From positions 248,001 to 312,000 of the forward strand of contig NC_009719.1 in the NCBI RefSeq assembly GCF_000017565.1: a stretch of 64,000 bases of DNA. The letters are read 5' to 3'. Positions within the stretch are counted from its first letter, which is position 1, and every line of letters starts with the position of its first letter. The position numbers were made by a program, and so were the translations under genes. The notes under the pieces are model-generated. The model was not told the origin of the DNA. It made no database searches and worked only from the letters and a program-made list of their open reading frames with translations. Of the stretch, positions 1 through 64,000 are shown one piece after another. The DNA comes from Parvibaculum lavamentivorans DS-1 (lineage in GTDB: Bacteria; Pseudomonadota; Alphaproteobacteria; Parvibaculales; Parvibaculaceae).

Positions 1-287
1 AGGATCGTTTCGCCGCTACTGTCGAGCGCGATGATGTTCGTACGACCATAGCTACGGCCCATGACATAAAGAAGCTTTGACCCTTCCACCGTTACATCTG
101 CAATAGAAGGGTTGCCGACCATCACGGTCGAAGCGGGCTGGCCGAGGTGAAGCGCCTTCGACTTGTTCATCTCTACCTGGAAGTCGGCCGCTTGGGAGGC
201 ACTCACCGCCAGCCCGGCACACGCGGCGCCAATGGCCGCAGTGTAAAAGACACGGGAGATGTTCTTGCCAATGCGGGATACGCGCAT
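1..287 (-). CDS. Pilus assembly N-terminal-domain protein, partial (3' end outside window)
   Basis: The first 95 codons are present and the gene runs off the left edge. Residues 1-34 look like a signal peptide (GAACAGLAVSASQAA before the mature start). The rest resembles the N-terminal domain of CpaC-type secretins and related exported pilus proteins: HLGQPASTVMVGNPSIADV, then a Y-V-M-G-R-S-Y-G-RTNI segment. The same domain type occurs in the full cpaC gene at 3331, so this may be a stand-alone N-domain protein often found near tad loci. ATG at 287 has AGAGAG eight bases upstream; an in-frame GTG at 296 is the alternative. It is transcribed away from the Crp-like gene. Whether a secretin domain follows cannot be seen. 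Confidence 0.75.
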   Translation of the reverse strand, partial: MRVSRIGKNISRVFYTAAIGAACAGLAVSASQAADFQVEMNKSKALHLGQPASTVMVGNPSIADVTVEGSKLLYVMGRSYGRTNIIALDSSGETI

Positions 288-458
288 GTCGTTCACTCTC
301 TTTGGAATTAGGCGCGCCGATGGACGCCAGTTGATCTAGAGGCTAACGGCAAGGGGTAAAGGATCTATTGACCGTAAAGAGCCGTTCACATCGTCCGCTT
401 TAACGAGGGATTAAAAACCCAGACCTAATCTGGCTTCAGTTTATTCGAGGAGATAACA
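288..458. promoter_or_regulatory. Divergent promoter region of pilus N-domain gene and Crp-like regulator
   Basis: This AT-richer spacer separates two divergent genes and must hold both promoters. It contains a CtrA-like box (listed separately), a short inverted repeat CCAGA-N5-TCTGG at about 419-433, and the GAGGAG ribosome binding site of the downstream gene at 447-452. I assign no -35/-10 boxes with confidence. Confidence 0.5.
400..414. promoter_or_regulatory. CtrA-like box TTAA-N7-TTAA
   Basis: The sequence shows TTAA, seven bases (CGAGGGA), then TTAA with the exact spacing of the CtrA recognition motif known from Caulobacter and other alphaproteobacteria. It lacks the final C of the best sites. 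It lies 45 bp upstream of the Crp-like regulator start and about 113 bp upstream of the divergent pilus N-domain gene. Function is inferred from motif and context. Confidence 0.5.
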
Positions 459-1211
459 ATGACGGGCGGCGCGATGAGCGATCGAACCCGGGCAGCCGAC
501 GATGCCCAGACGCTCGCCGGCATTACTGTTCTTGCAGCGCTGCCGCCGCGGGAACTTGCGTTGTTGGCCGTTGAGTGCGAATGGCGAAAAGTCTCGCAAA
601 ACGAAATCGTGCTGAACCTCGCTCAAGGCGACAAGCTGGAAGGCGTCTCTTTTGTCGTTCGCGGCGGTGTTCGTCTTGCCCGAAGCCTCGGGCCTGCCGG
701 CCGCATTGCCTATATTGATGTCGATGCGGGCGGCCAGTTCGGCGAGATGGCCGTTTTTGGCGTCGGTGAGGTCGACCTGACGGTCATCGCGCGGGAAGAC
801 GGTCTCATAGCTCAGATGCCCGAAGCGCGTTTTGTGGAGCTCCTTTCCCGCGAGGAATCCGTTTCCCGGGCGCTGCTGTGCCAATACGCCCGTCTGCTCC
901 GCGCGGCCGATACGGGCGCCAGGGCTGACAATTACCCCGGCCGCAGTGCTGCCGAAGGAACGGGTGCCCAGCGTGTATATGCCGAACTCCTGGCGCTGGC
1001 CGAACCGCAAAGGGACGCGGGAGGCGAAGATTGCCTGTTCATCGCCCGGCTGCCGCGCCATCGCGAGCTTGCATCAAGGGTCGATACGACGGAGGAGGTT
1101 GTGGCCCGGGCAATTGCGGAGCTTGTGCGCCTCGGTATTGCGACGCGTGCCTATCCTGGATTGCGCATCGGCGATCAGGCAGCTTTCAAGACGCTATGTG
1201 AGCCACATTAG
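459..1211 (+). CDS. Crp/Fnr-family transcriptional regulator
   Basis: This 250-residue protein has the Crp/Fnr layout: a cyclic-nucleotide-binding-like beta-roll (about residues 22-140, with VSFVVRGGVRLAR and GGQFGEMAVFG resembling the phosphate-binding cassette turn) and a C-terminal winged helix around residues 185-240 (LPRHRELASRVDTTEEVV, then an I-A-E-L-V-RLGI recognition segment). It has no FNR-type cysteine cluster, so oxygen sensing through an Fe-S centre is unlikely, and its ligand is unknown. ATG 459 is preceded by GAGGAG at good spacing. It sits between a divergent pilus gene and the flp pilin, both next to CtrA-like boxes, so a role in pilus control is plausible but inferred. Confidence 0.85.
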   Translation: MTGGAMSDRTRAADDAQTLAGITVLAALPPRELALLAVECEWRKVSQNEIVLNLAQGDKLEGVSFVVRGGVRLARSLGPAGRIAYIDVDAGGQFGEMAVFGVGEVDLTVIAREDGLIAQMPEARFVELLSREESVSRALLCQYARLLRAADTGARADNYPGRSAAEGTGAQRVYAELLALAEPQRDAGGEDCLFIARLPRHRELASRVDTTEEVVARAIAELVRLGIATRAYPGLRIGDQAAFKTLCEPH

Positions 1212-1630
1212 CGAAATTGCAGCGGATGGTTTCCAAATCGGAAAACGCGCCGTCTTCGCGGCCCGGCTCCTGCACCATAATAGGCCAAGTAAATCTCTCC
1301 CTGTTCGTTGCCGGTCCGTGCACCCAAATCCGCTTTTCTCTCGGGTTTAACACCGTATTAACGATGCTGCAGCCCGGGTTTCTGGCGTCTGCGCGCGGCT
1401 TAAATCATTTTCTATTCAGAGTGCATTTAAATAATACAATAAAAGATGCTTCTATACATGAAACAGCATATTAGAAACGAACATCTTGGCTAAAAATGAC
1501 AGTAATCGTTAGCGTTTAGGTAACGGAGGTGGCCTAAGCTCAGCGTCAGTCCGATTACGGGCGCCCTATGGATCCAAATGGATGTCTGCGGGCTGGTGCT
1601 GTCGACAGTCAAATGTACAAGGAGGCTTGT
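1212..1630 (+). promoter_or_regulatory. AT-rich leader/promoter region of flp
   Basis: This is about 420 bp without a convincing gene; short open frames here lack coding character. It is visibly AT-richer than its surroundings between 1390 and 1520. It contains a full CtrA-like box at 1347-1362 and ends in the AGGAGG ribosome binding site (1619-1624) of the pilin gene. The distance from the CtrA box to the pilin start (about 270 bp) implies a long leader or a second promoter nearer to flp. Confidence 0.5.
1347..1362. promoter_or_regulatory. CtrA-like box TTAA-N7-TTAAC
   Basis: The bases read TTAA, seven bases (CACCGTA), TTAAC, which is an exact match to the CtrA consensus. In Caulobacter the pilin gene pilA at the head of the cpa locus is activated by CtrA, and this site lies in the equivalent place upstream of flp. 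Binding and cell-cycle control here are inferred. Confidence 0.6.
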
Positions 1631-1795
1631 ATGAGCCAGTTTTTGAAGTCTTTCGTGAAGAACGAGTCCGGCGCGACCGCCATCGAGTACGGCCTGATTG
1701 CCGCTGGCATCGCCGTGGTCATCATCGTCGCGGTGGACAGCGTGGGTGCAGCGTTGATCACGCAGTTCACGGCTATCGCAACTGCGATCAACTAA
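1631..1795 (+). CDS. flp: Flp/Fap-type pilin
   Basis: This 54-residue protein is the major subunit of a Flp (type IVc) pilus. It has a short leader (residues 1-14), a prepilin cleavage site at ESG|ATAIEYGLI with the Glu-Tyr pair typical of Flp pilins, and one hydrophobic segment (about residues 20-42: LIAAGIAVVIIVAVDSVGAA). The length fits the family. ATG 1631 follows AGGAGG with six bases spacing. The prepilin peptidase CpaA directly downstream should cleave it, and the CpaF/TadB/TadC motor should assemble it. A strong terminator follows it, so it can be expressed at a higher level than the assembly genes. Confidence 0.95.
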   Translation: MSQFLKSFVKNESGATAIEYGLIAAGIAVVIIVAVDSVGAALITQFTAIATAIN

Positions 1796-1831
1796 TACGT
1801 CGTGTTCCCCGGTTCAGATCGGGGCCGATCC

Positions 1832-1869
1832 AAAACCGTCAGACGCGATATCGCGCCTGGCGGTTTTTC
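1832..1869 (+). terminator. Rho-independent terminator after flp
   Basis: A hairpin with arms AAACCGTCAG and CTGGCGGTTT, an inner CGCGATATCGCG palindrome and a following run of T lies 37 bp after the pilin stop. It probably attenuates transcription into cpaA, as in other cpa/tad loci where pilin mRNA is in excess. Confidence 0.8.
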
Positions 1870-2054
1870 TTATGAGGGTACCAGTGCCGCCTGCATGGCT
1901 GATGGTGCCAAATCGGGCGATTTCGGGTCCATTCCGGGCCCTCATTTACTCCAAATTTACGGTCATTGCCCAAGATCAGCTTGTGTGGAGAGGCATGGGG
2001 CCGCTTCGCGCGCGGGGCTGCATCGCCCTCCGGAAAAACTGGGCATCGTCCGTG

Positions 2055-2558
2055 ATGAACATGCTTCTCCTCGTTGTCTTTCCTCTCGCCATGATCTTCG
2101 GCGCCTTGTGGGATCTGACGACGATGACCATTCCGAACCTTCTCTCCATCGCGCTCGTCGCGATGTTCGCATTACTTGTGCCCTTCGTCGGACTGGCCCT
2201 TCAGGACATTGCACTTCACGTGGCGGCTGGCCTCGTCATGCTCGCTCTCGGCATGGGCCTTTTTGCGCTTGGCTGGATCGGTGGCGGCGATGCGAAGTTC
2301 GTGTCCGCGATTGCGCTGTGGATCGGCTGGTCCGAGCTGCTCGGCTACCTGCTTCTCGCTTCGATTTTCGGAGGGGTCTTGACCCTTCTTCTGCTCGGCT
2401 TTCGCAAGATGCCGCTGCCGTCCTTCATGCACCGTGAGTGGCTTCTGCGCCTCCATGATCGCAAGTCCGGCATCCCCTATGGCGTTGCGCTCGCCGCCGC
2501 AGCCCTTGTGATGTTCGAGCGGACCGTCTGGTTCAAATTTGCGGCGCATGCCGCGTGA
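2055..2558 (+). CDS. cpaA: Prepilin peptidase (A24 family), TadV/CpaA
   Basis: This integral membrane aspartic protease cleaves the leader of the Flp pilin at the inner membrane. It has five to six hydrophobic segments and both catalytic aspartates: one in WDLTTMTIPN (about residue 17) and one in GGGDAK (about residue 80). About 167 residues fits the short TadV/CpaA type without the methylase domain. The frame stays open upstream to 1872, but those 61 residues overlap the flp terminator and have no family resemblance, so I chose ATG 2055 (GTG 2052 and ATG 2061 are alternatives). It leads the assembly gene operon. Confidence 0.88.
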   Translation: MNMLLLVVFPLAMIFGALWDLTTMTIPNLLSIALVAMFALLVPFVGLALQDIALHVAAGLVMLALGMGLFALGWIGGGDAKFVSAIALWIGWSELLGYLLLASIFGGVLTLLLLGFRKMPLPSFMHREWLLRLHDRKSGIPYGVALAAAALVMFERTVWFKFAAHAA

Positions 2559-2574
2559 TGAAAGGAACGCCCAA

Positions 2575-3327
2575 GTGAACCCCGTACGTATAGGAGTTCT
2601 GGTTCTGGCGCTCGTTGCCGCAGGTCTCGCGGCACTTCTCGCGCGCGGCCTCGTGTCGGGCAATGATGAACCCGTCGAACAGAAGGTCGTCGAGGCGCCA
2701 ACTACAGAAGTGCTCGTGGCCAGCAGCAATCTGCAGCTCGGCCAACGTATTGGCGGCGGCGACCTGCGCTGGCAGCGCTGGCCTGACACCTCGCTGAACG
2801 GAGCTTATATCACTCGCAATCAGAGCCCCGCCGCGCTCGAGGAATACACGGGCAGCGTCGCCCGCGCGAGCCTTCTCAGCGGGGAGCCGGTGACCTCTGA
2901 AAAACTCGTTACACTGACGGGCGCCGGCTTCATGTCGGCCTTGATCGAGCCCGGGATGCGCGCGACCGCGATCAGCATCACGCCGGAAACCAGCGCCGGC
3001 GGCTTCATCCTGCCCAATGACCGGGTGGACATCGTTGATCTCGCGAAAGGTCAAACGATTTTGCGCAACATTCGAGTTCTCGCGATCGATCAGCGCTTTG
3101 ACGAAAAGGCCGGAGAACAGGTTGCGGTCGGCAGGACAGCGACGCTTGAGCTGACGCCTGCTCAGGTCGAAGTGGTATCCGTCGCCGAAGCGGAAGGCCG
3201 GATCGGCCTCTCGCTTCGCAGCATGGCGGAGCAGGACCTTGCCGGCAGTGAGAAGACCGTGGCCGAGGGCGGCTCGGTTGTGAAAGTTGTGCGCTACGGA
3301 ACCGCGCAGAACGTGCGTGTGAAGTAA
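2575..3327 (+). CDS. cpaB: Flp pilus assembly protein CpaB (RcpC)
   Basis: This 250-residue periplasmic protein starts with an N-terminal membrane anchor (residues 4-25, IGVLVLALVAAGLAALLARG). It then has a SAF-like domain (about 45-110, EVLVASSNLQLGQRIGGGDL) and a C-terminal RcpC-type domain (about 120-240, including ILPNDRVDIVD). CpaB proteins support the outer-membrane secretin. The GTG at 2575 has AAAGGA eight bases upstream; a TTG at 2539 would overlap cpaA and has no such site. It is followed after 3 bp by the secretin gene. Confidence 0.9.
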   Translation: MNPVRIGVLVLALVAAGLAALLARGLVSGNDEPVEQKVVEAPTTEVLVASSNLQLGQRIGGGDLRWQRWPDTSLNGAYITRNQSPAALEEYTGSVARASLLSGEPVTSEKLVTLTGAGFMSALIEPGMRATAISITPETSAGGFILPNDRVDIVDLAKGQTILRNIRVLAIDQRFDEKAGEQVAVGRTATLELTPAQVEVVSVAEAEGRIGLSLRSMAEQDLAGSEKTVAEGGSVVKVVRYGTAQNVRVK

Positions 3328-3330
3328 GCG

Positions 3331-4827
3331 ATGGGGCCCGGGATGAGCAATATGTGGAACAAGCTGACTGCGGTCTGCGCCGCGCCGAGGCTGCGCTCGA
3401 TGCGCATCGCTGCGGCACTCCTGTGTGCGGCGGCGATGGCTGTGAGCCCGGCGGGCGGCGCGTTCGCCGGCGATGCGCGTCTGGTCAAGATAGATCAAGG
3501 CGGTATTGGTCAGAGCTCGCGCAGCATTGTCCTTGGGCTCAACAAGGCGGCGATTGTGGAACTGCCGATCGCTGCGCGCGACGTCCTGGTCTCCAATCCT
3601 GCGATTGTCGATGCCGTGGTCCGCACGAACAAGCGCACTTATCTCATCGGCTTGGCGGTCGGACAAACGAACGCCTTCTTCTTCAATGAAGCCGGACAGC
3701 AAATCCTCAATCTGGAAATTCGTGTCGCACGCGACCTGACGGGCTTGCGCGAGTCGCTCCGGCAATACTTTCCGAAAGCTCGTATCGACGTAGAATCGAT
3801 AAACGACCACGTGGTGCTTTCCGGAATGGTGGCAAGCGCCACCGACGCCAGCAAGGCACAGGATTTTGCCGCCCGCTATATCGGTGGCGACAAGGAACAT
3901 GTCCTCAACATGCTCGGCATTGAGGGCAAGGAACAGGTGATGCTCAAGGTGACGGTTGCGGAAATGCAGCGCAACGTCATAAAGCAGCTGGGCGTCGACC
4001 TCTCGACAGCCGCGAATTTTGGCGACTTCGCTCTTCGTCTCGCAACGTCCAATTCCTTCAGCGTCCAGGGTGGATCGCTGGGTGGCTTGACGACTGCGGC
4101 GGATGCCGCGGATCCGACGCGCTATCAGAGCGGCGACGTTACCGTGGATTCGGCTATCCGCGCCCTGGAGCGCGATGGCATCTTGCGGACACTCGCCGAG
4201 CCAAACCTCACTGCGATCTCCGGCGAGTCGGCGAAGTTCCTCGCCGGTGGCGAGTTTCCGGTACCGACATCGCGCGACCGCGACGGCAACGTACAGCTCG
4301 AATTCAAACCTTTCGGTGTCGGCCTCAATTTCACGCCGGTTGTGCTGAGCGAGGGCCGCATCAGCCTGAAGATTTCGACGGAAGTGAGCGAACTGACATC
4401 CGAAGGCGCGTTCGTATTCCAGAGCACAAGTGCGGACGGCGTCACTGTACCGGGGCTGAAGGTCCGCAGAGCGGAAACGACGCTGGAGCTTCCCAGCGGT
4501 GGATCGCTCGTCATGGCGGGCCTGCTCTCGGACACGATGCGGCAGAACATCGATGGGGTGCCCGGCGTGAAAGACGTACCGGTACTCGGCCAGCTTTTCC
4601 GAAGCCGCGACTACCAGAAAAACGAAACCGAACTCGTCGTAATCGTCACGCCCTACCTGGTCGACCCCACGTCGCGCAAGAACCTCGTTCTGCCGACCGA
4701 CGGGTTTGCGCCGGCGAGTGACATGGACACGATTCTCATGGGTCGTCTGAATGCCACATACGGTGCGCGAGGCGCCGCACCCGGGGACCATTCGCTGCAG
4801 GGGCCAGTTGGCTTCATTGTGGGTTGA
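3331..4827 (+). CDS. cpaC: Flp pilus secretin CpaC (RcpA)
   Basis: This is the outer-membrane secretin through which the pilus passes. Residues 1-47 form a signal peptide ending in GGAFA. The pilus N-terminal domain covers about 50-135 (IVLGLNKAAIVELPI, then VSNPAIVDAVV). A BON-like domain is near 145-195 and the secretin domain spans about 210-460 (EPNLTAISGESAKFLAGGEF, then VPVLGQLFRS and ELVVIVTPYLV). At 498 residues it has the usual CpaC size. ATG 3331 is used; ATG 3343 is an equal alternative with a GGGCCCGGG stretch upstream. It is tightly packed in the cpa operon. Confidence 0.94.
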   Translation: MGPGMSNMWNKLTAVCAAPRLRSMRIAAALLCAAAMAVSPAGGAFAGDARLVKIDQGGIGQSSRSIVLGLNKAAIVELPIAARDVLVSNPAIVDAVVRTNKRTYLIGLAVGQTNAFFFNEAGQQILNLEIRVARDLTGLRESLRQYFPKARIDVESINDHVVLSGMVASATDASKAQDFAARYIGGDKEHVLNMLGIEGKEQVMLKVTVAEMQRNVIKQLGVDLSTAANFGDFALRLATSNSFSVQGGSLGGLTTAADAADPTRYQSGDVTVDSAIRALERDGILRTLAEPNLTAISGESAKFLAGGEFPVPTSRDRDGNVQLEFKPFGVGLNFTPVVLSEGRISLKISTEVSELTSEGAFVFQSTSADGVTVPGLKVRRAETTLELPSGGSLVMAGLLSDTMRQNIDGVPGVKDVPVLGQLFRSRDYQKNETELVVIVTPYLVDPTSRKNLVLPTDGFAPASDMDTILMGRLNATYGARGAAPGDHSLQGPVGFIVG

Positions 4828-4846
4828 GGCGCGAAGGATGAATGAG

Positions 4847-5542
4847 ATGACAAAGTTGATCGGATCTCACACGGCCAAGGGGTTCGCCCTCGCGCTCGCA
4901 TTTGGTGTCGCAGGCTGTGGTGGCTTCAATGGTGCCGAGCAGGCCCATTATGATGCGAATTACACGCACCCGATTTCAGTCGAGGCAGATGTCGCTACGC
5001 TGAACATCGATGTGGTGCCCGGCCAACCTGGGGTCACGTCGACCGATCGCAACGCCATTGCAGGATTTGCAGCCGGCTACCGTCAGCGTGGCCATGGCCC
5101 GCTCACGATTTCGACCCCCTCCGGCTCGCCTAATGCTGGTGCGGCGGCGGTGGCTCTAAGCGACGTCCGCGAGGTTCTGTCCGAGCATGGTGTTGGCGGC
5201 AACGATCTTTCGTACACCCCCTACCGGGCTTCTGGCACGGATAATTCTGCGCCCCTGATCCTCTCTTTCAAGCGCTATGTAGCCAAACCGACAGCATGCG
5301 GCGATTGGTCGGGCAGCTATTCGTACGATCCGTCCAATGGACTGTTGCCCAATCACGGTTGCTCTACGCAGAACAACCTGGCTGCAATGGTCGCCGATCC
5401 GGGCGATCTGATCGCCCCGCGCAATATGAGCCCCGCCGATGCCGCGCGCCGCGGCACTGTTCTAGAGAAATATCGCGCCGGCGAAGCGACGGCCACGGAA
5501 CGGAGCGACCAGGACTCGGGCGCCGTAAGTGAGGTAAGATAA
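4847..5542 (+). CDS. cpaD: Pilus assembly lipoprotein CpaD
   Basis: This 231-residue protein matches CpaD: a lipoprotein signal with the cysteine in AFGVAGCGGF near residue 23, then a periplasmic domain with C-G-D-W-S-G and NHGCSTQNNLAAMVADPGDL, the conserved CpaD core. The end is a polar tail. ATG 4847 has AAGGA at eight bases; ATG 4838, three codons earlier, would place that site too close. CpaD is thought to help anchor or pilot the secretin. Its stop codon overlaps the cpaE start by one base (TAATG), which points to translational coupling. Confidence 0.9.
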   Translation: MTKLIGSHTAKGFALALAFGVAGCGGFNGAEQAHYDANYTHPISVEADVATLNIDVVPGQPGVTSTDRNAIAGFAAGYRQRGHGPLTISTPSGSPNAGAAAVALSDVREVLSEHGVGGNDLSYTPYRASGTDNSAPLILSFKRYVAKPTACGDWSGSYSYDPSNGLLPNHGCSTQNNLAAMVADPGDLIAPRNMSPADAARRGTVLEKYRAGEATATERSDQDSGAVSEVR

Positions 5543-6855
5543 TGAGTAACCTGGCACACAAGCAGACTTCGGTGGAAGCGCCGCCGATGCCTGAACGTCA
5601 AGCAGCTCCACAGTCCTTTCCTGTGCCCGTGCAGGAGGCCGATGGTCTCGCCGTCATGAAGCCCGTGCCGAGGATCACGATTCACGCCTTCTGCGAGCAG
5701 CCGTCCACCGGCAGCGCGATCCAGCGCGCGGGCGAAGACCGCCGTCTCGCAAAGGCTCATCTGACCGTTCATATGGGAGGCATTCCTGCTGCGATAGAGC
5801 AGTATCAGCAGAACGCGACACCAAATCTCATTCTGGTCGAGGCGCGTGTTGCGGGTCAGGAGCTTTTCTCGCAGCTCACAGCACTTGCCGAAGTCTGCGA
5901 TGCCGGCACAAAGGTCGTCGTAGCCGGGCACATGAACGACGTCTCCCTCTACCGGGAGATGATACGCCAGGGTGTCAACGAGTACCTCGTAACGCCACTT
6001 CACCCGATGGGCGTTATCGAAGCCATATCTCGTCTTTATGTCGATCCCGATGCTCCGCCGATCGGTCGCACCATCGCTTTCATTGGCGCCAAGGGCGGAA
6101 CGGGGTCGAGCACGATCGCGCATAATGTCGGCTGGTGCATCTCGACCGGAATGGACGAGGACGTCATCATCACCGATCTCGACCTTCCGTTTGGCACCGC
6201 AGGGCTCGATTTTAATCAGGATCCAGCTCAGGGCATCGCAGATGCGCTGACAGCACCGGAACGGCTGGATGACGTCCTGCTCGATCGGCTTCTCGTAAAA
6301 TGCACAGAACGGCTCAGTCTCTTCGCGGCTCCGGCCGTCCTCGATCGCGATTTCGAAATGGATGGGGACAGCTGTGAAAGTGTTCTCGACATCGTCCGTG
6401 AAGGAGTGCCTTGCGTCGTTGTCGACCTGCCCCATGTCTGGGCGCCATGGACAAAAAAAGTCCTGCTTTCGGCGGATGAGATCGTCATCACGGCCACCCC
6501 CGACCTCGCCAGCCTGCGCAACGCCAAGAATATCCTGGATCTCGTGCGCCAGGCCCGTCCGAACGACAGCGCGCCGCATATCGTTTTGAATCAGGTTGGC
6601 ATGCCGAAGCGGCCGGAAATTCCGGTCAAGGATTTCGCCGAAGCCGTCGGCGCCGAGGCAACGCTCGTTCTGCCTTTCAATCCCGGTCTTTTCGGCACTG
6701 CCGCCAATAATGGGCAGATGATCGAGGAGTTGGATCCGAAGGGAAAGACGACGGACGGATTGCGCTTTCTGGCCCAGCAGCTCTGCGGTCGTGATCTGCG
6801 CGCGCCGAAGGCAGCTAAGTCATCCCTTTTCAGTTTCCTGTCCCGCAAGGGATAA
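5542..6855 (+). CDS. cpaE: Pilus localisation ATPase-like protein CpaE (TadZ)
   Basis: This 437-residue protein combines an N-terminal receiver-like domain (about residues 45-160, ending in NEYLVTPLHPMGVIEAI) with a ParA/MinD-type ATPase domain from about residue 175. The deviant Walker A is FIGAKGGTGSST near residue 180, followed by D-L-D-L-PFGT and the later VVVDLPH strand. In Caulobacter CpaE is polar and positions the pilus machine. In this copy the Walker A keeps the K-G-G-T-G-S-S core. It is coupled to cpaD and followed by cpaF after 15 bp. Confidence 0.93.
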   Translation: MSNLAHKQTSVEAPPMPERQAAPQSFPVPVQEADGLAVMKPVPRITIHAFCEQPSTGSAIQRAGEDRRLAKAHLTVHMGGIPAAIEQYQQNATPNLILVEARVAGQELFSQLTALAEVCDAGTKVVVAGHMNDVSLYREMIRQGVNEYLVTPLHPMGVIEAISRLYVDPDAPPIGRTIAFIGAKGGTGSSTIAHNVGWCISTGMDEDVIITDLDLPFGTAGLDFNQDPAQGIADALTAPERLDDVLLDRLLVKCTERLSLFAAPAVLDRDFEMDGDSCESVLDIVREGVPCVVVDLPHVWAPWTKKVLLSADEIVITATPDLASLRNAKNILDLVRQARPNDSAPHIVLNQVGMPKRPEIPVKDFAEAVGAEATLVLPFNPGLFGTAANNGQMIEELDPKGKTTDGLRFLAQQLCGRDLRAPKAAKSSLFSFLSRKG

Positions 6856-6870
6856 GCGAGGTAACTAGAC

Positions 6871-8319
6871 GTGTTTGGAAGGCGGACCGAAGGTCAGGCA
6901 GCAGCGCCGCGTAAGCCGGCAACAGCGCCCGCGTCTCCCGCGCCGCGGCAGGAGGGGGCTGTTGCCGCTCCTGCAGCGGCTGTGAAGCCATTGCCGCCGA
7001 AGCAGGCGCCAAAACCCGCTGCGCCGGCACGGAGCGATCACCGCTCGGAAAATTACTATCAGATCAAAACGACGATCTTCAACGCGCTGATCGACACGAT
7101 CGATCTCACTCAGCTGGCCCAGCTGGATTCGGAGAGCGCTCGCGAGGAAATTCGTGACATCGTCAACGAAATCCTCTCGATCAAAAACGTCGTCATGTCC
7201 ATCTCCGAGCAGGAAGCGCTCCTGCAGGACATTTGCAACGACGTGCTCGGCTACGGCCCTCTGGAGCCGCTTCTCGCCCGAGATGACATTGCCGATATCA
7301 TGGTGAACGGCTGCGAGCGAACCTTCATCGAAGTGAACGGCAAGGTCGAACTCACCAATATTCGTTTCCGCGACAACAGCCAGCTGATGAACATCTGTCA
7401 GCGGATCGTGAGTCAAGTCGGCCGCCGGGTCGATGAATCGAGCCCGATCTGCGACGCACGCTTGCCGGACGGCAGCCGTGTGAACGTCATCGTTCCCCCG
7501 CTTGCAATCGACGGTCCCGCCCTCACCATCCGCAAGTTCCGTCGCGACAAACTGATGATGAACGACCTCGTGCAGTATAATTCGATATCTCAAGAAGGAG
7601 CGGAAGTTCTCGGGATCATCGGAAAGGTCCGCTGCAATGTCTTGATCTCCGGAGGCACAGGCTCCGGCAAGACGACGCTTCTCAACTGTCTTACCGGCTT
7701 CATCGATACCGACGAACGCGTCATCACTTGCGAAGACGCGGCGGAACTTCAGCTGCAGCAGCCGCATGTCGTGCGTCTCGAAACCCGGCCGCCAAATCTT
7801 GAGGGGCAGGGCCAGGTAACGATGACGGAGCTCGTGCGCAACTGCTTGCGCATGCGCCCCGAACGCATCATCGTGGGCGAGGTTCGCGGGCCGGAGGCGT
7901 TCGATCTTCTTCAGGCAATGAATACGGGTCATGACGGCTCAATGGGCACGTTGCACGCAAACAGTCCGCGTGAGGCACTGTCTCGTCTGGAGAGCATGAT
8001 CACGATGGGTGGCTATGCTCTCCCTTCAAAAACAATTCGTGAAATGATCTGCGGCTCGATCGACGTTGTCATTCAGGCCGCGCGCCTGCGCGACGGTTCG
8101 CGGCGCATCACGCATATCACCGAAGTGCTGGGAACCGAGGGCGACGTCATCATCACCCAGGATCTTTTCGTTTACGATATCGAAGGTGAAGACGAGACGG
8201 GACGCATTATCGGGAAGCACAAATCTACAGGTATCGCGCGTCCGTCCTTCTGGGATCGCGCGCGCTATTACAACCAGCACCAAGCCCTGGCAGCCGCGCT
8301 CGACCGCGCGCAGGGTTGA
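6871..8319 (+). CDS. cpaF: Pilus assembly ATPase CpaF (TadA)
   Basis: This secretion-type hexameric ATPase of 482 residues powers Flp pilus extension. A Pro/Ala-rich N-terminal stretch (residues 5-50) precedes the conserved N-domain ([20 protein letters not shown]). The Walker [15 protein letters not shown] is at about 258-271, the Asp box is [11 protein letters not shown], the Walker B region is [12 protein letters not shown], and the His box is [14 protein letters not shown]. The start is GTG 6871 with GAGG upstream. It acts with the two membrane proteins TadB and TadC encoded next. Confidence 0.96.
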
Positions 8320-8339
8320 GGGAGGTTGCAGAGATCGAC

Positions 8340-9326
8340 ATGGACCAGTCCACACTAATGATCGCTGGAATTGCCGTTCTTGCCGCCCTCTGCATAGGCG
8401 CCATCGGATTTCTGTTTGTAGGCGGTGAATCCCGCTCACAGAAAAGGGTGGCCCGCGTCACGCGCGCAGGAAATGCACGCCTAGTTGCTGTCGATGGTGA
8501 AGTCGACAATAGCGAAAAGCGCCGCAAGCAAATGCAGGAAACGCTCAAGGGGCTTGAGGAAAAGCAGCAGGAGCACAAGAAGCGCGTTTCATTGAACACC
8601 CGCATCGAGCGAGCGGGACTCGAGATGACAACACGAAATTTCTATATTGCGAGCATCGTCACCGGCATCGCCTTTTTTCTTGTCTTCAAGCTTGTAGGGC
8701 TGTCGCTCCTGGTTTCGGCCTTGAGCGGTTTCGCCGGCGGCTTCGGCTTCCCGCGATGGGTATTGTCGTACCTTATCAAGCGCCGTCAGAAGGCGTTTAC
8801 CGAAGAATTCGCGAATGCTATCGACGTCATCGTGCGCGGCGTCAAATCCGGCTTACCGGTCAATGATTGTCTGAAGCTCATCGCCACGGAATCACCAGAG
8901 CCCGTACGGACCGAGTTTCAGGGAATTGTAGAAGGCCAGCGTGTTGGCGTCACCCTGGAGCAGGGTCTCGCCAAGATCTACGAGCGAATGCCATTGCCGG
9001 AAGTGAATTTCTTTCAGATCGTGCTCGCCATTCAGCAGAAGACTGGCGGCAATCTGTCCGAAGCGTTGGGAAATCTCTCAAAAGTTCTTCGTGAGCGCAA
9101 AAAAATGCGTGGGAAAATCCAGGCGATGTCTCAGGAAGCTAAGGCATCGGCAGGCATTATCGGGTCGCTTCCGCCCGGCGTCATGCTGCTTATCTACTTC
9201 AGCTCGCCGGGCTACATGGACGTACTTTTTTCGACCACGGCCGGCAACATGATCATCGTCGGCGGCATCATGTGGATGGCTATCGGCGTTCTCGTCATGA
9301 AGAAGATGATCGACTTCAAGTTTTAG
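8340..9326 (+). CDS. tadB: Flp pilus inner-membrane protein TadB
   Basis: This 328-residue T2SSF-type platform protein has an N-terminal membrane segment (residues 5-28), a charged linker rich in Lys/Glu/Gln (about 45-85), a paired hydrophobic region (about 105-145) and C-terminal membrane segments ending in KKMIDFKF. The central GVKSGLPVNDCLKLIA and QKTGGNLSEALGNLSKVLRERK motifs are typical of TadB/GspF proteins. ATG 8340 is preferred to a TTG at 8316 inside the cpaF stop region. It pairs with TadC in the inner membrane as the platform of the CpaF motor. Confidence 0.93.
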   Translation: MDQSTLMIAGIAVLAALCIGAIGFLFVGGESRSQKRVARVTRAGNARLVAVDGEVDNSEKRRKQMQETLKGLEEKQQEHKKRVSLNTRIERAGLEMTTRNFYIASIVTGIAFFLVFKLVGLSLLVSALSGFAGGFGFPRWVLSYLIKRRQKAFTEEFANAIDVIVRGVKSGLPVNDCLKLIATESPEPVRTEFQGIVEGQRVGVTLEQGLAKIYERMPLPEVNFFQIVLAIQQKTGGNLSEALGNLSKVLRERKKMRGKIQAMSQEAKASAGIIGSLPPGVMLLIYFSSPGYMDVLFSTTAGNMIIVGGIMWMAIGVLVMKKMIDFKF

Positions 9327-9340
9327 GATCGGAAGAGAAA

Positions 9341-10309
9341 GTGTTTCAAATCGCCGCGAGCATGTTCAGTATCGAAAACGTGGTGACGTTGCTCACGGCG
9401 GTAGCGGCGTTTGCGACGATCTTTACGTTGACGGCACCGCTCCTGAACACAGACAAGCTCTCCACCCGCATGAAGTATGTTTCTACCGAGCGAGAGGCAA
9501 TGCGCGCGCGTGCGCGCGAGGCTCTCGCCCAGGAAAAGACCCGTCTGCGCCATACGCCGAAAGGGTTCATAAAACAGGTGGTCGAGAAGTTTGCGAGCGG
9601 CAACATGCTTGAAAATGCTGCTGTGAAGGAGAAACTTCGTCAGGCAGGCTTTCGCGGCCCGGGACCGATGTATACGTTCGTCTTTTTCCGCTTTGTCATG
9701 CCGCCAGTGCTTTTCGTGGTGACGCTGCTTTATATGGTGTTTGTCAACGATTTCGGTCTGCAGCCTATGGCGCGTCTTGCCGTCTCGTGTGCCGCGGCTT
9801 TTGTCGGCTTCTATTTACCCAACCTTTTTGTCGAGAACGTCATTTCGCGCCGGCAGGATTCGATTCGAAAGGCATTTCCGGATGCTCTCGATCTTATGTT
9901 GATCTGCGTGGAGTCGGGAATGTCTATCGAAGCGGCCTTCCAGAAAGTTGCGGCCGAGATAGGTGCCCAGTCGGTCGAGCTTGCCGAGGAGTTGGGGCTG
10001 ACGACGGCGGAGCTTTCCTACCTTCAGGAGCGCCGCATGGCATATGAGAACCTAGCCAGACGCACTGGCCTGCCGGGGGTGAAGGCGGTGGCGACGACGC
10101 TGATACAGGCGGAGCGTTACGGTACGCCGCTTGGACAGGCGTTGCGCGTCATGGCACAGGAGAACCGCGACATGCGGATGGCGGAAGCAGAAAAAAAGGC
10201 GGCCGGTCTGCCGCCGAAGCTGACGGTGCCGATGATCCTGTTCTTCCTTCCGGTGCTCTTCGGCGTCATCCTAGGGCCCGCCATCATTAAGTCCTTCGCC
10301 AACGTCTGA
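9341..10309 (+). CDS. tadC: Flp pilus inner-membrane protein TadC
   Basis: This second T2SSF-family platform protein has 322 residues. Membrane segments lie near residues 12-33, 105-130, 133-158 and at the C terminus (ILFFLPVLFGVILGPAII). The conserved cytoplasmic part includes FPDALDLMLICVESGMSIEA and QAERYGTPLGQALRVMAQE. The GTG at 9341 has GGAAGAG upstream; ATG 9362 is an alternative. The gene ends the plus-strand cpa operon just before a strong terminator. TadE/F/G minor pilin genes, common in other tad loci, are not adjacent here. Confidence 0.92.
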   Translation: MFQIAASMFSIENVVTLLTAVAAFATIFTLTAPLLNTDKLSTRMKYVSTEREAMRARAREALAQEKTRLRHTPKGFIKQVVEKFASGNMLENAAVKEKLRQAGFRGPGPMYTFVFFRFVMPPVLFVVTLLYMVFVNDFGLQPMARLAVSCAAAFVGFYLPNLFVENVISRRQDSIRKAFPDALDLMLICVESGMSIEAAFQKVAAEIGAQSVELAEELGLTTAELSYLQERRMAYENLARRTGLPGVKAVATTLIQAERYGTPLGQALRVMAQENRDMRMAEAEKKAAGLPPKLTVPMILFFLPVLFGVILGPAIIKSFANV

Positions 10310-10325
10310 CATTTCTTTCTCATGG

Positions 10326-10361
10326 AAAAGGCGCCTGCCGGAAGGCCGGCGGCGCCTTTTT
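10326..10361. terminator. Bidirectional terminator between tadC and tadD
   Basis: A hairpin with arms AAAAGGCGCC and GGCGCCTTTT, an inner TGCCGG/CCGGCG stem and T-runs on both strands lies between the convergent tadC and tadD genes. It can stop transcription from either side. Confidence 0.85.
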
Positions 10362-10407
10362 ATTGTCTGACGATGAACGAAGCTGGGCGTGGAAGCGATC
10401 CGGGAGC

Positions 10408-11388
10408 CTAGTAAATTGAAACGCGGGTCTCCGGCGGCAGCGACGATACCTGGTCTTCCTTCTCGTTACGGCTTTCTTTCGCAGCGGCAGGTTGTTTGCC
10501 GGTTGGCTGAGGTGCGGGTGCTGTCGTGTCAGGCTGCCGGTCAAGCTCTTCGAGCTGTTTCCACAATGCCGGTTGCGCAAGCATGGAACGGAGATAGGCG
10601 ATGTTGCCGTCTGCAACGTTGGCAGGCAGGTCGGCGCGTGCCAGCCGTTCAGCCTCATCGAAGTTTCCCTTGAGGCCGAGAATGATGGCGAGATTTTGCC
10701 GCGCGTAAGCGTCGGCGCGGGTATCTGCGACGGCCTTGCGGAGTGTCCGCTCGGCCATGTCGAGATCTCCCGTCAGCGCATAGGAAAGGCCGAGGTTGGT
10801 AAGTACGGACGGGTTGTCGGGCGAAAGTTCGAGCGCTTCGTTGTAGCGGCTCTTGGCTTCCTCGTATCGGCCCGTCTGATCGAGCGCTACGCCGAGGGCC
10901 GAGCGAATACTCCAGTCTTGCGGCGATTTGCGGGCGGCGGTTTCCAGCATCGCAACCGCCTGGTCCGGCCTGCCGCTCGCGGCCAGAGCCTTGCCGGCTT
11001 CGGCGAGCACATCCGCGTTCTCGGGATGTTTTATCTGAGCGCGCTGCATCACGGTGAGCGACTGTGCAATCGAACCTATCTGCCGGAGCGCCTTGGAATA
11101 GTTGACGGTCGTAACAGCATCGTCGGGCGAGCGCTCGTAAAGCGCGCCCCAGTACGCGGCGGCGGCGACATAATCCTGAGTCTTTGTGCTTTCGATGGCT
11201 GCATTCCGGAGCGCCGGTGTGTCGATCTGAGCCTGCGCGGCTTCGCTGGGCGTCTGGGCGGTCGAGGTGGTGCTGGTTGATGCACATCCTGAAAGCGCGA
11301 GGGCGGAGCAGAGCGATGCCGCGGCAAGCCAGCCGCCGCGCTTTGCGCGGAAGGTGAATTGCGGGGTTTGGTCTGCAAAACAGCTCAT
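10408..11388 (-). CDS. tadD: TPR lipoprotein TadD
   Basis: This 326-residue protein has a lipoprotein signal (SLCSALALSGCAS, lipid cysteine near residue 35) and five or more tetratricopeptide repeats between about 65 and 260. Examples are YEEAKSRYNEALELSPDNPS and VLTNLGLSYALTGDLDMAER. The C-terminal tail is rich in Pro, Gln and Glu and probably disordered. TadD proteins are outer-membrane-associated pilotins or assembly factors for the tad secretin. It converges on tadC and shares its terminator. No clear Shine-Dalgarno site precedes ATG 11388. Confidence 0.88.
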   Translation of the reverse strand: MSCFADQTPQFTFRAKRGGWLAAASLCSALALSGCASTSTTSTAQTPSEAAQAQIDTPALRNAAIESTKTQDYVAAAAYWGALYERSPDDAVTTVNYSKALRQIGSIAQSLTVMQRAQIKHPENADVLAEAGKALAASGRPDQAVAMLETAARKSPQDWSIRSALGVALDQTGRYEEAKSRYNEALELSPDNPSVLTNLGLSYALTGDLDMAERTLRKAVADTRADAYARQNLAIILGLKGNFDEAERLARADLPANVADGNIAYLRSMLAQPALWKQLEELDRQPDTTAPAPQPTGKQPAAAKESRNEKEDQVSSLPPETRVSIY

Positions 11389-11555
11389 GATGGTCGGTCC
11401 CGGTATATGAGGTCGGGATAGTCCCTGAATCTGGGGCTATGCCCTAAAGTGATCTTGAAACAGAGCGGTCAAGAAAAGATTAATTATAAGAATTGGGGGG
11501 ATTCGCGGATCATGGGCCTCACAGAGCCATTTTTGCCGTCGCCAGGACAGGGCCC

Positions 11556-12686
11556 ATGGAACTGAAAAAAATCCCGGAAGCCGCCCGGCGGTTGCTTGAG
11601 GATGCAAAGACCGTCCTTTCGCGCGTGCCCACCCGAATGATCACGGCAGCTCTGGGCGCCATTATCGTCCTCGCCGCCTTGCTCCTGTTCTATCTGCGTC
11701 CACCCACAAGCATGGAGGAAGCGCCTGAAGCGGTTACGTTCTTCCAGATCGGAACCGGGAGCGCGGGCGATGAGTATTTCGCCGTGGGGGAGCGGCTGGC
11801 GGCAGCGATCGGGCGCCCGCCTGGAACGCCTCGATGTGAACGCGGTATGCCTTGCGGCGTCGCCGGATTACTTGCAGTGGCGCGATCCTCAGCCGGACCT
11901 GTCGCCAATGTCCGCGCTGTGAGCGCAGGACTTTTCGATTCCGCCCTTGTCGCCGCGCCCATTCTAGAACTCGCAGCGCGGGGCGAGACACCGTTCAAGG
12001 GCGAGAAGCCGGTGACCAATTTGCGCGCCATTGCCGGCGTGTACCGTGAAGCGCTCTATCTTGTTGCAAGTCGCAACGCCAATATCGGTTCTGTCGCGGA
12101 TTTGGAGAATATGCGCGTCTCGGTCGGTCCGCCTGGCTCGGGCACTCGGGAAGCGGCATTGCCTGTGCTCGCGGTCCATAGTCTCGGCCGCCGGACTGTA
12201 CAGATTTCCGAATACGACACAGAGACCGCGATCGACCTGACCCTGCGCGGCCAGCTCGACGCCTTCTTCCTGGTCGATGCCTTGCCGTCTACTGAAATCG
12301 CCAGCCTTGCCGACCGAGGTTCGATCAACATCGTCCCTGTAGACGGGGAGGAAGTTCGGCAGCTTACGCGTCCCGGCGAAAGCTTTCAGCCGCTTCTGAT
12401 CCCGGCCGACCTTTATCGTTTCGTCCCTGAGACCCAAACGCTTGGTGTATCCATGGTCTGGATCGTCAATGAAGAGGCCGACCCGGATCTCATCCACGAC
12501 ATTACCGAAGCGCTTTTTTCCCCAAACAATCGTCCATTGCTTTCGAGTCCGGTTTTGCCGGGGCTGCTGCCGGGAGAAGAAGGAGAGCGGGCGAAATTCG
12601 CAACGTCGTCCATTCCCGTTCCCCTCCATGAGGGAGCAAAGCGCTACTACCGTGAACAGGGATTGACCGTGGAAGAGGAGCCCTAA
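11556..12686 (+). CDS. TAXI-family TRAP transporter solute-binding protein, membrane-anchored
   Basis: This 376-residue protein has a TAXI-type substrate-binding fold: FFQIGTGSAGDEYFAVGERLA near residue 65, then GVAGLLAVARSSAGPVANV, and VASRNANIGSVADLENMRV with VGPPGSGTREAALPVL. The N terminus is a single hydrophobic segment (about 30-48) after about 27 charged residues, more like an anchor than a cleaved signal. No TRAP permease gene is nearby. ATG 11556 is chosen because the frame upstream to 11493 lacks support. It converges with the GST gene and the two stops overlap by four bases. The substrate is unknown. Confidence 0.8.
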   Translation: MELKKIPEAARRLLEDAKTVLSRVPTRMITAALGAIIVLAALLLFYLRPPTSMEEAPEAVTFFQIGTGSAGDEYFAVGERLAAAIGRPPGTPRCERGMPCGVAGLLAVARSSAGPVANVRAVSAGLFDSALVAAPILELAARGETPFKGEKPVTNLRAIAGVYREALYLVASRNANIGSVADLENMRVSVGPPGSGTREAALPVLAVHSLGRRTVQISEYDTETAIDLTLRGQLDAFFLVDALPSTEIASLADRGSINIVPVDGEEVRQLTRPGESFQPLLIPADLYRFVPETQTLGVSMVWIVNEEADPDLIHDITEALFSPNNRPLLSSPVLPGLLPGEEGERAKFATSSIPVPLHEGAKRYYREQGLTVEEEP

Positions 12687-13366
12687 GACGAGGCCGTCTT
12701 TTCTCTTTCTTCCATTTCGGCACCCGCGATCCATTCCCGCATCGAAGGCAGTGTGAGCACTGCATTCATATAGGCTCGCGCGGTGCCATCATCGCCCATG
12801 GCGGCAAGGTCTACACCGTAGGTCTCGAACCGGGTCACCACGGGTGCATACATTGCATCCGCGACGCCAAAGCGGCCGAAGAGAAAGCCGTGATCGTCTG
12901 CAGCTTGCTGCCCGAAGCGGCTGCGTAGTCCCCGCCACATTTCGACTATGCGCCGCGCGCAGGCAATGGCCTCCTCCGTGTGGCCTTCGCCGGGATGACG
13001 CTCCAAAACCGCCATGGGCATGTCCCGGCGAAGTCCTTGAAACCCGGAATGCATTTCCGCACAAGCACTGCGGGCGAGCGCGCGCGCAAGCGTGTCCTGC
13101 GGCCAAAGCCTCTTGTCGGGAAAAAGGTCGGCCATCGTTTCGCAGATGGCGAGCGAGTCGCCGATCGCTGCGCCCCGCCATTTCAGAGCCGGTATGAAGC
13201 CGGTTGGTGAATGAGCAAGGATTTGCAGTTTCGTATCGGATTGGCGGAGCCGGATGGAAGTTTCGATGAACGGGATACCTGCCTGCCGCATCAACAGCCA
13301 GGGACGCAGGCTCCAGCTCGACCAGTTTTTGTCACCGATCACAAGCTCGAAATCGGGCGTCGCCAT
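12683..13366 (-). CDS. Glutathione S-transferase family protein
   Basis: This 227-residue cytosolic protein has an N-terminal thioredoxin-like GST domain (residues 5-80: KNWSSWSLRPWLLMRQAGI, cis-Pro in GFIPALKW, then GDSLAICETMADLFP with the glutathione-binding Asp-Ser pair) and an all-helical C-terminal domain (about 95-215). The serines in NWSSWS are candidates for the catalytic position. Substrate cannot be told from sequence. ATG 13366 gives the usual GST length. It is divergent from the aminopeptidase gene. Confidence 0.88.
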   Translation of the reverse strand: MATPDFELVIGDKNWSSWSLRPWLLMRQAGIPFIETSIRLRQSDTKLQILAHSPTGFIPALKWRGAAIGDSLAICETMADLFPDKRLWPQDTLARALARSACAEMHSGFQGLRRDMPMAVLERHPGEGHTEEAIACARRIVEMWRGLRSRFGQQAADDHGFLFGRFGVADAMYAPVVTRFETYGVDLAAMGDDGTARAYMNAVLTLPSMREWIAGAEMEEREKTASS

Positions 13367-13471
13367 TTGTTCCCCCTGCTGCGATATCGTGGCCGTTGCG
13401 GCCACATCGGCCTCTCTATAAGGTTTTGGACCTGCGAAATCACCTAAATCCTGACCCAGGAAGGCGACCGC

Positions 13472-14848
13472 GTGCTCGATATTTTCATCACCAGGAAAGA
13501 CGCGGCGGCGACGCCCATCTGGCAAATCCGTTCGGGCGAAGCCGAGGCATGGTGCGGAACCCATGCGGGCCCAGGGGCGGCCTGGGTGGCCACGTCCGGG
13601 TTCAAGGGCGAAGCCGGCAAGGTCCTGCTTCTGCCGGATGGCTCGGGGGGGCTTGCGGGCGTTCTCCTTGGATTGGGCGATGGCAGCGATCCGTTTGTGG
13701 CCGGCGCGCTCGCCTCCGCCTTGCCAATGGGGGACTACAGATTTGCCGGTGAAAGCCGCAGTGACGCATCCAAGGCAGTACTCGGATACGCGCTCGGTAC
13801 TTATCGCTTCACTCGTTATTCGGGAAGTCCGCGAGACTGGCCGCGTCTCGTACTGCCGGAAAATGTGGATGGGGAGGAGGTGAGCCGTCTTGCGCGCGCC
13901 ATCTTCCTGGTTCGAGACCTGATCAATACACCCGCCGCGGATATGAGCCCGGCCGATCTCGCCGCCGCCGCGGAAAGAGTTGCAGCCGACAACGGGGCTT
14001 CTTTCGACGTGATCGAGGGCGAAGCCCTGCTGGCTGCAAACTACCCGATGATCCATGCGGTTGGTCGCGCCGCCGCCATTGCCCCCCGGCTCATTGATGT
14101 GCGGTGGGGACGAACGGAAGCGCCGAAAGTGACGCTGGTGGGCAAGGGGGTATGCTTCGACACGGGTGGACTGGACTTGAAGCCATCGAATGCGATGCTG
14201 CTCATGAAGAAGGACATGGGCGGTGCGGCATGCGTGCTGGCTCTCGCACAGCTCATCATGGAGGCAAAACTCGACGTGCGGCTGCGCGTACTCATTCCGG
14301 CAGTGGAGAACAGTGTCTCCGGAAATGCATTTCGGCCTGGCGATATCCTCCAGAGCCGCAAGGGAATAACGGTTGAGATAGGAAACACCGACGCAGAGGG
14401 GCGTTTGGTTCTTGCCGACGCGCTCTCGGAAGCCGATAGCGAAGCACCCGAGCTGATCATCGACATGGCGACACTGACCGGTGCGGCAAGGACGGCGCTC
14501 GGCCCGGACCTGCCGCCCTTCTATACGGATGACGACACGTTTGCGGAAGAGATGGCTGTTTCCGCCGAAGCCATGGCCGACCCGCTCTGGCGGATGCCGC
14601 TCTGGAAGCCCTACGACGCGTGGCTCGAAAGCAAGGTCGCGGATGTGAACCACGTTTCGGACGGTCCGTTCGCGGGGTCGATTACAGCGGCGCTCTTTCT
14701 CCGCCGCTTTGTCGAGAAGGCCGCCACTCATGTCCATTTCGATATCTACGGCTGGGCACCGAAGCCTCGGCCAGGCCGGCCCGTCGGCGGAGAAGCCCAG
14801 GGTATCCGCGCCCTTTACCACCTCCTTCAACGCCGTTACGGGGCGTGA
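13472..14848 (+). CDS. M17 leucyl aminopeptidase family protein
   Basis: This 458-residue cytosolic di-metal aminopeptidase removes N-terminal residues from peptides. The C-terminal catalytic domain shows GKGVCFDTGGLDLKPSNAML (about 229-248, metal Lys/Asp), KKDMGGA, and the family signature NTDAEGRLVLADAL (about 306-319) with two metal ligands. The N-terminal domain is shorter and divergent compared with PepA, as in alphaproteobacterial M17 proteins. The start is GTG 13472 with AGGAAGG upstream. A MarR regulator and an NlpC/P60 peptidase follow on the same strand, suggesting a peptide or peptidoglycan turnover group. Confidence 0.92.
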   Translation: MLDIFITRKDAAATPIWQIRSGEAEAWCGTHAGPGAAWVATSGFKGEAGKVLLLPDGSGGLAGVLLGLGDGSDPFVAGALASALPMGDYRFAGESRSDASKAVLGYALGTYRFTRYSGSPRDWPRLVLPENVDGEEVSRLARAIFLVRDLINTPAADMSPADLAAAAERVAADNGASFDVIEGEALLAANYPMIHAVGRAAAIAPRLIDVRWGRTEAPKVTLVGKGVCFDTGGLDLKPSNAMLLMKKDMGGAACVLALAQLIMEAKLDVRLRVLIPAVENSVSGNAFRPGDILQSRKGITVEIGNTDAEGRLVLADALSEADSEAPELIIDMATLTGAARTALGPDLPPFYTDDDTFAEEMAVSAEAMADPLWRMPLWKPYDAWLESKVADVNHVSDGPFAGSITAALFLRRFVEKAATHVHFDIYGWAPKPRPGRPVGGEAQGIRALYHLLQRRYGA

Positions 14849-14934
14849 CACTTGCCCCGTTGCAGACTCTCGTTAGACTAATCCGGGCCCGGAATGGAGT
14901 GCCGGGCGGGGGATTGGCAGCGTTGGGGGCGTCG

Positions 14935-15306
14935 ATGCCGGGACTATCTCTGACAGGGGCCGTAGAGCTGAAGCCGGTTCAGGCTCTTTCGCTGTGGCAC
15001 AATGTCGTGCTTCAGTCCGTTCGCAGGGACGGACCGGACCTATCTTCAAGGCAACTCGCCATCATGTTCATCGTCTATCTCGATCCGCCGCCCCACACTG
15101 TTCGCGGTCTTGCGGCTTCGCTGGGCGTGTCGAAGCCTGCTGTCACACGCGCACTCGACACCTTGGGCGGTCTTGATCTTCTGAAGCGGACGCGCGACGA
15201 GGCCGACCGGCGCAATGTGTTGGTGCAGCGAACCGTAAAGGGGTCGGCCTTCATGCATGATTTCGCCGACCTCATCGTCAACTCGTCGAGAGGCCTTCAG
15301 GCATGA
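14935..15306 (+). CDS. MarR-like winged-helix regulator
   Basis: This 123-residue protein has a winged helix: SSRQLAIMFIVYLD, then RGLAASLGVSKPAVTRALDT as the helix-turn-helix (about residues 59-78), and the wing TRDEADRRNVLVQRT. It lacks the long C-terminal dimer helices of full MarR proteins, so it is at the short end of the family. ATG 14935 follows a G-rich stretch; an open frame upstream runs back into the aminopeptidase gene and is not coding. Its stop overlaps the start of the NlpC/P60 gene by four bases, so the two are coupled. Target genes are unknown. Confidence 0.82.
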   Translation: MPGLSLTGAVELKPVQALSLWHNVVLQSVRRDGPDLSSRQLAIMFIVYLDPPPHTVRGLAASLGVSKPAVTRALDTLGGLDLLKRTRDEADRRNVLVQRTVKGSAFMHDFADLIVNSSRGLQA

Positions 15307-16172
15307 GCCGTGAACGCGGCCCGGACCACCGCCTCAATCCCTATCGTGACGATCTGGCAGCGGCGCATTTGCGTGGCGAGGTCAAGGCAACCCGCTTCGT
15401 CGAAGGCGTCGACCGGCAGGTGCAGGCATGTTCGCTGCCCCTGCTGCGCCGGCCGGAACTAGCCGCCCCCATGGATACCCAACTTCTTTATGGGGAAGTC
15501 TTCCGCGTCTACGAAGAAAAGAACGGATGGGCATGGGGCCAATCTGCACTCGACGATTATGTGGGCTATGTCGAAGCGAAGGATCTGGTCTCCCGTCCTG
15601 CAAAGGCAACACATACGGTTGCCGCACTTCGAACATTCATCTATCCAAAACCTGATCTGAAAACGCGTCCGGCCCTGCCTGTCTCGATGAACGCAAAGCT
15701 GAGAGTTGTCGGCGCGCGCGGTAATTTCAGCGAAATTGAAAGTGGCGGGTGGGTCTTTTCGGCGCACTTGGCTACAGTCGGGTCTTATGTGCGGGATTTC
15801 GTTGCCGTTGCCGAGGAGTTCATCGGTGTGCCCTATCTCTGGGGAGGGCGGGACAGCCTGGGCGTGGATTGCTCCGGACTTGTTCAGATGGCGCTGGAGC
15901 GGGCGGGCATCTCCTCGCTGCGCGATACCGACATGCAGGAAGCGACACTGGGCGAAGCGCTACCGGAGCCGATCGATTTTACCGCGCTTCATCGGGGCGA
16001 TCTCGTGTTCTGGAAAGGCCATGTCGGCATCATGGTCGATGCAGAACGCATGATCCATGCTAACGGATTTCATATGCGCGTCGAAGTGGAACGGCTCGAC
16101 ATAGCGATGTCGCGCATTGCCCGTTCGGACGCGGGGCATGTCACGACGATCAAGAGGTTGCCGGGGCGCTGA
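15303..16172 (+). CDS. NlpC/P60 (C40) peptidase with SH3-like domains
   Basis: This 289-residue protein probably cuts cell-wall or related peptides. The N-terminal half (about 40-155) resembles two SH3-type modules (LLYGEVFRVYEEKNGWAWGQ, then VGYVEAKDL). The C-terminal C40 domain has the catalytic cysteine in GVDCSGLVQ near residue 190, the histidine in GHVGIM near 240 and a third polar residue in MIHANGF near 253. No signal peptide is seen, as in many alphaproteobacterial homologues that are annotated as dipeptidyl-peptidase-VI-like. Its start overlaps the MarR stop. Confidence 0.9.
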   Translation: MSRERGPDHRLNPYRDDLAAAHLRGEVKATRFVEGVDRQVQACSLPLLRRPELAAPMDTQLLYGEVFRVYEEKNGWAWGQSALDDYVGYVEAKDLVSRPAKATHTVAALRTFIYPKPDLKTRPALPVSMNAKLRVVGARGNFSEIESGGWVFSAHLATVGSYVRDFVAVAEEFIGVPYLWGGRDSLGVDCSGLVQMALERAGISSLRDTDMQEATLGEALPEPIDFTALHRGDLVFWKGHVGIMVDAERMIHANGFHMRVEVERLDIAMSRIARSDAGHVTTIKRLPGR

Positions 16173-17801
16173 CTACTCGGAAACGGCCCCTGCCGGCGTG
16201 ACGGCAAGATCGAATGCCGCCGCCATCAACGCCTTGGTGTATTCGGTTTTCGGCGCATCGAAAACCTGATCGGCCGTCCCCGTCTCTACAACTTTGCCCC
16301 CCCGCATGACGATGATGTCGTCCGCAAGCGCTCTCACCACCTTCAAATCGTGGCTGATGAAGAGATAGGCGAGATTATACCGCCTCTGCAGATCGCGCAG
16401 AAGGTCGACGATTTGGGCCTGCACGGACATGTCCAGGGCACTGGTAGGCTCGTCGAGCATTACAAAACGCGGCTTTAGTGCCATCGCGCGCGCAATGGCA
16501 ATGCGCTGTCGCTGGCCACCGGAAAATTCGTGCGGATACCGGTCCTGCATTTCCGGGTCGAGGCCAACTTCGCCAAGAGCTTCAGACACATGCATTCGCA
16601 GCTCGGCTGCCGCGAGCCCCGGTTGCTGAATGCGGAGGCCCTCGCTCACAATATCCGAGACGGACATGCGCGGACTGAGCGAGCCAAAGGGATCTTGGAA
16701 GACGATCTGCATATCCCGGCGAAGCGGCCTTAGCTCTTTGGATTTCAGCCCCTGAATGGATTTTGCATTGAAGCGAATGTCGCCTTCACTTGAAAGCAAC
16801 CGCATGAGTGCGAGGCCCAAAGTTGTCTTGCCCGATCCGGATTCTCCAACAACGCCGAGCGTCCGGCCCTCGCGCAGGGTAAGTGAGACGTCGTCGACAG
16901 CCTTTATATGTCCTACCGTACGCCGGAGCAGACCGCGTCTGATCGGAAACCAGACCTTCAGATTTTCGGCTTCCATGACGACAGGGCCGTCCTTCGGCGC
17001 GCCGAGAGAGCGTCCTTTCGGTTCTGAGGCAAGGAGGTGCTGCGTGTAGGGATGCTTGGGTGTGGTGAATATCTGTTCCGTCGGCCCGCGCTCCACGATC
17101 TCACCCTTGGTCATGACGAAGACGCGGTCTGCCATCTTCCTGACAATGCCGAGATCGTGCGTGATGAGAAGTAGCGCCATCCCCATCTCGCGTTTCAAAT
17201 CCTTCAGCAGCTCAAGAATCTGTGCCTGAACCGTAACGTCGAGTGCCGTTGTCGGCTCGTCGGCGATCAGCAGGTCCGGCTCATTGGCAAGCGCCATGGC
17301 GATGATGACGCGCTGGCGTTGTCCGCCCGACAGCTGATGCGGATAGGCGTCGAGTCTTTCCTCCGCATTGGGGATGCCGACTTTCCGCAACAGGTCGAGT
17401 ACGCGCGCGCGCACGGCAGGACCGCGCATCCCTTTGTGCTCACTCAACACCTCGCCAACCTGCCGTTCGATTGTATGGAGTGGATTGAGGGAGGTAAGAG
17501 GCTCCTGAAAAACCATGGTTATCTTGTTGCCGCGGATGCGGCGCATGGTCTTTTCGTCGGCTCCAATGAGATTTTGTCCGCCAAAGAAGATTTCGCCATT
17601 TGGATGAAAGGCTTGCGGATAGGACAGGAGCTGCATGATCGATAGCGCGGAAACGGATTTCCCCGATCCGGATTCACCGACCAGCGCTACGGTTTCACCA
17701 TGCTTGATGTCGAACGATATGCGGTTTACGGCAATCGTTTCTTGGCCGTCCATGCGGAAGCCGACAGAGAGATTTTTCACTTCTACCAGCGGCGCGCTCA
17801 T
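16173..17801 (-). CDS. yejF: Peptide ABC transporter ATP-binding protein, YejF type (double ABC)
   Basis: This 542-residue protein carries two complete ABC ATPase domains. Domain 1 (about 5-260) has [17 protein letters not shown] and [12 protein letters not shown]; domain 2 (about 285-530) has [17 protein letters not shown] and [11 protein letters not shown]. Each is followed by the oligopeptide-transporter C-terminal extension (KHPYTQHLL and KTEYTKALM). It energises peptide uptake with the YejB and YejE permeases encoded upstream; its start codon overlaps the yejE stop by four bases. Confidence 0.95.
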
Positions 17802-18865
17802 CGCAACACCTTCCTCGGGTCGAACGCATCCCGCACCGCCTCGCCGATGAAAATCAGAAGACTCAGCATGACCGCAATGGAGAAAAAGCCGGTCAATCCC
17901 AGCCATGGAGCTTGCAGGTTCGATTTGCCCTGCGCGAGCAATTCGCCGAGTGACGGCGAGCCGGGAGGCAAACCGAACCCGAGAAAGTCGAGAGAGGTGA
18001 GAGTGGTGATGGAAGAATTCAAAATGAACGGCATGAAAGTCAGCGTCGCGACCATCGCATTCGGAAGAAGATGCCGAAACATGATCTTTGCATTGGACAG
18101 CCCCATCGCGCGCGCGGCATTTACATACTCGAAGTTCCGCGCTCGCAGGAATTCCGCCCGGACCACACCGACGAGCGACACCCATGAAAAGAGCAGCATG
18201 ATGCCGAGCAGTATCCAGAAATTGGGCTCAATCACCGCCGCAATGATGATGAGAAGATAAAGCGTCGGAATGCTGGTCCAGATTTCGATGAAGCGTTGAA
18301 AGAGGAGATCGGTCCAACCGCCGAAATAACCTTGAACCGCACCGGCCGCGACGCCGACAATCGAGGAAAGCACCGTCAACACCAGGCCGAAAAGAACGGA
18401 AATCCGGAAGCCATAGATAAGGCGGGCGGTTACATCGCGGCCCTGATCGTCGGTGCCCAGCCAGTTCTCGCCGGATGGAGGGGCCGGAGCGGGCACAGGC
18501 AGGTTGAGGTTGATGGTACGATAGGAATATTCGATAAGGGGCCAGATCATGGTGCCCCCCGCGTCCCGGATGAGATCGCGCACGAAAGGGTCCCGATAAT
18601 CTGCTTCAGTCTCGAAATCGCCGCCGAACGTCGTTTCAGGATAGGAAGCGACAACCGGAAAATAGATGCCTCCGTCATAGGTCACCACGAGAGGCTTGTC
18701 GTTTGCAATGAACTCCGCAAACAGCGAAAGAACAAACAAGATCGAGAAAATCCAGAGGCTCCAATAGCCGCGCTTGTTGGCTCTGAAATTGCGCCATCGC
18801 CGCTGATTGATCGGGCTTAGCGGCCGGCGGCGCAGATCGATAAGGGGCAGGGAGGAGCGGGCCAA
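17798..18865 (-). CDS. yejE: Peptide ABC transporter permease, YejE type
   Basis: This 355-residue inner-membrane permease has an N-terminal membrane segment (about 32-50, LWIFSILFVLSLFAEFI), a long periplasmic loop, and a binding-protein-dependent transport domain from about residue 145. The ATPase-contact loop is EFLRARNFEYVNAARAMGLS. The start is TTG 18865, supported by GGGAGG eight bases upstream; no early ATG exists in the frame. It forms the channel with YejB. Confidence 0.94.
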   Translation of the reverse strand: MARSSLPLIDLRRRPLSPINQRRWRNFRANKRGYWSLWIFSILFVLSLFAEFIANDKPLVVTYDGGIYFPVVASYPETTFGGDFETEADYRDPFVRDLIRDAGGTMIWPLIEYSYRTINLNLPVPAPAPPSGENWLGTDDQGRDVTARLIYGFRISVLFGLVLTVLSSIVGVAAGAVQGYFGGWTDLLFQRFIEIWTSIPTLYLLIIIAAVIEPNFWILLGIMLLFSWVSLVGVVRAEFLRARNFEYVNAARAMGLSNAKIMFRHLLPNAMVATLTFMPFILNSSITTLTSLDFLGFGLPPGSPSLGELLAQGKSNLQAPWLGLTGFFSIAVMLSLLIFIGEAVRDAFDPRKVLR

Positions 18866-18868
18866 GCC

Positions 18869-19978
18869 TTAGGCCTCCCTTGTTTCAAAGTCGATGCGCG
18901 GGTCGACCCAAGTATATGTGAGATCGCTGATGAGCGTCATCGCGAGGCCGAGTAGGCCGAATATATAAAGCGTGGCGAACACCACCGGGTAATCGCGATT
19001 GACGATGGATTCAAATGACAGAAGACCAAGCCCATCCAACGAAAAAATTTGTTCTATGAGGAGTGACCCCGTGAAGAACGCGCCGACAAAGGCGCCGGGA
19101 AAACCGGCAATGATGATGAGCATGGCATTCCGGAATACATGCCCATACAAAACCTGATGTTCGGACAGCCCTTTGGCACGCGCGGTCATCACATATTGCT
19201 TCTTGATTTCATCCAGAAAGGAATTCTTTGTCAGCAGTGTTGTTGTCGCGAACGAGCCGATAACCAGCGCGGTCACCGGCAGAACGACATGCCAAAGATA
19301 ATCGAGCGCCTTTCCGGCGAGGCTCAGGCTTTCCCAGTTGTCGGATGTGAGACCGCGCAAGGGAAAGATCGACCAGTAGGAGCCCCCGGAGAAAAGAACG
19401 ATCAGAAACACCGCGAACAAAAAGCCGGGCACCGCATAGCCGACGATGATGATGCCGCTCGTCCATGTATCGAACCGGGTCCCGTCGCGAATTGCCTTGC
19501 GGATCCCAAGTGGGATCGAAATGAGATAAGTGAGTAGCGTTGTCCAAAGCCCGAGAGTAATCGACACCGGCATCTTCTCCAGCACGAGGCTGAGAACGCT
19601 CACGTCGCGGAAATAGCTTTGCCCGAAGTCGAAGCGGGCATAATCCCAGATCATTTTGGCGAACCGCTCGTGGGCCGGTTTGTCGAACCCAAACTGCACC
19701 TCAAGCGATTTGATAAACTCGGGATCCAGCCCTTGGGCACCGCGATATTTGCTGTTGATGGAGCTGTCTGCTCCGGACATCTGCCCTTGCGCGCCGAAGT
19801 CGCCGCCGCCGGAGCCGCCGATACGTGCGGTCGCAGAGACATCGGTACCCTGAAGCTGTGCAACGATCCGCTCAATGGGACCACCGGGTGCAAACTGCAC
19901 GAGGATAAAACTGACAAGCATGATGCCGAAAATAGTCGGGATCATGAGCAGCAGGCGGCGGATGATATAGGCGGACAT
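18869..19978 (-). CDS. yejB: Peptide ABC transporter permease, YejB type
   Basis: This 369-residue permease begins with the membrane segment of DppB/YejB proteins (IIRRLLLMIPTIFGIMLVSF). The periplasmic insert (about 45-95) is rich in Gly/Gln/Ser as usual in YejB. Membrane helices with the EAA-like loop (YVMTARAKGLSEHQVLYGH) fill the rest. It follows the binding-protein gene by five bases and belongs to the five-gene yej operon. Confidence 0.94.
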   Translation of the reverse strand: MSAYIIRRLLLMIPTIFGIMLVSFILVQFAPGGPIERIVAQLQGTDVSATARIGGSGGGDFGAQGQMSGADSSINSKYRGAQGLDPEFIKSLEVQFGFDKPAHERFAKMIWDYARFDFGQSYFRDVSVLSLVLEKMPVSITLGLWTTLLTYLISIPLGIRKAIRDGTRFDTWTSGIIIVGYAVPGFLFAVFLIVLFSGGSYWSIFPLRGLTSDNWESLSLAGKALDYLWHVVLPVTALVIGSFATTTLLTKNSFLDEIKKQYVMTARAKGLSEHQVLYGHVFRNAMLIIIAGFPGAFVGAFFTGSLLIEQIFSLDGLGLLSFESIVNRDYPVVFATLYIFGLLGLAMTLISDLTYTWVDPRIDFETREA

Positions 19979-19983
19979 GGGTG

Positions 19984-21864
19984 TCAGTCCTCACTGCCCG
20001 AAGGGATGGCCTCTTCCGTGGCGGCCCACCAGGTGGCCTCAACCCCGCGGTCATAGGCCGGTTTGACGTCGGGCCATGCAAATACGTCCCAGAACGCGAG
20101 ATGATGGAGGTTCTTGTGCCATTGGGGAATCCAGTAATGTCCCGCCCGCAGCACACGGTCGAGAGCCCGCGCCGCGACGACCTGGTCCTCACGATTATCC
20201 GCCGCGATGATCTTTTCGATCAATGCATCGATTGCAGGATTCGAAATCCCCGAGAGATTGCGGCCGCCCGGGACATTTGCGAAATCGGAATGCCAATAGC
20301 TTCGAATTTCGATGCCGGGTGTCAATCCGAGAGAATAGCGCCTTATCGAAGCGTCGAAATCGTAGTTATTCATACGGTCTTGATACTGAGCCGTATCGAC
20401 TTGTCTGATCCGGGCGTCAATGCCGAGAAGCTTGAGGTTCTTCACGAGCGGCGCGACGATCCGCTCGAACATTGGCTCATCGTCGAGAAATTCGACTGAA
20501 AGCACTTCTCCCGCTTCATTGCGGCGAAGCCCGCCTCGCGCGATGCGCCATCCGGATTCGTCGAGCAAGCTTGCTGCGCGCCGGAGCAGCCGGCGGTCCT
20601 GCCCGGATCCGTCGCTCGCAGGCGGCGTGATGGCCGCGCCAAATACCTCAGGCGGAAGGTCATCCCGCCACGGTTCCAGCAAAGCCAGTTCCGCGCCGTC
20701 GGGCTCGCCGCTCGCTTTCATCGGAGAGTTTTCAAAATAGCTCTCGGTGCGCTTGTACAGGCCGTAGAAGAGATTCTTGTTCGTCCACTCGAAATCGAAA
20801 GCAAGGCCAAGAGCTTCCCGCACCCGGCGATCCTGGAACTTCTCTCTCCGTGTGTTGAGGAACCAGCCTTGTGCTCCGGAAGGCGTATTGTCCGGCAACG
20901 TCACAAGTTTCACGCGTCCGTCCTTGACGGCAGGAAAGTTATATTCCGTCGCCCAGGTTTTCGATGTGAACTCTTCCCGGAAGAGATAATTCCCCGCCTT
21001 GAACGCTTCGAACTGTGCCGTGCGGTCACGAAAATACTCATAGCGCAGGCGGTCGAAATTCCACTTCCCTCTGTTCACCGGAAGATCGCGGCCCCAGTAC
21101 TCATCCACTCTTTGGTAGTTGATGAAGCGGGAAGCGCGGAAGTCCCCGATGCGGTAGGGGCCGCTCCCCAGCGGCGCCTTCAGCGAAGCAGCCGAAAAAT
21201 CATTCTCGGTGTAAAACGACTTCGAGAACACTGGCAGCACGCCTGCGATGAAAAGAGGAAGGTCCCGCGTTTGCGCTCCGGTAAAACGGATGTCGAGTGT
21301 CGCCTCGTCGCGCGCCTCGGCAGCGGCCATTTCCTTCAAATTCTGCGCAATGAGCGGGTGTCCCTTCTCTTTCAAAAGAGCGAATGAAAAGGCGGCATCT
21401 TCCGCTGTGACCTTGGTTCCGTCGTGAAAGCGTGCCCCATCGCGCAGATGGAACGTGTACAAATTGCCATTGTCCGACGCCTCGACACTCTCTGCGAGCA
21501 ACCCGTAAAGCGCGTCGGGTTCGTCGAACGCGCGCACCATAAGTGTATCGAAGATATGATGCAGACCCTGTGGGGCGTTTCCCTTCAGGATATATCCGTT
21601 AAGGGTGTCGAACGTATAAAACGAAGCGTTGAAAGCGGCAACGGGCCCGATCTGCGAAAACACGCCCCCCTTCGGCGCCAACGGATTCACATAGTCGAAG
21701 TGCTGGAAATCCGCGCCGTATTTAAGTTCTCCGAAAATCGACATGCCGTGGCTTCGGCGGGCGGGTGCGGCTTGTAACCCGGATGACGGCAGATACGCCG
21801 CCACAGCAGCGCCACCGGTCAGTGCAAGCATCTGCCGCCGTGAGACGGAGAGAGGTTTCTTCAT
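19984..21864 (-). CDS. yejA: Family 5 extracellular solute-binding protein, YejA-like (Tat signal)
   Basis: This 626-residue periplasmic binding protein for oligopeptides has a twin-arginine-type signal (SVSRRQMLALTGGAAVAAYL), mature start near residue 33. The SBP_bac_5 domain follows, with the YejA-type motifs GELKYGADFQHFDYVNPLAP near residue 43-65 and WFLNTRREKFQDRRVREALG near 335. ATG 21864 overlaps the stop of the preceding paralogue by four bases. It is the second of two tandem binding proteins, similar along their length but with different N termini. Confidence 0.92.
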   Translation of the reverse strand: MKKPLSVSRRQMLALTGGAAVAAYLPSSGLQAAPARRSHGMSIFGELKYGADFQHFDYVNPLAPKGGVFSQIGPVAAFNASFYTFDTLNGYILKGNAPQGLHHIFDTLMVRAFDEPDALYGLLAESVEASDNGNLYTFHLRDGARFHDGTKVTAEDAAFSFALLKEKGHPLIAQNLKEMAAAEARDEATLDIRFTGAQTRDLPLFIAGVLPVFSKSFYTENDFSAASLKAPLGSGPYRIGDFRASRFINYQRVDEYWGRDLPVNRGKWNFDRLRYEYFRDRTAQFEAFKAGNYLFREEFTSKTWATEYNFPAVKDGRVKLVTLPDNTPSGAQGWFLNTRREKFQDRRVREALGLAFDFEWTNKNLFYGLYKRTESYFENSPMKASGEPDGAELALLEPWRDDLPPEVFGAAITPPASDGSGQDRRLLRRAASLLDESGWRIARGGLRRNEAGEVLSVEFLDDEPMFERIVAPLVKNLKLLGIDARIRQVDTAQYQDRMNNYDFDASIRRYSLGLTPGIEIRSYWHSDFANVPGGRNLSGISNPAIDALIEKIIAADNREDQVVAARALDRVLRAGHYWIPQWHKNLHHLAFWDVFAWPDVKPAYDRGVEATWWAATEEAIPSGSED

Positions 21865-23885
21865 CGCGCTTCTTCCGCCGCCGGTTGCGGTGCGGGTGCG
21901 GATTGGTCCATCCACCAGATTGTCGGAAAGCCAATGGAGTATGGCGGCATTTTCTCCGGATGCTTCAGGCGGGACCAGTAAGCGACGCGCATATTCGGCG
22001 AATACCATTGCGGGATCACATAATGCCCGGCAAGGAGAACACGGTCGAGAGCGCGCGAAGCGGCAACAAGTGCGTCACGGCTTTTTGCGTAGATTATTTT
22101 TTCTATCAGCTTTTCAACCGCCGGGTCGCATATGCCTATGACATTGCGGCTGCCCGGCGCATCCGCCGCCTCACAACCCCAGAATTCTCTTTGCTCATTG
22201 CCCGGCGAGAGCGATTGGCCAAAGGTTTCGACGATGATGTCGAAATCGCGATTGTCAGTACGGTTCTGATACTGCGGGGTATCGACGGTGCGCATCGTCG
22301 ACTGGATACCAAGCTTGTCGAGCGATTGCCTGAAGGGGGCGACGACGCGCTCAAAGGTCGGCTGGTCGAGCAGAAACTCGACGGTCATCGGCTGTCCCGT
22401 TTCATCGACGAGTTTGCCGTCTTTCACCGTCCAGCCTGCTTCCGCCAAAAGTGCGGCAGCCTTGCGCAAGTTGCCCCGGTTGTTGCCGCCGCCGTCAGTG
22501 ACGGGATTGCGATATGGCGTGTTGAAGATATCGGGTGTTACGTCCTCTTCCAGCTCCCTGAGCAAGGAGAGTTCGCGCCCTTCAGGCAGGCCCTGTGCTG
22601 CAAGCTCCGAGTTTGAAAAATAACTGTCGGCCCGCGTGTACTGTCCATAGAACAGGTTCTTGTTCATCCATTCGAAATCGAAAGCCCAATTGAAGGCTTC
22701 GCGCACGCGGGGATCCTTGAACTTGTCGCGGCGGAGATTGAAGGCAAAGGCCTGCATGCCCTGCGGGTTGAGCGATCGCACTTCCTCCATCTTCAAGGCG
22801 CCGCGACGAACCGCCGGTATGTCGTATTCGGTGGCCCAGTTCTTCGCGCTGTTCTCCACCCGGAAGTCCACACGATCGCCCTTCAGTGCCTCAAGGGCCA
22901 CGGTCCCGTCGCGGTAATATTCGTAGCGCATCGCATCGAAATTATTGGTGCCGATATTCACCGGCAGATCCTTGGCCCAATAATCTTCAACACGCCGGTA
23001 TGTGATGGACCGCCCAGGCGATACGCGTTCGATCTTGTAGGGACCGCTGCCGAGCGGCGGTTCCAGCGTGGTCGCGGAGAAATCCCGCTGTTCGCCCTTT
23101 GCGTTCTTGCCGGTCCAGTAATGTTTGGGCAGTACAGGCAGCTGTCCGACGATTTGCGGCAGCTCGCGGTTTCCGGTCTGGTTGAACGAGAAGGTAATCT
23201 CGTGCTCGGCGGTTTTCTCCACCTTCACTACGTTGGCATAATAAGCGTTGTAAAAAGGGTGGCTTTTCTTCAGCTGTTCGAATGTCCAGATCACGTCTTC
23301 GGGGGTGATCTTCTCGCCATCATGCCAGCGCGCCTGCGGGCGGAGCGTATAGGTGACGGAGGAGTAATCCGCCGGGTGGCGGACACTCTCCGCGACAAGG
23401 CCGTACTCCGACGCAGGTTCATCCATGCTGGATGTCATCAGCGTGTCGTAGATCATGCCGAGTCCGGCGGCCGTCTGTCCCTTTACGATGAAGCCGTTCA
23501 GGCTGTCGAAGCTGCCGAAGGCGCCATAGCGAACGAGCCCGCCCTTCGGCGCTTCAGGGTTCACATAGTCGAAATGTTTGAAGTCCGGCCCATACTTCAA
23601 CTCGCCAAAAAGCGAGGAGCCATGTCTGGGAATTTCCGGATTGAAACCTTCTGGCGTGGATGAGGAGGCTATGACCTCGTTCGGCCGCCTGTCGGCATCG
23701 GCGGAAGCCGGGCCGTTGGCTGAACTCACACCCGTCCGGGAGGGCGTTTCGCTGGTGTCGCTCGAGGTGGCGTCCCCGGCTACGTTTCGCTCCCCGTCAC
23801 TTCCGGCAAAGGAAAAAAGCGCCGCCGCCAGCAGGATGAGAATGGCAAATCCGGCCATGGCCGGCCAGGTCATGAACCTACGCAC
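21861..23885 (-). CDS. Family 5 extracellular solute-binding protein, YejA-like (second paralogue)
   Basis: This about 674-residue paralogue of the downstream binding protein starts with one strong hydrophobic segment (MAGFAILILLAAALFSFAG) instead of a Tat signal, then a low-complexity Ser/Thr/Ala linker of about 60 residues. The SBP_bac_5 domain begins with GELKYGPDFKHFDYVNPEAP. The GTG at 23885 has AGAGGGAG five bases upstream; ATG 23924 and ATG 23873 are alternatives. It is first in the minus-strand yej operon. The N-terminal segment may be a signal peptide or an anchor. Confidence 0.88.
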   Translation of the reverse strand: MRRFMTWPAMAGFAILILLAAALFSFAGSDGERNVAGDATSSDTSETPSRTGVSSANGPASADADRRPNEVIASSSTPEGFNPEIPRHGSSLFGELKYGPDFKHFDYVNPEAPKGGLVRYGAFGSFDSLNGFIVKGQTAAGLGMIYDTLMTSSMDEPASEYGLVAESVRHPADYSSVTYTLRPQARWHDGEKITPEDVIWTFEQLKKSHPFYNAYYANVVKVEKTAEHEITFSFNQTGNRELPQIVGQLPVLPKHYWTGKNAKGEQRDFSATTLEPPLGSGPYKIERVSPGRSITYRRVEDYWAKDLPVNIGTNNFDAMRYEYYRDGTVALEALKGDRVDFRVENSAKNWATEYDIPAVRRGALKMEEVRSLNPQGMQAFAFNLRRDKFKDPRVREAFNWAFDFEWMNKNLFYGQYTRADSYFSNSELAAQGLPEGRELSLLRELEEDVTPDIFNTPYRNPVTDGGGNNRGNLRKAAALLAEAGWTVKDGKLVDETGQPMTVEFLLDQPTFERVVAPFRQSLDKLGIQSTMRTVDTPQYQNRTDNRDFDIIVETFGQSLSPGNEQREFWGCEAADAPGSRNVIGICDPAVEKLIEKIIYAKSRDALVAASRALDRVLLAGHYVIPQWYSPNMRVAYWSRLKHPEKMPPYSIGFPTIWWMDQSAPAPQPAAEEAR

Positions 23886-24020
23886 ACTATGTCTCCCTCT
23901 TGCCCGGCGGTCCGCACCGGGCATGTCGGGCCGCCGTGCCGCGCCCCCTCGCTGATCTTTACTGTGACCTCTTTTACCCGGATATGCCCGTTAAAACAAA
24001 GTCATCTCGTCCGCCAAAAG

Positions 24021-24051
24021 AAAAACGCGCCCGGCGGGTGCCGGGCGCGTT
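24021..24051 (-). terminator. Terminator of cycM
   Basis: Perfect arms AACGCGCCCGGC and GCCGGGCGCGTT enclose a four-base loop, and the minus strand continues with a T-run. It lies 23 bp after the cytochrome gene stop and separates it from the yej operon on the same strand. Confidence 0.85.
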
Positions 24052-24073
24052 CAATCCAGGCTGGTCAAAGCCC

Positions 24074-24736
24074 TTAGTCGTGTTCGGGTGTTGACGTCGA
24101 TTCCACAGGCTGCGCATCCTCTTCGGTAGTCGCATCCTCGGCCGTCGCGTCTTCCACATCTGCTTCCTGGCCATTCTCCGTCGCGGCTTCCGGCGCGGGC
24201 GCTTCCGGAAGCGCCACGTTCGAGCCGAGCGAATTCAGATAGACGAGAAGATCGGCGCGCTCCTGCGGCTTTTTGATGCCGGCGAAGCTCATTGCTGTCC
24301 CGGGCAGATAGCCGCGCGGGTCGGTTATGAAATGGTCAAGCTCCTCAAAAGACCAAGGCTCGCTGCTCTTGGCTTGCATCGCTGCCGAATAGGCGAAACC
24401 CGGCGCATGGGCATGGGTATTGCCTACAATGCCGTAGAGGTTGGGGCCGATGCGCGCCGGACCGCCTTCTTCGAAGGTATGGCAGGCAGTGCATTTCTTG
24501 CTGGCCCGTTCGCCACGGCCGATATCCGCGCTCGCCAGCAGCGTGGCGAGGGGCACTTCCTCGGCGGCGGCCGGAGCTTCACCGCTTTCGCCCTCTTCCA
24601 TCGCAGCGACCGCATAGGCCTGCGGGTTGGCGGCCTCCGGCGCGTAAAGCATGTCGGCAAGGATGGCCACACCGAAAACGAAGAGTACCGAAGCGAGCAC
24701 TGCGCCTGCGATTTTATTTAGTTCGAAAGAGTCCAT
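24074..24736 (-). CDS. cycM: Membrane-anchored c-type cytochrome (CycM-like)
   Basis: This 220-residue protein has an N-terminal membrane anchor (about 8-30, IAGAVLASVLFVFGVAILAD) and a class I cytochrome c domain (about 70-170). The heme site is KKCTACHTFEEGG near residue 82 and the axial methionine lies in PGTAMSFAG. The last 45 residues are an acidic Glu/Asp/Thr/Ala tail. Such cytochromes carry electrons to terminal oxidases from the periplasmic face. The position divergent from kdsB-pheA matches the arrangement known in other alphaproteobacteria. Confidence 0.93.
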   Translation of the reverse strand: MDSFELNKIAGAVLASVLFVFGVAILADMLYAPEAANPQAYAVAAMEEGESGEAPAAAEEVPLATLLASADIGRGERASKKCTACHTFEEGGPARIGPNLYGIVGNTHAHAPGFAYSAAMQAKSSEPWSFEELDHFITDPRGYLPGTAMSFAGIKKPQERADLLVYLNSLGSNVALPEAPAPEAATENGQEADVEDATAEDATTEEDAQPVESTSTPEHD

Positions 24737-25043
24737 CGGCTCCTGCTCCGCCCGGTTCGGTTAAGAGGTCGGCGAGGTGCGGACTGAAGCCCCGCACGGA
24801 AAAGGATATTCCGCCTCTTGCAAGGCCCCCGCGAATGGCGCGGAGATTAGCCGCTTCCGCCGCCGTGCTGCAAGCCGTATAAGTGCGCCAAACCCGCGCT
24901 TATCAAGGAAATGTATAGGCCGGGTCTGGCTTTACGGTGTGCGTAAGGAGGCTGCGCAGCGAGGGGGTATTATGGTTGCGGCGATCCGCCGCACCGCGCT
25001 GTTCCTCTAGCAAACGCCTCTTCCGAAACCTTGTGGAGGGTCC
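24737..25043. promoter_or_regulatory. Divergent spacer between cycM and kdsB
   Basis: About 300 bp between divergent genes. No convincing gene is present; a 12-codon ATG frame at 24972 overlaps a small GCGGC/GCCGC hairpin and is not supported. The kdsB ribosome site GTGGAGGG lies at 25033-25040. Promoters for both genes must be here but I cannot place them. Confidence 0.4.
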
Positions 25044-25820
25044 ATGGCAAATCTCGCGCAGCCGGCAGCAAAGGAGCTCGCCGGGCACCCCTTGGTGGTG
25101 ATTCCCGCCCGCATGGCCTCGACGCGTCTGCCCGGAAAGCCGCTGGCCGATATTTGCGGGACGCCAATGATCGTCCAGGTCTGGCGTCGCGCGATGGAGG
25201 CCGGAGTGGGGCGGGTGGTGGTGGCCGCCGCCGAAAAGGAAATCGCCGATGCCGTCCGTGAAGCCGGTGGTGAGGCAGTGCTGACCGATCCCGACCTCCC
25301 CTCCGGCTCGGACCGTGTCTGGCAAGCCGTGTGTGAAGTCGATCCGGAAGGGCACCATACCGTCATCCTGAATGTGCAGGGCGATCTGCCGACGCTGGAC
25401 CCGGCTCTCATCCGGACCGCCTATGAAGCGCTTGTTCGTCCGGGTGCCGACATTTCGACGCTCGCCGCGACCATTACGGTGGAGGAAGAGCGCACCAATC
25501 CCAATGTCGTGAAGGCGGTGGCGTCGTTCGGCGAGGGTCGCCTCGCGCGCGCGCTCTACTTCACGCGGGCCACGGCTCCATGGGGCGAGGGGCCACTCTA
25601 TCATCACATCGGGCTTTACGGTTACAGGCGCGAGGCGCTCGCCCGGTTTGTCGCCTTGCCGCCATCGCCGCTTGAAGTTCGTGAGAAGCTTGAACAATTG
25701 CGTGCCCTGGAAGCGGGCATGGCCATTGAGGTTGCTCTCGTTGACACTGTTCCTCTCGGTGTCGATACTCCCGCCGACCTTGAAAAAGCCCGCGCGGCGC
25801 TTGCCCGGAGATCCGTCTGA
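25044..25820 (+). CDS. kdsB: 3-deoxy-manno-octulosonate cytidylyltransferase
   Basis: This 258-residue enzyme activates Kdo with CTP to CMP-Kdo for lipopolysaccharide synthesis in the cytosol. The nucleotide-binding start [20 protein letters not shown] (about 18-37), [10 protein letters not shown]-like [10 protein letters not shown] (about 88), and [14 protein letters not shown] (about 112) are all in place. Length is normal. The stop overlaps the pheA start by one to four bases (TGATGG), so the two are co-translated. Confidence 0.96.
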
Positions 25821-26701
25821 TGGCGAAAGACGCTGCCCCTCAAAATCCTGCGAATAATACCATCGCGTTTCAGGGCGAGCCCGGGGCGAATTCACATATT
25901 GCTTGCCGCGAAGCCTTTCCCGAAATGGTGGGACTTCCTTGCGCGACATTTGAGGATGCGGTGCTCGCTGTGCAGGAAGGCCGCGCACTCTACGCGCTCT
26001 TGCCGATCGAGAATTCGCTCGCGGGCCGCATTGGCGATATTCATCACCTGCTGCCGGAGTCGGGACTTTATATCGTCGGCGAGCATTTCTTGCGCATCCG
26101 CTTTCATCTGCTGGGTGTGAAAGGCGCAAAAATCGAGGGCCTGAAAAGCGTGCAGAGCCAGCCGCCCGCGCTTGGCCAGTGCCGCAAGATTATTCGCGAA
26201 CTGGGCCTCGTCATGGTCGCGGGTGCGGATACCGCCGGCTCCGCGCGTCAGGTGGCCGAAGCCGGCGATCCCTCCCGTGCCGCAATCGCAACCGAACTCG
26301 CCGCCGAGATATACGGCCTCGATATTATCCGTCGCGACATCGAGGACGAGACCCACAACACGACCCGGTTCCTCATCATGGCGCGCGAGCCGAACGACGC
26401 GGAGCCTGAGGACGAACCCGTCGTTACCAGTTTCATATTCCGTGTGCGGAACGTTCCGGCGGCGCTCTACAAGGCATTGGGCGGCTTCGCCACCAACGGC
26501 GTGAACATCACCAAGCTCGAAAGCTACCAGCTTGAGGGCACGTTCAATGCCAGCCAGTTCTATGCCGATATAGAAGGGCATCCGGCATCCCGGCATGTCA
26601 GGCTTGCTCTCGAGGAGCTCGAATTCTTTACGAACGAGCTGCGGATTCTGGGCGTTTACAAGGCCCATACCTACAGGACGGCGCTGTCCGCAGGCGGCTG
26701 A
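25820..26701 (+). CDS. pheA: Prephenate dehydratase
   Basis: This 293-residue cytosolic enzyme converts prephenate to phenylpyruvate for phenylalanine synthesis. The catalytic domain (about 14-190) shows FQGEPGANSHIAC, LPIENSLAGRI and the essential Thr-Arg-Phe in HNTTRFLIM (about 180). A C-terminal ACT domain (about 200-285) has GVNITKLESYQ, which aligns with the allosteric ESRP region; the ESY form is common in alphaproteobacteria. No chorismate mutase domain is fused. A second, periplasmic enzyme with the same activity seems to be encoded at 57607. Confidence 0.95.
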   Translation: MAKDAAPQNPANNTIAFQGEPGANSHIACREAFPEMVGLPCATFEDAVLAVQEGRALYALLPIENSLAGRIGDIHHLLPESGLYIVGEHFLRIRFHLLGVKGAKIEGLKSVQSQPPALGQCRKIIRELGLVMVAGADTAGSARQVAEAGDPSRAAIATELAAEIYGLDIIRRDIEDETHNTTRFLIMAREPNDAEPEDEPVVTSFIFRVRNVPAALYKALGGFATNGVNITKLESYQLEGTFNASQFYADIEGHPASRHVRLALEELEFFTNELRILGVYKAHTYRTALSAGG

Positions 26702-26721
26702 CGCAGGCAAAAAGCCGTTAA

Positions 26722-26754
26722 CCGTCATTGAACCGTCACGAGACTGTTATTTTT
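26722..26754 (+). promoter_or_regulatory. Pho box (three 11-bp repeats)
   Basis: Three consecutive 11-bp units start CCGTCAT, CCGTCAC and CTGTTAT, each followed by a four-base spacer. This matches the PhoB-binding layout (CTGTCAT-N4 repeats) seen in Pi-starvation promoters. It lies 21 bp after pheA and 87 bp before the next start codon. A -10 element is not obvious. Binding is inferred. Confidence 0.65.
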
Positions 26755-26840
26755 CCGCAAAAAAGGCGATCCTGCGGCTGCCGGTGTCAGGTCGACGACC
26801 GGCGCGGGTGGGCAATGATATTCTAGAAGGTGTTCCAGAA

Positions 26841-27527
26841 ATGGGATTGGGTTATCGCGCCGGCAGGAGCCGCGCCGAACCGTCGCTGTCTGCAAGGGGA
26901 CATGCTGTTGCCGCGCAGCCGGCTGCGTCCGGATTGACGATCTCCCGGAGGCTGGCCGACTGGCTGGCCGGCATGATCGTCGTGGCGGTCCTTGTGCAGC
27001 TCGCGATCTGTTTCGGAGACATTTCCTACTACGACGAAAATGGCCAAATCGAGTTGGGGCAGTGCGCGCTCCTGCTTTTGGCGGTCGGCCTGTTTTTCTG
27101 GGCGGCGGTGAAGGCCGCCGACCGGCTGACCGCTGTGAGGCTGTTTGCCTTGTCGATCTTCGCGCTGACTTTTCTGTTCCGTGAAGCGGAAATTGAAATG
27201 GAAGGAACGCGGTTTGCGTCGTATCTGGCGATCGCCGAAACGTACCGCCTGAAGTATGTTTTTCTCGGCCTGTTGTGGCTGTCTGTTTTCGCGGCCTCCC
27301 TCAAAAACCTCCGTGAGAGCATCGTGTCGGGATGGCGCTGGCTGATGACCGCGCCCGGAAAGGCGCTGTTGGCCGGTATCGCCTTTTACCTGGTGGGCGA
27401 CCTCTCGGAAAAGAACATTGTCGTCGCCGCCCATGATCTTGGCGTGATGATCGAGGAGAACGTCGAATCGCTCGGTACCCTGGCGATCTTCCTGTCTTCC
27501 TTCTTAACCTCGCGCCGCCTGAGCTGA
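26841..27527 (+). CDS. Uncharacterised multi-pass membrane protein (putative Pho regulon member)
   Basis: I do not recognise the family. The 228-residue protein has a polar N terminus (about 1-35) and five or six hydrophobic segments: 40-58 (LADWLAGMIVVAVLVQLAI), 73-90, 98-115, 130-150, about 172-190, and a weak one at the C terminus. Charged motifs lie between them (FREAEIEMEGTRF, and DLSEKNIVVAAHDLGVMIEE). ATG 26841 has GAAGG about nine bases upstream. The Pho box directly upstream suggests induction in phosphate limitation. It converges on nudC with a nine-base gap. Confidence 0.7.
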   Translation: MGLGYRAGRSRAEPSLSARGHAVAAQPAASGLTISRRLADWLAGMIVVAVLVQLAICFGDISYYDENGQIELGQCALLLLAVGLFFWAAVKAADRLTAVRLFALSIFALTFLFREAEIEMEGTRFASYLAIAETYRLKYVFLGLLWLSVFAASLKNLRESIVSGWRWLMTAPGKALLAGIAFYLVGDLSEKNIVVAAHDLGVMIEENVESLGTLAIFLSSFLTSRRLS

Positions 27528-27536
27528 CACCTGCGG

Positions 27537-28496
27537 CTATTTTCCTTCGGCAAACGCCTTGATGAGCTGATGCGCGATGGCGAAGGGCGGGGGGAACCAC
27601 GCCGTGCCGTCGCCCTTGCCGGCGAGGATCGCCTGCGCTTCGGCCCGTGTGAACCAGCGTCCTTCCGAAAGCTCGATGCCGTCGATGGTGAAATCTTCCG
27701 AATCGGCAATGGCGTGGCAGCCGATCATCAGGGATGAGGGATAAGGCCAGGGCTGGGTCGAGTGATAGGTGACGGCGCCGACGCTGAGACCCGCTTCCTC
27801 GTGAAGCTCGCGCGCGACGGCTTCCTCGATCGATTCGCCCGGCTCGACAAATCCGGCCAGCGCCGAATGCATCCCCTTCGGCCAGATCTTCTGGCGCCCG
27901 AGAAAGCATTTGTCTTCAAAGGTCGCGAGCATGATGACCACGGGATCGGTGCGCGGAAAATGTTCGGCCTTGCAGGACGGGCATTGCCGCTTGTAACCGG
28001 CTTCCGCCATTTCGCTTTTCGTGCCGCAGACCGAGCAGAAGCCGTGGCGGCTGTGCCAGTCGATCATCGACTTCGCCTGCGCCATGATCGCGAGCTCTGT
28101 CGGCGTGATCTCGCCGGCCATGGCGAGGCCGCGCAAATCCTCAAACGAGCCGAGGCCTTTCAGCGCCGGGTGATTCTCCGCATCCTTGAGCGCGCTCACA
28201 TCCGCCGCGAAAAGCGCCTTGCCGCGCTTGTTGATGCCGAGAAAGACCACGATGCCCTCGCCCGCAAGCTGCGGCATCAGGGAACCCGGCAGCCAGCCGA
28301 TATCCTTGCCTTGCGATGGAGCGGCCTCCGGCAGAACGAAAGGCTCCCAATCGCGCTTCGGCTGACGCCGGAACGGCACGAAAAGGCTTGTCGGCGCCGC
28401 GAGCTGCTCCGAGAGCCATGCCTGGTCGGTACGGCGGTAGCTGGCGCGATCGAGAGGATTGTTGGCGAAAATATTGGGATTTTCGGGCAGGGGCAT
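27537..28496 (-). CDS. nudC: NADH pyrophosphatase / NAD-cap hydrolase (Nudix)
   Basis: This 319-residue protein follows the NudC plan: an N-terminal NUDIX-like domain (about 20-140), a four-cysteine zinc ribbon (CSVCG near 154 and CPSC near 172), and the Nudix box GFVEPGESIEEAVARELHEE (about 216-235) followed by the NADH-specific QPWPYPSSLM (about 249-258). It hydrolyses NADH to NMNH and AMP and can decap NAD-RNA. It is divergent from the SRP RNA and dnaX. Confidence 0.95.
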   Translation of the reverse strand: MPLPENPNIFANNPLDRASYRRTDQAWLSEQLAAPTSLFVPFRRQPKRDWEPFVLPEAAPSQGKDIGWLPGSLMPQLAGEGIVVFLGINKRGKALFAADVSALKDAENHPALKGLGSFEDLRGLAMAGEITPTELAIMAQAKSMIDWHSRHGFCSVCGTKSEMAEAGYKRQCPSCKAEHFPRTDPVVIMLATFEDKCFLGRQKIWPKGMHSALAGFVEPGESIEEAVARELHEEAGLSVGAVTYHSTQPWPYPSSLMIGCHAIADSEDFTIDGIELSEGRWFTRAEAQAILAGKGDGTAWFPPPFAIAHQLIKAFAEGK

Positions 28497-28640
28497 CGGT
28501 GTATCCGGCTTATGTTATTGAATATCGGGGTGGCGCAGACTGGCACAGCGCGGGAGCCTGCTCAATCTCCGTCGGAAGAGCCCCCGAATCGGCCTCCCAA
28601 GCCTTGCATCGCGCGCCCTTTCCCCTGATATAGTCCTCCT

Positions 28641-28740
28641 CGGGAGGCTGGCGGCGGACGAGTCCCTCGCCAACCCGGTCAGATCCGGAAGGAAGCAGCC
28701 GTAACGAGTTTCGCTCGGGTCGTTGTCCGGTCTCCCACCC
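28641..28740 (+). ncRNA. ffs: Small signal recognition particle RNA (4.5S)
   Basis: The core GGTCAGATCCGGAAGGAAGC-AGCC is the nearly invariant SRP RNA apical domain that binds Ffh. Flanking sequences pair into a long stem: GGGAGGCTGG near 28642 with CCGGTCTCCC near 28728, and inner strands such as GGACGAG with the returning GTCGTTG. A length of about 100 nt fits the bacterial small type. Its place directly upstream of dnaX is conserved in alphaproteobacteria. Ends are approximate by a few bases. Confidence 0.93.
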
Positions 28741-28778
28741 TTTCCCGCCTGCAAGCCATGAAGGAGCGCGCGATTTCC

Positions 28779-30650
28779 ATGAATGACAGCGTGGAAAATC
28801 TCGCCGCCGAAGAGGACGTGCCCCACCGGCCCGACCCTGCGACGGAGCCGGGTTTCAATCTCGGCGACGTACCGCCTGCGCCTGCCCGCGCGGCATCCTC
28901 CGGCTATCAGGTTCTCGCCCGCAAATACCGGCCGACCGTCTTCGAGGACCTTGTCGGTCAGGAAGCCATGGTACGCACGCTTTCGAACGCGTTCGAAACG
29001 GACCGCGTTGCCCATGCCTTCATGCTGACGGGCGTGCGCGGCGTCGGCAAGACGACGACGGCCCGCATCCTTGCCCGCGCGTTGAATTACGAAAAGCCCG
29101 GCGCCACGAAGGGCGACGGCAGCGGCCCCACCATCCATATGGACGGGCTGGGCGTGCATTGCGAAGCGATCATGGAATCGCGCCATGTCGACGTGATGGA
29201 AATGGACGCCGCCTCGCGCACCGGCATCGACGATATTCGCGAGATCATCGACAGCGTGCGCTACCTGCCGGTCTCGGCGCGCTACAAGGTCTACATCATC
29301 GACGAAGTGCACATGCTCTCGAAGCAGGCCTTTAACGGCCTGCTGAAGACGCTTGAAGAGCCGCCCGCGCATGTGAAGTTCATTTTCGCGACCACGGAAA
29401 TCCGCAAAGTGCCGGTAACGGTTCTTTCGCGCTGCCAGCGCTTCGATCTGCGCCGCCTGTCGGTCGAGGAACTGACGGGACTGCTCGGCAGCGTCGCGAC
29501 GAAAGAACATGTCGAGGCGGAAGATGCGGCGTTGCGGCTGGTCGCGCGCGCGGCTGACGGCTCGGCACGCGATGCCCTGTCGCTTCTCGACCGCGCCATC
29601 TCGCATGGCGAGAACGGTGTTCTCGAAAGCGATGTTCGCGACATGCTCGGCCTTGCCGACCGTGCGCGGGTGTTCGATCTCTTCGACCTTCTGATGAAAG
29701 GCGATATCGGCGGCGCGCTGACGGAACTTCGCGCGCAATACGATGTCGGCGCCGACCCCGTGGTCGTTCTCTCCGACCTCGCCGAACTCACGCATTGGCT
29801 GACGCGGCTGAAACTCGTCGAGGGCGCGAGCGACGATGTCGCCATGTCCGAAACCGAGCGCACGCGCGGCCGCGACATGGCGGAGCGGCTTCCCATCCGC
29901 GTTCTCTCGCGCGTCTGGCAGATGCTTTTGAAGGGGCTGACGGAAGTGCAGGGCGCCGCGCGGCCCATCGCGGCGGCGGAAATGGTGCTGGTGCGCCTCG
30001 CCTATGTGGCGGATGGCCCGGGGCCCGAAGAACTTGTCGAACAATTGAAGAGCGGCGGTTCGGCGACGGCGCGCTCGTCCGGCCCGGCATCGGGCGCCTC
30101 TTCCGAAGGACCGCGCGCGCAATTGCGCTCGGTCTCGACGCTGCGTACGGATTTCCAGCCGGCGGAGGCGACACCCGCCGTCGCGGCGACATCGCCTGCA
30201 GCAGTCGTCCGGACGTTCGAGGATGTCGTGGCGCTGGTTTCGAAGCAGCGCGACATTCGCCTGAAGCATGCGCTGGAGGCGGGCGTGCGGCTTGTGAGCT
30301 TCGAGCCGGGCCGCATCGAGATCAGCCTCCTTGAAGGAACGCAGAGCACGATTGTCAGCGAGCTTTCCGATACGCTTTCGAAAGCGACGGGAACCAGATG
30401 GTTCGTCTCGGTGGCGCGCGGGCCGGCGCCTGCGACACCGACGCTGCGCGAGCAGGCCCAGACGCGCGAGGAAGCGGCCAGGGAAACCGCGCGCGCCGAC
30501 CCGCTGGTGAAAGCCGCGCTCGCCGCATTTCCCGGCGCGGAGATTGTCAATGTGCGCGAGGCGGGACTTTTGCTGCCCGAAGGCGAAGGCCTTCTGCCGC
30601 CCGATCCCGACGCCCTTGCAGCCCTTGAAAATATGGAGCCCGACGAGTGA
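28779..30650 (+). CDS. dnaX: DNA polymerase III subunit tau/gamma
   Basis: This about 623-residue clamp-loader ATPase has Walker A GVRGVGKTTTARILARALN near residue 86, Walker B IIDEVHML, sensor 1 FIFATTEIRKVP and SRC arginine finger motif VLSRCQRF, then domains III-V and a C-terminal tau region. The zinc module of E. coli DnaX is replaced: between Walker A and B only one cysteine remains (GLGVHCEAIM), as in other alphaproteobacteria. ATG 28779 has AAGGAG upstream; ATG 28758 would add seven residues. No slippery frameshift heptamer was noticed. The stop overlaps the ybaB GTG. Confidence 0.95.
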   Translation: MNDSVENLAAEEDVPHRPDPATEPGFNLGDVPPAPARAASSGYQVLARKYRPTVFEDLVGQEAMVRTLSNAFETDRVAHAFMLTGVRGVGKTTTARILARALNYEKPGATKGDGSGPTIHMDGLGVHCEAIMESRHVDVMEMDAASRTGIDDIREIIDSVRYLPVSARYKVYIIDEVHMLSKQAFNGLLKTLEEPPAHVKFIFATTEIRKVPVTVLSRCQRFDLRRLSVEELTGLLGSVATKEHVEAEDAALRLVARAADGSARDALSLLDRAISHGENGVLESDVRDMLGLADRARVFDLFDLLMKGDIGGALTELRAQYDVGADPVVVLSDLAELTHWLTRLKLVEGASDDVAMSETERTRGRDMAERLPIRVLSRVWQMLLKGLTEVQGAARPIAAAEMVLVRLAYVADGPGPEELVEQLKSGGSATARSSGPASGASSEGPRAQLRSVSTLRTDFQPAEATPAVAATSPAAVVRTFEDVVALVSKQRDIRLKHALEAGVRLVSFEPGRIEISLLEGTQSTIVSELSDTLSKATGTRWFVSVARGPAPATPTLREQAQTREEAARETARADPLVKAALAAFPGAEIVNVREAGLLLPEGEGLLPPDPDALAALENMEPDE

Positions 30651-30964
30651 AGAACATGTTCGACATCATGAAGCAGGCGCAGCAATTGCAGTCGCGCATG
30701 CAGGACATGCAGGCGGAATTGAGCGCGGCGGAAGTCGAAGGCCGGGCGGGCGGCGGGCTTGTCTCTATCGTCATGTCGGGCAAGGGCGAGATCAAGAAGG
30801 TCTCCATCGACCCGTCGCTGATGAAAGCGGAAGAGCACGAAATTCTCGAAGATCTGATCGTTGCCGCCGCCGCCGACGCCAAGGCGAAAGCAGAAGCGAT
30901 GGCCGCCGAAAAGATGAAGTCCGTAACCGGCGGGCTGCCTCTGCCGCCGGGCCTCGGGCTCTGA
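30647..30964 (+). CDS. ybaB: YbaB/EbfC nucleoid-associated protein
   Basis: This 105-residue DNA-binding dimer has a long N-terminal helix (MKQAQQLQSRMQDMQAELSA), the strand pair VSIVMSGKGEIKKVSIDPSL and a C-terminal helix plus flexible tail ending in PPGLGL. It is usually encoded between dnaX and recR and is linked to recombination and nucleoid structure. GTG 30647 overlaps the dnaX stop; ATG 30656 is the alternative. Here recR no longer follows directly, because a foreign-looking gene intervenes. Confidence 0.93.
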   Translation: MKNMFDIMKQAQQLQSRMQDMQAELSAAEVEGRAGGGLVSIVMSGKGEIKKVSIDPSLMKAEEHEILEDLIVAAAADAKAKAEAMAAEKMKSVTGGLPLPPGLGL

Positions 30965-30969
30965 GGAGC

Positions 30970-31917
30970 ATGGCGAGTAACGATCTCTTCGACTTCATGC
31001 GACAGGAGACAAACTCTCTTGCGCAAGAGTATCACCGAATACGTGCGCGCACTGTTGAAGACCCAGGCACGGCTGGTGACCAAGGCGAAGAGAACTGGAG
31101 AGAAATACTCGACAAATGGCTTTCTCCCACTCATCAAGTCGTTACAAGGGGCCGGATTCTCGGACCAGATGGATCGGCCAGCCCGCAAGTGGATGTGCTA
31201 GTTCTGAGCCCCAATTATCCGAAAGCTCTGATCGGCAAGAAATTATATCTTGCTGGAGGTGTAGTAGCTGCGTTCGAGTGCAAGAACACTTTGAAAGCAA
31301 CCCACATCGCTGAGGCAATGGAAACTTCAGTTAAGATAAGATCGCTTTTGTCGGCGAGATATGGTTCCCCCTATAAAGAAATATTCAGTCCTATTGTTTT
31401 TGGCGTCTTGGCGCACTCACACTCTTGGTCGAAAAAAACCGTCGAAGAAACTGTTTCACAAAGGCTTTTTGATGATGATGTGAAATTCGTCACTCATCCT
31501 CGTGGGACGCTTGACGTGATTTGTGTAGCTGACACAGCCACGTGGGCATGCCTGAAAGTACCGTTGATCGGGCCGGGGCAGCTTAGGCCTTATGACGAAA
31601 ACAGTAAGAAACTCTACGGAGAAGAAGGCTCTGTTGTCACAACCTATTCGAAATTCGTTGTCGACGACGGTACACGCAGCGAAGTTTTCACCCCGATTGG
31701 CGCGCTGTTGCAGGTGCTGTATCGTCGAATGGCGTGGGAAGATATCAGCATGAGGCCGCTTGCTGATTACTTCCAAGATGTAAACAAGAAAGCCGCAAGT
31801 GGTGGCTCAAGCCGATTGTGGCCGCCGTATATATATTCTCAAAACGTTAGAGACAAACTTCGAGATGGAGGACTGACCTCAGAAGAGTGGAGTGAGTGGT
31901 CAAACATATTTCGATGA
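30970..31917 (+). CDS. PD-(D/E)XK nuclease-like protein (DUF6602-type), inserted between ybaB and recR
   Basis: This 315-residue protein has a nuclease-like core: GEENWREIL with Glu40/41, then SPQVDVLVLS with Asp75, and AAFECKNTLK with Glu103-x-Lys105. That spacing matches the PD-(D/E)XK fold found in restriction and defence enzymes; the match to DUF6602 proteins is from memory. The C-terminal half (about 120-300) is not recognised. Base composition differs from its neighbours: 31201-31260 counts 27/60 GC against 37/60 in recR at 32161-32220, and AT-ending codons are frequent. It starts six bases after ybaB with GAGGAG very close to ATG. It looks like transferred cargo; a defence role is inferred. 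Confidence 0.75.
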   Translation: MASNDLFDFMRQETNSLAQEYHRIRARTVEDPGTAGDQGEENWREILDKWLSPTHQVVTRGRILGPDGSASPQVDVLVLSPNYPKALIGKKLYLAGGVVAAFECKNTLKATHIAEAMETSVKIRSLLSARYGSPYKEIFSPIVFGVLAHSHSWSKKTVEETVSQRLFDDDVKFVTHPRGTLDVICVADTATWACLKVPLIGPGQLRPYDENSKKLYGEEGSVVTTYSKFVVDDGTRSEVFTPIGALLQVLYRRMAWEDISMRPLADYFQDVNKKAASGGSSRLWPPYIYSQNVRDKLRDGGLTSEEWSEWSNIFR

Positions 31918-31952
31918 TTTTTATTTTTCTCTGGGGTAGTTAGGAAAGTTTG

Positions 31953-32552
31953 ATGGCCGTCACCGGTCCGGAGATCGAGCGCCTGATCGCGCTGCTGTCC
32001 AAGCTGCCCGGCCTCGGACCCCGCTCCGCGCGCCGCGCGGTGCTGCAGCTCATCAAAAAGAAAGAAACGCTGCTCGGGCCGCTGGCGGCCGCCATGACCG
32101 ATGCCATGGCCAAGGCGCGGATTTGCTCGGCCTGCGGCAATGTCGATACGCAGGACCCCTGTGCCATCTGCGCGGATGAGCTGCGCGACCCGCATATTCT
32201 CTGCATCGTCGAGGAAGTGGGCGACCTCTGGGCGCTGGAGCGCGCGGGGGCGCACAAGGGCCGATATCATGTGCTGGGCGGCGTGCTCTCCGCGCTTGAT
32301 GGCGTCGGGCCGGACGATCTCAATATCGGCAGGCTGGTCGAGCGGCTGACGGGTGGCGAGGTGCGCGAAGTCGTTCTCGCCATGAATGCGACGGTCGACG
32401 GCCAGACGACGGCGCATTACATCACCGACCGGATTTCCGGCCTCGGCATCTCCGTCTCGCGGCTGGCACATGGCGTGCCTGTGGGCGGCGAGCTCGATTA
32501 TCTCGATGACGGGACGCTGGCCGCCGCGATGAAATCGCGACGGCCTTTCTGA
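31953..32552 (+). CDS. recR: Recombination protein RecR
   Basis: This 199-residue protein loads RecA in the RecFOR pathway. It has an N-terminal helix-hairpin-helix ([20 protein letters not shown]), a four-cysteine zinc site ([16 protein letters not shown], about 57-72) and a Toprim domain ([18 protein letters not shown], then [15 protein letters not shown]). ATG 31953 has AGGAAAG six to seven bases upstream. The gap to the inserted nuclease-like gene is short and T-rich. Without that gene it would sit next to ybaB as usual. Confidence 0.96.
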
Positions 32553-32558
32553 CGGTTC

Positions 32559-33899
32559 CTAGCTCTTCGACCAGTAATTGCGCGTCATGGCGAAGACGGC
32601 CGGCGCGAGGATGAAGAGGGCGATGAGGTTTGGCAGCGCCATCATCGCATTGAGCGCGTCCGCCATGTTCCAGACGAGATCGAGGCTCGTCACGGCGCCG
32701 AAGGGAATGGCGAGCACCCAGACGATGCGGTAGGGCCAGATCGCCTTGACGCCGAAAAGGAACTCCACCGCCCGCTCGCCGTAATAGCTCCAGCCGAGCA
32801 GTGTCGTGAAGGCGAAGAGCGCGAGCGATGCCGCGACGATGGCCGCACCCCAGGGAAGCACCGAGCCGAAGGCGGCACTTGTCAGCGCCGCGCCGTTGAG
32901 GCCCTCGCTCCAGAGGCCCGAGGTGATGATGACAAGACCCGTCAGCGTGCAGACGACCAGCGTGTCGATGAAGACGCCGACCATGCCGACAAGGCCCTGC
33001 TGGATCGGATCATCCGTCTTTGCCGCCGCATGGGCGATGGCGGCGCTGCCGAGGCCTGCCTCGTTCGAGAAGATGCCGCGGGCAAAACCCCAGCGGATGG
33101 CGAGCATGATGCTGGCGCCGATGGCGCCGCCCTCCACGGCGGTCGGCGTGAAGGCATATTGGAAGACGAGCGCGAAGGCCGCCGGAATGCTTGCATAGTT
33201 GATGGCGAGGATGACGAGGGCCGTGCCTACATAAAGAACGATCATCGTCGGCACGAGCGCGCTTGCTACTTCGGCGATACGGCGGATGCCGCCGACCAGC
33301 ACAAGGCCGACCAGCACCATCATCACAAGACCGGAAACGAGCACGGGGACGCCGAAGCTTTCGTCCAGTGCATGCGCGACCGAATTCGCCTGCACGCCAT
33401 TGCCGATGCCGAAACCGGCAAGCGCGGTGAAAACGGCGAAGGCCGGTGCGAGAATGAGCGCGAGCGTCGGGAACTTCGCACCGACGCCGTTCTTGATGTA
33501 ATACATCGGTCCGCCGACATGGTTGCCGAGTTCGTCTACTTCGCGATAAGCGACGGCGAGTACGGCCTCGGTATATTTGGTCGCCATGCCGACAAGGGCG
33601 ATCACCCACATGTAGAACAAGGCGCCGGGGCCGCCGAAATAGATCGCGGTGGCGACGCCGGCGATGTTGCCTGTGCCGACCGTGGCCGCGAGCGCCGTCA
33701 TCAGGGCCTGGAAGGGCGAGATGTCGCCGGCACCCCTGGAGGGACGGACCGAGAGGGCGAGGGCTTCCGGCAGCTTGCGCCAGGGAACGAAACGGAGCCC
33801 GATGGTGAGGAAAACGCCTGTCGCGGCCAATGCAATCAGCATCGGCCAGCCCCACAGATACCCGTTCAGCGTATTGATGAAATCGTTCACCGCCTGCAT
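32559..33899 (-). CDS. AGCS-family sodium:alanine/glycine symporter
   Basis: This 446-residue inner-membrane symporter has about eleven hydrophobic helices. Family motifs include ALMTALAATVGTGNIAGVAT (about 71-90), GPGALFYMWVIALVGMATKY and GFARGIFSNEAGLGSAAIAH (about 280-300). It should import alanine or glycine with sodium. ATG 33899 follows AGGGGACGGGG; an upstream in-frame start at 33941 would add 14 polar residues. It converges with recR. Confidence 0.93.
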   Translation of the reverse strand: MQAVNDFINTLNGYLWGWPMLIALAATGVFLTIGLRFVPWRKLPEALALSVRPSRGAGDISPFQALMTALAATVGTGNIAGVATAIYFGGPGALFYMWVIALVGMATKYTEAVLAVAYREVDELGNHVGGPMYYIKNGVGAKFPTLALILAPAFAVFTALAGFGIGNGVQANSVAHALDESFGVPVLVSGLVMMVLVGLVLVGGIRRIAEVASALVPTMIVLYVGTALVILAINYASIPAAFALVFQYAFTPTAVEGGAIGASIMLAIRWGFARGIFSNEAGLGSAAIAHAAAKTDDPIQQGLVGMVGVFIDTLVVCTLTGLVIITSGLWSEGLNGAALTSAAFGSVLPWGAAIVAASLALFAFTTLLGWSYYGERAVEFLFGVKAIWPYRIVWVLAIPFGAVTSLDLVWNMADALNAMMALPNLIALFILAPAVFAMTRNYWSKS

Positions 33900-34023
33900 C
33901 GCCCCGTCCCCTGTCTTGAGCCGCCCCCCGGGGCGTGACATGGAGCGAGCCTAGCAAAGAAAAGGCAGCACGCACCTCAAAAAATCGGCACGGACTTTGA
34001 CGGATCAATCCGCTTCGGCACGA

Positions 34024-35124
34024 TCAGTTCGTCAGCAGGTCTGTCGTCATCTTCGGGGGGAGGGGCACGGAGGTCTCTTCTTCACCCAGTTCGACTTCCT
34101 GGATTTTTTCCCCGCGCCGGGTAATCGAGTCGGTCGATTTCCTGATCTCGCCGATGTCCTTCTCGGCCTGCTCGAAATGCCGCTGCAGATTGCCGACACG
34201 GCCGTCGAGTCTCGTGACGTCCTGCATCAGCAGTCCGACATATTTCTGGATGACGCCCGCCTGCTTGCGCATCTCCACATCCTTCAGCACCGCCCGCACC
34301 GTGTTGAGCGTCGCCATCAGCGTCGTCGGAGAGACGATCCAGACACGCGCCTGATAGGAGCGGTTCACGACATCGCCGAAATTCGCGTGCAACTCGGCAT
34401 AGACGGCTTCCGACGGCAGGAACATCAACGCCGACTCCGCCGTCTCGCCGGGCACGATGTATTTTTCGGCGATGGCATTCACATGCTTTGTGAGGTCGCT
34501 GCGGAACTGGCGCTGCGCGATGGTGCGTTCGGCATCGTCCTTCGCATTGCGCAGCATGTGATAGGCATCGAGCGGAAATTTCGCGTCGATGGCGATGGAG
34601 CCGGGCGGGTTCGGCAGGTGGATGACGCAGTCGGCCCGCGTGCCGTTGGAAAGCGTGGTCTGGAATCCATAGGCCGATGGCGGCAGCGCGTTGCAGACGA
34701 TGTCGTTCAACTGCACCTCGCCGAAGGCACCGCGCGCCTGCCTGTTCGCGAGGATGTCCTGAAGGCCGACCACCTGCGTCGAAAGATCGGTGATGTTCTT
34801 CTGTGCCTCGTCGATCACGCTCAGCCGCGTCGTCAGCGTGCCCAGCGTCTCCGCCGTCTTCTGCGCGGTCGCCTCGAGGCTTTGGCCCATGCGGAGGCTC
34901 ACCTGCTCCAGCCGGTCGTTCAGCGTCGTGGTGAGTTCGACCCGTGTTTGCGCCTGCGTCTCGGCCATGGCCGCAATCCGGCCCATGAGTTCCGTCTGCT
35001 GCCGGGCAAGCGCCGTGACGGCATCTTCCGCGCCGTTCCGCCGGCTCTTGAGAAAGAGGCCCAGGGCGGCGCCAAGGCCGGCCGCGAGCAGCGCGACGAG
35101 GGCAATTATCAGGCTTTCACTCAT
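34024..35124 (-). CDS. rmuC: RmuC-family DNA recombination protein
   Basis: This 366-residue protein has one N-terminal membrane segment (residues 4-26), a coiled-coil region (about 35-125, rich in Gln/Thr/Leu) and the RmuC domain (about 130-330) with RGAFGEVQLNDIV, SIAIDAKFPLDAYHM and FLPSEAVYAEL. RmuC is predicted to be a nuclease of the PD-(D/E)XK type and limits DNA inversions; IDAKFP fits its active-site strand. It is divergent from def. Confidence 0.93.
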   Translation of the reverse strand: MSESLIIALVALLAAGLGAALGLFLKSRRNGAEDAVTALARQQTELMGRIAAMAETQAQTRVELTTTLNDRLEQVSLRMGQSLEATAQKTAETLGTLTTRLSVIDEAQKNITDLSTQVVGLQDILANRQARGAFGEVQLNDIVCNALPPSAYGFQTTLSNGTRADCVIHLPNPPGSIAIDAKFPLDAYHMLRNAKDDAERTIAQRQFRSDLTKHVNAIAEKYIVPGETAESALMFLPSEAVYAELHANFGDVVNRSYQARVWIVSPTTLMATLNTVRAVLKDVEMRKQAGVIQKYVGLLMQDVTRLDGRVGNLQRHFEQAEKDIGEIRKSTDSITRRGEKIQEVELGEEETSVPLPPKMTTDLLTN

Positions 35125-35264
35125 GCTTTAGTCTCCTGTGGGGCCGACTATAGCCGATTCCCCCGCATTGACCGGCCTCCCGAAAATCACCCGATTCCGG
35201 AACAATTTCTGCCCGAAGCCGGTCACGGCTTGACCGTCTCCGGCGCGGGGCTTATCTCCACAGC

Positions 35265-35786
35265 ATGGCCATACGCGAAATCATCACCGCGCCGGACCCC
35301 CGGCTGAAAGAGGTCTCCAAACCCGTCGAGCGGGTGGACGCGGATCTGCGCGCGCTCATGGACGACATGCTGGAGACCATGTATGCGGCGCCGGGCATCG
35401 GTCTCGCCGCCATCCAGATCGGGGTGCCCAAACAGGTCATCGTCATGGACCTTGCCCGCGAAGGCGAGGAGCCGCAGCCGCGCTATTTCATCAACCCGGA
35501 AATCCTCTGGACCTCGGAAGACGTGGCCGTCTACGAGGAGGGCTGCCTGTCGGTGCCGGAATTCTATGAGGATGTCGAGCGGCCGGCGCGCTGCCGCGTG
35601 CGCTATCTCGACTATCAGGGCGAAATCCGCGAGGAGGAGTGCGACGACCTGCTCGCGACCTGCCTACAGCACGAGATGGACCATCTGAAGGGCATTCTCT
35701 TCATCGATCACCTCTCGCGCACCAAGCGCTCCATGCTGCTGAAGAAGCTGATGAAGCAGAAGAAGCTTCAGAAGGAACCGGCTTGA
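35265..35786 (+). CDS. def: Peptide deformylase
   Basis: This 173-residue metalloenzyme removes the formyl group from new proteins. All three motifs are present: [10 protein letters not shown] (about 45-54), [10 protein letters not shown] (about 90-99, metal Cys) and QHEMDHLKG (about 135-143, two metal His and catalytic Glu). The start ATG 35265 is typical ([20 protein letters not shown]). Its stop overlaps the TTG start of fmt by four bases, giving the def-fmt coupling common in bacteria. Confidence 0.97.
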
Positions 35787-36715
35787 AGCTCGCTTTCATG
35801 GGGACGCCGGATTTTTCGGTTCCGGTGCTTGCCGAAATTCTCGCCGCCGGCCATGAAGTCGTCGCCGTCTATTCGCAGCCGCCGCGCAAGGCGGGCAGGG
35901 GGATGGCGGAGCAGCCCTCGCCCGTCCATCGTTTCGCCGAAGAGCACGGCATTCCCGTCTTCACGCCGGTTTCGTTGAAGGGAGAGGCCGAGCAGCAGGC
36001 TTTTGCCTCGCTCGATCTCGATGTGGCGGTCGTCGTCGCTTACGGCCTCATCCTACCGAAACCGGTGCTCGAGGCGCCGCGCCTCGGCTGCCTCAATCTC
36101 CATGCCTCGCTGCTGCCACGCTGGCGCGGCGCCGCGCCCATCCAGCGCGCGATCATGGCGGGCGATGCGGAAACCGGCGTCATGGTGATGCAGATGGAGG
36201 AAGGGCTCGACACAGGCCCGGTGCTGCTGGCCGAGCGCGTGGCGATTGCGCCGGACGAGACGGCGGGCGGCCTTCACGACCGGCTCTCCCATATCGGCGC
36301 CTCGCTGATGGTGCGGGCGCTTGCAGCGCTTTCGCGCGGCGGCCTCGCGGCGGCGCCGCAGCCGGAAGAGGGCGTCACCTATGCGCGAAAGATCGAGAAA
36401 GCCGAAGCCCGCATCGATTGGCGGCGCCCGGCGAATGAACTCGATTGCCATATCCGGGGGCTGACACCCTTTCCCGGCGCCTTCTTCGAGATCGCCCGGG
36501 GCGGCGAAACCATCCGCGTGAAAATCCTCCGCGCGAAACCCGTCGCTAAATCCGGCGAGCCCGGCAAGGTGCTCGATGCCGGGGAGAGCATCATTATCGC
36601 CTGCGGGGAAGGCGCACTGGAGATTTCCGGGCTCCAGCGCGCGGGCAAGGCCGCCGTCACCGCGCGCGACTTCCTGCGCGGCTTTGCGCTGAAGCCGGGC
36701 GAGAGTGTCGCCTGA
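35783..36715 (+). CDS. fmt: Methionyl-tRNA formyltransferase
   Basis: This 310-residue enzyme formylates initiator Met-tRNA. The N-terminal domain starts [16 protein letters not shown], with the catalytic region [20 protein letters not shown] (about 107-126) and [11 protein letters not shown]. The C-terminal OB-like domain (about 205-305) includes [12 protein letters not shown]. The TTG at 35783 restores the normal N terminus and has AGAAGGAA upstream; ATG 35798 would remove the first strand. It overlaps def and, by one base, truA. Confidence 0.96.
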
Positions 36716-37455
36716 TGCCGCGCTACAAACTCACCATCGAATATGACGGCTCACCCTTTGTCGGCTGGCAGGCGCAGACGAATGGCCGCTCCGTCCAGCA
36801 GGTGCTGGAGGAAGGTATCAAGGGCTTTTGCGGCCAGGAACTGAAAATCTTTGGCGCGGGGCGTACCGATGCGGGCGTCCATGCGCTGGGGCAGGTTGCC
36901 CATGTCGATTTCGAGACCCCCGTTGCACCGGACACGCTGCGCGACGCGGTGAACGCCCATATGCGCCCGCACCCCGTCGCCATTGTCGAAGCGGAAGAAG
37001 TACCGGACAGCTTCGAGGCGCGCTTCTCCGCGGTGAAGCGGCACTACATGTATCGCATCGTCAATCGCCGCGCGCCGCTGACGCTCGATCGCGGCCAGGC
37101 ATGGCTTGTCCACAAGACGCTCGACGCCGACGCAATGCATGACGCGGCGCAGGCGCTGGTCGGCAATCATGATTTCACGACCTTCCGCTCGGTGCAGTGT
37201 CAGGCGAAATCGCCGGTGAAGACCGTCGACGAGATTTCGGTATCGCGCTATGCGGATGAAATCGAGATCGTCTGCCGCGCCCGCAGCTTCCTCCACAATC
37301 AGGTGCGCTCCTTCGTCGGCACGCTGAAAATGGTCGGCGATGGAAGCTGGACGAGGCGCAAGGTGGAAAAAGCGCTGGCCGCAAAGGACCGCGCCGCCTG
37401 CGGCCCTGTCGCGCCGCCGGACGGGCTTTATCTCTTGCAGGTCGATTACGAGTAG
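36715..37455 (+). CDS. truA: tRNA pseudouridine(38-40) synthase
   Basis: This 246-residue enzyme modifies the anticodon stem-loop of tRNAs. The catalytic aspartate lies in [18 protein letters not shown] (about 47-64). Other family blocks are [26 protein letters not shown] and [16 protein letters not shown]. It begins inside the fmt stop (TGATG) and ends the def-fmt-truA operon, converging on murI with a six-base gap. Confidence 0.97.
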
Positions 37456-37461
37456 CAGGCC

Positions 37462-38292
37462 TCAGCTCGGCCTTATATCCACCAGTTCCACATCCTTTGG
37501 GCGGATCGTCTCGCCGAAGAATATGCCGCCCACGCGGGCGAAGCGTTCGGCGCTGTCGGTGGCGAGGAAGCGTGTCTTCCCCTTGCCGCGCCGCCGGGAC
37601 GCCAGCCCCTGTTCGGCAAGCGCCGCCTCAACGGCCTTGGCGGTCGTCGCCGCGCTGTCGACGAGCTTGACGTTCTTGCCCACCACTTTCTTGATGATGC
37701 GCGCGAGCACGGGAAAATGCGTGCAACCGAGAACCAGCGTGTCCGGCGCATTGCGGCCCTTGAAGAGCGGCGCGAGGTAACGTTTCGCTGCCGCCTCGGC
37801 CACCTCGCCGGAGGTCCAGCCTTCTTCTGCGAGCGTTACGAAGAGGCCGCAGGGCGCCTGCGTTACCTGCGCTTTCGGATCGAGCGCATGGATCGCGCGC
37901 ATGTAAGCGCCGCCCCGCACGGTCGCTTCGGTTCCGATGACGCCGATGCGTCCGCTTTTTGTCGCCGCGACGCCTGCTTTCGCCCCCGGCTCGATGACGC
38001 CGATGACGGGCAAGGGCTTCAAGGCTTCCGTCAGCGGCCCGATCGCGACGGCGGACGCCGTATTGCAGGCGATGACGACCATCTTCACCCCATGCTCCAT
38101 GAGGTGCTTCGTCGCCTGCGTTGCATAGGCCGTCACGGTTTCGGGGCTCTTCGTGCCGTAGGGCAGGCGCGCCGTATCGCCCAGATAGACGAGGTCTTCA
38201 TGCGGCAGCGCCGCGCGCAGGGCCTTCAGGACGGTGATGCCGCCGATGCCGCTATCGAAAACGCCGATGGCGCGTTCGCTCTTGTCGCTCAT
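37462..38292 (-). CDS. murI: Glutamate racemase
   Basis: This 276-residue enzyme supplies D-glutamate for peptidoglycan. The N-terminal block is GVFDSGIGGITVLKAL (about 10-25); catalytic cysteines lie in VIACNTASAVAIG (about 74) and LVLGCTHFPVLA (about 185). The tail carries a Lys/Arg-rich insert (SRRRGKGKTRF) near 235. ATG 38292 overlaps the stop of the upstream membrane protein gene (ATGA), so it is coupled to it and, through it, to dapE. This links D-Glu and diaminopimelate supply for the cell wall. Confidence 0.95.
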   Translation of the reverse strand: MSDKSERAIGVFDSGIGGITVLKALRAALPHEDLVYLGDTARLPYGTKSPETVTAYATQATKHLMEHGVKMVVIACNTASAVAIGPLTEALKPLPVIGVIEPGAKAGVAATKSGRIGVIGTEATVRGGAYMRAIHALDPKAQVTQAPCGLFVTLAEEGWTSGEVAEAAAKRYLAPLFKGRNAPDTLVLGCTHFPVLARIIKKVVGKNVKLVDSAATTAKAVEAALAEQGLASRRRGKGKTRFLATDSAERFARVGGIFFGETIRPKDVELVDIRPS

Positions 38293-38897
38293 CCGATAGT
38301 GCTCCCCACGCCCGGCAGGAAAATCATGCCGATCACCTGATCGACCGAGATGCTGAGCACGAAATCGAATACGAGGATCGCCGCCGCAGCGCCCTTGTCG
38401 GCGCCGAGAACCTCGCGCGCGATCTGCCAGCGATACCAGGCGAGCAGGATGAGGGCCGGCAGCGCCAGCATGACCGCGACCTGCGCCGAATAAATGCCGA
38501 GCGAGTAGGGAATGAGCGGCAGGGCAAAGGCGATGGCGGTGAGGAGAGAGCCCCAATTATAGGTGATAAGCCAGGCGACATAGTGCTGGCGAAGCGACAA
38601 GGCTTGCGCAACGCGCATCATGGCGGCGAGGAACAATCCCCAATAGATGAAGGTGCTGACAATCTCGGCAGTGATGAAGAGCCCGAACGACATGTCGCCC
38701 GTCAGGTCGAACTCCGACTGTGCAATGCGCCAGGAGGCGGTGCCGCTGAAAAAGAGAATGGGCACCGAAAGCAGCAATGCCGTGAAGGAGCGCGCCGCAC
38801 CCGCCGTCGAAAGATCGAAACAGTGCTTTGCCCGCTCGTCCCGCGTGGCGATGCGCCACGCGCCGATCAGCCCGTTGGTGATTTCCGCGGCGTTCAA
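38289..38897 (-). CDS. Uncharacterised five-pass membrane protein between dapE and murI
   Basis: I do not recognise the family with certainty; the layout recalls Yip1-like small membrane proteins. The 202-residue protein has a polar N terminus (1-35, ending in [13 protein letters not shown]) and about five hydrophobic segments near 36-55, 72-95, 112-130, 135-155 and 170-190. No catalytic motif is seen. The TTG at 38897 is inferred from a four-base overlap with the dapE stop (TTGA), the same type of junction as def-fmt. Its stop overlaps murI. Co-translation with two peptidoglycan precursor genes suggests an envelope role. Confidence 0.72.
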
Positions 38898-40081
38898 GAT
38901 GCCCGCCCGGCGAAGTAGCCGCGCAAGACCGTCTCGTAGATATCGGCAAGCTGTCTTATCTCGCTGACGCCGGTGTTTTCGTCCGCCTTGTGCATCGTCG
39001 CATTCGGCAGGCCGATTTCGACCACCGGCGCATAGGCCCGAATGAACCTGGCATCGGAGGTGCCTCCGGTTGTCGAAAGCTCCGGCGTAATGCCTGTCAC
39101 TTCTTTCGCCGCTTCGGCGATCAGGGCCGAAAAGGCGCCGGGCTCCGTGATGAAAGCCTCGCCCGAAACGCTCGTCTTGAAGGAGTAGCTGCCGCCCATC
39201 TCCGCCGTCACCGCATCGAGCACGCCGCGCATCCACTTGTCGAGCGAGGCGCCGGTATGAAGATCGTTGAAGCGGATATTGACGGTCGCCCGCGCCGACC
39301 CCGGAATGACATTGGTCGCCGTGTTGCCGATATCGACGGTTGTCACTTCAAGGTTCGACGGCTGGAAATGGTCCGTTCCTTCGTCGAGAACATGGGCATC
39401 GAGCCGCCTCAGCATTTCAAGAAGCCGGGGGACGGGATTGTCGGCGAGATGCGGATAGGCGACATGGCCCTGTGTGCCCTGCACTGTCAGCCAGCCATTT
39501 ATGCTGCCGCGCCGTCCCACCTTGATCATGTCGCCGAGCTTCTCGACAGAGGTCGGTTCGCCGACGATGCAATGGTCGATCGTCTCGTTTCGCGCGGCGA
39601 GCTTTTCCAGCATCTTCCTGGTGCCGTTGATGCTAGGCCCTTCCTCATCGCCTGTGATGAGCAGGCTGATCGACCCCTGAAAGCCTTCCCGCGAGATACG
39701 CTCGGCCGCCGCGACGAAGCTTGCCACGGCGCTTTTCATGTCGGCGGCGCCGCGTCCATAGAGGCGCCCATCCTTGATGTCGGCGGCGAAGGGATCGACG
39801 CTCCACGCATCCGCCTGGCCGACAGGCACTACATCCGTGTGCCCGGCGAAGCAGAAATGAGGATGGCCCGAACCGAGCCTTGCATAGAGATTGTCGACAT
39901 CGGGCGTTCCCTCCGCCGAAAAGCGCATCCGCTCGCATTTGAAGCCGAGTGGCGCCAGCCATTTTTCCAGCACGCCCAGCGCGCCCCCTTCGTCCGGCGT
40001 GACGCTCGGACAGCGGATCAGCTCGACCGCAATGTCGAGCGGATCGTAGGGGGAGGCGGGGGATGAAGCGGGCGCGGTCAT
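38894..40081 (-). CDS. dapE: Succinyl-diaminopimelate desuccinylase
   Basis: This 395-residue M20 metallopeptidase-type enzyme makes LL-diaminopimelate for lysine and peptidoglycan. Metal and catalytic motifs are [13 protein letters not shown] (about 77-89), [14 protein letters not shown] and [15 protein letters not shown] (about 140-154). The dimerisation domain follows ([12 protein letters not shown]). It ends four bases into the downstream membrane protein gene and lies 44 bp after dapD, so dapD-dapE-membrane protein-murI probably form one operon. Confidence 0.95.
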
Positions 40082-40125
40082 GGGTTCACTTGGTACCCCG
40101 CGCCCCGCAACTCGTCAAATGAGCG

Positions 40126-40971
40126 TCAGTCGCGCAGCAACTCGTTGATGGCGGTTTTGGCGCGGGTCTGCGCATCCACCGTCTTCACGATCACGCAGCA
40201 ATAAAGGCTGGGTGCGGGCGAGCCGTCGGGGTTTGCCTTGCCCGGCAGCGACCCCGGCACGACGACCGAATAAGGCGGCACCTTGCCGATATGGACCTCG
40301 CCGGTCGCCCGGTCGATGATCTTGGTCGAGGCCGAGATGAAGACGCCCATGGAAAGCACGGCGCCTTCGCCGACGATCACGCCTTCCACGACTTCCGAGC
40401 GGGCGCCGATGAAGCAATTGTCCTCGATGATGACGGGGTTCGCCTGCAGCGGCTCAAGCACGCCGCCAATGCCGACACCGCCTGACAAATGGCAGTTCTT
40501 CCCGATCTGGGCGCAGGAGCCGACGGTGACCCAGGTGTCGACCATCGTCCCCTCGTCCACATGGGCGCCGAGATTGACGAAGGAAGGCATGAGCACAACG
40601 TTCGGCGCGATATAGGCCGAGCGGCGGACAATGGCGCCCGGCACGGCCCGGAAGCCCGCCTTGCGGAACTCGGCCTCGCCCCAGCCTTCGAACTTCGACG
40701 GCACCTTGTCCCACCAATTGGTGTTTTCGCCGGGTCCGCCCGCGATGGTGGACATGTCGTTGAGACGGAAGGAAAGCAGCACGGCCATCTTCAGCCACTG
40801 ATGCACTTCCCAGGAGCCTTGAAACTTTTCGGCAACCCGCGCCTTGCCGCTGTCCAGCGCGTTCAGGGCCTCGTTCACGGCGTCCCGCACCTCGCCCTTC
40901 GTCTGGGCATTGATCTGATCGCGATTTTCGAAGGCGCGCTCGATGACGGGCTTCAGGTCGGAAAGGCTCAT
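40126..40971 (-). CDS. dapD: 2,3,4,5-tetrahydropyridine-2,6-dicarboxylate N-succinyltransferase
   Basis: This 281-residue enzyme is the succinylase step of the diaminopimelate route. After a helical N-terminal domain ([20 protein letters not shown]) the left-handed beta-helix repeats start near residue 110 ([20 protein letters not shown]) with [20 protein letters not shown] near 170. Length is normal. ATG 40971 heads the minus-strand dapDE-murI group. Confidence 0.97.
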
Positions 40972-41072
40972 GGGGACTGCTCTCTCGGATTGGCGGGGGC
41001 AGGGCGCAAGATAGCGCCGGGCACCCCCCTGTCAACCGAGGGCGGCTGGACCTGAAAAAAGGGGGCTGGGCT

Positions 41073-42365
41073 TCAATCCGCCGCGATGGAAATGCCGGGC
41101 TGGGGCTCCTCGCGCAGCACGCTTTCCCGCACGGGGCGCGGCTCGCCGAAGAGATAGCCCTGTCCGAGCTCGACATCGAGGTCGAGCACGTCCACGACCT
41201 CGCGCTCCGTCTCCACCTTGTCGACGATGAGCTGGATGCCGCTCCGGCGCAGCAATTCCTTGAGATCCCCGGCATGAATGTCGCCGGCCGTATGGCGGCC
41301 TTCGAGCATCGTCGCGGCGGAGACTTTCACGTAGCGGAAGTTCCGGTCGTGCAGCGCCGCCACGTCGAAGCGCAGATTGGTCACCTGATCCATCGAGAAA
41401 CGGAAGCCAAGCGCGGCGAGCGCTTCGAGGCTTGCGCGCTCCACGGGGCCTGCGCCGTTCACCGTCATCTGGCTGAATTCGAAGATGAGGTGCTGCGCAA
41501 GATCGGTGTTGTGCTGCATGTAGTCGATGAACTGCGGGAAGAAATCCTCGTCCAGCAGCGAGAAGGCGGAGATGTTGCAGAAGACGCCCGCCTTGCTGTT
41601 GCGCTGGGCGAGCTTGCGCACCACCTGGATGCAGCGGAAGAGCAGGATATTGTCGACCGTCGGCATCATGCCGGCGGGCTCGGCCACGCGCATGTAGTCG
41701 CGCGGCATGATGAGTTCGCCCTTGTCGGTGCGAAGACGCGACAGGCCCTCGTAATACATCACCTTGCGCTGCGGCAGGCTGACCACCGGCTGCAGATAGA
41801 GATCGACGCGGTTCGTTTCGAGCGAACGGCGGATCGTTTCCAGCAATTCGGAATCGTTCATTTCCTCAAGCCGCTTTTCCGGCTTCGGCGGCGGTACGTC
41901 GCTGTCCGGCGCGGGCGAGGCAAGTTCGAGCGCGGGTTTCGAGGCTTCGATTGCGGGTGGTTGCGCGGCGGCAACGACGGCGCCGGAGAATTCGCGGGTC
42001 TCGGCGAGGCGTTTCACGAGGCTTTCGACCACGCGGATTTCGGAGAAGATGCGCTCCATGCGTTCGGCGGTTTCGCGCTCGAAGCGCTCTTCCAGTTCGA
42101 CGATCTTGTCCGCCGCATCGTCGAGATCCCGCGACAACCCGGCCGCGAGGCTCGTCAATTCCTGCAATTCCTTGCGGACGGCCTTGCGCTCGACGCTGCG
42201 CGATATGGCGGCATGGGCTTCCGCGCCGAGCAGGCAGGCGATGAGACCGCCCAACGCCGCCAGCTTCGGATCGAAGCCGAACAGCGCAGTGGCCCCCCAG
42301 GCCAGCGCGACCGAAGGCAGCGCATAAAGCATAGTTGCGGCGAGATGTTTGATCGGCGATGGCAT
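41073..42365 (-). CDS. TipF-like protein with degenerate EAL domain
   Basis: This 430-residue protein has two N-terminal hydrophobic segments (about 7-30 and 33-50), a coiled coil (about 60-125, rich in Glu/Arg/Leu), a Pro/Glu linker and an EAL-type domain (about 175-420). The domain is degenerate: YYEGLSRL stands for E-A-L-R, FCNISAF for the N-x-S block, and FSMDQVT replaces the D-D-F-G catalytic pair. Cyclic-di-GMP hydrolysis is therefore unlikely. The layout matches Caulobacter TipF, a c-di-GMP-responsive flagellum-positioning protein; that role is inferred. ATG 42365 has GAGGGA upstream. Confidence 0.8.
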   Translation of the reverse strand: MPSPIKHLAATMLYALPSVALAWGATALFGFDPKLAALGGLIACLLGAEAHAAISRSVERKAVRKELQELTSLAAGLSRDLDDAADKIVELEERFERETAERMERIFSEIRVVESLVKRLAETREFSGAVVAAAQPPAIEASKPALELASPAPDSDVPPPKPEKRLEEMNDSELLETIRRSLETNRVDLYLQPVVSLPQRKVMYYEGLSRLRTDKGELIMPRDYMRVAEPAGMMPTVDNILLFRCIQVVRKLAQRNSKAGVFCNISAFSLLDEDFFPQFIDYMQHNTDLAQHLIFEFSQMTVNGAGPVERASLEALAALGFRFSMDQVTNLRFDVAALHDRNFRYVKVSAATMLEGRHTAGDIHAGDLKELLRRSGIQLIVDKVETEREVVDVLDLDVELGQGYLFGEPRPVRESVLREEPQPGISIAAD

Positions 42366-42476
42366 GTCCGAACGTCCCTCGTCTCGCGAGCCCCCCAAGG
42401 CCCACCGGTAAATTCACATCTTCTTCACCCTAAGCGGGAAGCGGTTGCGAAACGGTTAACCAAAAGGGGGCGGGGC

Positions 42477-43856
42477 TTACGCCATTCGCGCCTGACGGTC
42501 GAGGCTGCGCCAATGCGCCGTCATGAAGGGCGAGGGCCGGTGGGCGGGGTTTTCCGGTACTTTCAGCACCTGCTCCAGCCAGTGCGCCTCGGCCCGGTCC
42601 GCCTCCCGCCAGATGGCGCGGGAAAGGGCGCCTGCTTCCTCCGGGCCGCCGCCCCGGGCGAGGAAGGCTTCGACACGGGCGACGAAACTCGCCTCCAGCC
42701 TGTCGCGCTCCTCCCGGTAGGCCGCGAGCCGGGCCGGGTAATTCCGCAGCACCGCCCGGTGCAGCCGCTCATGGCGCCACCAGCGCGTCTTCGCATTGAA
42801 TAGATCGGTGGGCGCTGGCCCGAAATCCGGCAGGGCGGCGGCTTCGAAGCCCGGGCCGAAAAACACCGGTTTGAAGATGCCGGTATCGGGGGCTGCTGTT
42901 GCGGTGAGCCAGTGGACCGCCCTCTTCGAACCATCATGGCCCTCGCCGAGCTCCGCCACCCAGGATGCCGTCGTCTGGCCGAAGCGCCTGACCGGCCCAT
43001 AGGTCGCATGCGCCGAGACCGCGCCGCCGAGAATGCCATCCGGCCGCCAGCCGGCGCTGCGCGCCGCCTGCGCGCCGTGGTCCCGGAGGAAGGCCATCAT
43101 GTCGGCTTGCGTCAGGCCGCCCGCCCGCGCATTCAGCAGCGCGCTCGTCCGGCACCAGCGTTGATGGCCGCTCGCGAGCGCCGAGCGTTTCCGGTTCGCG
43201 AAGGCGTCGGCGAAATGAAATGTATCGCCCTCTTTCAGAAATCCATGCGCCGCCGCCAGCGCCGCCGCGCCCTGGCTTGCGCGGTCGATCCCGCTCCCGA
43301 TCGTGTAGCTGTTCGAAATGCTGCGCTTCGCGGCAACGCGCTCCACCGCCCATTCGCGCCCGACCGTTTCAAGCACGAAGGCATCACCCGCCGCATCCGC
43401 GACGATGAAGGAGTTGTGATATTCGAAGCGGCCCTTATGGGCGCAATTGCCGCCTTGCCCATGTGTTGCCAGAAGCGCGGTGATGACGTCGACGGCCTCT
43501 GCCGCGCTTGCGCCGCGCTCAAGGCCGAGCCGCAGCAGGTCCATGCCGATCAGCGCCGGGGCCGCGCCGGGTGCGATCTTCGCATGCACCGCCTCATTGC
43601 CGATGACGACGCCATGCTCGTTCGCACCCATCTCCGCGCCCCACATCCAGAAGGGGCGGGACAGCAGCACCGCATGGGTGGCGGCTGCCTGCGGGATTTC
43701 GATATAGGTGCAGCGGAGGGTGGCGTCCTTCGGATGCGACGCGGCCGGCACGAAGAGCGGATATTGCGCCTCGTTCGCCTCCCGGTCGGAATTCTTGGCA
43801 AAGAGCAAGGCACCCGTCGCCGTCGCTCTCGGCCGCGCCACCAGCGTATCGCACAT
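42477..43856 (-). CDS. Secernin-like C69 peptidase family protein
   Basis: This 459-residue protein begins MCDTLVARPRATATGALLFA: Cys2 is the expected catalytic nucleophile exposed after Met removal, followed by AKNSDREANEAQ, a block shared with secernins and C69 dipeptidases. Further family blocks are WMWGAEMGANEHGVVIGNEA and NSFIVADAAGDAFVLETVG. No signal peptide is seen. The start ATG 43856 has GGGAGAG nine bases upstream; a longer frame would hide Cys2. Substrate is unknown. It is divergent from the glutathione peroxidase gene. Confidence 0.88.
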   Translation of the reverse strand: MCDTLVARPRATATGALLFAKNSDREANEAQYPLFVPAASHPKDATLRCTYIEIPQAAATHAVLLSRPFWMWGAEMGANEHGVVIGNEAVHAKIAPGAAPALIGMDLLRLGLERGASAAEAVDVITALLATHGQGGNCAHKGRFEYHNSFIVADAAGDAFVLETVGREWAVERVAAKRSISNSYTIGSGIDRASQGAAALAAAHGFLKEGDTFHFADAFANRKRSALASGHQRWCRTSALLNARAGGLTQADMMAFLRDHGAQAARSAGWRPDGILGGAVSAHATYGPVRRFGQTTASWVAELGEGHDGSKRAVHWLTATAAPDTGIFKPVFFGPGFEAAALPDFGPAPTDLFNAKTRWWRHERLHRAVLRNYPARLAAYREERDRLEASFVARVEAFLARGGGPEEAGALSRAIWREADRAEAHWLEQVLKVPENPAHRPSPFMTAHWRSLDRQARMA

Positions 43857-43931
43857 GTGAAGCCGCTCTCCCTCGCCGTCTCTCGCGCCCATGCTATAAT
43901 GAGCGCCAATGAAAAGGCGAGGAGCCATCCG

Positions 43932-44408
43932 ATGTCCGCCTATGAATTCGAATTCCGCACCATCAAGGGCGAGGCGCTGCCGCTGTCGCGCTTTTCGGGA
44001 AAGCCCATCCTCATCGTCAACACGGCGAGCCGCTGCGGCTTCACACCGCAATATCGCGAGCTGGAAGGCCTGTGGGAAAGGTATCGCGCGCGCGGCCTGA
44101 CGATCATCGGCGTGCCGTCCAATGATTTCGGCGCGCAGGAGCCGGGCACCGAGGAAGAGATCGTCGAATTCTGCGAGGTGAATTATTCGATCACTTTTCC
44201 GCTGACCGCAAAGCAGCAGGTCGTCGGCGCGGAGGCCCATCCCTTCTATCTCTGGGTGAGTGAAGTGGCGGGCGAGGATGCGCGGCCCCGCTGGAACTTC
44301 CACAAATATCTAGTCGGGCCGGATGGCGCGCTTGCCGGAATTTATCCAAGCAAGGTGAGCCCGCTCGACAAAATACTGGTGGATGAAATCGAAAGACTGC
44401 TTGCGTGA
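43932..44408 (+). CDS. Glutathione peroxidase family thiol peroxidase
   Basis: This 158-residue enzyme reduces peroxides, usually with thioredoxin in bacteria. The peroxidatic Cys35 lies in VNTASRCGFTPQY, the Gln is in the usual K-Q-Q-V region, and the Trp-Asn pair is in RPRWNFHKYLVG (about 125). FCEVNYSITFPL holds the likely resolving cysteine. ATG 43932 follows GGAGCC. The stop overlaps the DinB gene GTG by four bases. Confidence 0.93.
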   Translation: MSAYEFEFRTIKGEALPLSRFSGKPILIVNTASRCGFTPQYRELEGLWERYRARGLTIIGVPSNDFGAQEPGTEEEIVEFCEVNYSITFPLTAKQQVVGAEAHPFYLWVSEVAGEDARPRWNFHKYLVGPDGALAGIYPSKVSPLDKILVDEIERLLA

Positions 44409-44905
44409 GCGGCTACGCGCCCATCGCTATCGAACTCTCGCGCTACAACCAGTGGCAGAACGAAAAGCTCTACAAGATCGTGGCGGCTCTGCCGGAAGGC
44501 GAGGCGTCGCGCGGACGCGGCATGTTCTTCGGCGACATCGTTTCGACGCTCGATCACATCCTCATGGTCGACACGCATCTCTTCGGCTACATCCAGGGCA
44601 TTACGCCGCCGCCCTTCGATCCGAAGCGCCGCATCGAAACCGAATTCGACAATCTTCGCGCCGCGCGGATCGGCCTCGATGCCCGCCTCCGTCTTGCCTG
44701 CGAAAGCGCGTTGCCCTCATGGTTCGACGAGACGATCGTGATGCCTTCGGGCCGCCGCCTGCCGCGCAGCTTCTGGTGGGAGCAGCTCTTCAATCACGGC
44801 ACGCATCACCGCTCGCAGGTCACGTCGGAACTGACCCATATGGGCATCGACTACGGCAATACTGACCTTCCCTATAATCCGCTGACGCAGTTTCCCGCAC
44901 CCTGA
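44405..44905 (+). CDS. DinB-family protein
   Basis: This 166-residue protein belongs to the DinB/YfiT four-helix metal-binding family: HIs are placed in STLDHIL (about 48) and FNHGTHHRSQV (about 129-139), the typical three-histidine site. The start is GTG 44405 inside the peroxidase stop. Members often transfer or bind small thiols; the exact role is unknown. Coupling to a peroxidase gene would fit a stress function. Confidence 0.88.
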   Translation: MSGYAPIAIELSRYNQWQNEKLYKIVAALPEGEASRGRGMFFGDIVSTLDHILMVDTHLFGYIQGITPPPFDPKRRIETEFDNLRAARIGLDARLRLACESALPSWFDETIVMPSGRRLPRSFWWEQLFNHGTHHRSQVTSELTHMGIDYGNTDLPYNPLTQFPAP

Positions 44906-44906
44906 C

Positions 44907-44938
44907 AAAAAAGGCCCGGCATCGCTGCCGGGCCTTTG
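44907..44938. terminator. Bidirectional terminator
   Basis: Arms AAGGCCCGGCA and TGCCGGGCCTT enclose a four-base loop, with a six-A stretch before and TTT after. It serves the convergent DinB (plus) and OmpA-like (minus) genes, with the better T-run on the minus strand. Confidence 0.88.
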
Positions 44939-44957
44939 ATTTTCCGTGTGGAATAGA

Positions 44958-45632
44958 TCAGCTCGTCGTCAGCGGCGACAGGCGGATTTCCACGCGGCGA
45001 TTCTGCTCGCGGCCCTGCGGCGTGTCGTTCGTCGCGATCGGCTGGCTCTCGCCCGCGCCGACGATATAGAAGCGGCGGCTGTCCACGCTTTGGCCGATCA
45101 GATAGGAGGCCACGCTCTGCGCGCGCTTCTGCGACAGTTCGAGATTGTACTGGTCGGAGCCCGTCGAGTCCGTGTGGCCCGTCACGTCGATCAGCGTCTT
45201 GTCGTATTCCTTCAGCACGATCGCGACCGAATTCAGCACGTCGTAGAACTTCGCGTTGATGTCGGAGGAATTGGTGGCGAAGGTGACGTTGCCCGGCATG
45301 TTGAGGATGATGTCGTTGCCGACGCGGGTGACGCTGACGCCCGACGCGCGCAGGCGCTGTGTCAGTTCGGCTTCCTGCTTGTCCATGTAGTAGCCGACGC
45401 CGCCGCCGGCCAGAGCGCCGATACCCGCACCGATCATCGCCCGCTGGCGCCGGTCGGTTGAATCGCCGCCGCCGATAAGCGCGCCGCCAAGCGCACCGAT
45501 CACGGCGCCGCCAAGCGCGCCATAGGTCGCCTTGCTCGTCTTCTGTTCGCCCGTATAGGCATCCTGTGTCTGGCAGGCAGCGAGGCCGAAGCTCGCGGCG
45601 AGCGCGAGAGCGGCAAATTTTTTCATCAGCAT
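44958..45632 (-). CDS. OmpA-family outer-membrane lipoprotein
   Basis: This 224-residue lipoprotein has a signal ending in SFGLAACQT (lipid Cys about 20), a glycine-zipper region (about 37-80, GALGGAVIGALGGALIGGG) and an OmpA C-terminal peptidoglycan-binding domain (about 100-220) with TGHTDSTGSDQYNLELSQKR and GREQNRRVEI. It resembles YiaD-type proteins that link outer membrane and wall. ATG 45632 has GGAG six bases upstream; Met3 is an alternative. Confidence 0.94.
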   Translation of the reverse strand: MLMKKFAALALAASFGLAACQTQDAYTGEQKTSKATYGALGGAVIGALGGALIGGGDSTDRRQRAMIGAGIGALAGGGVGYYMDKQEAELTQRLRASGVSVTRVGNDIILNMPGNVTFATNSSDINAKFYDVLNSVAIVLKEYDKTLIDVTGHTDSTGSDQYNLELSQKRAQSVASYLIGQSVDSRRFYIVGAGESQPIATNDTPQGREQNRRVEIRLSPLTTS

Positions 45633-45857
45633 GTAGTGCTCCGATCGGTTGGTCCGGACGCCCGGATGGGCGCCCGCCTCATGGCCCGCATAGCAAAACC
45701 GGCTTGGACCGAGAGAGTTCCCGCCTGTGGTTTGCTGTCGGGTAGTGTACTAAAGTCCCGTACCCCGCTGGTTCGGCAAGACTACCAAAGGGCGAACCCG
45801 GCGAGAACCGGAAATCGATTACGGAAAACCCACAATAAGATTAAGGGGAGGCGACAC

Positions 45858-46622
45858 ATGACATTGTTCGACCTGAGCGGAAAAGTGGCCATCGTCACCG
45901 GCTCGACCAAGGGCATCGGCGAGGCCATCGTCCATCGCATGGCCGAGCACGGCGCGAAGGTCGTGGTGTCGAGCCGCAAGGCGGATGCCTGCGAAAAGGT
46001 GGCGGGCGAGATCAACGCCAAATATGCGGGCCAGGCCATCGCGGTCCCCTGCAACATCTCGGAAAAGTCCGACCTGCAGCGCCTGGTCGACACGACGATG
46101 AAGGAATGGGGACGCGTCGACAGCCTGGTCTGCAACGCGGCCGTGAACCCCTATTTCGGCCCCTCGAAGGACCTGCCCGATGACGCCTTCGACAAGATCA
46201 TGGGCGCCAATATCAAGTCGAACCACTGGCTGGCGCATATGGTGCTGCCGCAGATGGTCGAGCGGAAGGACGGCTCGATCACCATCGTCTCCTCCATCGG
46301 CGGCCTGCGCGGTTCGCCGATCCTCGGCGCCTATTGCGTCTCCAAGGCTGCCGACATGCAGCTCGCGCGTAATCTCGCGGTCGAATATGGCCCCTCGAAC
46401 ATTCGCGTGAACTGCATCGCGCCGGGCCTCATCAAGACCTATTTCGCGAAGGCGCTGTGGGACAATCCCGAAATTCTCGAACGTTCCACCGCCGGCGCGC
46501 CGCTGAAGCGCATCGGCATGCCGGATGAAATCGCCGGCGCCGCCGTCTTCCTGGCGAGCCCGGCCGGTGCCTTCATGACCGGACAGACCATGGTCATCGA
46601 TGGCGGCGCGACCGCCTCCTGA
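45858..46622 (+). CDS. SDR-family oxidoreductase
   Basis: This 254-residue classical short-chain dehydrogenase has the NAD(P) site VTGSTKGIGEAI (about 14-25), the N-A-A motif (VCNAAVNPYFG, about 90), catalytic Ser in VSSIGGLRGSP and Tyr-x3-Lys in YCVSKAADMQ (about 158-162), and the C-terminal block GQTMVIDGGA. ATG 45858 has GGGGAGG at eight bases. Substrate is unknown; the nearest fatty-acid/alcohol style homologues suggest lipid metabolism, which is inference. A GNAT gene follows after five bases. Confidence 0.93.
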   Translation: MTLFDLSGKVAIVTGSTKGIGEAIVHRMAEHGAKVVVSSRKADACEKVAGEINAKYAGQAIAVPCNISEKSDLQRLVDTTMKEWGRVDSLVCNAAVNPYFGPSKDLPDDAFDKIMGANIKSNHWLAHMVLPQMVERKDGSITIVSSIGGLRGSPILGAYCVSKAADMQLARNLAVEYGPSNIRVNCIAPGLIKTYFAKALWDNPEILERSTAGAPLKRIGMPDEIAGAAVFLASPAGAFMTGQTMVIDGGATAS

Positions 46623-46627
46623 CGCAT

Positions 46628-47077
46628 ATGGAAAAATCGCTCCGCATCCGTCCCTTCGCCGCATCCGACCGCGCCGCCTGGGATGCGATGTGGGGCGGTT
46701 ATCTTGCTTTCTACAAAACCACCCTGCCGCCTGAAACGAGCAACGACACATGGGCGCGCTTTCTGGCGCCCGCGCCGAACCATATCGGCCTCATCGCGGA
46801 GGGAGAGGGCGCGCCGCTCGGCTTCGCCCATGCGATCCTCCATCCAGGCACCTGGAGCCCGAAGCCGGTCTGCTATCTCGAGGACCTCTTCGTGAATGAA
46901 AACGCGCGAGGGCGGGGTGCCGGCCGCGCGCTTATCGAGGCACTGGCGGAAAAAGGACGCGCCGAAGGCTGGCTCCGCCTCTACTGGCAGACGGGCTCGG
47001 ACAATGCCACGGCGCAGGCCCTTTACGATAAGGTCGCTTCTCGCGGGAATTGGGTCAGATACGATCTTGACCTTTGA
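46628..47077 (+). CDS. GNAT-family N-acetyltransferase
   Basis: This 149-residue protein has the GNAT fold: the acetyl-CoA site is FVNENARGRGAGRALIEAL (about 88-106; R-G-x-G-A/G motif), followed by RLYWQTGSDNATAQALYDKV, typical of motif B. The acceptor substrate cannot be told. It lies five bases after the SDR gene and is probably in the same transcript. Confidence 0.9.
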   Translation: MEKSLRIRPFAASDRAAWDAMWGGYLAFYKTTLPPETSNDTWARFLAPAPNHIGLIAEGEGAPLGFAHAILHPGTWSPKPVCYLEDLFVNENARGRGAGRALIEALAEKGRAEGWLRLYWQTGSDNATAQALYDKVASRGNWVRYDLDL

Positions 47078-47123
47078 GAGAACATGACCATCTGATCGTT
47101 TCCGGTCATTGGGGGAGCAAGCC

Positions 47124-47975
47124 ATGAAATCCATCGTCATCACCGGCGTATCGACCGGCATCGGTCACGCCGCCGCAACTGTTGCCGCGAAAGCGGGCTT
47201 CCATGTTTTCGGCTCCGTCCGCAAGGAAGCCGATGCCGCGCGCCTCAAGGCGGAACTGGGCGACCTCTTCACACCGCTTCTCTTCGACGTGACGGACGAA
47301 GCCGCCGTGAAGCAGGGCGCCGCACAGGTCCGCGCGGCGCTCAAGGGCGAAACGCTCACCGGCCTCGTCAACAATGCTGGCATCGCCGTCTCCGGTCCGC
47401 TCCTTGAGGTGGACCCGGACGATTTCCGCAAGCAGATGGAAGTGAACGTCACCGGCCCCTTCCTCGTCACGCAAGCCTTCGCGCCGCTGCTCGGCGCCGA
47501 CAAATCGCTGAAGGGCAAGCCCGGCCGCATCGTCAATATCTCGTCGGTTGGCGGCATTCGCGCCATGCCCTTTATCGGTCCCTACGCGGCGTCCAAATTC
47601 GCGCTGGAGGGCTTCTCCGAGGCGCTGCGCCGCGAGCTGATGCTCTTCGGCATCGACGTCATCGTGATCGGCCCCGGCCCGGTCAAGACGGCAATCTGGG
47701 ACAAGGCGGAAGAGATCGACATCTCGCGCTACGGCAATTCGCCCTACCTGCCGATCCTCGAAAAATTCCAGAGGGTCTTTATCGGTCAGGGCCGCGAGGG
47801 CCTGCCTGCCGAAAAGCTCGGCCAACTGATCCTGAAGGCGCTGACGACGCCGAGCCCCAAGGTCCGCTATGCGGCCGTGAAAGGCCGCCTCGCCGAAAAG
47901 GCCCTGATGCGCTTCGCCCCCAAGCGCACGCTCGACAAGGTGATCGCCAACATGCTGGGGCTCAATCCGAAATAG
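47124..47975 (+). CDS. SDR-family oxidoreductase (second)
   Basis: This 283-residue short-chain dehydrogenase has ITGVSTGIGHAAATVAAKAG (about 6-25), LVNNAGIAVSGPLLEV (about 85-100), catalytic Ser in NISSVGGIRAMPF and Tyr-x3-Lys in YAASKFALEGFSE (about 155). The longer C terminus (about 200-283, with FIGQGREGLPAEKLGQLI) puts it with SDRs that act on larger or membrane-linked substrates. ATG 47124 follows GGGGGAG. Substrate unknown. Confidence 0.92.
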   Translation: MKSIVITGVSTGIGHAAATVAAKAGFHVFGSVRKEADAARLKAELGDLFTPLLFDVTDEAAVKQGAAQVRAALKGETLTGLVNNAGIAVSGPLLEVDPDDFRKQMEVNVTGPFLVTQAFAPLLGADKSLKGKPGRIVNISSVGGIRAMPFIGPYAASKFALEGFSEALRRELMLFGIDVIVIGPGPVKTAIWDKAEEIDISRYGNSPYLPILEKFQRVFIGQGREGLPAEKLGQLILKALTTPSPKVRYAAVKGRLAEKALMRFAPKRTLDKVIANMLGLNPK

Positions 47976-47985
47976 AGACGGCTCG

Positions 47986-48032
47986 CAGGCTCGCGCATGA
48001 ATTCCGCCTCATGGAATTCCTGCGCGAGCCTG
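47986..48032. repeat. Long inverted repeat (20-bp arms, one mismatch)
   Basis: CAGGCTCGCGCATGAATTCC (47986-48005) and GGAATTCCTGCGCGAGCCTG (48013-48032) are inverted copies with a single mismatch around a seven-base loop. It starts 11 bp after the SDR stop. No T-run follows on either strand, so it is not a standard terminator; it could act as an mRNA-stabilising or attenuating hairpin or a protein site. Confidence 0.75.
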
Positions 48033-48082
48033 TCGACAATGGCCCTGCTTTGCCTGACCTTTGCTGAAACCAACAGGGGGCA

Positions 48083-49411
48083 ATGATGGCCGATCTTCTC
48101 GCGCTTTCCGCGCGCTACATCGACAATGACATCTATGAAGGCGCGGGCCTCGTGAACCGTCCGACGACGGAACTCTCCGAGGTTGCGCCCGGCATTGCCA
48201 TGATCGAGGCTTTCTCGCATGTGGTCGCCTTCCGCACCGGCGACGGGATCGTGCTTTTCGATACCAGCCTCGAAGCCTTTGCGGGCGGCGTCATGAAGTC
48301 GTTGCGCGGCTGGACGGACGAGCCCGTCTCCCATGTCTGCTATACGCATGGCCATGCCGACCATGTCGGCGGCACCGGCGCCATTCTCTGCGAGGCGTGC
48401 GACCGCAACAGGCCGCGCCCGCAGGTTATCGGCCATGAAAATGTCTCGCCGCGCTTTCGCCGCTACGAACTGACCAATGGCTACAACTTCACCATCAATG
48501 CGCGCCAGTTTGCGCCCGCGACCGAACTCCGCATGGGCAGTGGCGGGCCCGGCGGCAAGCCGGCCGCCCGCCGCTTCGGCCCCGACCCATGGGTCCAGCC
48601 CGACACAACCTTCCGCGACCGCATGGAATTCCGCGCTGGCGACACGCGCTTCGAGCTGCGCCATGCAATCGGCGAGACCGACGATCATCTCTGGGCGTGG
48701 GTGCCAGAACACAAGGCGATCTGCTCCGGCGATTTCGTCACCTGGGTTTTCCCGAACGCGGGCAACCCGCAAAAGGTCCAGCGTTTCCCGCTCGAATGGG
48801 CGCGCGCGCTTCGCGAAATGGCGGCGATGGAGCCGGAGCTGCTGCTGCCCGCCCATGGGCTTCCGATTGCAGGGAAGGCGCGTATCGCCGGCGTGCTCGA
48901 CACCATTGCGTCGGCGCTCGAAATTCTCGTTACGCGCTCGCTCGAAATGATGAATGCGGGCGCCCGCCTCGACGATCTCATCCACGGCATCAAGCTGCCG
49001 CAGAGCTTCATGGACAAGCCCTATCTGAAGCCCGTCTATGACGAGCCCGAATTCATCATCCACAATATCTGGCGGCTCTATGGCGGCTGGTATGACGGCA
49101 ATCCCTCGCGCCTGAAGCCGGCGCCGGATGCGGCGCTCGCATCCGAAATTGCCGCGCTTGCGGGCGGCGTCGCGAAACTCGTTGCCCGTGCGGAAACGCT
49201 CGCCGCAAGCGGCCGCGAAGAGGACATGCGCCTCGCCTGCCACCTTGTCGAAGCCGCCGCCCTCGCCGAGCCGGAAAACCGCGATGCCCACATGGCCCGC
49301 GCCAATGTCTATGGCGCGCGCCGCAAGGCGGAACTGTCGCTTATGTCCAAAGGCATCTTCGGCTGGGCCGAACGCGAAAGCGCGCAAAAGGCAGGGAAGA
49401 ACGAAGTTTGA
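48083..49411 (+). CDS. Metallo-beta-lactamase-fold hydrolase with alkyl-sulfatase-type dimerisation domain
   Basis: This 442-residue protein has an MBL fold with the metal motif YTHGHADHVGG (about 87-97; His89, His91, Asp93, His94) and further ligands in RHAIGETDDHLWAW and LLLPAHGLPI. The following helical region (about 315-440, with HNIWRLYGGWYDGNPSRLKP and a helical repeat segment) matches the dimerisation part of SDS-hydrolysing alkyl sulfatases. It has no clear signal peptide. Actual substrate (sulfate ester or other) is unknown. It would suit an organism that uses surfactants. Confidence 0.88.
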   Translation: MMADLLALSARYIDNDIYEGAGLVNRPTTELSEVAPGIAMIEAFSHVVAFRTGDGIVLFDTSLEAFAGGVMKSLRGWTDEPVSHVCYTHGHADHVGGTGAILCEACDRNRPRPQVIGHENVSPRFRRYELTNGYNFTINARQFAPATELRMGSGGPGGKPAARRFGPDPWVQPDTTFRDRMEFRAGDTRFELRHAIGETDDHLWAWVPEHKAICSGDFVTWVFPNAGNPQKVQRFPLEWARALREMAAMEPELLLPAHGLPIAGKARIAGVLDTIASALEILVTRSLEMMNAGARLDDLIHGIKLPQSFMDKPYLKPVYDEPEFIIHNIWRLYGGWYDGNPSRLKPAPDAALASEIAALAGGVAKLVARAETLAASGREEDMRLACHLVEAAALAEPENRDAHMARANVYGARRKAELSLMSKGIFGWAERESAQKAGKNEV

Positions 49412-49420
49412 CGCCTCGCA

Positions 49421-49453
49421 TAAAAAAGCCCTCCCTGCTTTCGCGGGGAGGGC
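49421..49453 (-). terminator. Terminator, minus strand
   Basis: GCCCTCCC and GGGAGGGC arms enclose a ten-base loop, and on the minus strand the hairpin is followed by six T. It probably ends the XRE-cupin transcript, which has a long 3' end before it. Confidence 0.7.
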
Positions 49454-49479
49454 CAAGAGATAACTGACGGGCCCTGTCT

Positions 49480-49499
49480 GGGGGGAGGGAGGGAGAGGG
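49480..49499 (+). other. G-quadruplex-type motif
   Basis: The plus strand shows G6-A-GGG-A-GGG-AGA-GGG, four G-tracts with loops of one, one and three bases, meeting the usual quadruplex rule. It lies in the 3' region downstream of the hydrolase gene and downstream of the XRE gene on the other strand. Confidence 0.6.
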
Positions 49500-49619
49500 C
49501 CCGAGCCATCAGAGGGAACAATAGGGAGATAGGAAGAGGCTTCGCGCCTCGCAAGGAGATACCCCTGCGACGGACGGTCGCGCCCGTTGGGCGTCATTTT
49601 TCTTTTTATATGCAGGGGC

Positions 49620-50234
49620 TTAGAAGCTTGGCGGTGTACAGGCCGAAACGACCACGCAGTCTATCGTGCCCGGATTATGGAAGCGGTGGGGCAGGCGGCT
49701 GTCGAAATAATAGGCGTCGCCCGCGACCAGGCGGCGAACCTCTCCGCCCACGGTAAGCTCCAGTACGCCCGAGATGACGATGCCGCATTCCTCGCCCGCA
49801 TGGGAAAGCATCTCGTCGCCCGTATCGGCATCCGGCGCATAGCGTTCATGCATCATCTGGATGGCGCGGCCCCGCGTATCGCGGCCGAGCAGGCGCAGCG
49901 ACACAGGTCCGCCCGCGATCTCGCGCAGTTCCTTCGCCTGATAGAAAACCTTCGCGCGCGGCTTCATGTCGAGCGTCAGGAAATCGGCAATGGAAATCGG
50001 AAAGCCGTCCAGCACCTTCTTCAGAGAGCCGACCGAAGGGCTGATCCTGTTCTGCTCGATGAGCGAAATCGTGCCGTTGGTGACGCCGGCGCGCTTCGCG
50101 AGTTCCCGCTGCGAAAAGCCATGCATCACCCGCAGCTCCCGCAAGCGGGCGCCGATATCCGGGCCTTTTTCTTCGCCCTCAGGAGCGTCTGCCCCGGGGG
50201 CGGAGCGGTGCGCGCGTCGTGCATCTCCAGCCAT
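49620..50234 (-). CDS. XRE-family regulator with C-terminal cupin sensor
   Basis: This 204-residue repressor-type protein has an N-terminal helix-turn-helix (about 28-82: LRVMHGFSQRELAKRAGVTN then GTISLIEQNRISPSVGSLKK) and a cupin domain (about 120-200: HAGEECGIVISGVLELTVGG, then GDAYYFDSRLPHRFHNPG). This layout is shared with PuuR-like regulators of amine and amino-acid catabolism. It is divergent from a transaminase gene, its likely target. No Shine-Dalgarno precedes ATG 50234; an inverted repeat lies two bases upstream, so the mRNA may be leaderless and self-regulated. Confidence 0.9.
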   Translation of the reverse strand: MAGDARRAHRSAPGADAPEGEEKGPDIGARLRELRVMHGFSQRELAKRAGVTNGTISLIEQNRISPSVGSLKKVLDGFPISIADFLTLDMKPRAKVFYQAKELREIAGGPVSLRLLGRDTRGRAIQMMHERYAPDADTGDEMLSHAGEECGIVISGVLELTVGGEVRRLVAGDAYYFDSRLPHRFHNPGTIDCVVVSACTPPSF

Positions 50235-50235
50235 T

Positions 50236-50253
50236 CGTTTAAGATACTAAACG
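50236..50253. promoter_or_regulatory. Putative operator, inverted repeat CGTTTA-N6-TAAACG
   Basis: A perfect six-base inverted repeat with six-base spacer lies in the spacer between the XRE-cupin regulator and the transaminase, ending two bases before the regulator start. AT-rich palindromes of this kind are typical targets of XRE-cupin repressors. It is 86 bp upstream of the transaminase start. Confidence 0.6.
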
Positions 50254-50338
50254 GATTTATAAGAGTCACGCACGGAGCCGCTTGCTTTCGCGCCCGCGCC
50301 GACTTTCAATCGCGAAAAGTTTTCCCAAGGAGCAATGC

Positions 50339-51667
50339 ATGAGTGCCGCCGACGCTACGCCGAACGATCTTGAATCCTTCTGGCTGCCCTTTACGCCGAA
50401 CAGACAGTTCAAGCGCGAGCCGCGCATCGTCTCGCGGGCGAAGGACATGCATTATTTCAAGCCGGACGGGACGCCGGTGCTGGATGCGACGGCGGGCCTC
50501 TGGTGCTCGAATGCGGGGCATTGCCGGGAGCCCATCGTGCGGGCGATCCAGGAACAGGCGGCGGAACTCGACTTCGCGCCGTCCTTCCAGTTCGCCCATC
50601 CGAAAGTCTTTGAGCTCGCAAGCCGCGTCGCCTCGCTTGCCCCCAATGATCTCGATCATGTCTTCTTCTGCAACTCGGGCTCGGAAGCAGCCGACACCGC
50701 GCTCAAGATGGCGATCGCCTATCACCGCGCGAACGGCGAGGGCACGCGCACAAGGCTGATCGGCCGCGAGCGCGGCTATCACGGCGTCGGCTTCGGCGGC
50801 ATCTCGGTCGGCGGCATGGTGGCGAACCGGAAATTCTATGGCCCCCTCCTCGCCGGCACCGACCATCTTCCGCATACATATAATCGCGCCGAGCAGGCCT
50901 TCACCATCGGCGAGCCGGAATGGGGCGCGCATCTGGCGGATGAACTGCAGCGCATGGTCGATCTGCACGACGCCTCGACCATCGCGGCAGTGATCGTCGA
51001 ACCCATGGCGGGCTCGACCGGCGTGCTGCCGCCGCCTGTCGGCTATCTGAAGAGGCTGCGCGAATTATGCGATAAACACGGCATCCTTTTGATTTTCGAC
51101 GAGGTCATCACCGCCTTCGGACGGCTTGGCCATGCGACGGCATCGGAACGCTTCGGTGTCACGCCCGACATCATGACCTTTGCGAAGGGCATCACGTCGG
51201 GCACCGTGCCTATGGGCGGTTGCGTCGTCAGGAAGCATGTCTACGACGCCTTCCAGACGGGCCCCGATCATGTGATCGATCTCTTCCACGGCTATACTTA
51301 TTCAGGACATCCGCTTGCCGCGGCGGCAGCCCTTGCGACGCTCGATCTTTATCGCGAGGAAGGCCTATTCGAGCGCGCCAAGAAGCTCGAACCCTATATC
51401 GCGAAAGCGGCGATGAGCCTCAAGGGACATGCATTGCTGCAGGACATCCGCACCATCGGCTTCGTTGCGGCATTCGATCTAGCGCCTGTCGAGGGATTGC
51501 CCGGCAAGCGCGGTTTCGATGCGATGCGGGTGGCGTTCCACGAGGAAAACATGATGGTTCGCGTCTCGGGCGACACCATCGCCGTGTCGCCGCCGCTGAT
51601 CGCGGAGGAAACGCATCTCGACGAGATTTTCGAGAAGTTCGGGCGCGTTCTGGACAAGGTTTCCTGA
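50339..51667 (+). CDS. Class III aminotransferase (omega-amino acid:pyruvate type)
   Basis: This 442-residue PLP enzyme matches beta-alanine/omega-amino acid:pyruvate transaminases: FWLPFTPNRQFKREPRI near the start, CNSGSEAADTALKMA (about 115), RERGYHGVGFGGISVGGM, LIFDEVITAFGRLG (about 255) and the PLP lysine in MTFAKGITSG (about 285). The start ATG 50339 has AAGGAG six bases upstream. It would convert an amine or beta-amino acid to the aldehyde or ketoacid. The divergent XRE-cupin gene probably controls it. Confidence 0.93.
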   Translation: MSAADATPNDLESFWLPFTPNRQFKREPRIVSRAKDMHYFKPDGTPVLDATAGLWCSNAGHCREPIVRAIQEQAAELDFAPSFQFAHPKVFELASRVASLAPNDLDHVFFCNSGSEAADTALKMAIAYHRANGEGTRTRLIGRERGYHGVGFGGISVGGMVANRKFYGPLLAGTDHLPHTYNRAEQAFTIGEPEWGAHLADELQRMVDLHDASTIAAVIVEPMAGSTGVLPPPVGYLKRLRELCDKHGILLIFDEVITAFGRLGHATASERFGVTPDIMTFAKGITSGTVPMGGCVVRKHVYDAFQTGPDHVIDLFHGYTYSGHPLAAAAALATLDLYREEGLFERAKKLEPYIAKAAMSLKGHALLQDIRTIGFVAAFDLAPVEGLPGKRGFDAMRVAFHEENMMVRVSGDTIAVSPPLIAEETHLDEIFEKFGRVLDKVS

Positions 51668-51700
51668 AGCACCGTAGAAGGACGGTTAGACCTTTCGGCC

Positions 51701-51733
51701 AGCGGGGACAAGGCATACTTGTCCCCGCTTTTG
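51701..51733 (+). terminator. Terminator after the transaminase gene
   Basis: Twelve-base perfect arms (AGCGGGGACAAG and CTTGTCCCCGCT) around a five-base loop are followed by TTTT, 34 bp after the stop. It insulates the Pho box that begins seven bases further on. Confidence 0.9.
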
Positions 51734-51739
51734 CGTCCA

Positions 51740-51772
51740 CTGTCATCGAACTGTCATGAAACCGTCACGCGG
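51740..51772 (+). promoter_or_regulatory. Pho box (three 11-bp repeats)
   Basis: Units CTGTCATCGAA, CTGTCATGAAA and CCGTCACGCGG follow each other directly. The first two carry the exact CTGTCAT half of the PhoB consensus with four-base spacers. Orientation is plus. The next sizeable gene is the beta-barrel protein at 52143, about 370 bp away; a 25-codon frame at 51788 is nearer. Confidence 0.72.
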
Positions 51773-52142
51773 CTTTTCGGAGAGGCGATGAGAGGGCGAA
51801 GGGCGGGCACGCTGAAATCCCCCGCGCCTATTATTTTCAACAGGCGCAACCATCTCGTCCCATAATACCGGGGATAAACCGGCGGCGCCGCGCGCGGCCG
51901 CCAGGGCAGGGGCAAGCCCGCGAAATAAATCCGCATACAGATGAAATGAAACTTATGGAACCTAACTCCCGCACGCGCCGCCGGGAGACCGGAAAATGCA
52001 CCCCGGCAAGGGTGCGGGGCGAGATTTTAGTTTTCTGTTAACCACGCGCGCTCCTAGATTGATACCGGAGCCGGGCTCAGGGGCGGGAACTTCTGCGCAT
52101 AGCCGGACCACCTTACAACCCGATGATGCGAAGGGTCGCGTC
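51773..52142 (+). other. Long leader between Pho box and beta-barrel gene
   Basis: About 370 bp. A small frame at 51788-51865 (25 codons, basic, GGAGAGG just upstream) could be a leader peptide or chance. A GCACCC/GGGTGC hairpin lies near 51994-52012. An ATG frame at 51996 joins the downstream gene but lacks a signal peptide. The ribosome site GAAGGG lies at about 52129-52134. Confidence 0.4.
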
Positions 52143-53777
52143 ATGACGATATTTGTGCGGCGGTTCCGCGCTGTCATCTTCCATGCGCTAGTTTGCGGGG
52201 CTCTGTGCGGGCTCTTTTCGATGCCCGCCCATGCCGCTTTCCAGGGCACTCCCGACGCGGCGATTTTCGCCGACCACTTTGCCGTGCTCGAGGATCATGA
52301 ACGCGCGCTGGAGGGCGCGCCCGCGGGACGGCCGAAGCCGCCGCCGATCTCCACCATCGTTTTCAAGCCGCCGGTAAAGTCGCTGCCGCCGCTGCCCGAC
52401 ATTCACGAGACGAAGGGCATCACGCAGCGCATCCTGATCGAGAAGTCCCGCTGCCTCGGCTGCGCGCCGGACGCCGCGGCGGCAGCCACGGGCCTGCCCA
52501 TCGGCGTCTTTGAAAACGCGCTGCGCCTTGCCATCGAGAAAGGCTGGCGCGCGGGCTATGACGAAATGCGCGCAGCAGCACCGCGCGCCACACCGCCGCA
52601 TCTCGACGAGCCGGAAGCGCGCCGCGATTTCTACCTGCGCTATATCCGCCGCATCGTTCATGGCTGGCAGGTCGCGGTCGTTCATACACAGCGCGCGAAC
52701 AACAGGATCGGCGAGGCGGAGGCCGACCGCTTCAACGCGGTGCTGCGCCGGACGCTGCCGCCTTCCGGCATCCGCCCGCAGGCGCCGCAGCGGATGCGGA
52801 CGGGCTGGGTCTCCGACAAGGAGATGGACTGGCTCGACCGCCGCGCGGGCAAGGTGCGGCAACCGAAGAAGCGCCTCGCCGACAAGGACGCGAAGCGGAT
52901 CGCGGAACGCTTCGTCCAGCCGGCAGGGAAGCCGGTGGTCGAGAATGCGGGAGTGGAAGGCGACAGCAACATCATTCCCTTCGCGCGGATCGCGACCGGC
53001 TATGCCGACGACATGCTGCTCGGCAGCGCGCGCGCCTTTCTGCCGGAGGGCACACAGGTCTGGAGCCGCACCGGCGGGCAATGGACGCTGGAGGCGCTGA
53101 AGCAGCGCGTGGCGGTAAGTGGCGGTGCGGCCTGGCCGCTCGGCGAGGCGACGAAACTCGGCGCCACCATGACCTGGGGGCGGGGCTGGCGCGATGGGGC
53201 GCGGCCCTGGGGCAGCGAGTCCCTGCTCGTCTCGCCCTTCATCTCCTATGCGATGAGCGAGAATGTAAGGCTGCGCGCCTATGGCGGCGCGGGCTACCGG
53301 ACGGATCATGTCGAGACGCGCGACCAGTCCGTCGCCTATGGCGGCAGCAGCCTCTTTTCGGGGGCGAGCATCGAGGGGATGTGGGAATTCGGCGCGCTGC
53401 GCTTCCGGCCGGCCGGGCATCTGAGCATGAGCCGCTTGCAGGTGACATCGGGCGAGGCGGCGGGCGAGGCGCGCTCGCGCGGCCGCGCCACCTACAAGAA
53501 CGGCTTCACCTACAGTCTGCCCGAAACGCACTTCTTCTCGAAGGTGGAACCCTTCGCCAGCGTCGCGACGCACTGGACCTTCGACCGGATCGACCGCGAG
53601 GCGCGCTTCGCCGATGTGCCGCTCAAGAGCGAATTCGGCGGCGACGTGGAAAGCGGCATATTGCTGAAGGCGCTGGGCAATCTGATCGACGCGCGGCTGG
53701 CGACGGGGATCGAGGATATCGGCGAGACGGGTTTCACGAATTACATGGTGACAGGACGGGTGAAGTTTTCGTTCTGA
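52143..53777 (+). CDS. Putative outer-membrane beta-barrel (autotransporter-like) protein
   Basis: This 544-residue protein has a signal peptide (residues 1-31, cleavage after SMPAHA) and a unique N-terminal region with Cys104-x2-Cys107 (SRCLGCAP). From about residue 285 (NIIPFARIATGYADDML) to the end, alternating hydrophobic/aromatic strands end in GRVKFSF, the aromatic-terminal signature of Bam-inserted barrels; this resembles the autotransporter barrel. The passenger is short and has no beta-helix repeats. ATG 52143 has GAAGGG eight bases upstream. The Pho box upstream hints at phosphate control. Function unknown. Confidence 0.75.
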   Translation: MTIFVRRFRAVIFHALVCGALCGLFSMPAHAAFQGTPDAAIFADHFAVLEDHERALEGAPAGRPKPPPISTIVFKPPVKSLPPLPDIHETKGITQRILIEKSRCLGCAPDAAAAATGLPIGVFENALRLAIEKGWRAGYDEMRAAAPRATPPHLDEPEARRDFYLRYIRRIVHGWQVAVVHTQRANNRIGEAEADRFNAVLRRTLPPSGIRPQAPQRMRTGWVSDKEMDWLDRRAGKVRQPKKRLADKDAKRIAERFVQPAGKPVVENAGVEGDSNIIPFARIATGYADDMLLGSARAFLPEGTQVWSRTGGQWTLEALKQRVAVSGGAAWPLGEATKLGATMTWGRGWRDGARPWGSESLLVSPFISYAMSENVRLRAYGGAGYRTDHVETRDQSVAYGGSSLFSGASIEGMWEFGALRFRPAGHLSMSRLQVTSGEAAGEARSRGRATYKNGFTYSLPETHFFSKVEPFASVATHWTFDRIDREARFADVPLKSEFGGDVESGILLKALGNLIDARLATGIEDIGETGFTNYMVTGRVKFSF

Positions 53778-53801
53778 GCTTGCGGCCGCGCTCCGAAAGT
53801 C

Positions 53802-53870
53802 ACCCCTCCCCGAAAAATTCTTCGCTACGCTCGAATTTTGTCGACCCTCCCGCAGGGGGAGGGTGGGAAG
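53802..53870 (+). repeat. Modular hairpin repeat, copy 1
   Basis: Order: a C-rich box (CCCCTCCCC), a variable hairpin (AAAATTC paired with GAATTTT), then GTCGACCCTCCCGCAGGGGG with its own hairpin and GGGTGGGAAG. The same module appears twice more within 210 bp. Confidence 0.7.
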
Positions 53871-53902
53871 AGGCGTTGGCTATCTTCCTTCCTTCTTCCT
53901 TC

Positions 53903-53959
53903 CTTCCACTCTCCCCTTGGGGGAGGGTCAAACGGCTGAAGGCCGTTTGGGGCGGGGTC
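53903..53959 (-). repeat. Modular hairpin repeat, copy 2 (inverted)
   Basis: Read on the minus strand the order is GACCCCGCCCC, a variable hairpin with arms AAACGGC and GCCGTTT, then GACCCTCCCCCAAGGGG-AGAGTG. The flanks match copies 1 and 3 but the hairpin arms are different and still complementary. Confidence 0.7.
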
Positions 53960-54010
53960 GCGGCGGGGCGGCATTTTCCATCGATAGCGGGCCGGGTGCG
54001 GCGGGGCAGT

Positions 54011-54081
54011 GACCCCGCCCCGAAATTTGTTTCGCTTGCGCTCACAAATTGTCGACCCTCCCCCAAGGGGAGGGTGGGAAG
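54011..54081 (+). repeat. Modular hairpin repeat, copy 3
   Basis: GACCCCGCCCCG, a variable hairpin (AATTTG paired with CAAATT, with TTCGCTTGCGCT in the loop), then GTCGACCCTCCCCCAAGGGG and AGGGTGGGAAG. It matches copy 1 in orientation and box order. Confidence 0.7.
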
Positions 54082-54131
54082 TGAAACCTGTCATTCCGCA
54101 AGGGGAGGGAGGAAGAAATTCGTCTCCGGCC

Positions 54132-54659
54132 TTACGCAGCCGCCGGCTTGTGGAACTGGATGTTGGTGGGCGGTTTGGAGAAGGCGGGTTTTTCGGCGGT
54201 GAGCGCCCTCAGGGCTTCTTCGCGGTCGGCATCGCTGAAGCTGCCGGTCGTCAGGCAGAATTCAACGAAATTGCCGTTCGGGTCTTTCGTGTAGACCGAG
54301 TGGCACCAGTTGTGGTCGATCTCCAGCACGTCGAGCCCGGCATCGAGCCAACGCTGGCGGCGGCGTTCGAGGTCGGCGCGGTCCTTCACGTCGAAGGAGA
54401 TGTGGTTGATGTGGTCGGGCACGCCGGCGGCCTTGGAGAGATTGGTCTCGAAATTCTCCGTTCCCGGCATGTCGTGCATTTCCCAGAAGGCGATGAACTT
54501 GCTGTCGTCTTCCATGCGGTAGAAGAAATGCTTGGCCCAGCCGCCTTCCGGCGAGGGGCCGATTTCGACCTTTACTAGCTCGAAACCCATCACGCCTTCG
54601 TAGAACTCGTGAATGGCCTTCATGTCGCGCGCGGCAAGCGCCAGATGATGATAGCCCAT
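54132..54659 (-). CDS. VOC-family (glyoxalase/dioxygenase fold) protein
   Basis: This 175-residue protein has two VOC modules: HHLALAARDMKAIHEFYEGV at the start, then DHINHISFDVKDRADLERRR (about 85) and SVYTKDPNGNFVEFCLTTGS (about 125-145). Candidate metal ligands are His4 or His5, the His in NHISF and the Glu in FVEF. It is co-directed with, and three bases after, a carboxymuconolactone-decarboxylase-like gene. The substrate is unknown; an aromatic or lipid catabolic step is inferred from context. Confidence 0.9.
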   Translation of the reverse strand: MGYHHLALAARDMKAIHEFYEGVMGFELVKVEIGPSPEGGWAKHFFYRMEDDSKFIAFWEMHDMPGTENFETNLSKAAGVPDHINHISFDVKDRADLERRRQRWLDAGLDVLEIDHNWCHSVYTKDPNGNFVEFCLTTGSFSDADREEALRALTAEKPAFSKPPTNIQFHKPAAA

Positions 54660-54662
54660 GCT

Positions 54663-55307
54663 TCAATCCTTCCCTTGCTTGTCGACCATGCTCATGACGT
54701 CCGCCGACGCGCCTGCGGGCGCGGCGATTTCCACCACGCGCTCGTCCACATCGTCATATTCGAGGCGGAGCGCGCGCGACATGGTGGCGTGCATGTCATA
54801 GGTCGCGGTGATGTAGGTGAACTCGAGAATCTCTTCGTCGGAGAGGTGCTTCTTCATCGCATCGAAAATCGCTTCCGGCACGCGGCCGCCCTGCAGCACG
54901 AGGCAGTCGGTATAGGCAAGCAGCGCGCGCTCGATGGGCGCGTAGCAATCGGCGATCTGCCAATGCGGGATCGCCTGTATCTGTTCCTCGGTGAGGCCGA
55001 CATCGCGGCAGGCCTTGCAATGCTGCGAGAAGACGAATTGCGAGCCGCGCGCGAAACCGGCACGGATCTGGCCGAGTTCGCGAAGCTTCGGATCGAGCTT
55101 GCGATTCTTGCTCCGGTAGAACTGGAAGCCTTCGGTCGTGTGCTTGAAGGCGTCCGGCACCAGCGCGAAGACGGTCCACCAGTTGCCGGGCGTGCCCGTG
55201 GCGGTACCGGGCTCTTTCACCGGGTCGCGCTCGCCGAACAGCATTGTGTAAATCTGCTGCGCCAGCGGGCCGGCATCCGCCTTGCCCACTTGTCTCAGTC
55301 TCGGCAT
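54663..55307 (-). CDS. Carboxymuconolactone decarboxylase-like (AhpD fold) protein
   Basis: This 214-residue protein has the CMD/AhpD helical fold with RELGQIRAGFARGSQFVFSQ followed by HCKACRDVGLTEEQI; the Cys-x2-Cys and the upstream Gln/His are typical of the active AhpD-like relay. Family members are disulfide reductases or decarboxylases. ATG 55307 has GGAGG at good spacing. It leads the CMD-VOC pair and is divergent from a MarR regulator, its likely controller. Confidence 0.9.
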   Translation of the reverse strand: MPRLRQVGKADAGPLAQQIYTMLFGERDPVKEPGTATGTPGNWWTVFALVPDAFKHTTEGFQFYRSKNRKLDPKLRELGQIRAGFARGSQFVFSQHCKACRDVGLTEEQIQAIPHWQIADCYAPIERALLAYTDCLVLQGGRVPEAIFDAMKKHLSDEEILEFTYITATYDMHATMSRALRLEYDDVDERVVEIAAPAGASADVMSMVDKQGKD

Positions 55308-55377
55308 GCGTTTCCTCCCGTTGCATGACCGGGAAGAATGTAAGATAAACTGACGAATGGCTCAAGCGGGGATTCCG

Positions 55378-55851
55378 ATGACGCAAAGACAGCCCGGCGT
55401 GTTGATGGCGCAATTGCTCAACCGCTTCATGTGGTTCGACGGCGCCTTGCAGAAGAACCTCGATGCGCGCGGCCATGGCGGCGTGCGCCGGCTCGAATCC
55501 ATGACCATGGTCTATGTCCATGCGGGCGTGCGCCGCCCGAGCGAACTGGCGCGGCTGCTCGGCGTCACGCGGCAATCGATGAACACGGCGCTGCGCGAGC
55601 TGGAGGAAAAGCGGCTTGTCTATATGACGCCGGACCCCGAGGATGCGCGCTGCAAGCTCGTGACCTTCGCGCCGGAGGGCGCGGGCGTGAGGGCGGAGGC
55701 GCTGGAAATCGTCAGCGGCCTCGAAGCGGAACTCGAAGCGCGGCTCGGCGCGAGGACGGTGGAGAACCTGGCACGCATCGTGAGCGCGGAATGGGGCGAG
55801 GCGCCGGTGATGGCGAAGCCGGTACAGGGAAGAAAGAAGAAAAAAGCATGA
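55378..55851 (+). CDS. MarR-family transcriptional regulator
   Basis: This 157-residue regulator has dimer helices at both ends and a winged helix in the middle (RRPSELARLLGVTRQSMNTA, about 53-72, then LEEKRLVYMTPDPEDARCKL as helix and wing). The C terminus is Lys-rich (GRKKKKA). ATG 55378 has a GGGG site; ATG 55357 is the alternative. It lies between the divergent CMD-VOC pair and a lyase gene whose start overlaps its stop by four bases, so it may control both sides. The ligand is unknown. Confidence 0.9.
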   Translation: MTQRQPGVLMAQLLNRFMWFDGALQKNLDARGHGGVRRLESMTMVYVHAGVRRPSELARLLGVTRQSMNTALRELEEKRLVYMTPDPEDARCKLVTFAPEGAGVRAEALEIVSGLEAELEARLGARTVENLARIVSAEWGEAPVMAKPVQGRKKKKA

Positions 55852-56717
55852 CGAGCCTCGGCGATCTTCTGGCGGCGCCCGGCATTCTGGTCGCGCCCGG
55901 CGCCTATGATGCATTGTCGGCGAAGCTGGCGGCGAAGGTGGGCGCGCGCGTGGTCTACATGACGGGTTTCGGCGTTGCGGGCGCGAGCTTCGGTGTGCCG
56001 GATATCGGGCTTGTGAGTGCCACGGAAATGAGCGAGCGCGTGCGCGCGATTGCGGGCGCGGCGGCGCCTGTGCCGCTGATCGCCGATGGAGACAATGGGC
56101 ATGGCGGGCCCTTGAACGCGGCGCGGCTGACACGCGCCTATGAGGCGGCGGGCGCGGCCTGCATCCAGATCGAGGATCAGGTTTTTCCGAAACGCTGCGG
56201 CCATATGGAAGGCAAGGAAGTCGTCGCGCTGGAAGAAGCAGCGGCGAAAATCCGCGCGGCGGCGGAAGCGCGCGGGAGCCGCGACTTCAAGGTGATGGCA
56301 CGAACGGATGCGCGGGCGACGCATGATCTCGACGAGGCGCTCCGGCGCGGCGAGGCTTTCCTGAAGGCGGGCGCCGACATTCTTTTTGTCGAGGCGCCGC
56401 AGGGCGAAGACGAGTTGCGGAAGGTCGCGGAGACCTTCAAGGGTGTTCCCCTTGTCGCCAATATCGTCGAGGACGGCAAGACGCCCTATCTCGGCGCGAA
56501 GGCGCTGGAGGAGTTGGGATTCAAGATCGCGCTTTTTCCGGTGTCGGCTTTGCTAGCCGTCACCGCGCGGCTCGAAGGCGTTTACGCGACGCTGCTGAAA
56601 GGCGAGGGCTTGCCCGCGGGCGAGGCGCGCGTCACCTTCCAGCGCTACAATGAATTGATCGGGCTGCCGGAGATGCTGGCGGATGCGGCGGCGATAACCC
56701 GGGACACAGAGAAATAG
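55848..56717 (+). CDS. Isocitrate lyase / PEP mutase superfamily protein
   Basis: This 289-residue TIM-barrel protein belongs to the oxaloacetate decarboxylase/2-methylisocitrate lyase-like branch. Motifs are PGAYDALSAKLAAKVGARVV at the start, LIADGDNGHGG (metal Asp pair, about 80-90) and QVFPKRCGHMEGKEVV (about 112-127) with the catalytic Cys of K-[KR]-C-G-H. Later blocks are VMARTDARATHDLDEAL and LVANIVEDGKTP. Length fits PrpB-like enzymes, but the substrate is not certain. It is coupled to the MarR gene and followed by a thioesterase. Confidence 0.9.
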   Translation: MTSLGDLLAAPGILVAPGAYDALSAKLAAKVGARVVYMTGFGVAGASFGVPDIGLVSATEMSERVRAIAGAAAPVPLIADGDNGHGGPLNAARLTRAYEAAGAACIQIEDQVFPKRCGHMEGKEVVALEEAAAKIRAAAEARGSRDFKVMARTDARATHDLDEALRRGEAFLKAGADILFVEAPQGEDELRKVAETFKGVPLVANIVEDGKTPYLGAKALEELGFKIALFPVSALLAVTARLEGVYATLLKGEGLPAGEARVTFQRYNELIGLPEMLADAAAITRDTEK

Positions 56718-56728
56718 ACGGAGACGTG

Positions 56729-57157
56729 ATGCCGAGCTGGGGGAATATTCTGAAGCGGATCGAAGCGGGCGAGATGGAGAAGGCGCCGCCGCATGTTGCC
56801 GCGCTGAAGCTTTATGCGGGCAAGCTGACCGTGCTGGAGCCGGGCCGCATCCGCTACGACTGGCCGGTCGATCCGTCCTTCCTCAATCCGGTTGCCGTCT
56901 TCGGCGGCTATCTCGCGACGCTGGCCGACCAGACCTGCTCCTTCGCGCTGATGACCATGCTGAAGGACGACCAGAATTTCACGACGTCCGATCTGCAGAT
57001 GCATTTCTTCCGTCCTGTGACGGAAGGTGTTTTGTCCTGCGAGGGGCATGTGCTGAATGTGTCGAAGACGCAGGCCTATGTGGAGGCGGTGTTCACGAAC
57101 GCGGAAGGCAAGCTGGCGCTTAAGGCAAGGGCGGTGGAGCGGATTATCGCGGGGTGA
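56729..57157 (+). CDS. PaaI-like hotdog thioesterase
   Basis: This 142-residue protein has the hotdog fold of acyl-CoA thioesterases: DPSFLNPVAVFGGYLATLAD (about 49-68) with the N-P-x3-x-G-G pattern and an Asp at the helix, then TTSDLQMHFFRPVTEGVL and NAEGKLALKARAVER. It should release CoA from an acyl or aromatic acyl-CoA. ATG 56729 follows GACGGAGACGTG; GTG 56726 is the alternative. It lies 11 bases after the lyase gene and completes the MarR-lyase-thioesterase unit. Confidence 0.88.
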   Translation: MPSWGNILKRIEAGEMEKAPPHVAALKLYAGKLTVLEPGRIRYDWPVDPSFLNPVAVFGGYLATLADQTCSFALMTMLKDDQNFTTSDLQMHFFRPVTEGVLSCEGHVLNVSKTQAYVEAVFTNAEGKLALKARAVERIIAG

Positions 57158-57186
57158 GGCTCGGGCTTCATGCTCCCACCCAAAAA

Positions 57187-57219
57187 TATGTCACCCCCGG
57201 GCTTGACCCGGGGGTCCAG
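57187..57219 (+). repeat. 33-bp inverted repeat, left end of GIY-YIG unit
   Basis: This 33-bp sequence recurs exactly as the inverted complement at 57559-57591. Its core is itself a palindrome: CCCCCGGG, five bases (CTTGA), CCCGGGGG, flanked by GTCA and TCCAG. The form recalls REP-type palindromes. It begins 30 bp after the thioesterase stop. Confidence 0.9.
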
Positions 57220-57236
57220 GGTTCCGGGTGAGGCGC

Positions 57237-57524
57237 ATGAAGGACTACTATGTCTACATTCTTGCGAACGGACGAAATGGAACGCTCTATACGGGCGTGA
57301 CCAACGACATTCAGCGCCGCGTCTCCGAACATCGAGAGGAAATCGACAAAGGCTTCACCAGCCGTTATGGCGTGAAGCATCTCGTCTGGTACGAAGTGCA
57401 TAGCGAAGCACTGACGGCGATACAGCGGGAGAAAAATCTAAAGCACTGGTCACGCGCGTGGAAGATCGCGTTGATCGAGGAGGCGAATCCAGCCTGGCAC
57501 GATCTCTATCCGGGGCTCTTTTGA
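57237..57524 (+). CDS. GIY-YIG nuclease-family protein
   Basis: This 95-residue single-domain protein has YVYIL (5-9) and YTG (18-20) as the GIY and YIG parts, Arg27 in NDIQRRVSEH, His32, and the metal Glu65 in AIQREKNLKHWSR. It belongs to the small UPF0213/YhbQ-like group whose functions are mostly unknown. The start ATG 57237 has GAGG close upstream; GTG 57228 is an alternative. Exact 33-bp inverted repeats lie 17 bp before the start and 34 bp after the stop, making a compact unit of about 405 bp. Confidence 0.9.
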   Translation: MKDYYVYILANGRNGTLYTGVTNDIQRRVSEHREEIDKGFTSRYGVKHLVWYEVHSEALTAIQREKNLKHWSRAWKIALIEEANPAWHDLYPGLF

Positions 57525-57558
57525 GTCTTGCGAAGGGGGACGCCGCCGATGGCGGCTT

Positions 57559-57591
57559 CTGGACCCCCGGGTCAAGCCCGGGGGTGACATA
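57559..57591 (-). repeat. 33-bp inverted repeat, right end of GIY-YIG unit
   Basis: This is the exact inverted complement of 57187-57219. The symmetry goes a little further: A-rich sequence outside the left copy is mirrored by a T-run outside the right copy after one extra base. It lies 16 bp beyond the pheC stop on the other strand and might also end that transcript. Confidence 0.9.
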
Positions 57592-57606
57592 GTTTTTATG
57601 GTCCGA

Positions 57607-58377
57607 CTACTCCACCCACTTCCCGAAAATTGTTGCCTTCTCTCCGCTCGCCTCCATCGCTGCGAGCCATTCATCCACGCGCGCTTTCCAGGCTTCGTCC
57701 TGTGGTAGCAGGTAAGCCTTCTCCGAACGGTCGAAGGGCTCGTCGGGATGGATCGCGCAAAGCGCGGGATGCTCCTTCGCCATGATCCGCGTTTCGATGG
57801 CGTCGGTGATCATCAGGTCGGCGCGGCCTTCGGCGATTTCCTCGAAGATGGTCGCATTGTCCTTGTGGAGGATGATCGCCGCCGTCTTGATGTTCGCGCG
57901 GGTGAATTTTTCGTTGGTGCCGCCGGGATTGACGATCAGCGTCACGCCTTCGCGGTCGATCTGATCCAGGGTCTGGAAGCGGGCGGCGTCTTCGCAGCGG
58001 GCGATGGGCGTCTTGCCGTCGGTGAGGAGGGGCGTGGAGAAGAAGGCGGTGGTCCGCCGCTCCTCCGTGACGGAGATGCCGCCCATGCCGATGTCGAATT
58101 TTTCGGCGGCGAGGTCGTCCATCAGGCCGGGCCAGCTTGTGGGGACGATTTCGAGGCGGAGGCCGAGGCTGTCCGCGAGCGCCCGGGCCATGTCCACATC
58201 GAGGCCTTCGAAATGGCCTTGGGGCGCCTCCCAGGAGAAGGGCTTGTAGTCGCCGGTGAGGCCGACCCGGAGCGTGCCCGCGGCCTCGATGCGGGCGAGC
58301 GTGTCCGCCGCCGCCGGGACGAGGCCGAGAAGGAGGGCGAGGGCCGAAAGGGCGAGAAGGCGGGGCAAATGGCGCAT
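57607..58377 (-). CDS. pheC: Periplasmic cyclohexadienyl (prephenate/arogenate) dehydratase, PheC-like
   Basis: This 256-residue protein has a signal peptide (about 1-25, LLLGLVPAAADT) and a family 3 solute-binding fold. It carries blocks characteristic of PheC enzymes rather than transporters: RVGLTGDYKPFSWE, IVPTSWPGLMDDLAAEKFDI, VTLIVNPGGTNEKFTRANIK and RADLMITDAIETRIMAKEHP. PheC makes phenylpyruvate or phenylalanine in the periplasm. There are no ABC permease genes nearby, which supports an enzyme role. The cytosolic pheA is at 25820, so the genome has two unrelated dehydratases. It is divergent from ileS. Confidence 0.88.
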   Translation of the reverse strand: MRHLPRLLALSALALLLGLVPAAADTLARIEAAGTLRVGLTGDYKPFSWEAPQGHFEGLDVDMARALADSLGLRLEIVPTSWPGLMDDLAAEKFDIGMGGISVTEERRTTAFFSTPLLTDGKTPIARCEDAARFQTLDQIDREGVTLIVNPGGTNEKFTRANIKTAAIILHKDNATIFEEIAEGRADLMITDAIETRIMAKEHPALCAIHPDEPFDRSEKAYLLPQDEAWKARVDEWLAAMEASGEKATIFGKWVE

Positions 58378-58627
58378 GGGGTGGGACTATAGGGCGCCCG
58401 GAGCGGGGCCGGAAGCGGCGCCTTTACTGGACTGTAAAGGGTCCTGCTGCTAGAAACCCGTCCCATGAGCACGCCCGATTTTCATTCCGGTTTCCGGGGG
58501 GTCCGCCCCGGCATCATAGCGCGAATTACAGGCCCGGCCGGCCGCTGAGGGACCGCACAGGTTCCGCGCGGGCTGAGCCGGGTGTTTCTGTTCGAGTATC
58601 GCGCAACCCCAATATCCGGGACCATTC
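58378..58627. promoter_or_regulatory. Divergent promoter region of pheC and ileS
   Basis: About 250 bp. It holds the inverted repeat at 58421-58440 and a GC-rich segment with possible hairpins (for example GGCCCGGCCGGCC near 58532). A 27-codon ATG frame at 58465 is not convincing. No recognisable riboswitch or T-box was seen. Confidence 0.45.
58421..58440. promoter_or_regulatory. Inverted repeat CCTTTAC-N6-GTAAAGG
   Basis: Seven-base perfect arms with a six-base spacer, centred 53 bp upstream of pheC and about 198 bp upstream of ileS. The size and symmetry suit a dimeric regulator, and the closeness to the pheC start suggests control of that gene. The binding protein is unknown. Confidence 0.5.
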
Positions 58628-61525
58628 ATGTCCACCGAAGAAAACCCCACCGGCCGCGACTATCGCGACACGCTTTTCCTGCCCACGACCGATTTTCCGA
58701 TGAAGGCGGGGCTTCCCGCCCGCGAGCCCGAATGGCTGGCGCGCTGGCAGAAGCTCGGTCTTTACGAGCGGCTGCGTGAAAGCGCGAAGGGCCGCGAGAC
58801 CTTCATCCTGCATGACGGCCCGCCCTATGCGAATGGCAACATCCATATCGGCCATGCGCTGAACAAGATCCTGAAGGATGTCGTCGTCCGCTCGCAGCAG
58901 ATGATGGGCAAGGACGCGGCTTACGTGCCCGGCTGGGACTGCCACGGCCTGCCGATCGAATGGCAGATCGAGGAAAAATACCGCAAGCAGGGCAAGAACA
59001 AGGACGAGGTGCCGGCGCTCGAATTCCGCCGCGAATGCCGCGAATTCGCGCAAGGCTGGGTCGATGTCCAGAAGGAAGAATTCAAGCGGCTCGGCGTTTC
59101 CGGCGAGTGGGACAATCCCTACCTCACCATGTCCTTCGACGCGGAAGCGGGCATCGTCCGGGAATTCCAGAAATTCCTGATGAACGGCTCGCTCTATCGC
59201 GGCTCGAAGCCGGTGATGTGGTCGGTAGTGGAAAAGACCGCGCTGGCGGAAGCGGAGGTCGAGTATCACGACCATGTGAGCCACACGATCTGGGTGAAGT
59301 TTCCGGTTACGACTAGTTCGCCCAAAACAAACTTCCCGATTGGACCGGTAAATATTGTTATCTGGACGACGACACCCTGGACCATTCCGGCGAACCGTGC
59401 GATCGCGTTCAATCCCCGCATGGAATACACATTCTTGGCGCACAACGCTCCGGATGGTCAGCAAGTTTATTTGGTTGCTGAGGCTCTGCGCGAACGGTTT
59501 CTAAGTGAAGCTAAGCTTGATCCAGAGGAGTGGAAGGTGCTCTGGTCCGTTCCGGGATTCGAGTTGAAAGGAACGGTCTGCGCCCACCCCTTCCGTGGCG
59601 TTGAAGGAGCAGGCGACTACTTTGATTTCGATGTGCCGCTTCTCGCGGGCGATCATGTGACGGAAGAGGCGGGCACGGGCTTCGTGCATACCGCGCCGGG
59701 ACATGGCCAGGACGACTACATCATCTGGGTGGAAAATTTCGGCTCGAAGGACATTCCCGAGACGGTGAACGAGGAAGGCATCTATTACGATCACGTTCCT
59801 CTTTTCGCGGGCAAGTTCGTGCTGACGCGGCAGGGCAAGGAAGGCACCGCCAATGCGGCCGTGATCGAGGAACTGGAAAAGGCGGGCGCGCTGCTCGCGA
59901 GCGGCAAGGTCAAGCATTCCTATCCGCATTCATGGCGCTCCAAGGCGCCGCTCATCTTTCGCAACACGCCGCAATGGTTCGTGGCGATGGATGCGAAGGT
60001 GGAAGCGGCGGGCGGCAAGCCCTTCCGGCAGGTGGCGCTGGAAGAGATCGAGAAGGTGCGCTGGGTGCCTGCGCGCAACCGCAACCGCATCCATTCCATG
60101 GTCGAGACGCGGCCCGACTGGGTGCTGTCGCGCCAGCGCGCCTGGGGCGTACCGCTGACGCTCTTTGTACGGAAGGATGACGGCACGCTGCTGCGCGACG
60201 AGAAGGTGAACGCGCGCATCGTCGATGCCGTGGCGAAGGAAGGCGCGGATGCCTGGTTCGAGCGCCCGGCAAGCGACTTCCTCGGCAATGAGCATAATGC
60301 CGACGAATATGAGCGCGTGACGGATATTCTGGACGTCTGGTTCGATTCAGGCTCTACCCATGCTTTCGTGCTGGAAGCGCGCGGCATCCCCTCGCCCGCC
60401 GATCTCTATCTCGAAGGCTCCGACCAGCATCGCGGCTGGTTCCAGTCGTCGCTGCTCGAAAGCTGCGGCACGCGCGGCCGCGCGCCCTACAAGCAGGTTC
60501 TCACCCATGGCTTCACCATGGACGAGAAGGGCCGCAAGATGTCGAAGTCGCTCGGCAACGTCATCGCGCCGCAAAAGATCGTGGAACAGAACGGCGCGGA
60601 TATCCTGCGCCTCTGGGTGGCTTCCACCGACTATTGGGAAGACCACAATATCGGCAACGAGATCATCAAATCGAACGTCGAAGCCTATCGGAAGCTCCGC
60701 AACACGTTCCGCTATCTGCTCGGCAATCTCGCGGGTTTCGACGAGGCGGAGCGCGTCGCCGTTGCCGACATGCCGGAACTCGAACGCTCGATCCTGCACC
60801 GCCTTGCCGAACTCGATGATCTGGTGCGCAAGGCCTATGCGGATTACGACTTCAAGCGCGTGACGCATACGCTGTCGAACTTCATGAATGTCGATCTCTC
60901 GGCCTTCTATTTCGACATCCGGAAAGACACGCTTTATTGCGACGCGCCGTCGAGCTTGCGCCGCCGCGCCTGCCGCACGGTGCTGGATGAACTCTTCTCG
61001 CGCCTGACCGCATGGCTCGCGCCGGTGCTCTGTTTCACGACCGAGGAAGTCTGGCTGACGCGCTTCCCCGGCGACGAGGCATCGGTGCATCTGCGGACCT
61101 TCCCGGAGACGCCGGCCGAATGGCGGGACGAGGCGCTGGCTGCCAAATGGCGCAAGGTGCGCGAGCTTCGCCGCGTCGTCACTGGCGCGCTCGAAGTCGA
61201 ACGCCGCGAGAAGCGCATCGGCGCGAGCCTCGAAGCGGCGCCGGATGTCTATGTCTCGAAGCCCGACTATGTCGCCGCGCTGAAAGGCGTCGATCTCGCC
61301 GAACTCGCGATTGCGAGCCAGGCGACATTGATCGAGGGCGAGGGCCCGGCGGATGCCTTCCGCCTCGACGATGTGCCGGGCGTCGCCGTGGTGGCGAAGC
61401 TGGCGGAAGGGCGCAAATGCGCGCGCTCCTGGCGCATCCTGCCGGAAGTGGGCACCGACCCCGATTATCCCGACCTGTCCTTGCGCGATGCGGCGGCGGT
61501 GCGGGAATATGACGCGCGCGGCTGA
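58628..61525 (+). CDS. ileS: Isoleucyl-tRNA synthetase
   Basis: This 965-residue class I synthetase has HIGH at about residue 73-76 ([14 protein letters not shown]), the CP1 editing domain (about 185-390, [17 protein letters not shown] and [12 protein letters not shown]), KMSKS near 636 ([10 protein letters not shown]) and the C-terminal anticodon-binding region. No C-terminal zinc cysteine cluster is evident, as in shorter bacterial forms. A patch at about 59300-59630, inside the editing domain, has much lower GC and different codon choice. ATG 58628 gives a normal N terminus. It starts an ileS-lspA unit. Confidence 0.97.
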
Positions 61526-61546
61526 ACACGCCGCAAGGGAGGAACG

Positions 61547-62101
61547 ATGGAGCGTCCGACGCGAGAGACCTTCTGGGGCCCGTTTTCGCTTTTCGGCGCC
61601 CTGATCGCGCTGGCGGGCTTTGCCGCCGACCGGCTGCATAAATGGTGGATGCTGGACGTCTATGGCATCGCGGGGCGCGGCCGGGTGGAGGTGACGTCCT
61701 TTTTCGACCTCGTCATGGCCTGGAATAACGGCGTCAGCTACGGGCTCTTTCAGGCCGAAACGGCGACGGGGGTCGCGATACTGGCGGGCTTCGCGCTGCT
61801 GGTGATCTGCGGCCTCGGGCTCTGGCTTGCCCGGGTTGAGTACAAGGTGACGGCGCTCGCCATCGGCCTCATCCTCGGCGGGGCCATAGGCAACGTCTAT
61901 GACCGCATCGCCTACGGCGCCGTGGCGGACTTTTTTAGTTTTCACGCCTTCGGTTTTTACTGGTATATCTTCAACATTGCCGATGTGTGGATAGCTTTGG
62001 GCGTCATTCTCATCATCCTTGAATCGGTATGGCCGGGCCTTGTGGGCGCCGGCAAAAAGAAAGACGGCCCGGACGGCGAGACGGGCGGCACGCCGGTCTG
62101 A
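61547..62101 (+). CDS. lspA: Lipoprotein signal peptidase
   Basis: This 184-residue aspartic protease of the inner membrane removes signal peptides from prolipoproteins. Four hydrophobic helices are seen. The catalytic aspartates lie in GGAIGNVYDRIAYGAVADFF (about 104-123) and IFNIADVWIALG (about 142); WNNGVSYGLF is the conserved N-x-G-x-x-F/G block. The C terminus is polar and Gly-rich. It follows ileS by 21 bp, a common pairing. Confidence 0.96.
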   Translation: MERPTRETFWGPFSLFGALIALAGFAADRLHKWWMLDVYGIAGRGRVEVTSFFDLVMAWNNGVSYGLFQAETATGVAILAGFALLVICGLGLWLARVEYKVTALAIGLILGGAIGNVYDRIAYGAVADFFSFHAFGFYWYIFNIADVWIALGVILIILESVWPGLVGAGKKKDGPDGETGGTPV

Positions 62102-62148
62102 ACGGCATATTCTCGCGATCAGCCGCCATCGTTAAGGAGACTGCGGAC

Positions 62149-62751
62149 GTGAACATCGAAGCGAATATCTCCCGGGTCGCAGGCTGGGGCGCGAAAGCCG
62201 GGCTTTTTGCGGCCCTCTCGGTCTCGCTCGCTGCCTGCGGCGGCGAAAGCCTCCGGGACACGCTCGGTTATGGCAAATCCGCACCGGACGAATTCGCCAT
62301 CGTCACCAAGGCGCCGCTGGTCATTCCGCCCGATTATTCGCTGCGCCCGCCGCAGCCCGGCGCCCCCCGGCCGCAGGAAATGGAAATTCAGCCGAGCATC
62401 GGCGCGCAGCGCGCCCTGATGGGCGATGCCTCCGTGGCCTCTTCCGGCAGCAGCACGCTTTCGGCCGGCGAACAGGCCCTGCTCAGCCAGAGCGGCGGCG
62501 CCGAAGCCGATCCGCGCATCCGCCAGGTCGTGAACGCCGAAACGCGCTCGCTGGTGGAAGAGGACAAGACCTTCGTGGACAACGTCATCTTCTGGAAGCA
62601 GCCGGGCACGCCGCCCGACGAGCGCCTCGTCAACCCGACGGAAGAGACCCAGCGCATCCAGCAGAACGAAGCCGAGGGAAAGCCCGTGACCGAGGGCGAG
62701 ACCCCGACCGTGAAACAGAAGAAAGAAGGCTGGTTCTCCGGCATCTTCTGA
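62149..62751 (+). CDS. DUF3035-type lipoprotein
   Basis: This 200-residue protein has a lipoprotein signal (ALSVSLAACGG, lipid Cys about 30) and a short conserved block SAPDEFAIVTKAPLVIPPDY followed by LRPPQPGAPRP. This block is typical of alphaproteobacterial DUF3035 proteins encoded after lspA. The middle is low-complexity, and the end is Gln/Glu/Thr-rich with W-F-S-G-I-F at the terminus. GTG 62149 has AAGGAG nine bases upstream. The role is unknown; LspA should process it. The M16 peptidase follows. Confidence 0.87.
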   Translation: MNIEANISRVAGWGAKAGLFAALSVSLAACGGESLRDTLGYGKSAPDEFAIVTKAPLVIPPDYSLRPPQPGAPRPQEMEIQPSIGAQRALMGDASVASSGSSTLSAGEQALLSQSGGAEADPRIRQVVNAETRSLVEEDKTFVDNVIFWKQPGTPPDERLVNPTEETQRIQQNEAEGKPVTEGETPTVKQKKEGWFSGIF

Positions 62752-62765
62752 GCCGGACCAAGCCG

Positions 62766-62803
62766 ACATGAGGGCCGGCGGCGTAACAACCGCCGGCCTC
62801 ATT
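62766..62803 (+). terminator. Terminator-like hairpin
   Basis: ATGAGG and GCCGGCGG pair with CCGCCGGC and CTCAT around an eight-base loop, with one bulge, just after the DUF3035 gene. Only TTT follows, so it may slow rather than stop transcription into the peptidase gene. Confidence 0.5.
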
Positions 62804-62861
62804 TCGCGGGAAGCCTGACGGCGCTCTCGCCCCGCGCGCCTTTCTCCCCCGGAGGGAAGAT

Positions 62862-64000
62862 TTGTTCCGTTCCCGCGCTCTCGTCGCCCTGCCTTTCGCC
62901 CTCTTGATCCTTGCCGTCGGCCTCGGCCTGCTGTTCGGCCGCGGCGGCGAGACGCTCACGCCCGCGCCCGTGCCGGAAAGTTTCACGCTTTCCAACGGCA
63001 TGAACGTCCTCGTGATCGAGGATCACCGCGCCCCCGTCGTCACCCATATGGTCTGGTACAAGATCGGCGCGGCCGACGAGACGCCGGGCAAGACCGGCAT
63101 CGCGCATTTTCTTGAACATCTGATGTTCAAGGGCACCGAAAAGATCGCGCCCGGCCAGTTCTCGCGCATCGTGGCGCGGAATGGCGGCCAGGATAATGCC
63201 TTCACCAGCTACGACTTCACCGCCTATTTCCAGGTGATCGCGAAAGACCGCCTGCCGCTCGTCATGAAGATGGAGGCGGACCGCATGATCAATCTGCAGC
63301 TCACCGACGCCGAAGTGCTGCCGGAGCGCGACGTGGTGCTGGAAGAGCAGCGGATGCGGATCGAAAACAACCCGGTAGCGATGCTGCAATCCGAAATGAA
63401 CGCGGCGCTTTATGGCGACCATCCTTTCGGCCGCGACATCATCGGTTACAAGGAAGAAATCGCCGCGCTCGGCACGGCGGACGCGCTTGAATTCTATGAA
63501 CGCTTCTATACGCCGGGAAACGCCACGCTGATCGTTGCGGGCGACATCACCGCGGAAGAGTTGCGGCCGCTGGCGGAAGAATATTACGGCCCCATCGCCG
63601 AGCGCGCGCCGGTGTTTCACCGCGAGCGCCCCGCTGTCGTCTGGCCGGAGGAGAGCAAGCGCATCGTCCGGCAGGATGAGCGCGTGCGCGAACCGACATG
63701 GCTGCGCTTCTATCCGGCGCCGAGCTATTCGGCCGCCGAAGGCCGCGATACGGCCGCCTTCGACGTGCTTGCGGAAATTCTCGGCGGCGGCACGACAAGC
63801 CGCCTCTACCGTTCCGTCGTTGTGCGGCAGGGCCTCGCGGCCGGTATCCAGAGCTGGTACGAGGGCAGCCGCCTCGACGCAGGCAAGTTCGGCCTCTATG
63901 CGTTGCCGCGCGTCGGCGGCGACCTGGCCGAAGTGGAGAGCGCCATCGAAGCGGAAGTCGCATTGCTGCTCGACAAGGGCGTGAGCGACGACGAGCTCGA
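62862..64000 (+). CDS. M16-family zinc peptidase, partial (3' end outside window)
   Basis: The first 379 codons are present. A hydrophobic N-terminal segment (about 5-26, LVALPFALLILAVGLGLLFG) acts as signal or anchor. The inverted zinc motif HFLEHLMFKGT gives His82, Glu85 and His86, with the third ligand in the VLEEQRMR region near 160. The M16 C-terminal-like domain starts about 215. The start is TTG 62862 with GGAGGGA just upstream; no ATG fits. Such periplasmic M16 proteins often come in pairs, so a second may follow beyond the window. Confidence 0.92.
   Translation, partial: MFRSRALVALPFALLILAVGLGLLFGRGGETLTPAPVPESFTLSNGMNVLVIEDHRAPVVTHMVWYKIGAADETPGKTGIAHFLEHLMFKGTEKIAPGQFSRIVARNGGQDNAFTSYDFTAYFQVIAKDRLPLVMKMEADRMINLQLTDAEVLPERDVVLEEQRMRIENNPVAMLQSEMNAALYGDHPFGRDIIGYKEEIAALGTADALEFYERFYTPGNATLIVAGDITAEELRPLAEEYYGPIAERAPVFHRERPAVVWPEESKRIVRQDERVREPTWLRFYPAPSYSAAEGRDTAAFDVLAEILGGGTTSRLYRSVVVRQGLAAGIQSWYEGSRLDAGKFGLYALPRVGGDLAEVESAIEAEVALLLDKGVSDDEL

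Follow-up and report, generated by a model that had tools for sequence, protein, structure and literature searches.

The REPs of the CGTC class, described by Di Nocera and colleagues, consist of a CGTC or TGTC tag, a stem of 8-9 bp, a loop of 4-5 nt and a tail that is mostly CCA, and they are known from five phyla, with one type of inverted dimer predominating (PMC3733652). These REPs are described as apparently without a dedicated transposase, and the authors suggested in 2013 that the transposase has vanished or that several transposases serve CGTC REPs (PMC3733652). The same paper equates CGTC-1 of Neisseria with dRS3, and CGTC-1 and CGTC-4 of R. conorii with RPE-6 and RPE-4, respectively (PMC3733652). 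GIY-YIG enzymes are known among homing endonucleases, and odd cases of GIY-YIG include an insertion in HsdR, described as very recent, and a fusion to TrmH (PMC1564403). No publication linking GIY-YIG to REPs, palindromes or RAYT was found in literature that comprised neither preprints nor most subscription papers; wider searches returned nothing on such a link among the matches listed, and the RepRanger paper (2025) contains no word beginning with transposase or endonuclease.

Here we analyse a locus of Parvibaculum lavamentivorans DS-1 in which a GIY-YIG gene lies between two such REPs. The window, that is the whole stretch of DNA analysed, comprises 64,000 nucleotides (contig NC_009719.1, positions 248,001 to 312,000). 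A preliminary description had suggested that this could be a mobile element in which a nuclease cuts its own palindromes; the proposal, with the cutting as a putative step, finds good support and applies well outside the locus of the window. Two aspects had been missed: the repeat is a member of a REP superfamily already in the literature for which no enzyme is known, and a different palindrome goes with a second clade of GIY-YIG proteins.

The unit and its encoded nuclease

The unit spans 405 bp (57187..57591) and consists of two inverted REPs and a single gene. In the left REP (57187..57219, forward strand; core 57189-57218) the TGTC tag points outward and the CCA tail lies on the side of the gene, and the inverted right REP (57559..57591, reverse strand; core 57560-57589) likewise has its tag outward. 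Between them, a GIY-YIG nuclease gene of 95 codons for amino acids (57237..57524, forward strand) starts with the ATG at 57237, an alternative GTG start at 57228 being present in the list of open reading frames. The gene is free-standing and intergenic. Outside the unit, a gene of the thioesterase superfamily precedes it (56726..57157, forward strand; PF03061, 60.8 bits), and a convergent gene for an extracellular solute-binding protein of family 3 follows (57607..58377, reverse strand; PF00497, 98.5 bits).

The exact inversion of the 33-bp arms claimed previously was confirmed base by base, as 57187-57219 and the reverse complement of 57559-57591 are equal at 33 of 33 positions and the match stops there on both sides. 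Read from the outside in, each arm is composed of TGTC, ACCCCCGGG, CTTGA, CCCGGGGGT and CCA. The internal palindrome noted around CTTGA holds as well: both orientations of the arm, taken as single strands, adopt the same fold with a 9-bp stem and a 5-nt loop, with hairpin energies of -12.1 and -12.2 kcal/mol (z -3.8 and -4.3). With TGTC, the 9-bp stem, CTTGA and CCA, the REP has the structure of the CGTC class.

That the sole gene between the arms encodes a GIY-YIG protein of 95 residues was also correct: the product matches PF01541 with 61.8 bits (E 7.6e-17), its sole Pfam match. Its structure model has a pLDDT of 97.5, and the nearest solved structure is UPF0213 BH0048 (1zg2, E 4.9e-5), followed by UPF0213 EF2693 and Slx1 with weak E-values (0.016 and above). 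Within the GIY-YIG motif, the residues Tyr, Arg, His, Glu and Asn, which we take to be the catalytic positions, are invariant or nearly so across 71 aligned sequences (the protein of the window and 70 relatives), in line with the intact Y/R/H/E residues reported before. Counted from Met, the conserved Glu is residue 65. Among the Pfam matches there is no known transposase domain, and with PF01541 only and a fold of the GIY-YIG type the gene of the unit does not encode a tyrosine (HUH) transposase. PADLOC gave no match for the nuclease, and a test for a restriction-modification context found no adjacent methyltransferase, the two neighbours being the thioesterase and the solute-binding protein.

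Strong purifying selection acts on the nuclease. Five of six copies from the genus have a dN/dS of 0.035-0.059 at a dS above 1.2, two of the copies in this set (L131 and L132) being near-identical copies of one element; the sixth was not computable. At that divergence the core of the left REP is still identical in L131, L132, L133 and L156. The right REP is identical in L133, while its changes in L131 and L132 preserve the pairing of the stem; L156 shows the stem-preserving changes of L131/L132 and one mismatch.

REPs and small GIY-YIG genes of the genome

A genome-wide search for the repeat, which the preliminary description had named as a check, yielded 12 copies of the 30-base REP core (up to 3 mismatches) in the single-contig genome of 3,914,745 bases, two enclosing the gene of the window and ten elsewhere, and a reversed control gave 0. 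GIY-YIG matches number seven in this genome, namely UvrC, confirmed by TIGR00194, and six small genes. An inverted palindrome pair encloses five of the six, and every pair is distinct. The pair of L003 has diverged and departs from the strict motif defined below, and upstream of L005 the outward copy lies at a distance of about 196 bp with another copy in between. The sixth small gene, presumably YhbQ-like, has no flanking REPs.

The window also holds several overlapping inverted repeats of the CCCTCCCCnnGGGGGAGGG type (53843-54118), which form a separate repeat family. A similar element, CCCTCCCCTTGAGGGAGGG, is found at the orthologue of the unit's site in one genome of the genus (G149).

Enclosure of relatives by inverted REPs

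The five REP-flanked proteins of the genome retrieved at least 581 loci, the best 80 of which were used; many of these records are bins from metagenomes, and their phylum labels are not necessarily correct. Two of the 80 were left out because of flanks below 150 bp, so that 78 with usable flanks remained. The strict motif, defined as GTC, stem, loop and CCA on both sides with the tags outward, was present in 48 of these 78 close relatives (from the best 80 of at least 581) versus 1 of 653 mock positions. An inverted match between the flanks with a score of at least 16 was found for 50 of the 78 (same best 80 of at least 581) versus 4 of 645 mock positions taken from these loci, and with a score of at least 20 for 41 of 78 (again from the best 80 of at least 581) versus 1 of 645. 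When flanks of different loci were paired at random, 17 of 379 reached a score of 20, because REP types are shared among loci. Enclosure was also seen in records titled Saccharibacteria, Parcubacteria, Bacteroidetes and Elusimicrobia (L078, L044, L068 and L047), which are metagenome bins whose labels may be wrong.

A sample of clade-1 loci from across the class comprised 68 loci, a part of the places found and inclusive of the five genes of the own genome; 6 of 29 loci were left out because their contig ended early, as was L100, which repeats the own gene L005. In this sample the strict motif enclosed 20 of 68, and an inverted match of at least 16 was found in 30 of 68 versus 1 of 175 mock positions. 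The expectation that this clade is mostly flanked by such palindromes thus stood for the close relatives, with the reservation that most of the class sample is not flanked by the strict motif. With crude calling of open reading frames, 23 of 66 GIY-YIG frames were enclosed versus 5 of 324 other frames of the same loci, the former figure being lowered because many frames, with the start codons chosen, reach into the REP; 1 of 86 small frames of other kinds was enclosed under the same crude calls.

Rfam gave no match at five loci, and among phage records there was one weak match. In Sinorhizobium meliloti (L253:1250-1500) a REP and, before it, what resembles the 3' terminus of another GIY-YIG copy stand ahead of the unit in the manner of a tandem remnant. 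Units also occur in Rhizobium and Shinella. A chromosome-size record of Neisseria gonorrhoeae filed as a plasmid (L250:1300-2030) carries a clade-1 gene flanked by copies of CCGTCATTCCCGCGCAGGCGGGAATC, in agreement with the dRS3 pattern ATTCCC(N8)GGGAAT (PMC3898611). On a Planktothrix plasmid (L252:1250-2020) a related gene has a type IIL restriction enzyme on one side and DISARM drmA on the other, and its flanks are full of another repeat resembling GTCATTCTGAGTGAAACGAAGAATCTCT.

Pairing of nuclease clades with REP types

GIY-YIG clade and REP type are paired. Among 148 loci, 145 gave proteins without stops and 69 of these had REPs on both sides. The left and right REP fell into the same length class at 64 of the 69 loci, as compared to a mean of 26.4 and a maximum of 41 in 10,000 shuffles, and their mean identity was 89% versus 55% when shuffled. 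On the protein tree, which has 94 columns and is poorly resolved, the length class of the REP changes 13 times (mean 25.7 and minimum 20 in 300 shuffles). REP similarity tracks protein similarity (Mantel r 0.28, null maximum 0.15), and some of the agreement between REP and protein would arise from common descent alone.

The same association is seen between genomes. In a sample of 142 genomes of the class from about 138 families, a clade-1 gene was present in 43 at a cut of about 95 bits, G034 and G137 with fragments only being counted as without. At least three REPs of a general CGTC pattern occurred in 30 of the 43 gene-bearing genomes and in 12 of the 99 others (p 1.7e-11). The palindrome is thus not equally spread with and without the gene; equal spread would have spoken against the original idea. 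The reversed pattern produced 8 matches in total over the 142 genomes. Exceptions exist in both directions. The REP pattern occurs less than three times in 13 of the 43 genomes with the gene, and three or more times in 12 of the 99 others, with 94 copies in G105. Among seven of these twelve that were checked, UvrC is the only PF01541 match in five (G105, G093, G094, G045 and G051), and in G002 and G081 the small PF01541 matches are of another type without the NPxW motif.

Within the genus, six genomes have the gene at an identity of at least 72%, and the REP of the unit is present there in 12, 15, 9, 5, 4 and 1 copies, respectively; in the other thirteen it is absent from eight, single in four and present six times in one. 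REP and own gene go together for the type of the window (p 0.001, 19 genomes) and for the L004 type (p 0.0006, 27 genomes). Cross pairs gave p 0.005 for REP L002 with gene L004 and p 0.10 for REP L004 with gene L002; since the gene sets overlap, the data from the genus alone are no proof of specificity.

Twenty low-scoring GIY-YIG matches chosen as a REP-free control failed in this role, as the CGTC motif was found in 0 of 20, yet 7 of 20 had strong inverted flanks. These seven, with another palindrome, belong to the second clade, whereas more YhbQ-like members of the twenty (e.g. L203, L196 and L206-L209) had no inverted flanks. Clade-2 proteins (L191, L193, L198, L199, L201 and L205) carry the motif RRPVxLVF...KGWSRAKKEAL, and their genes stand between inverted palindromes that often resemble CATCCTGAGCTTGTCGAAGGATGA. 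Gene and palindrome of this clade also co-occur across genomes: the gene is found in 13 genomes, and the palindrome CCTGAGCnnGTCGAAGGA in 7 of these 13 versus 1 of the 129 others (p 6.6e-8). Over the 142 genomes clade 1 did not predict the clade-2 palindrome (p 0.24). Clade 2 also predicts the CGTC pattern, more weakly (p 0.002), and the two clades overlap in genomes. At L300:614-1858 a clade-2-like GIY-YIG protein shares one open frame, as judged by reading, with a TrmH-like methyltransferase, and the stretch between the two parts resembles a translated repeat.

Genomic places, empty sites and putative derivatives

Judged from sequence comparison, the unit behaves as a mobile one. Its homology to L131, L132 and L133 of the genus ends within about a dozen bases of the REPs, and the surroundings differ. 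G143 has two units that are 90% alike, one at the site orthologous to that of the window and one elsewhere. The insertion site is marked by the orthologue of the upstream thioesterase gene, a close one of which exists in 23 of 27 genomes of the genus. The full unit occupies 2 of the 23 sites (G000 and G143). In G165 the site has a pair of REPs, of which the right member shows a changed stem, and the gene is nearly all gone. A REP dimer of another type is present at three sites (G163, G142 and G154), a compact palindrome tagged at both ends at two (G152 and G147), and other repeats at three (G149, G145 and G148); three sites are near-empty with 8-18 bp between the genes (G158, G161 and G157), and four have longer stretches, some with REPs (G153, G162, G144 and G156). 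The remaining five were unreadable (G150, G146, G160, G155 and G159). At another site, a unit of the window's type is found in G150, and Parvibaculum L021 has another GIY-YIG gene there together with a REP type of its own.

Sites without the unit were seen in two further groups. In Azospirillum lipoferum, sufB and sufC are separated by a unit that has REP dimers at either end, and the four relatives compared have no unit there; the empty site of B510 contains another inverted repeat and not a CGTC palindrome. Among Sphingobium plasmids, seven records of which covered at least 99% of the query, the two that were read as filled carry a unit with fnrL on one side and a regulator gene on the other. 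It is absent from TomTYG72, in its place TomTYG64 has one double-tagged palindrome, and TomTYG74 a near copy. The search for empty sites named by the preliminary description thus returned unit-free orthologous sites in Parvibaculum, Azospirillum and Sphingobium. Together with the different contexts, the two copies in one genome and the gene-deleted version, these sites support the mobile element that had been postulated. Whether the individual sites reflect gain or loss we infer from the distribution. Neither a target-site duplication nor precise junctions were seen in Parvibaculum, Azospirillum or Sphingobium, where the junctions have diverged.

REP pairs no more than 150 bp apart have their tags outward like the gene unit in 36 of 42 cases among the places listed in nine genomes. 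This orientation and the remnant in G165 point to REP dimers as units that lack the gene. With one predominant orientation of close pairs and 12 copies in its own genome, the REP type of the window also resembles the CGTC class in its dispersal.

Discussion

We consider it probable that the 405-bp stretch is a mobile unit of the REPtron type, in which a GIY-YIG nuclease dedicated to a CGTC-class REP takes the place of RAYT. Its architecture, the pairing of clade and REP, the different genomic places, the empty and gene-deleted sites and the selection on the protein were all observed. As relatives often sit inside their own matching palindromes, the GIY-YIG gene is likely the missing partner of the CGTC-class REP family. 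The nuclease probably recognises its REP in folded form and cuts there, the fold being a hairpin in DNA that is single-stranded during replication, or else a cruciform; the unpaired tag and tail would serve as signals. The unit, pairs of REPs and single REPs could then be copied or moved into new intergenic sites, insertion proceeding via replication and repair enzymes of the host. REP dimers would be non-autonomous derivatives of the unit and single REPs its remnants. To our knowledge, GIY-YIG enzymes are hydrolytic nucleases, and we know of no strand-joining step, which is why insertion would need other enzymes.

Four other explanations have to be weighed against such a dedicated nuclease. 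The REPs could be binding sites or terminators of the nuclease gene, with the chromosomal REPs as sites of cleavage or repair and their spread as a side effect. This account, which overlaps in part with the one we prefer, would agree with a fold that is closest to UPF0213 and resembles Slx1, with the strong purifying selection and with the tight hairpins of the REPs. We regard it as unlikely: the unit turns up at more than one place and orthologous sites lack it, and a self-propagating element therefore fits better than a fixed maintenance gene. Alternatively, CGTC REPs may be moved by something else, the GIY-YIG gene being cargo or a domesticated nuclease kept between them. REP-rich genomes without the gene and genes without detectable REPs both exist, as such an arrangement would allow. 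However, pairing is clade-specific at the flanks and between genomes, two GIY-YIG clades go with two different palindromes, and enclosure is rare among the other frames of these loci (5 of 324), which together make a mere passenger decidedly improbable.

The idea of a homing endonuclease, a possible variant of the preferred reading, would place the gene in its own cleavage site, a double-tagged palindrome, from where it spreads by gene conversion into intact palindromes. GIY-YIG homing enzymes are indeed known (PMC1564403), and the Sphingobium plasmid with a single double-tagged palindrome at the site of the unit, the one with a near copy and the similar compact palindromes at the Parvibaculum site in G152 and G147 speak for it. 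The empty Azospirillum sites and the three near-empty Parvibaculum sites, however, have no CGTC palindrome, and homing alone leaves unrelated new sites unexplained, so that we give this idea a slim chance. Chance proximity of GC-rich palindromes to any small gene is conceivable in a GC-rich genome with many REPs. It is hardly credible here, as mock positions, reversed patterns and other open reading frames all gave far lower numbers and enclosure recurs in the records titled Saccharibacteria, Parcubacteria, Bacteroidetes and Elusimicrobia (bins with possibly wrong labels).

For the dedicated nuclease, a wider version is plausible and somewhat favoured by us: small GIY-YIG nucleases may form a separate class of REP-mobilising enzymes, with clade 1 serving CGTC REPs, which in the published classification include dRS3 of Neisseria and RPE-4 and RPE-6 of Rickettsia, clade 2 serving CCTGAGCnnGTCGAAGGA palindromes, and REP dimers as MITE-like deletion derivatives. 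If true, GIY-YIG would represent a chemistry of transposition distinct from those of known transposase and recombinase folds and add an unexpected catalytic fold to the repertoire of mobile elements, and the origin of many short repeats would be explained. Mobile units would also account for the odd GIY-YIG fusions (HsdR, TrmH; L300). A dedicated nuclease family that changes along with its palindrome makes the question of the origin of CGTC REPs directly testable.

Comparison with known systems

Among insertion sequences with their MITEs, inverted ends, one gene and gene-deleted derivatives are found as in the unit, which likewise occurs at different places and is absent from orthologous sites; it differs in having no known transposase domain. 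At its diverged junctions no target duplication was visible. GIY-YIG homing endonucleases of the I-TevI type share the catalytic domain and the mobile context, whereas the unit has palindromic ends of its own and neither an extra DNA-binding (NUMOD) domain nor an intron or intein. Proteins like UPF0213 and Slx1 (BH0048, 1zg2; Slx1-Slx4) have the fold and the GIY-YIG motif in common with the nuclease, but the YhbQ-like sixth gene of the genome, unlike the gene of the window, is without flanking REPs. The CGTC-class REPs agree in tag, stem length, loop length, CCA tail and the predominance of one inverted dimer type; they were published as apparently without a dedicated transposase, and a gene partner is proposed for them here.

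The likeness that had been drawn is to the REPtron of GTAG REPs and RAYT, with GIY-YIG in place of RAYT, and enclosure, co-occurrence and empty sites support this analogy with reservations. In both, a gene lies between inverted cognate REPs, and cognate copies and dimers are scattered in the genome. The REPtron has the tag GTAG and with RAYT a tyrosine transposase of the IS200/IS605 type, whereas the REP of the window has the tag TGTC (TGTC/CGTC in its class) and the enzyme is a GIY-YIG nuclease. Because the unit works like a REPtron yet carries no RAYT, we class it as a REPtron variant.
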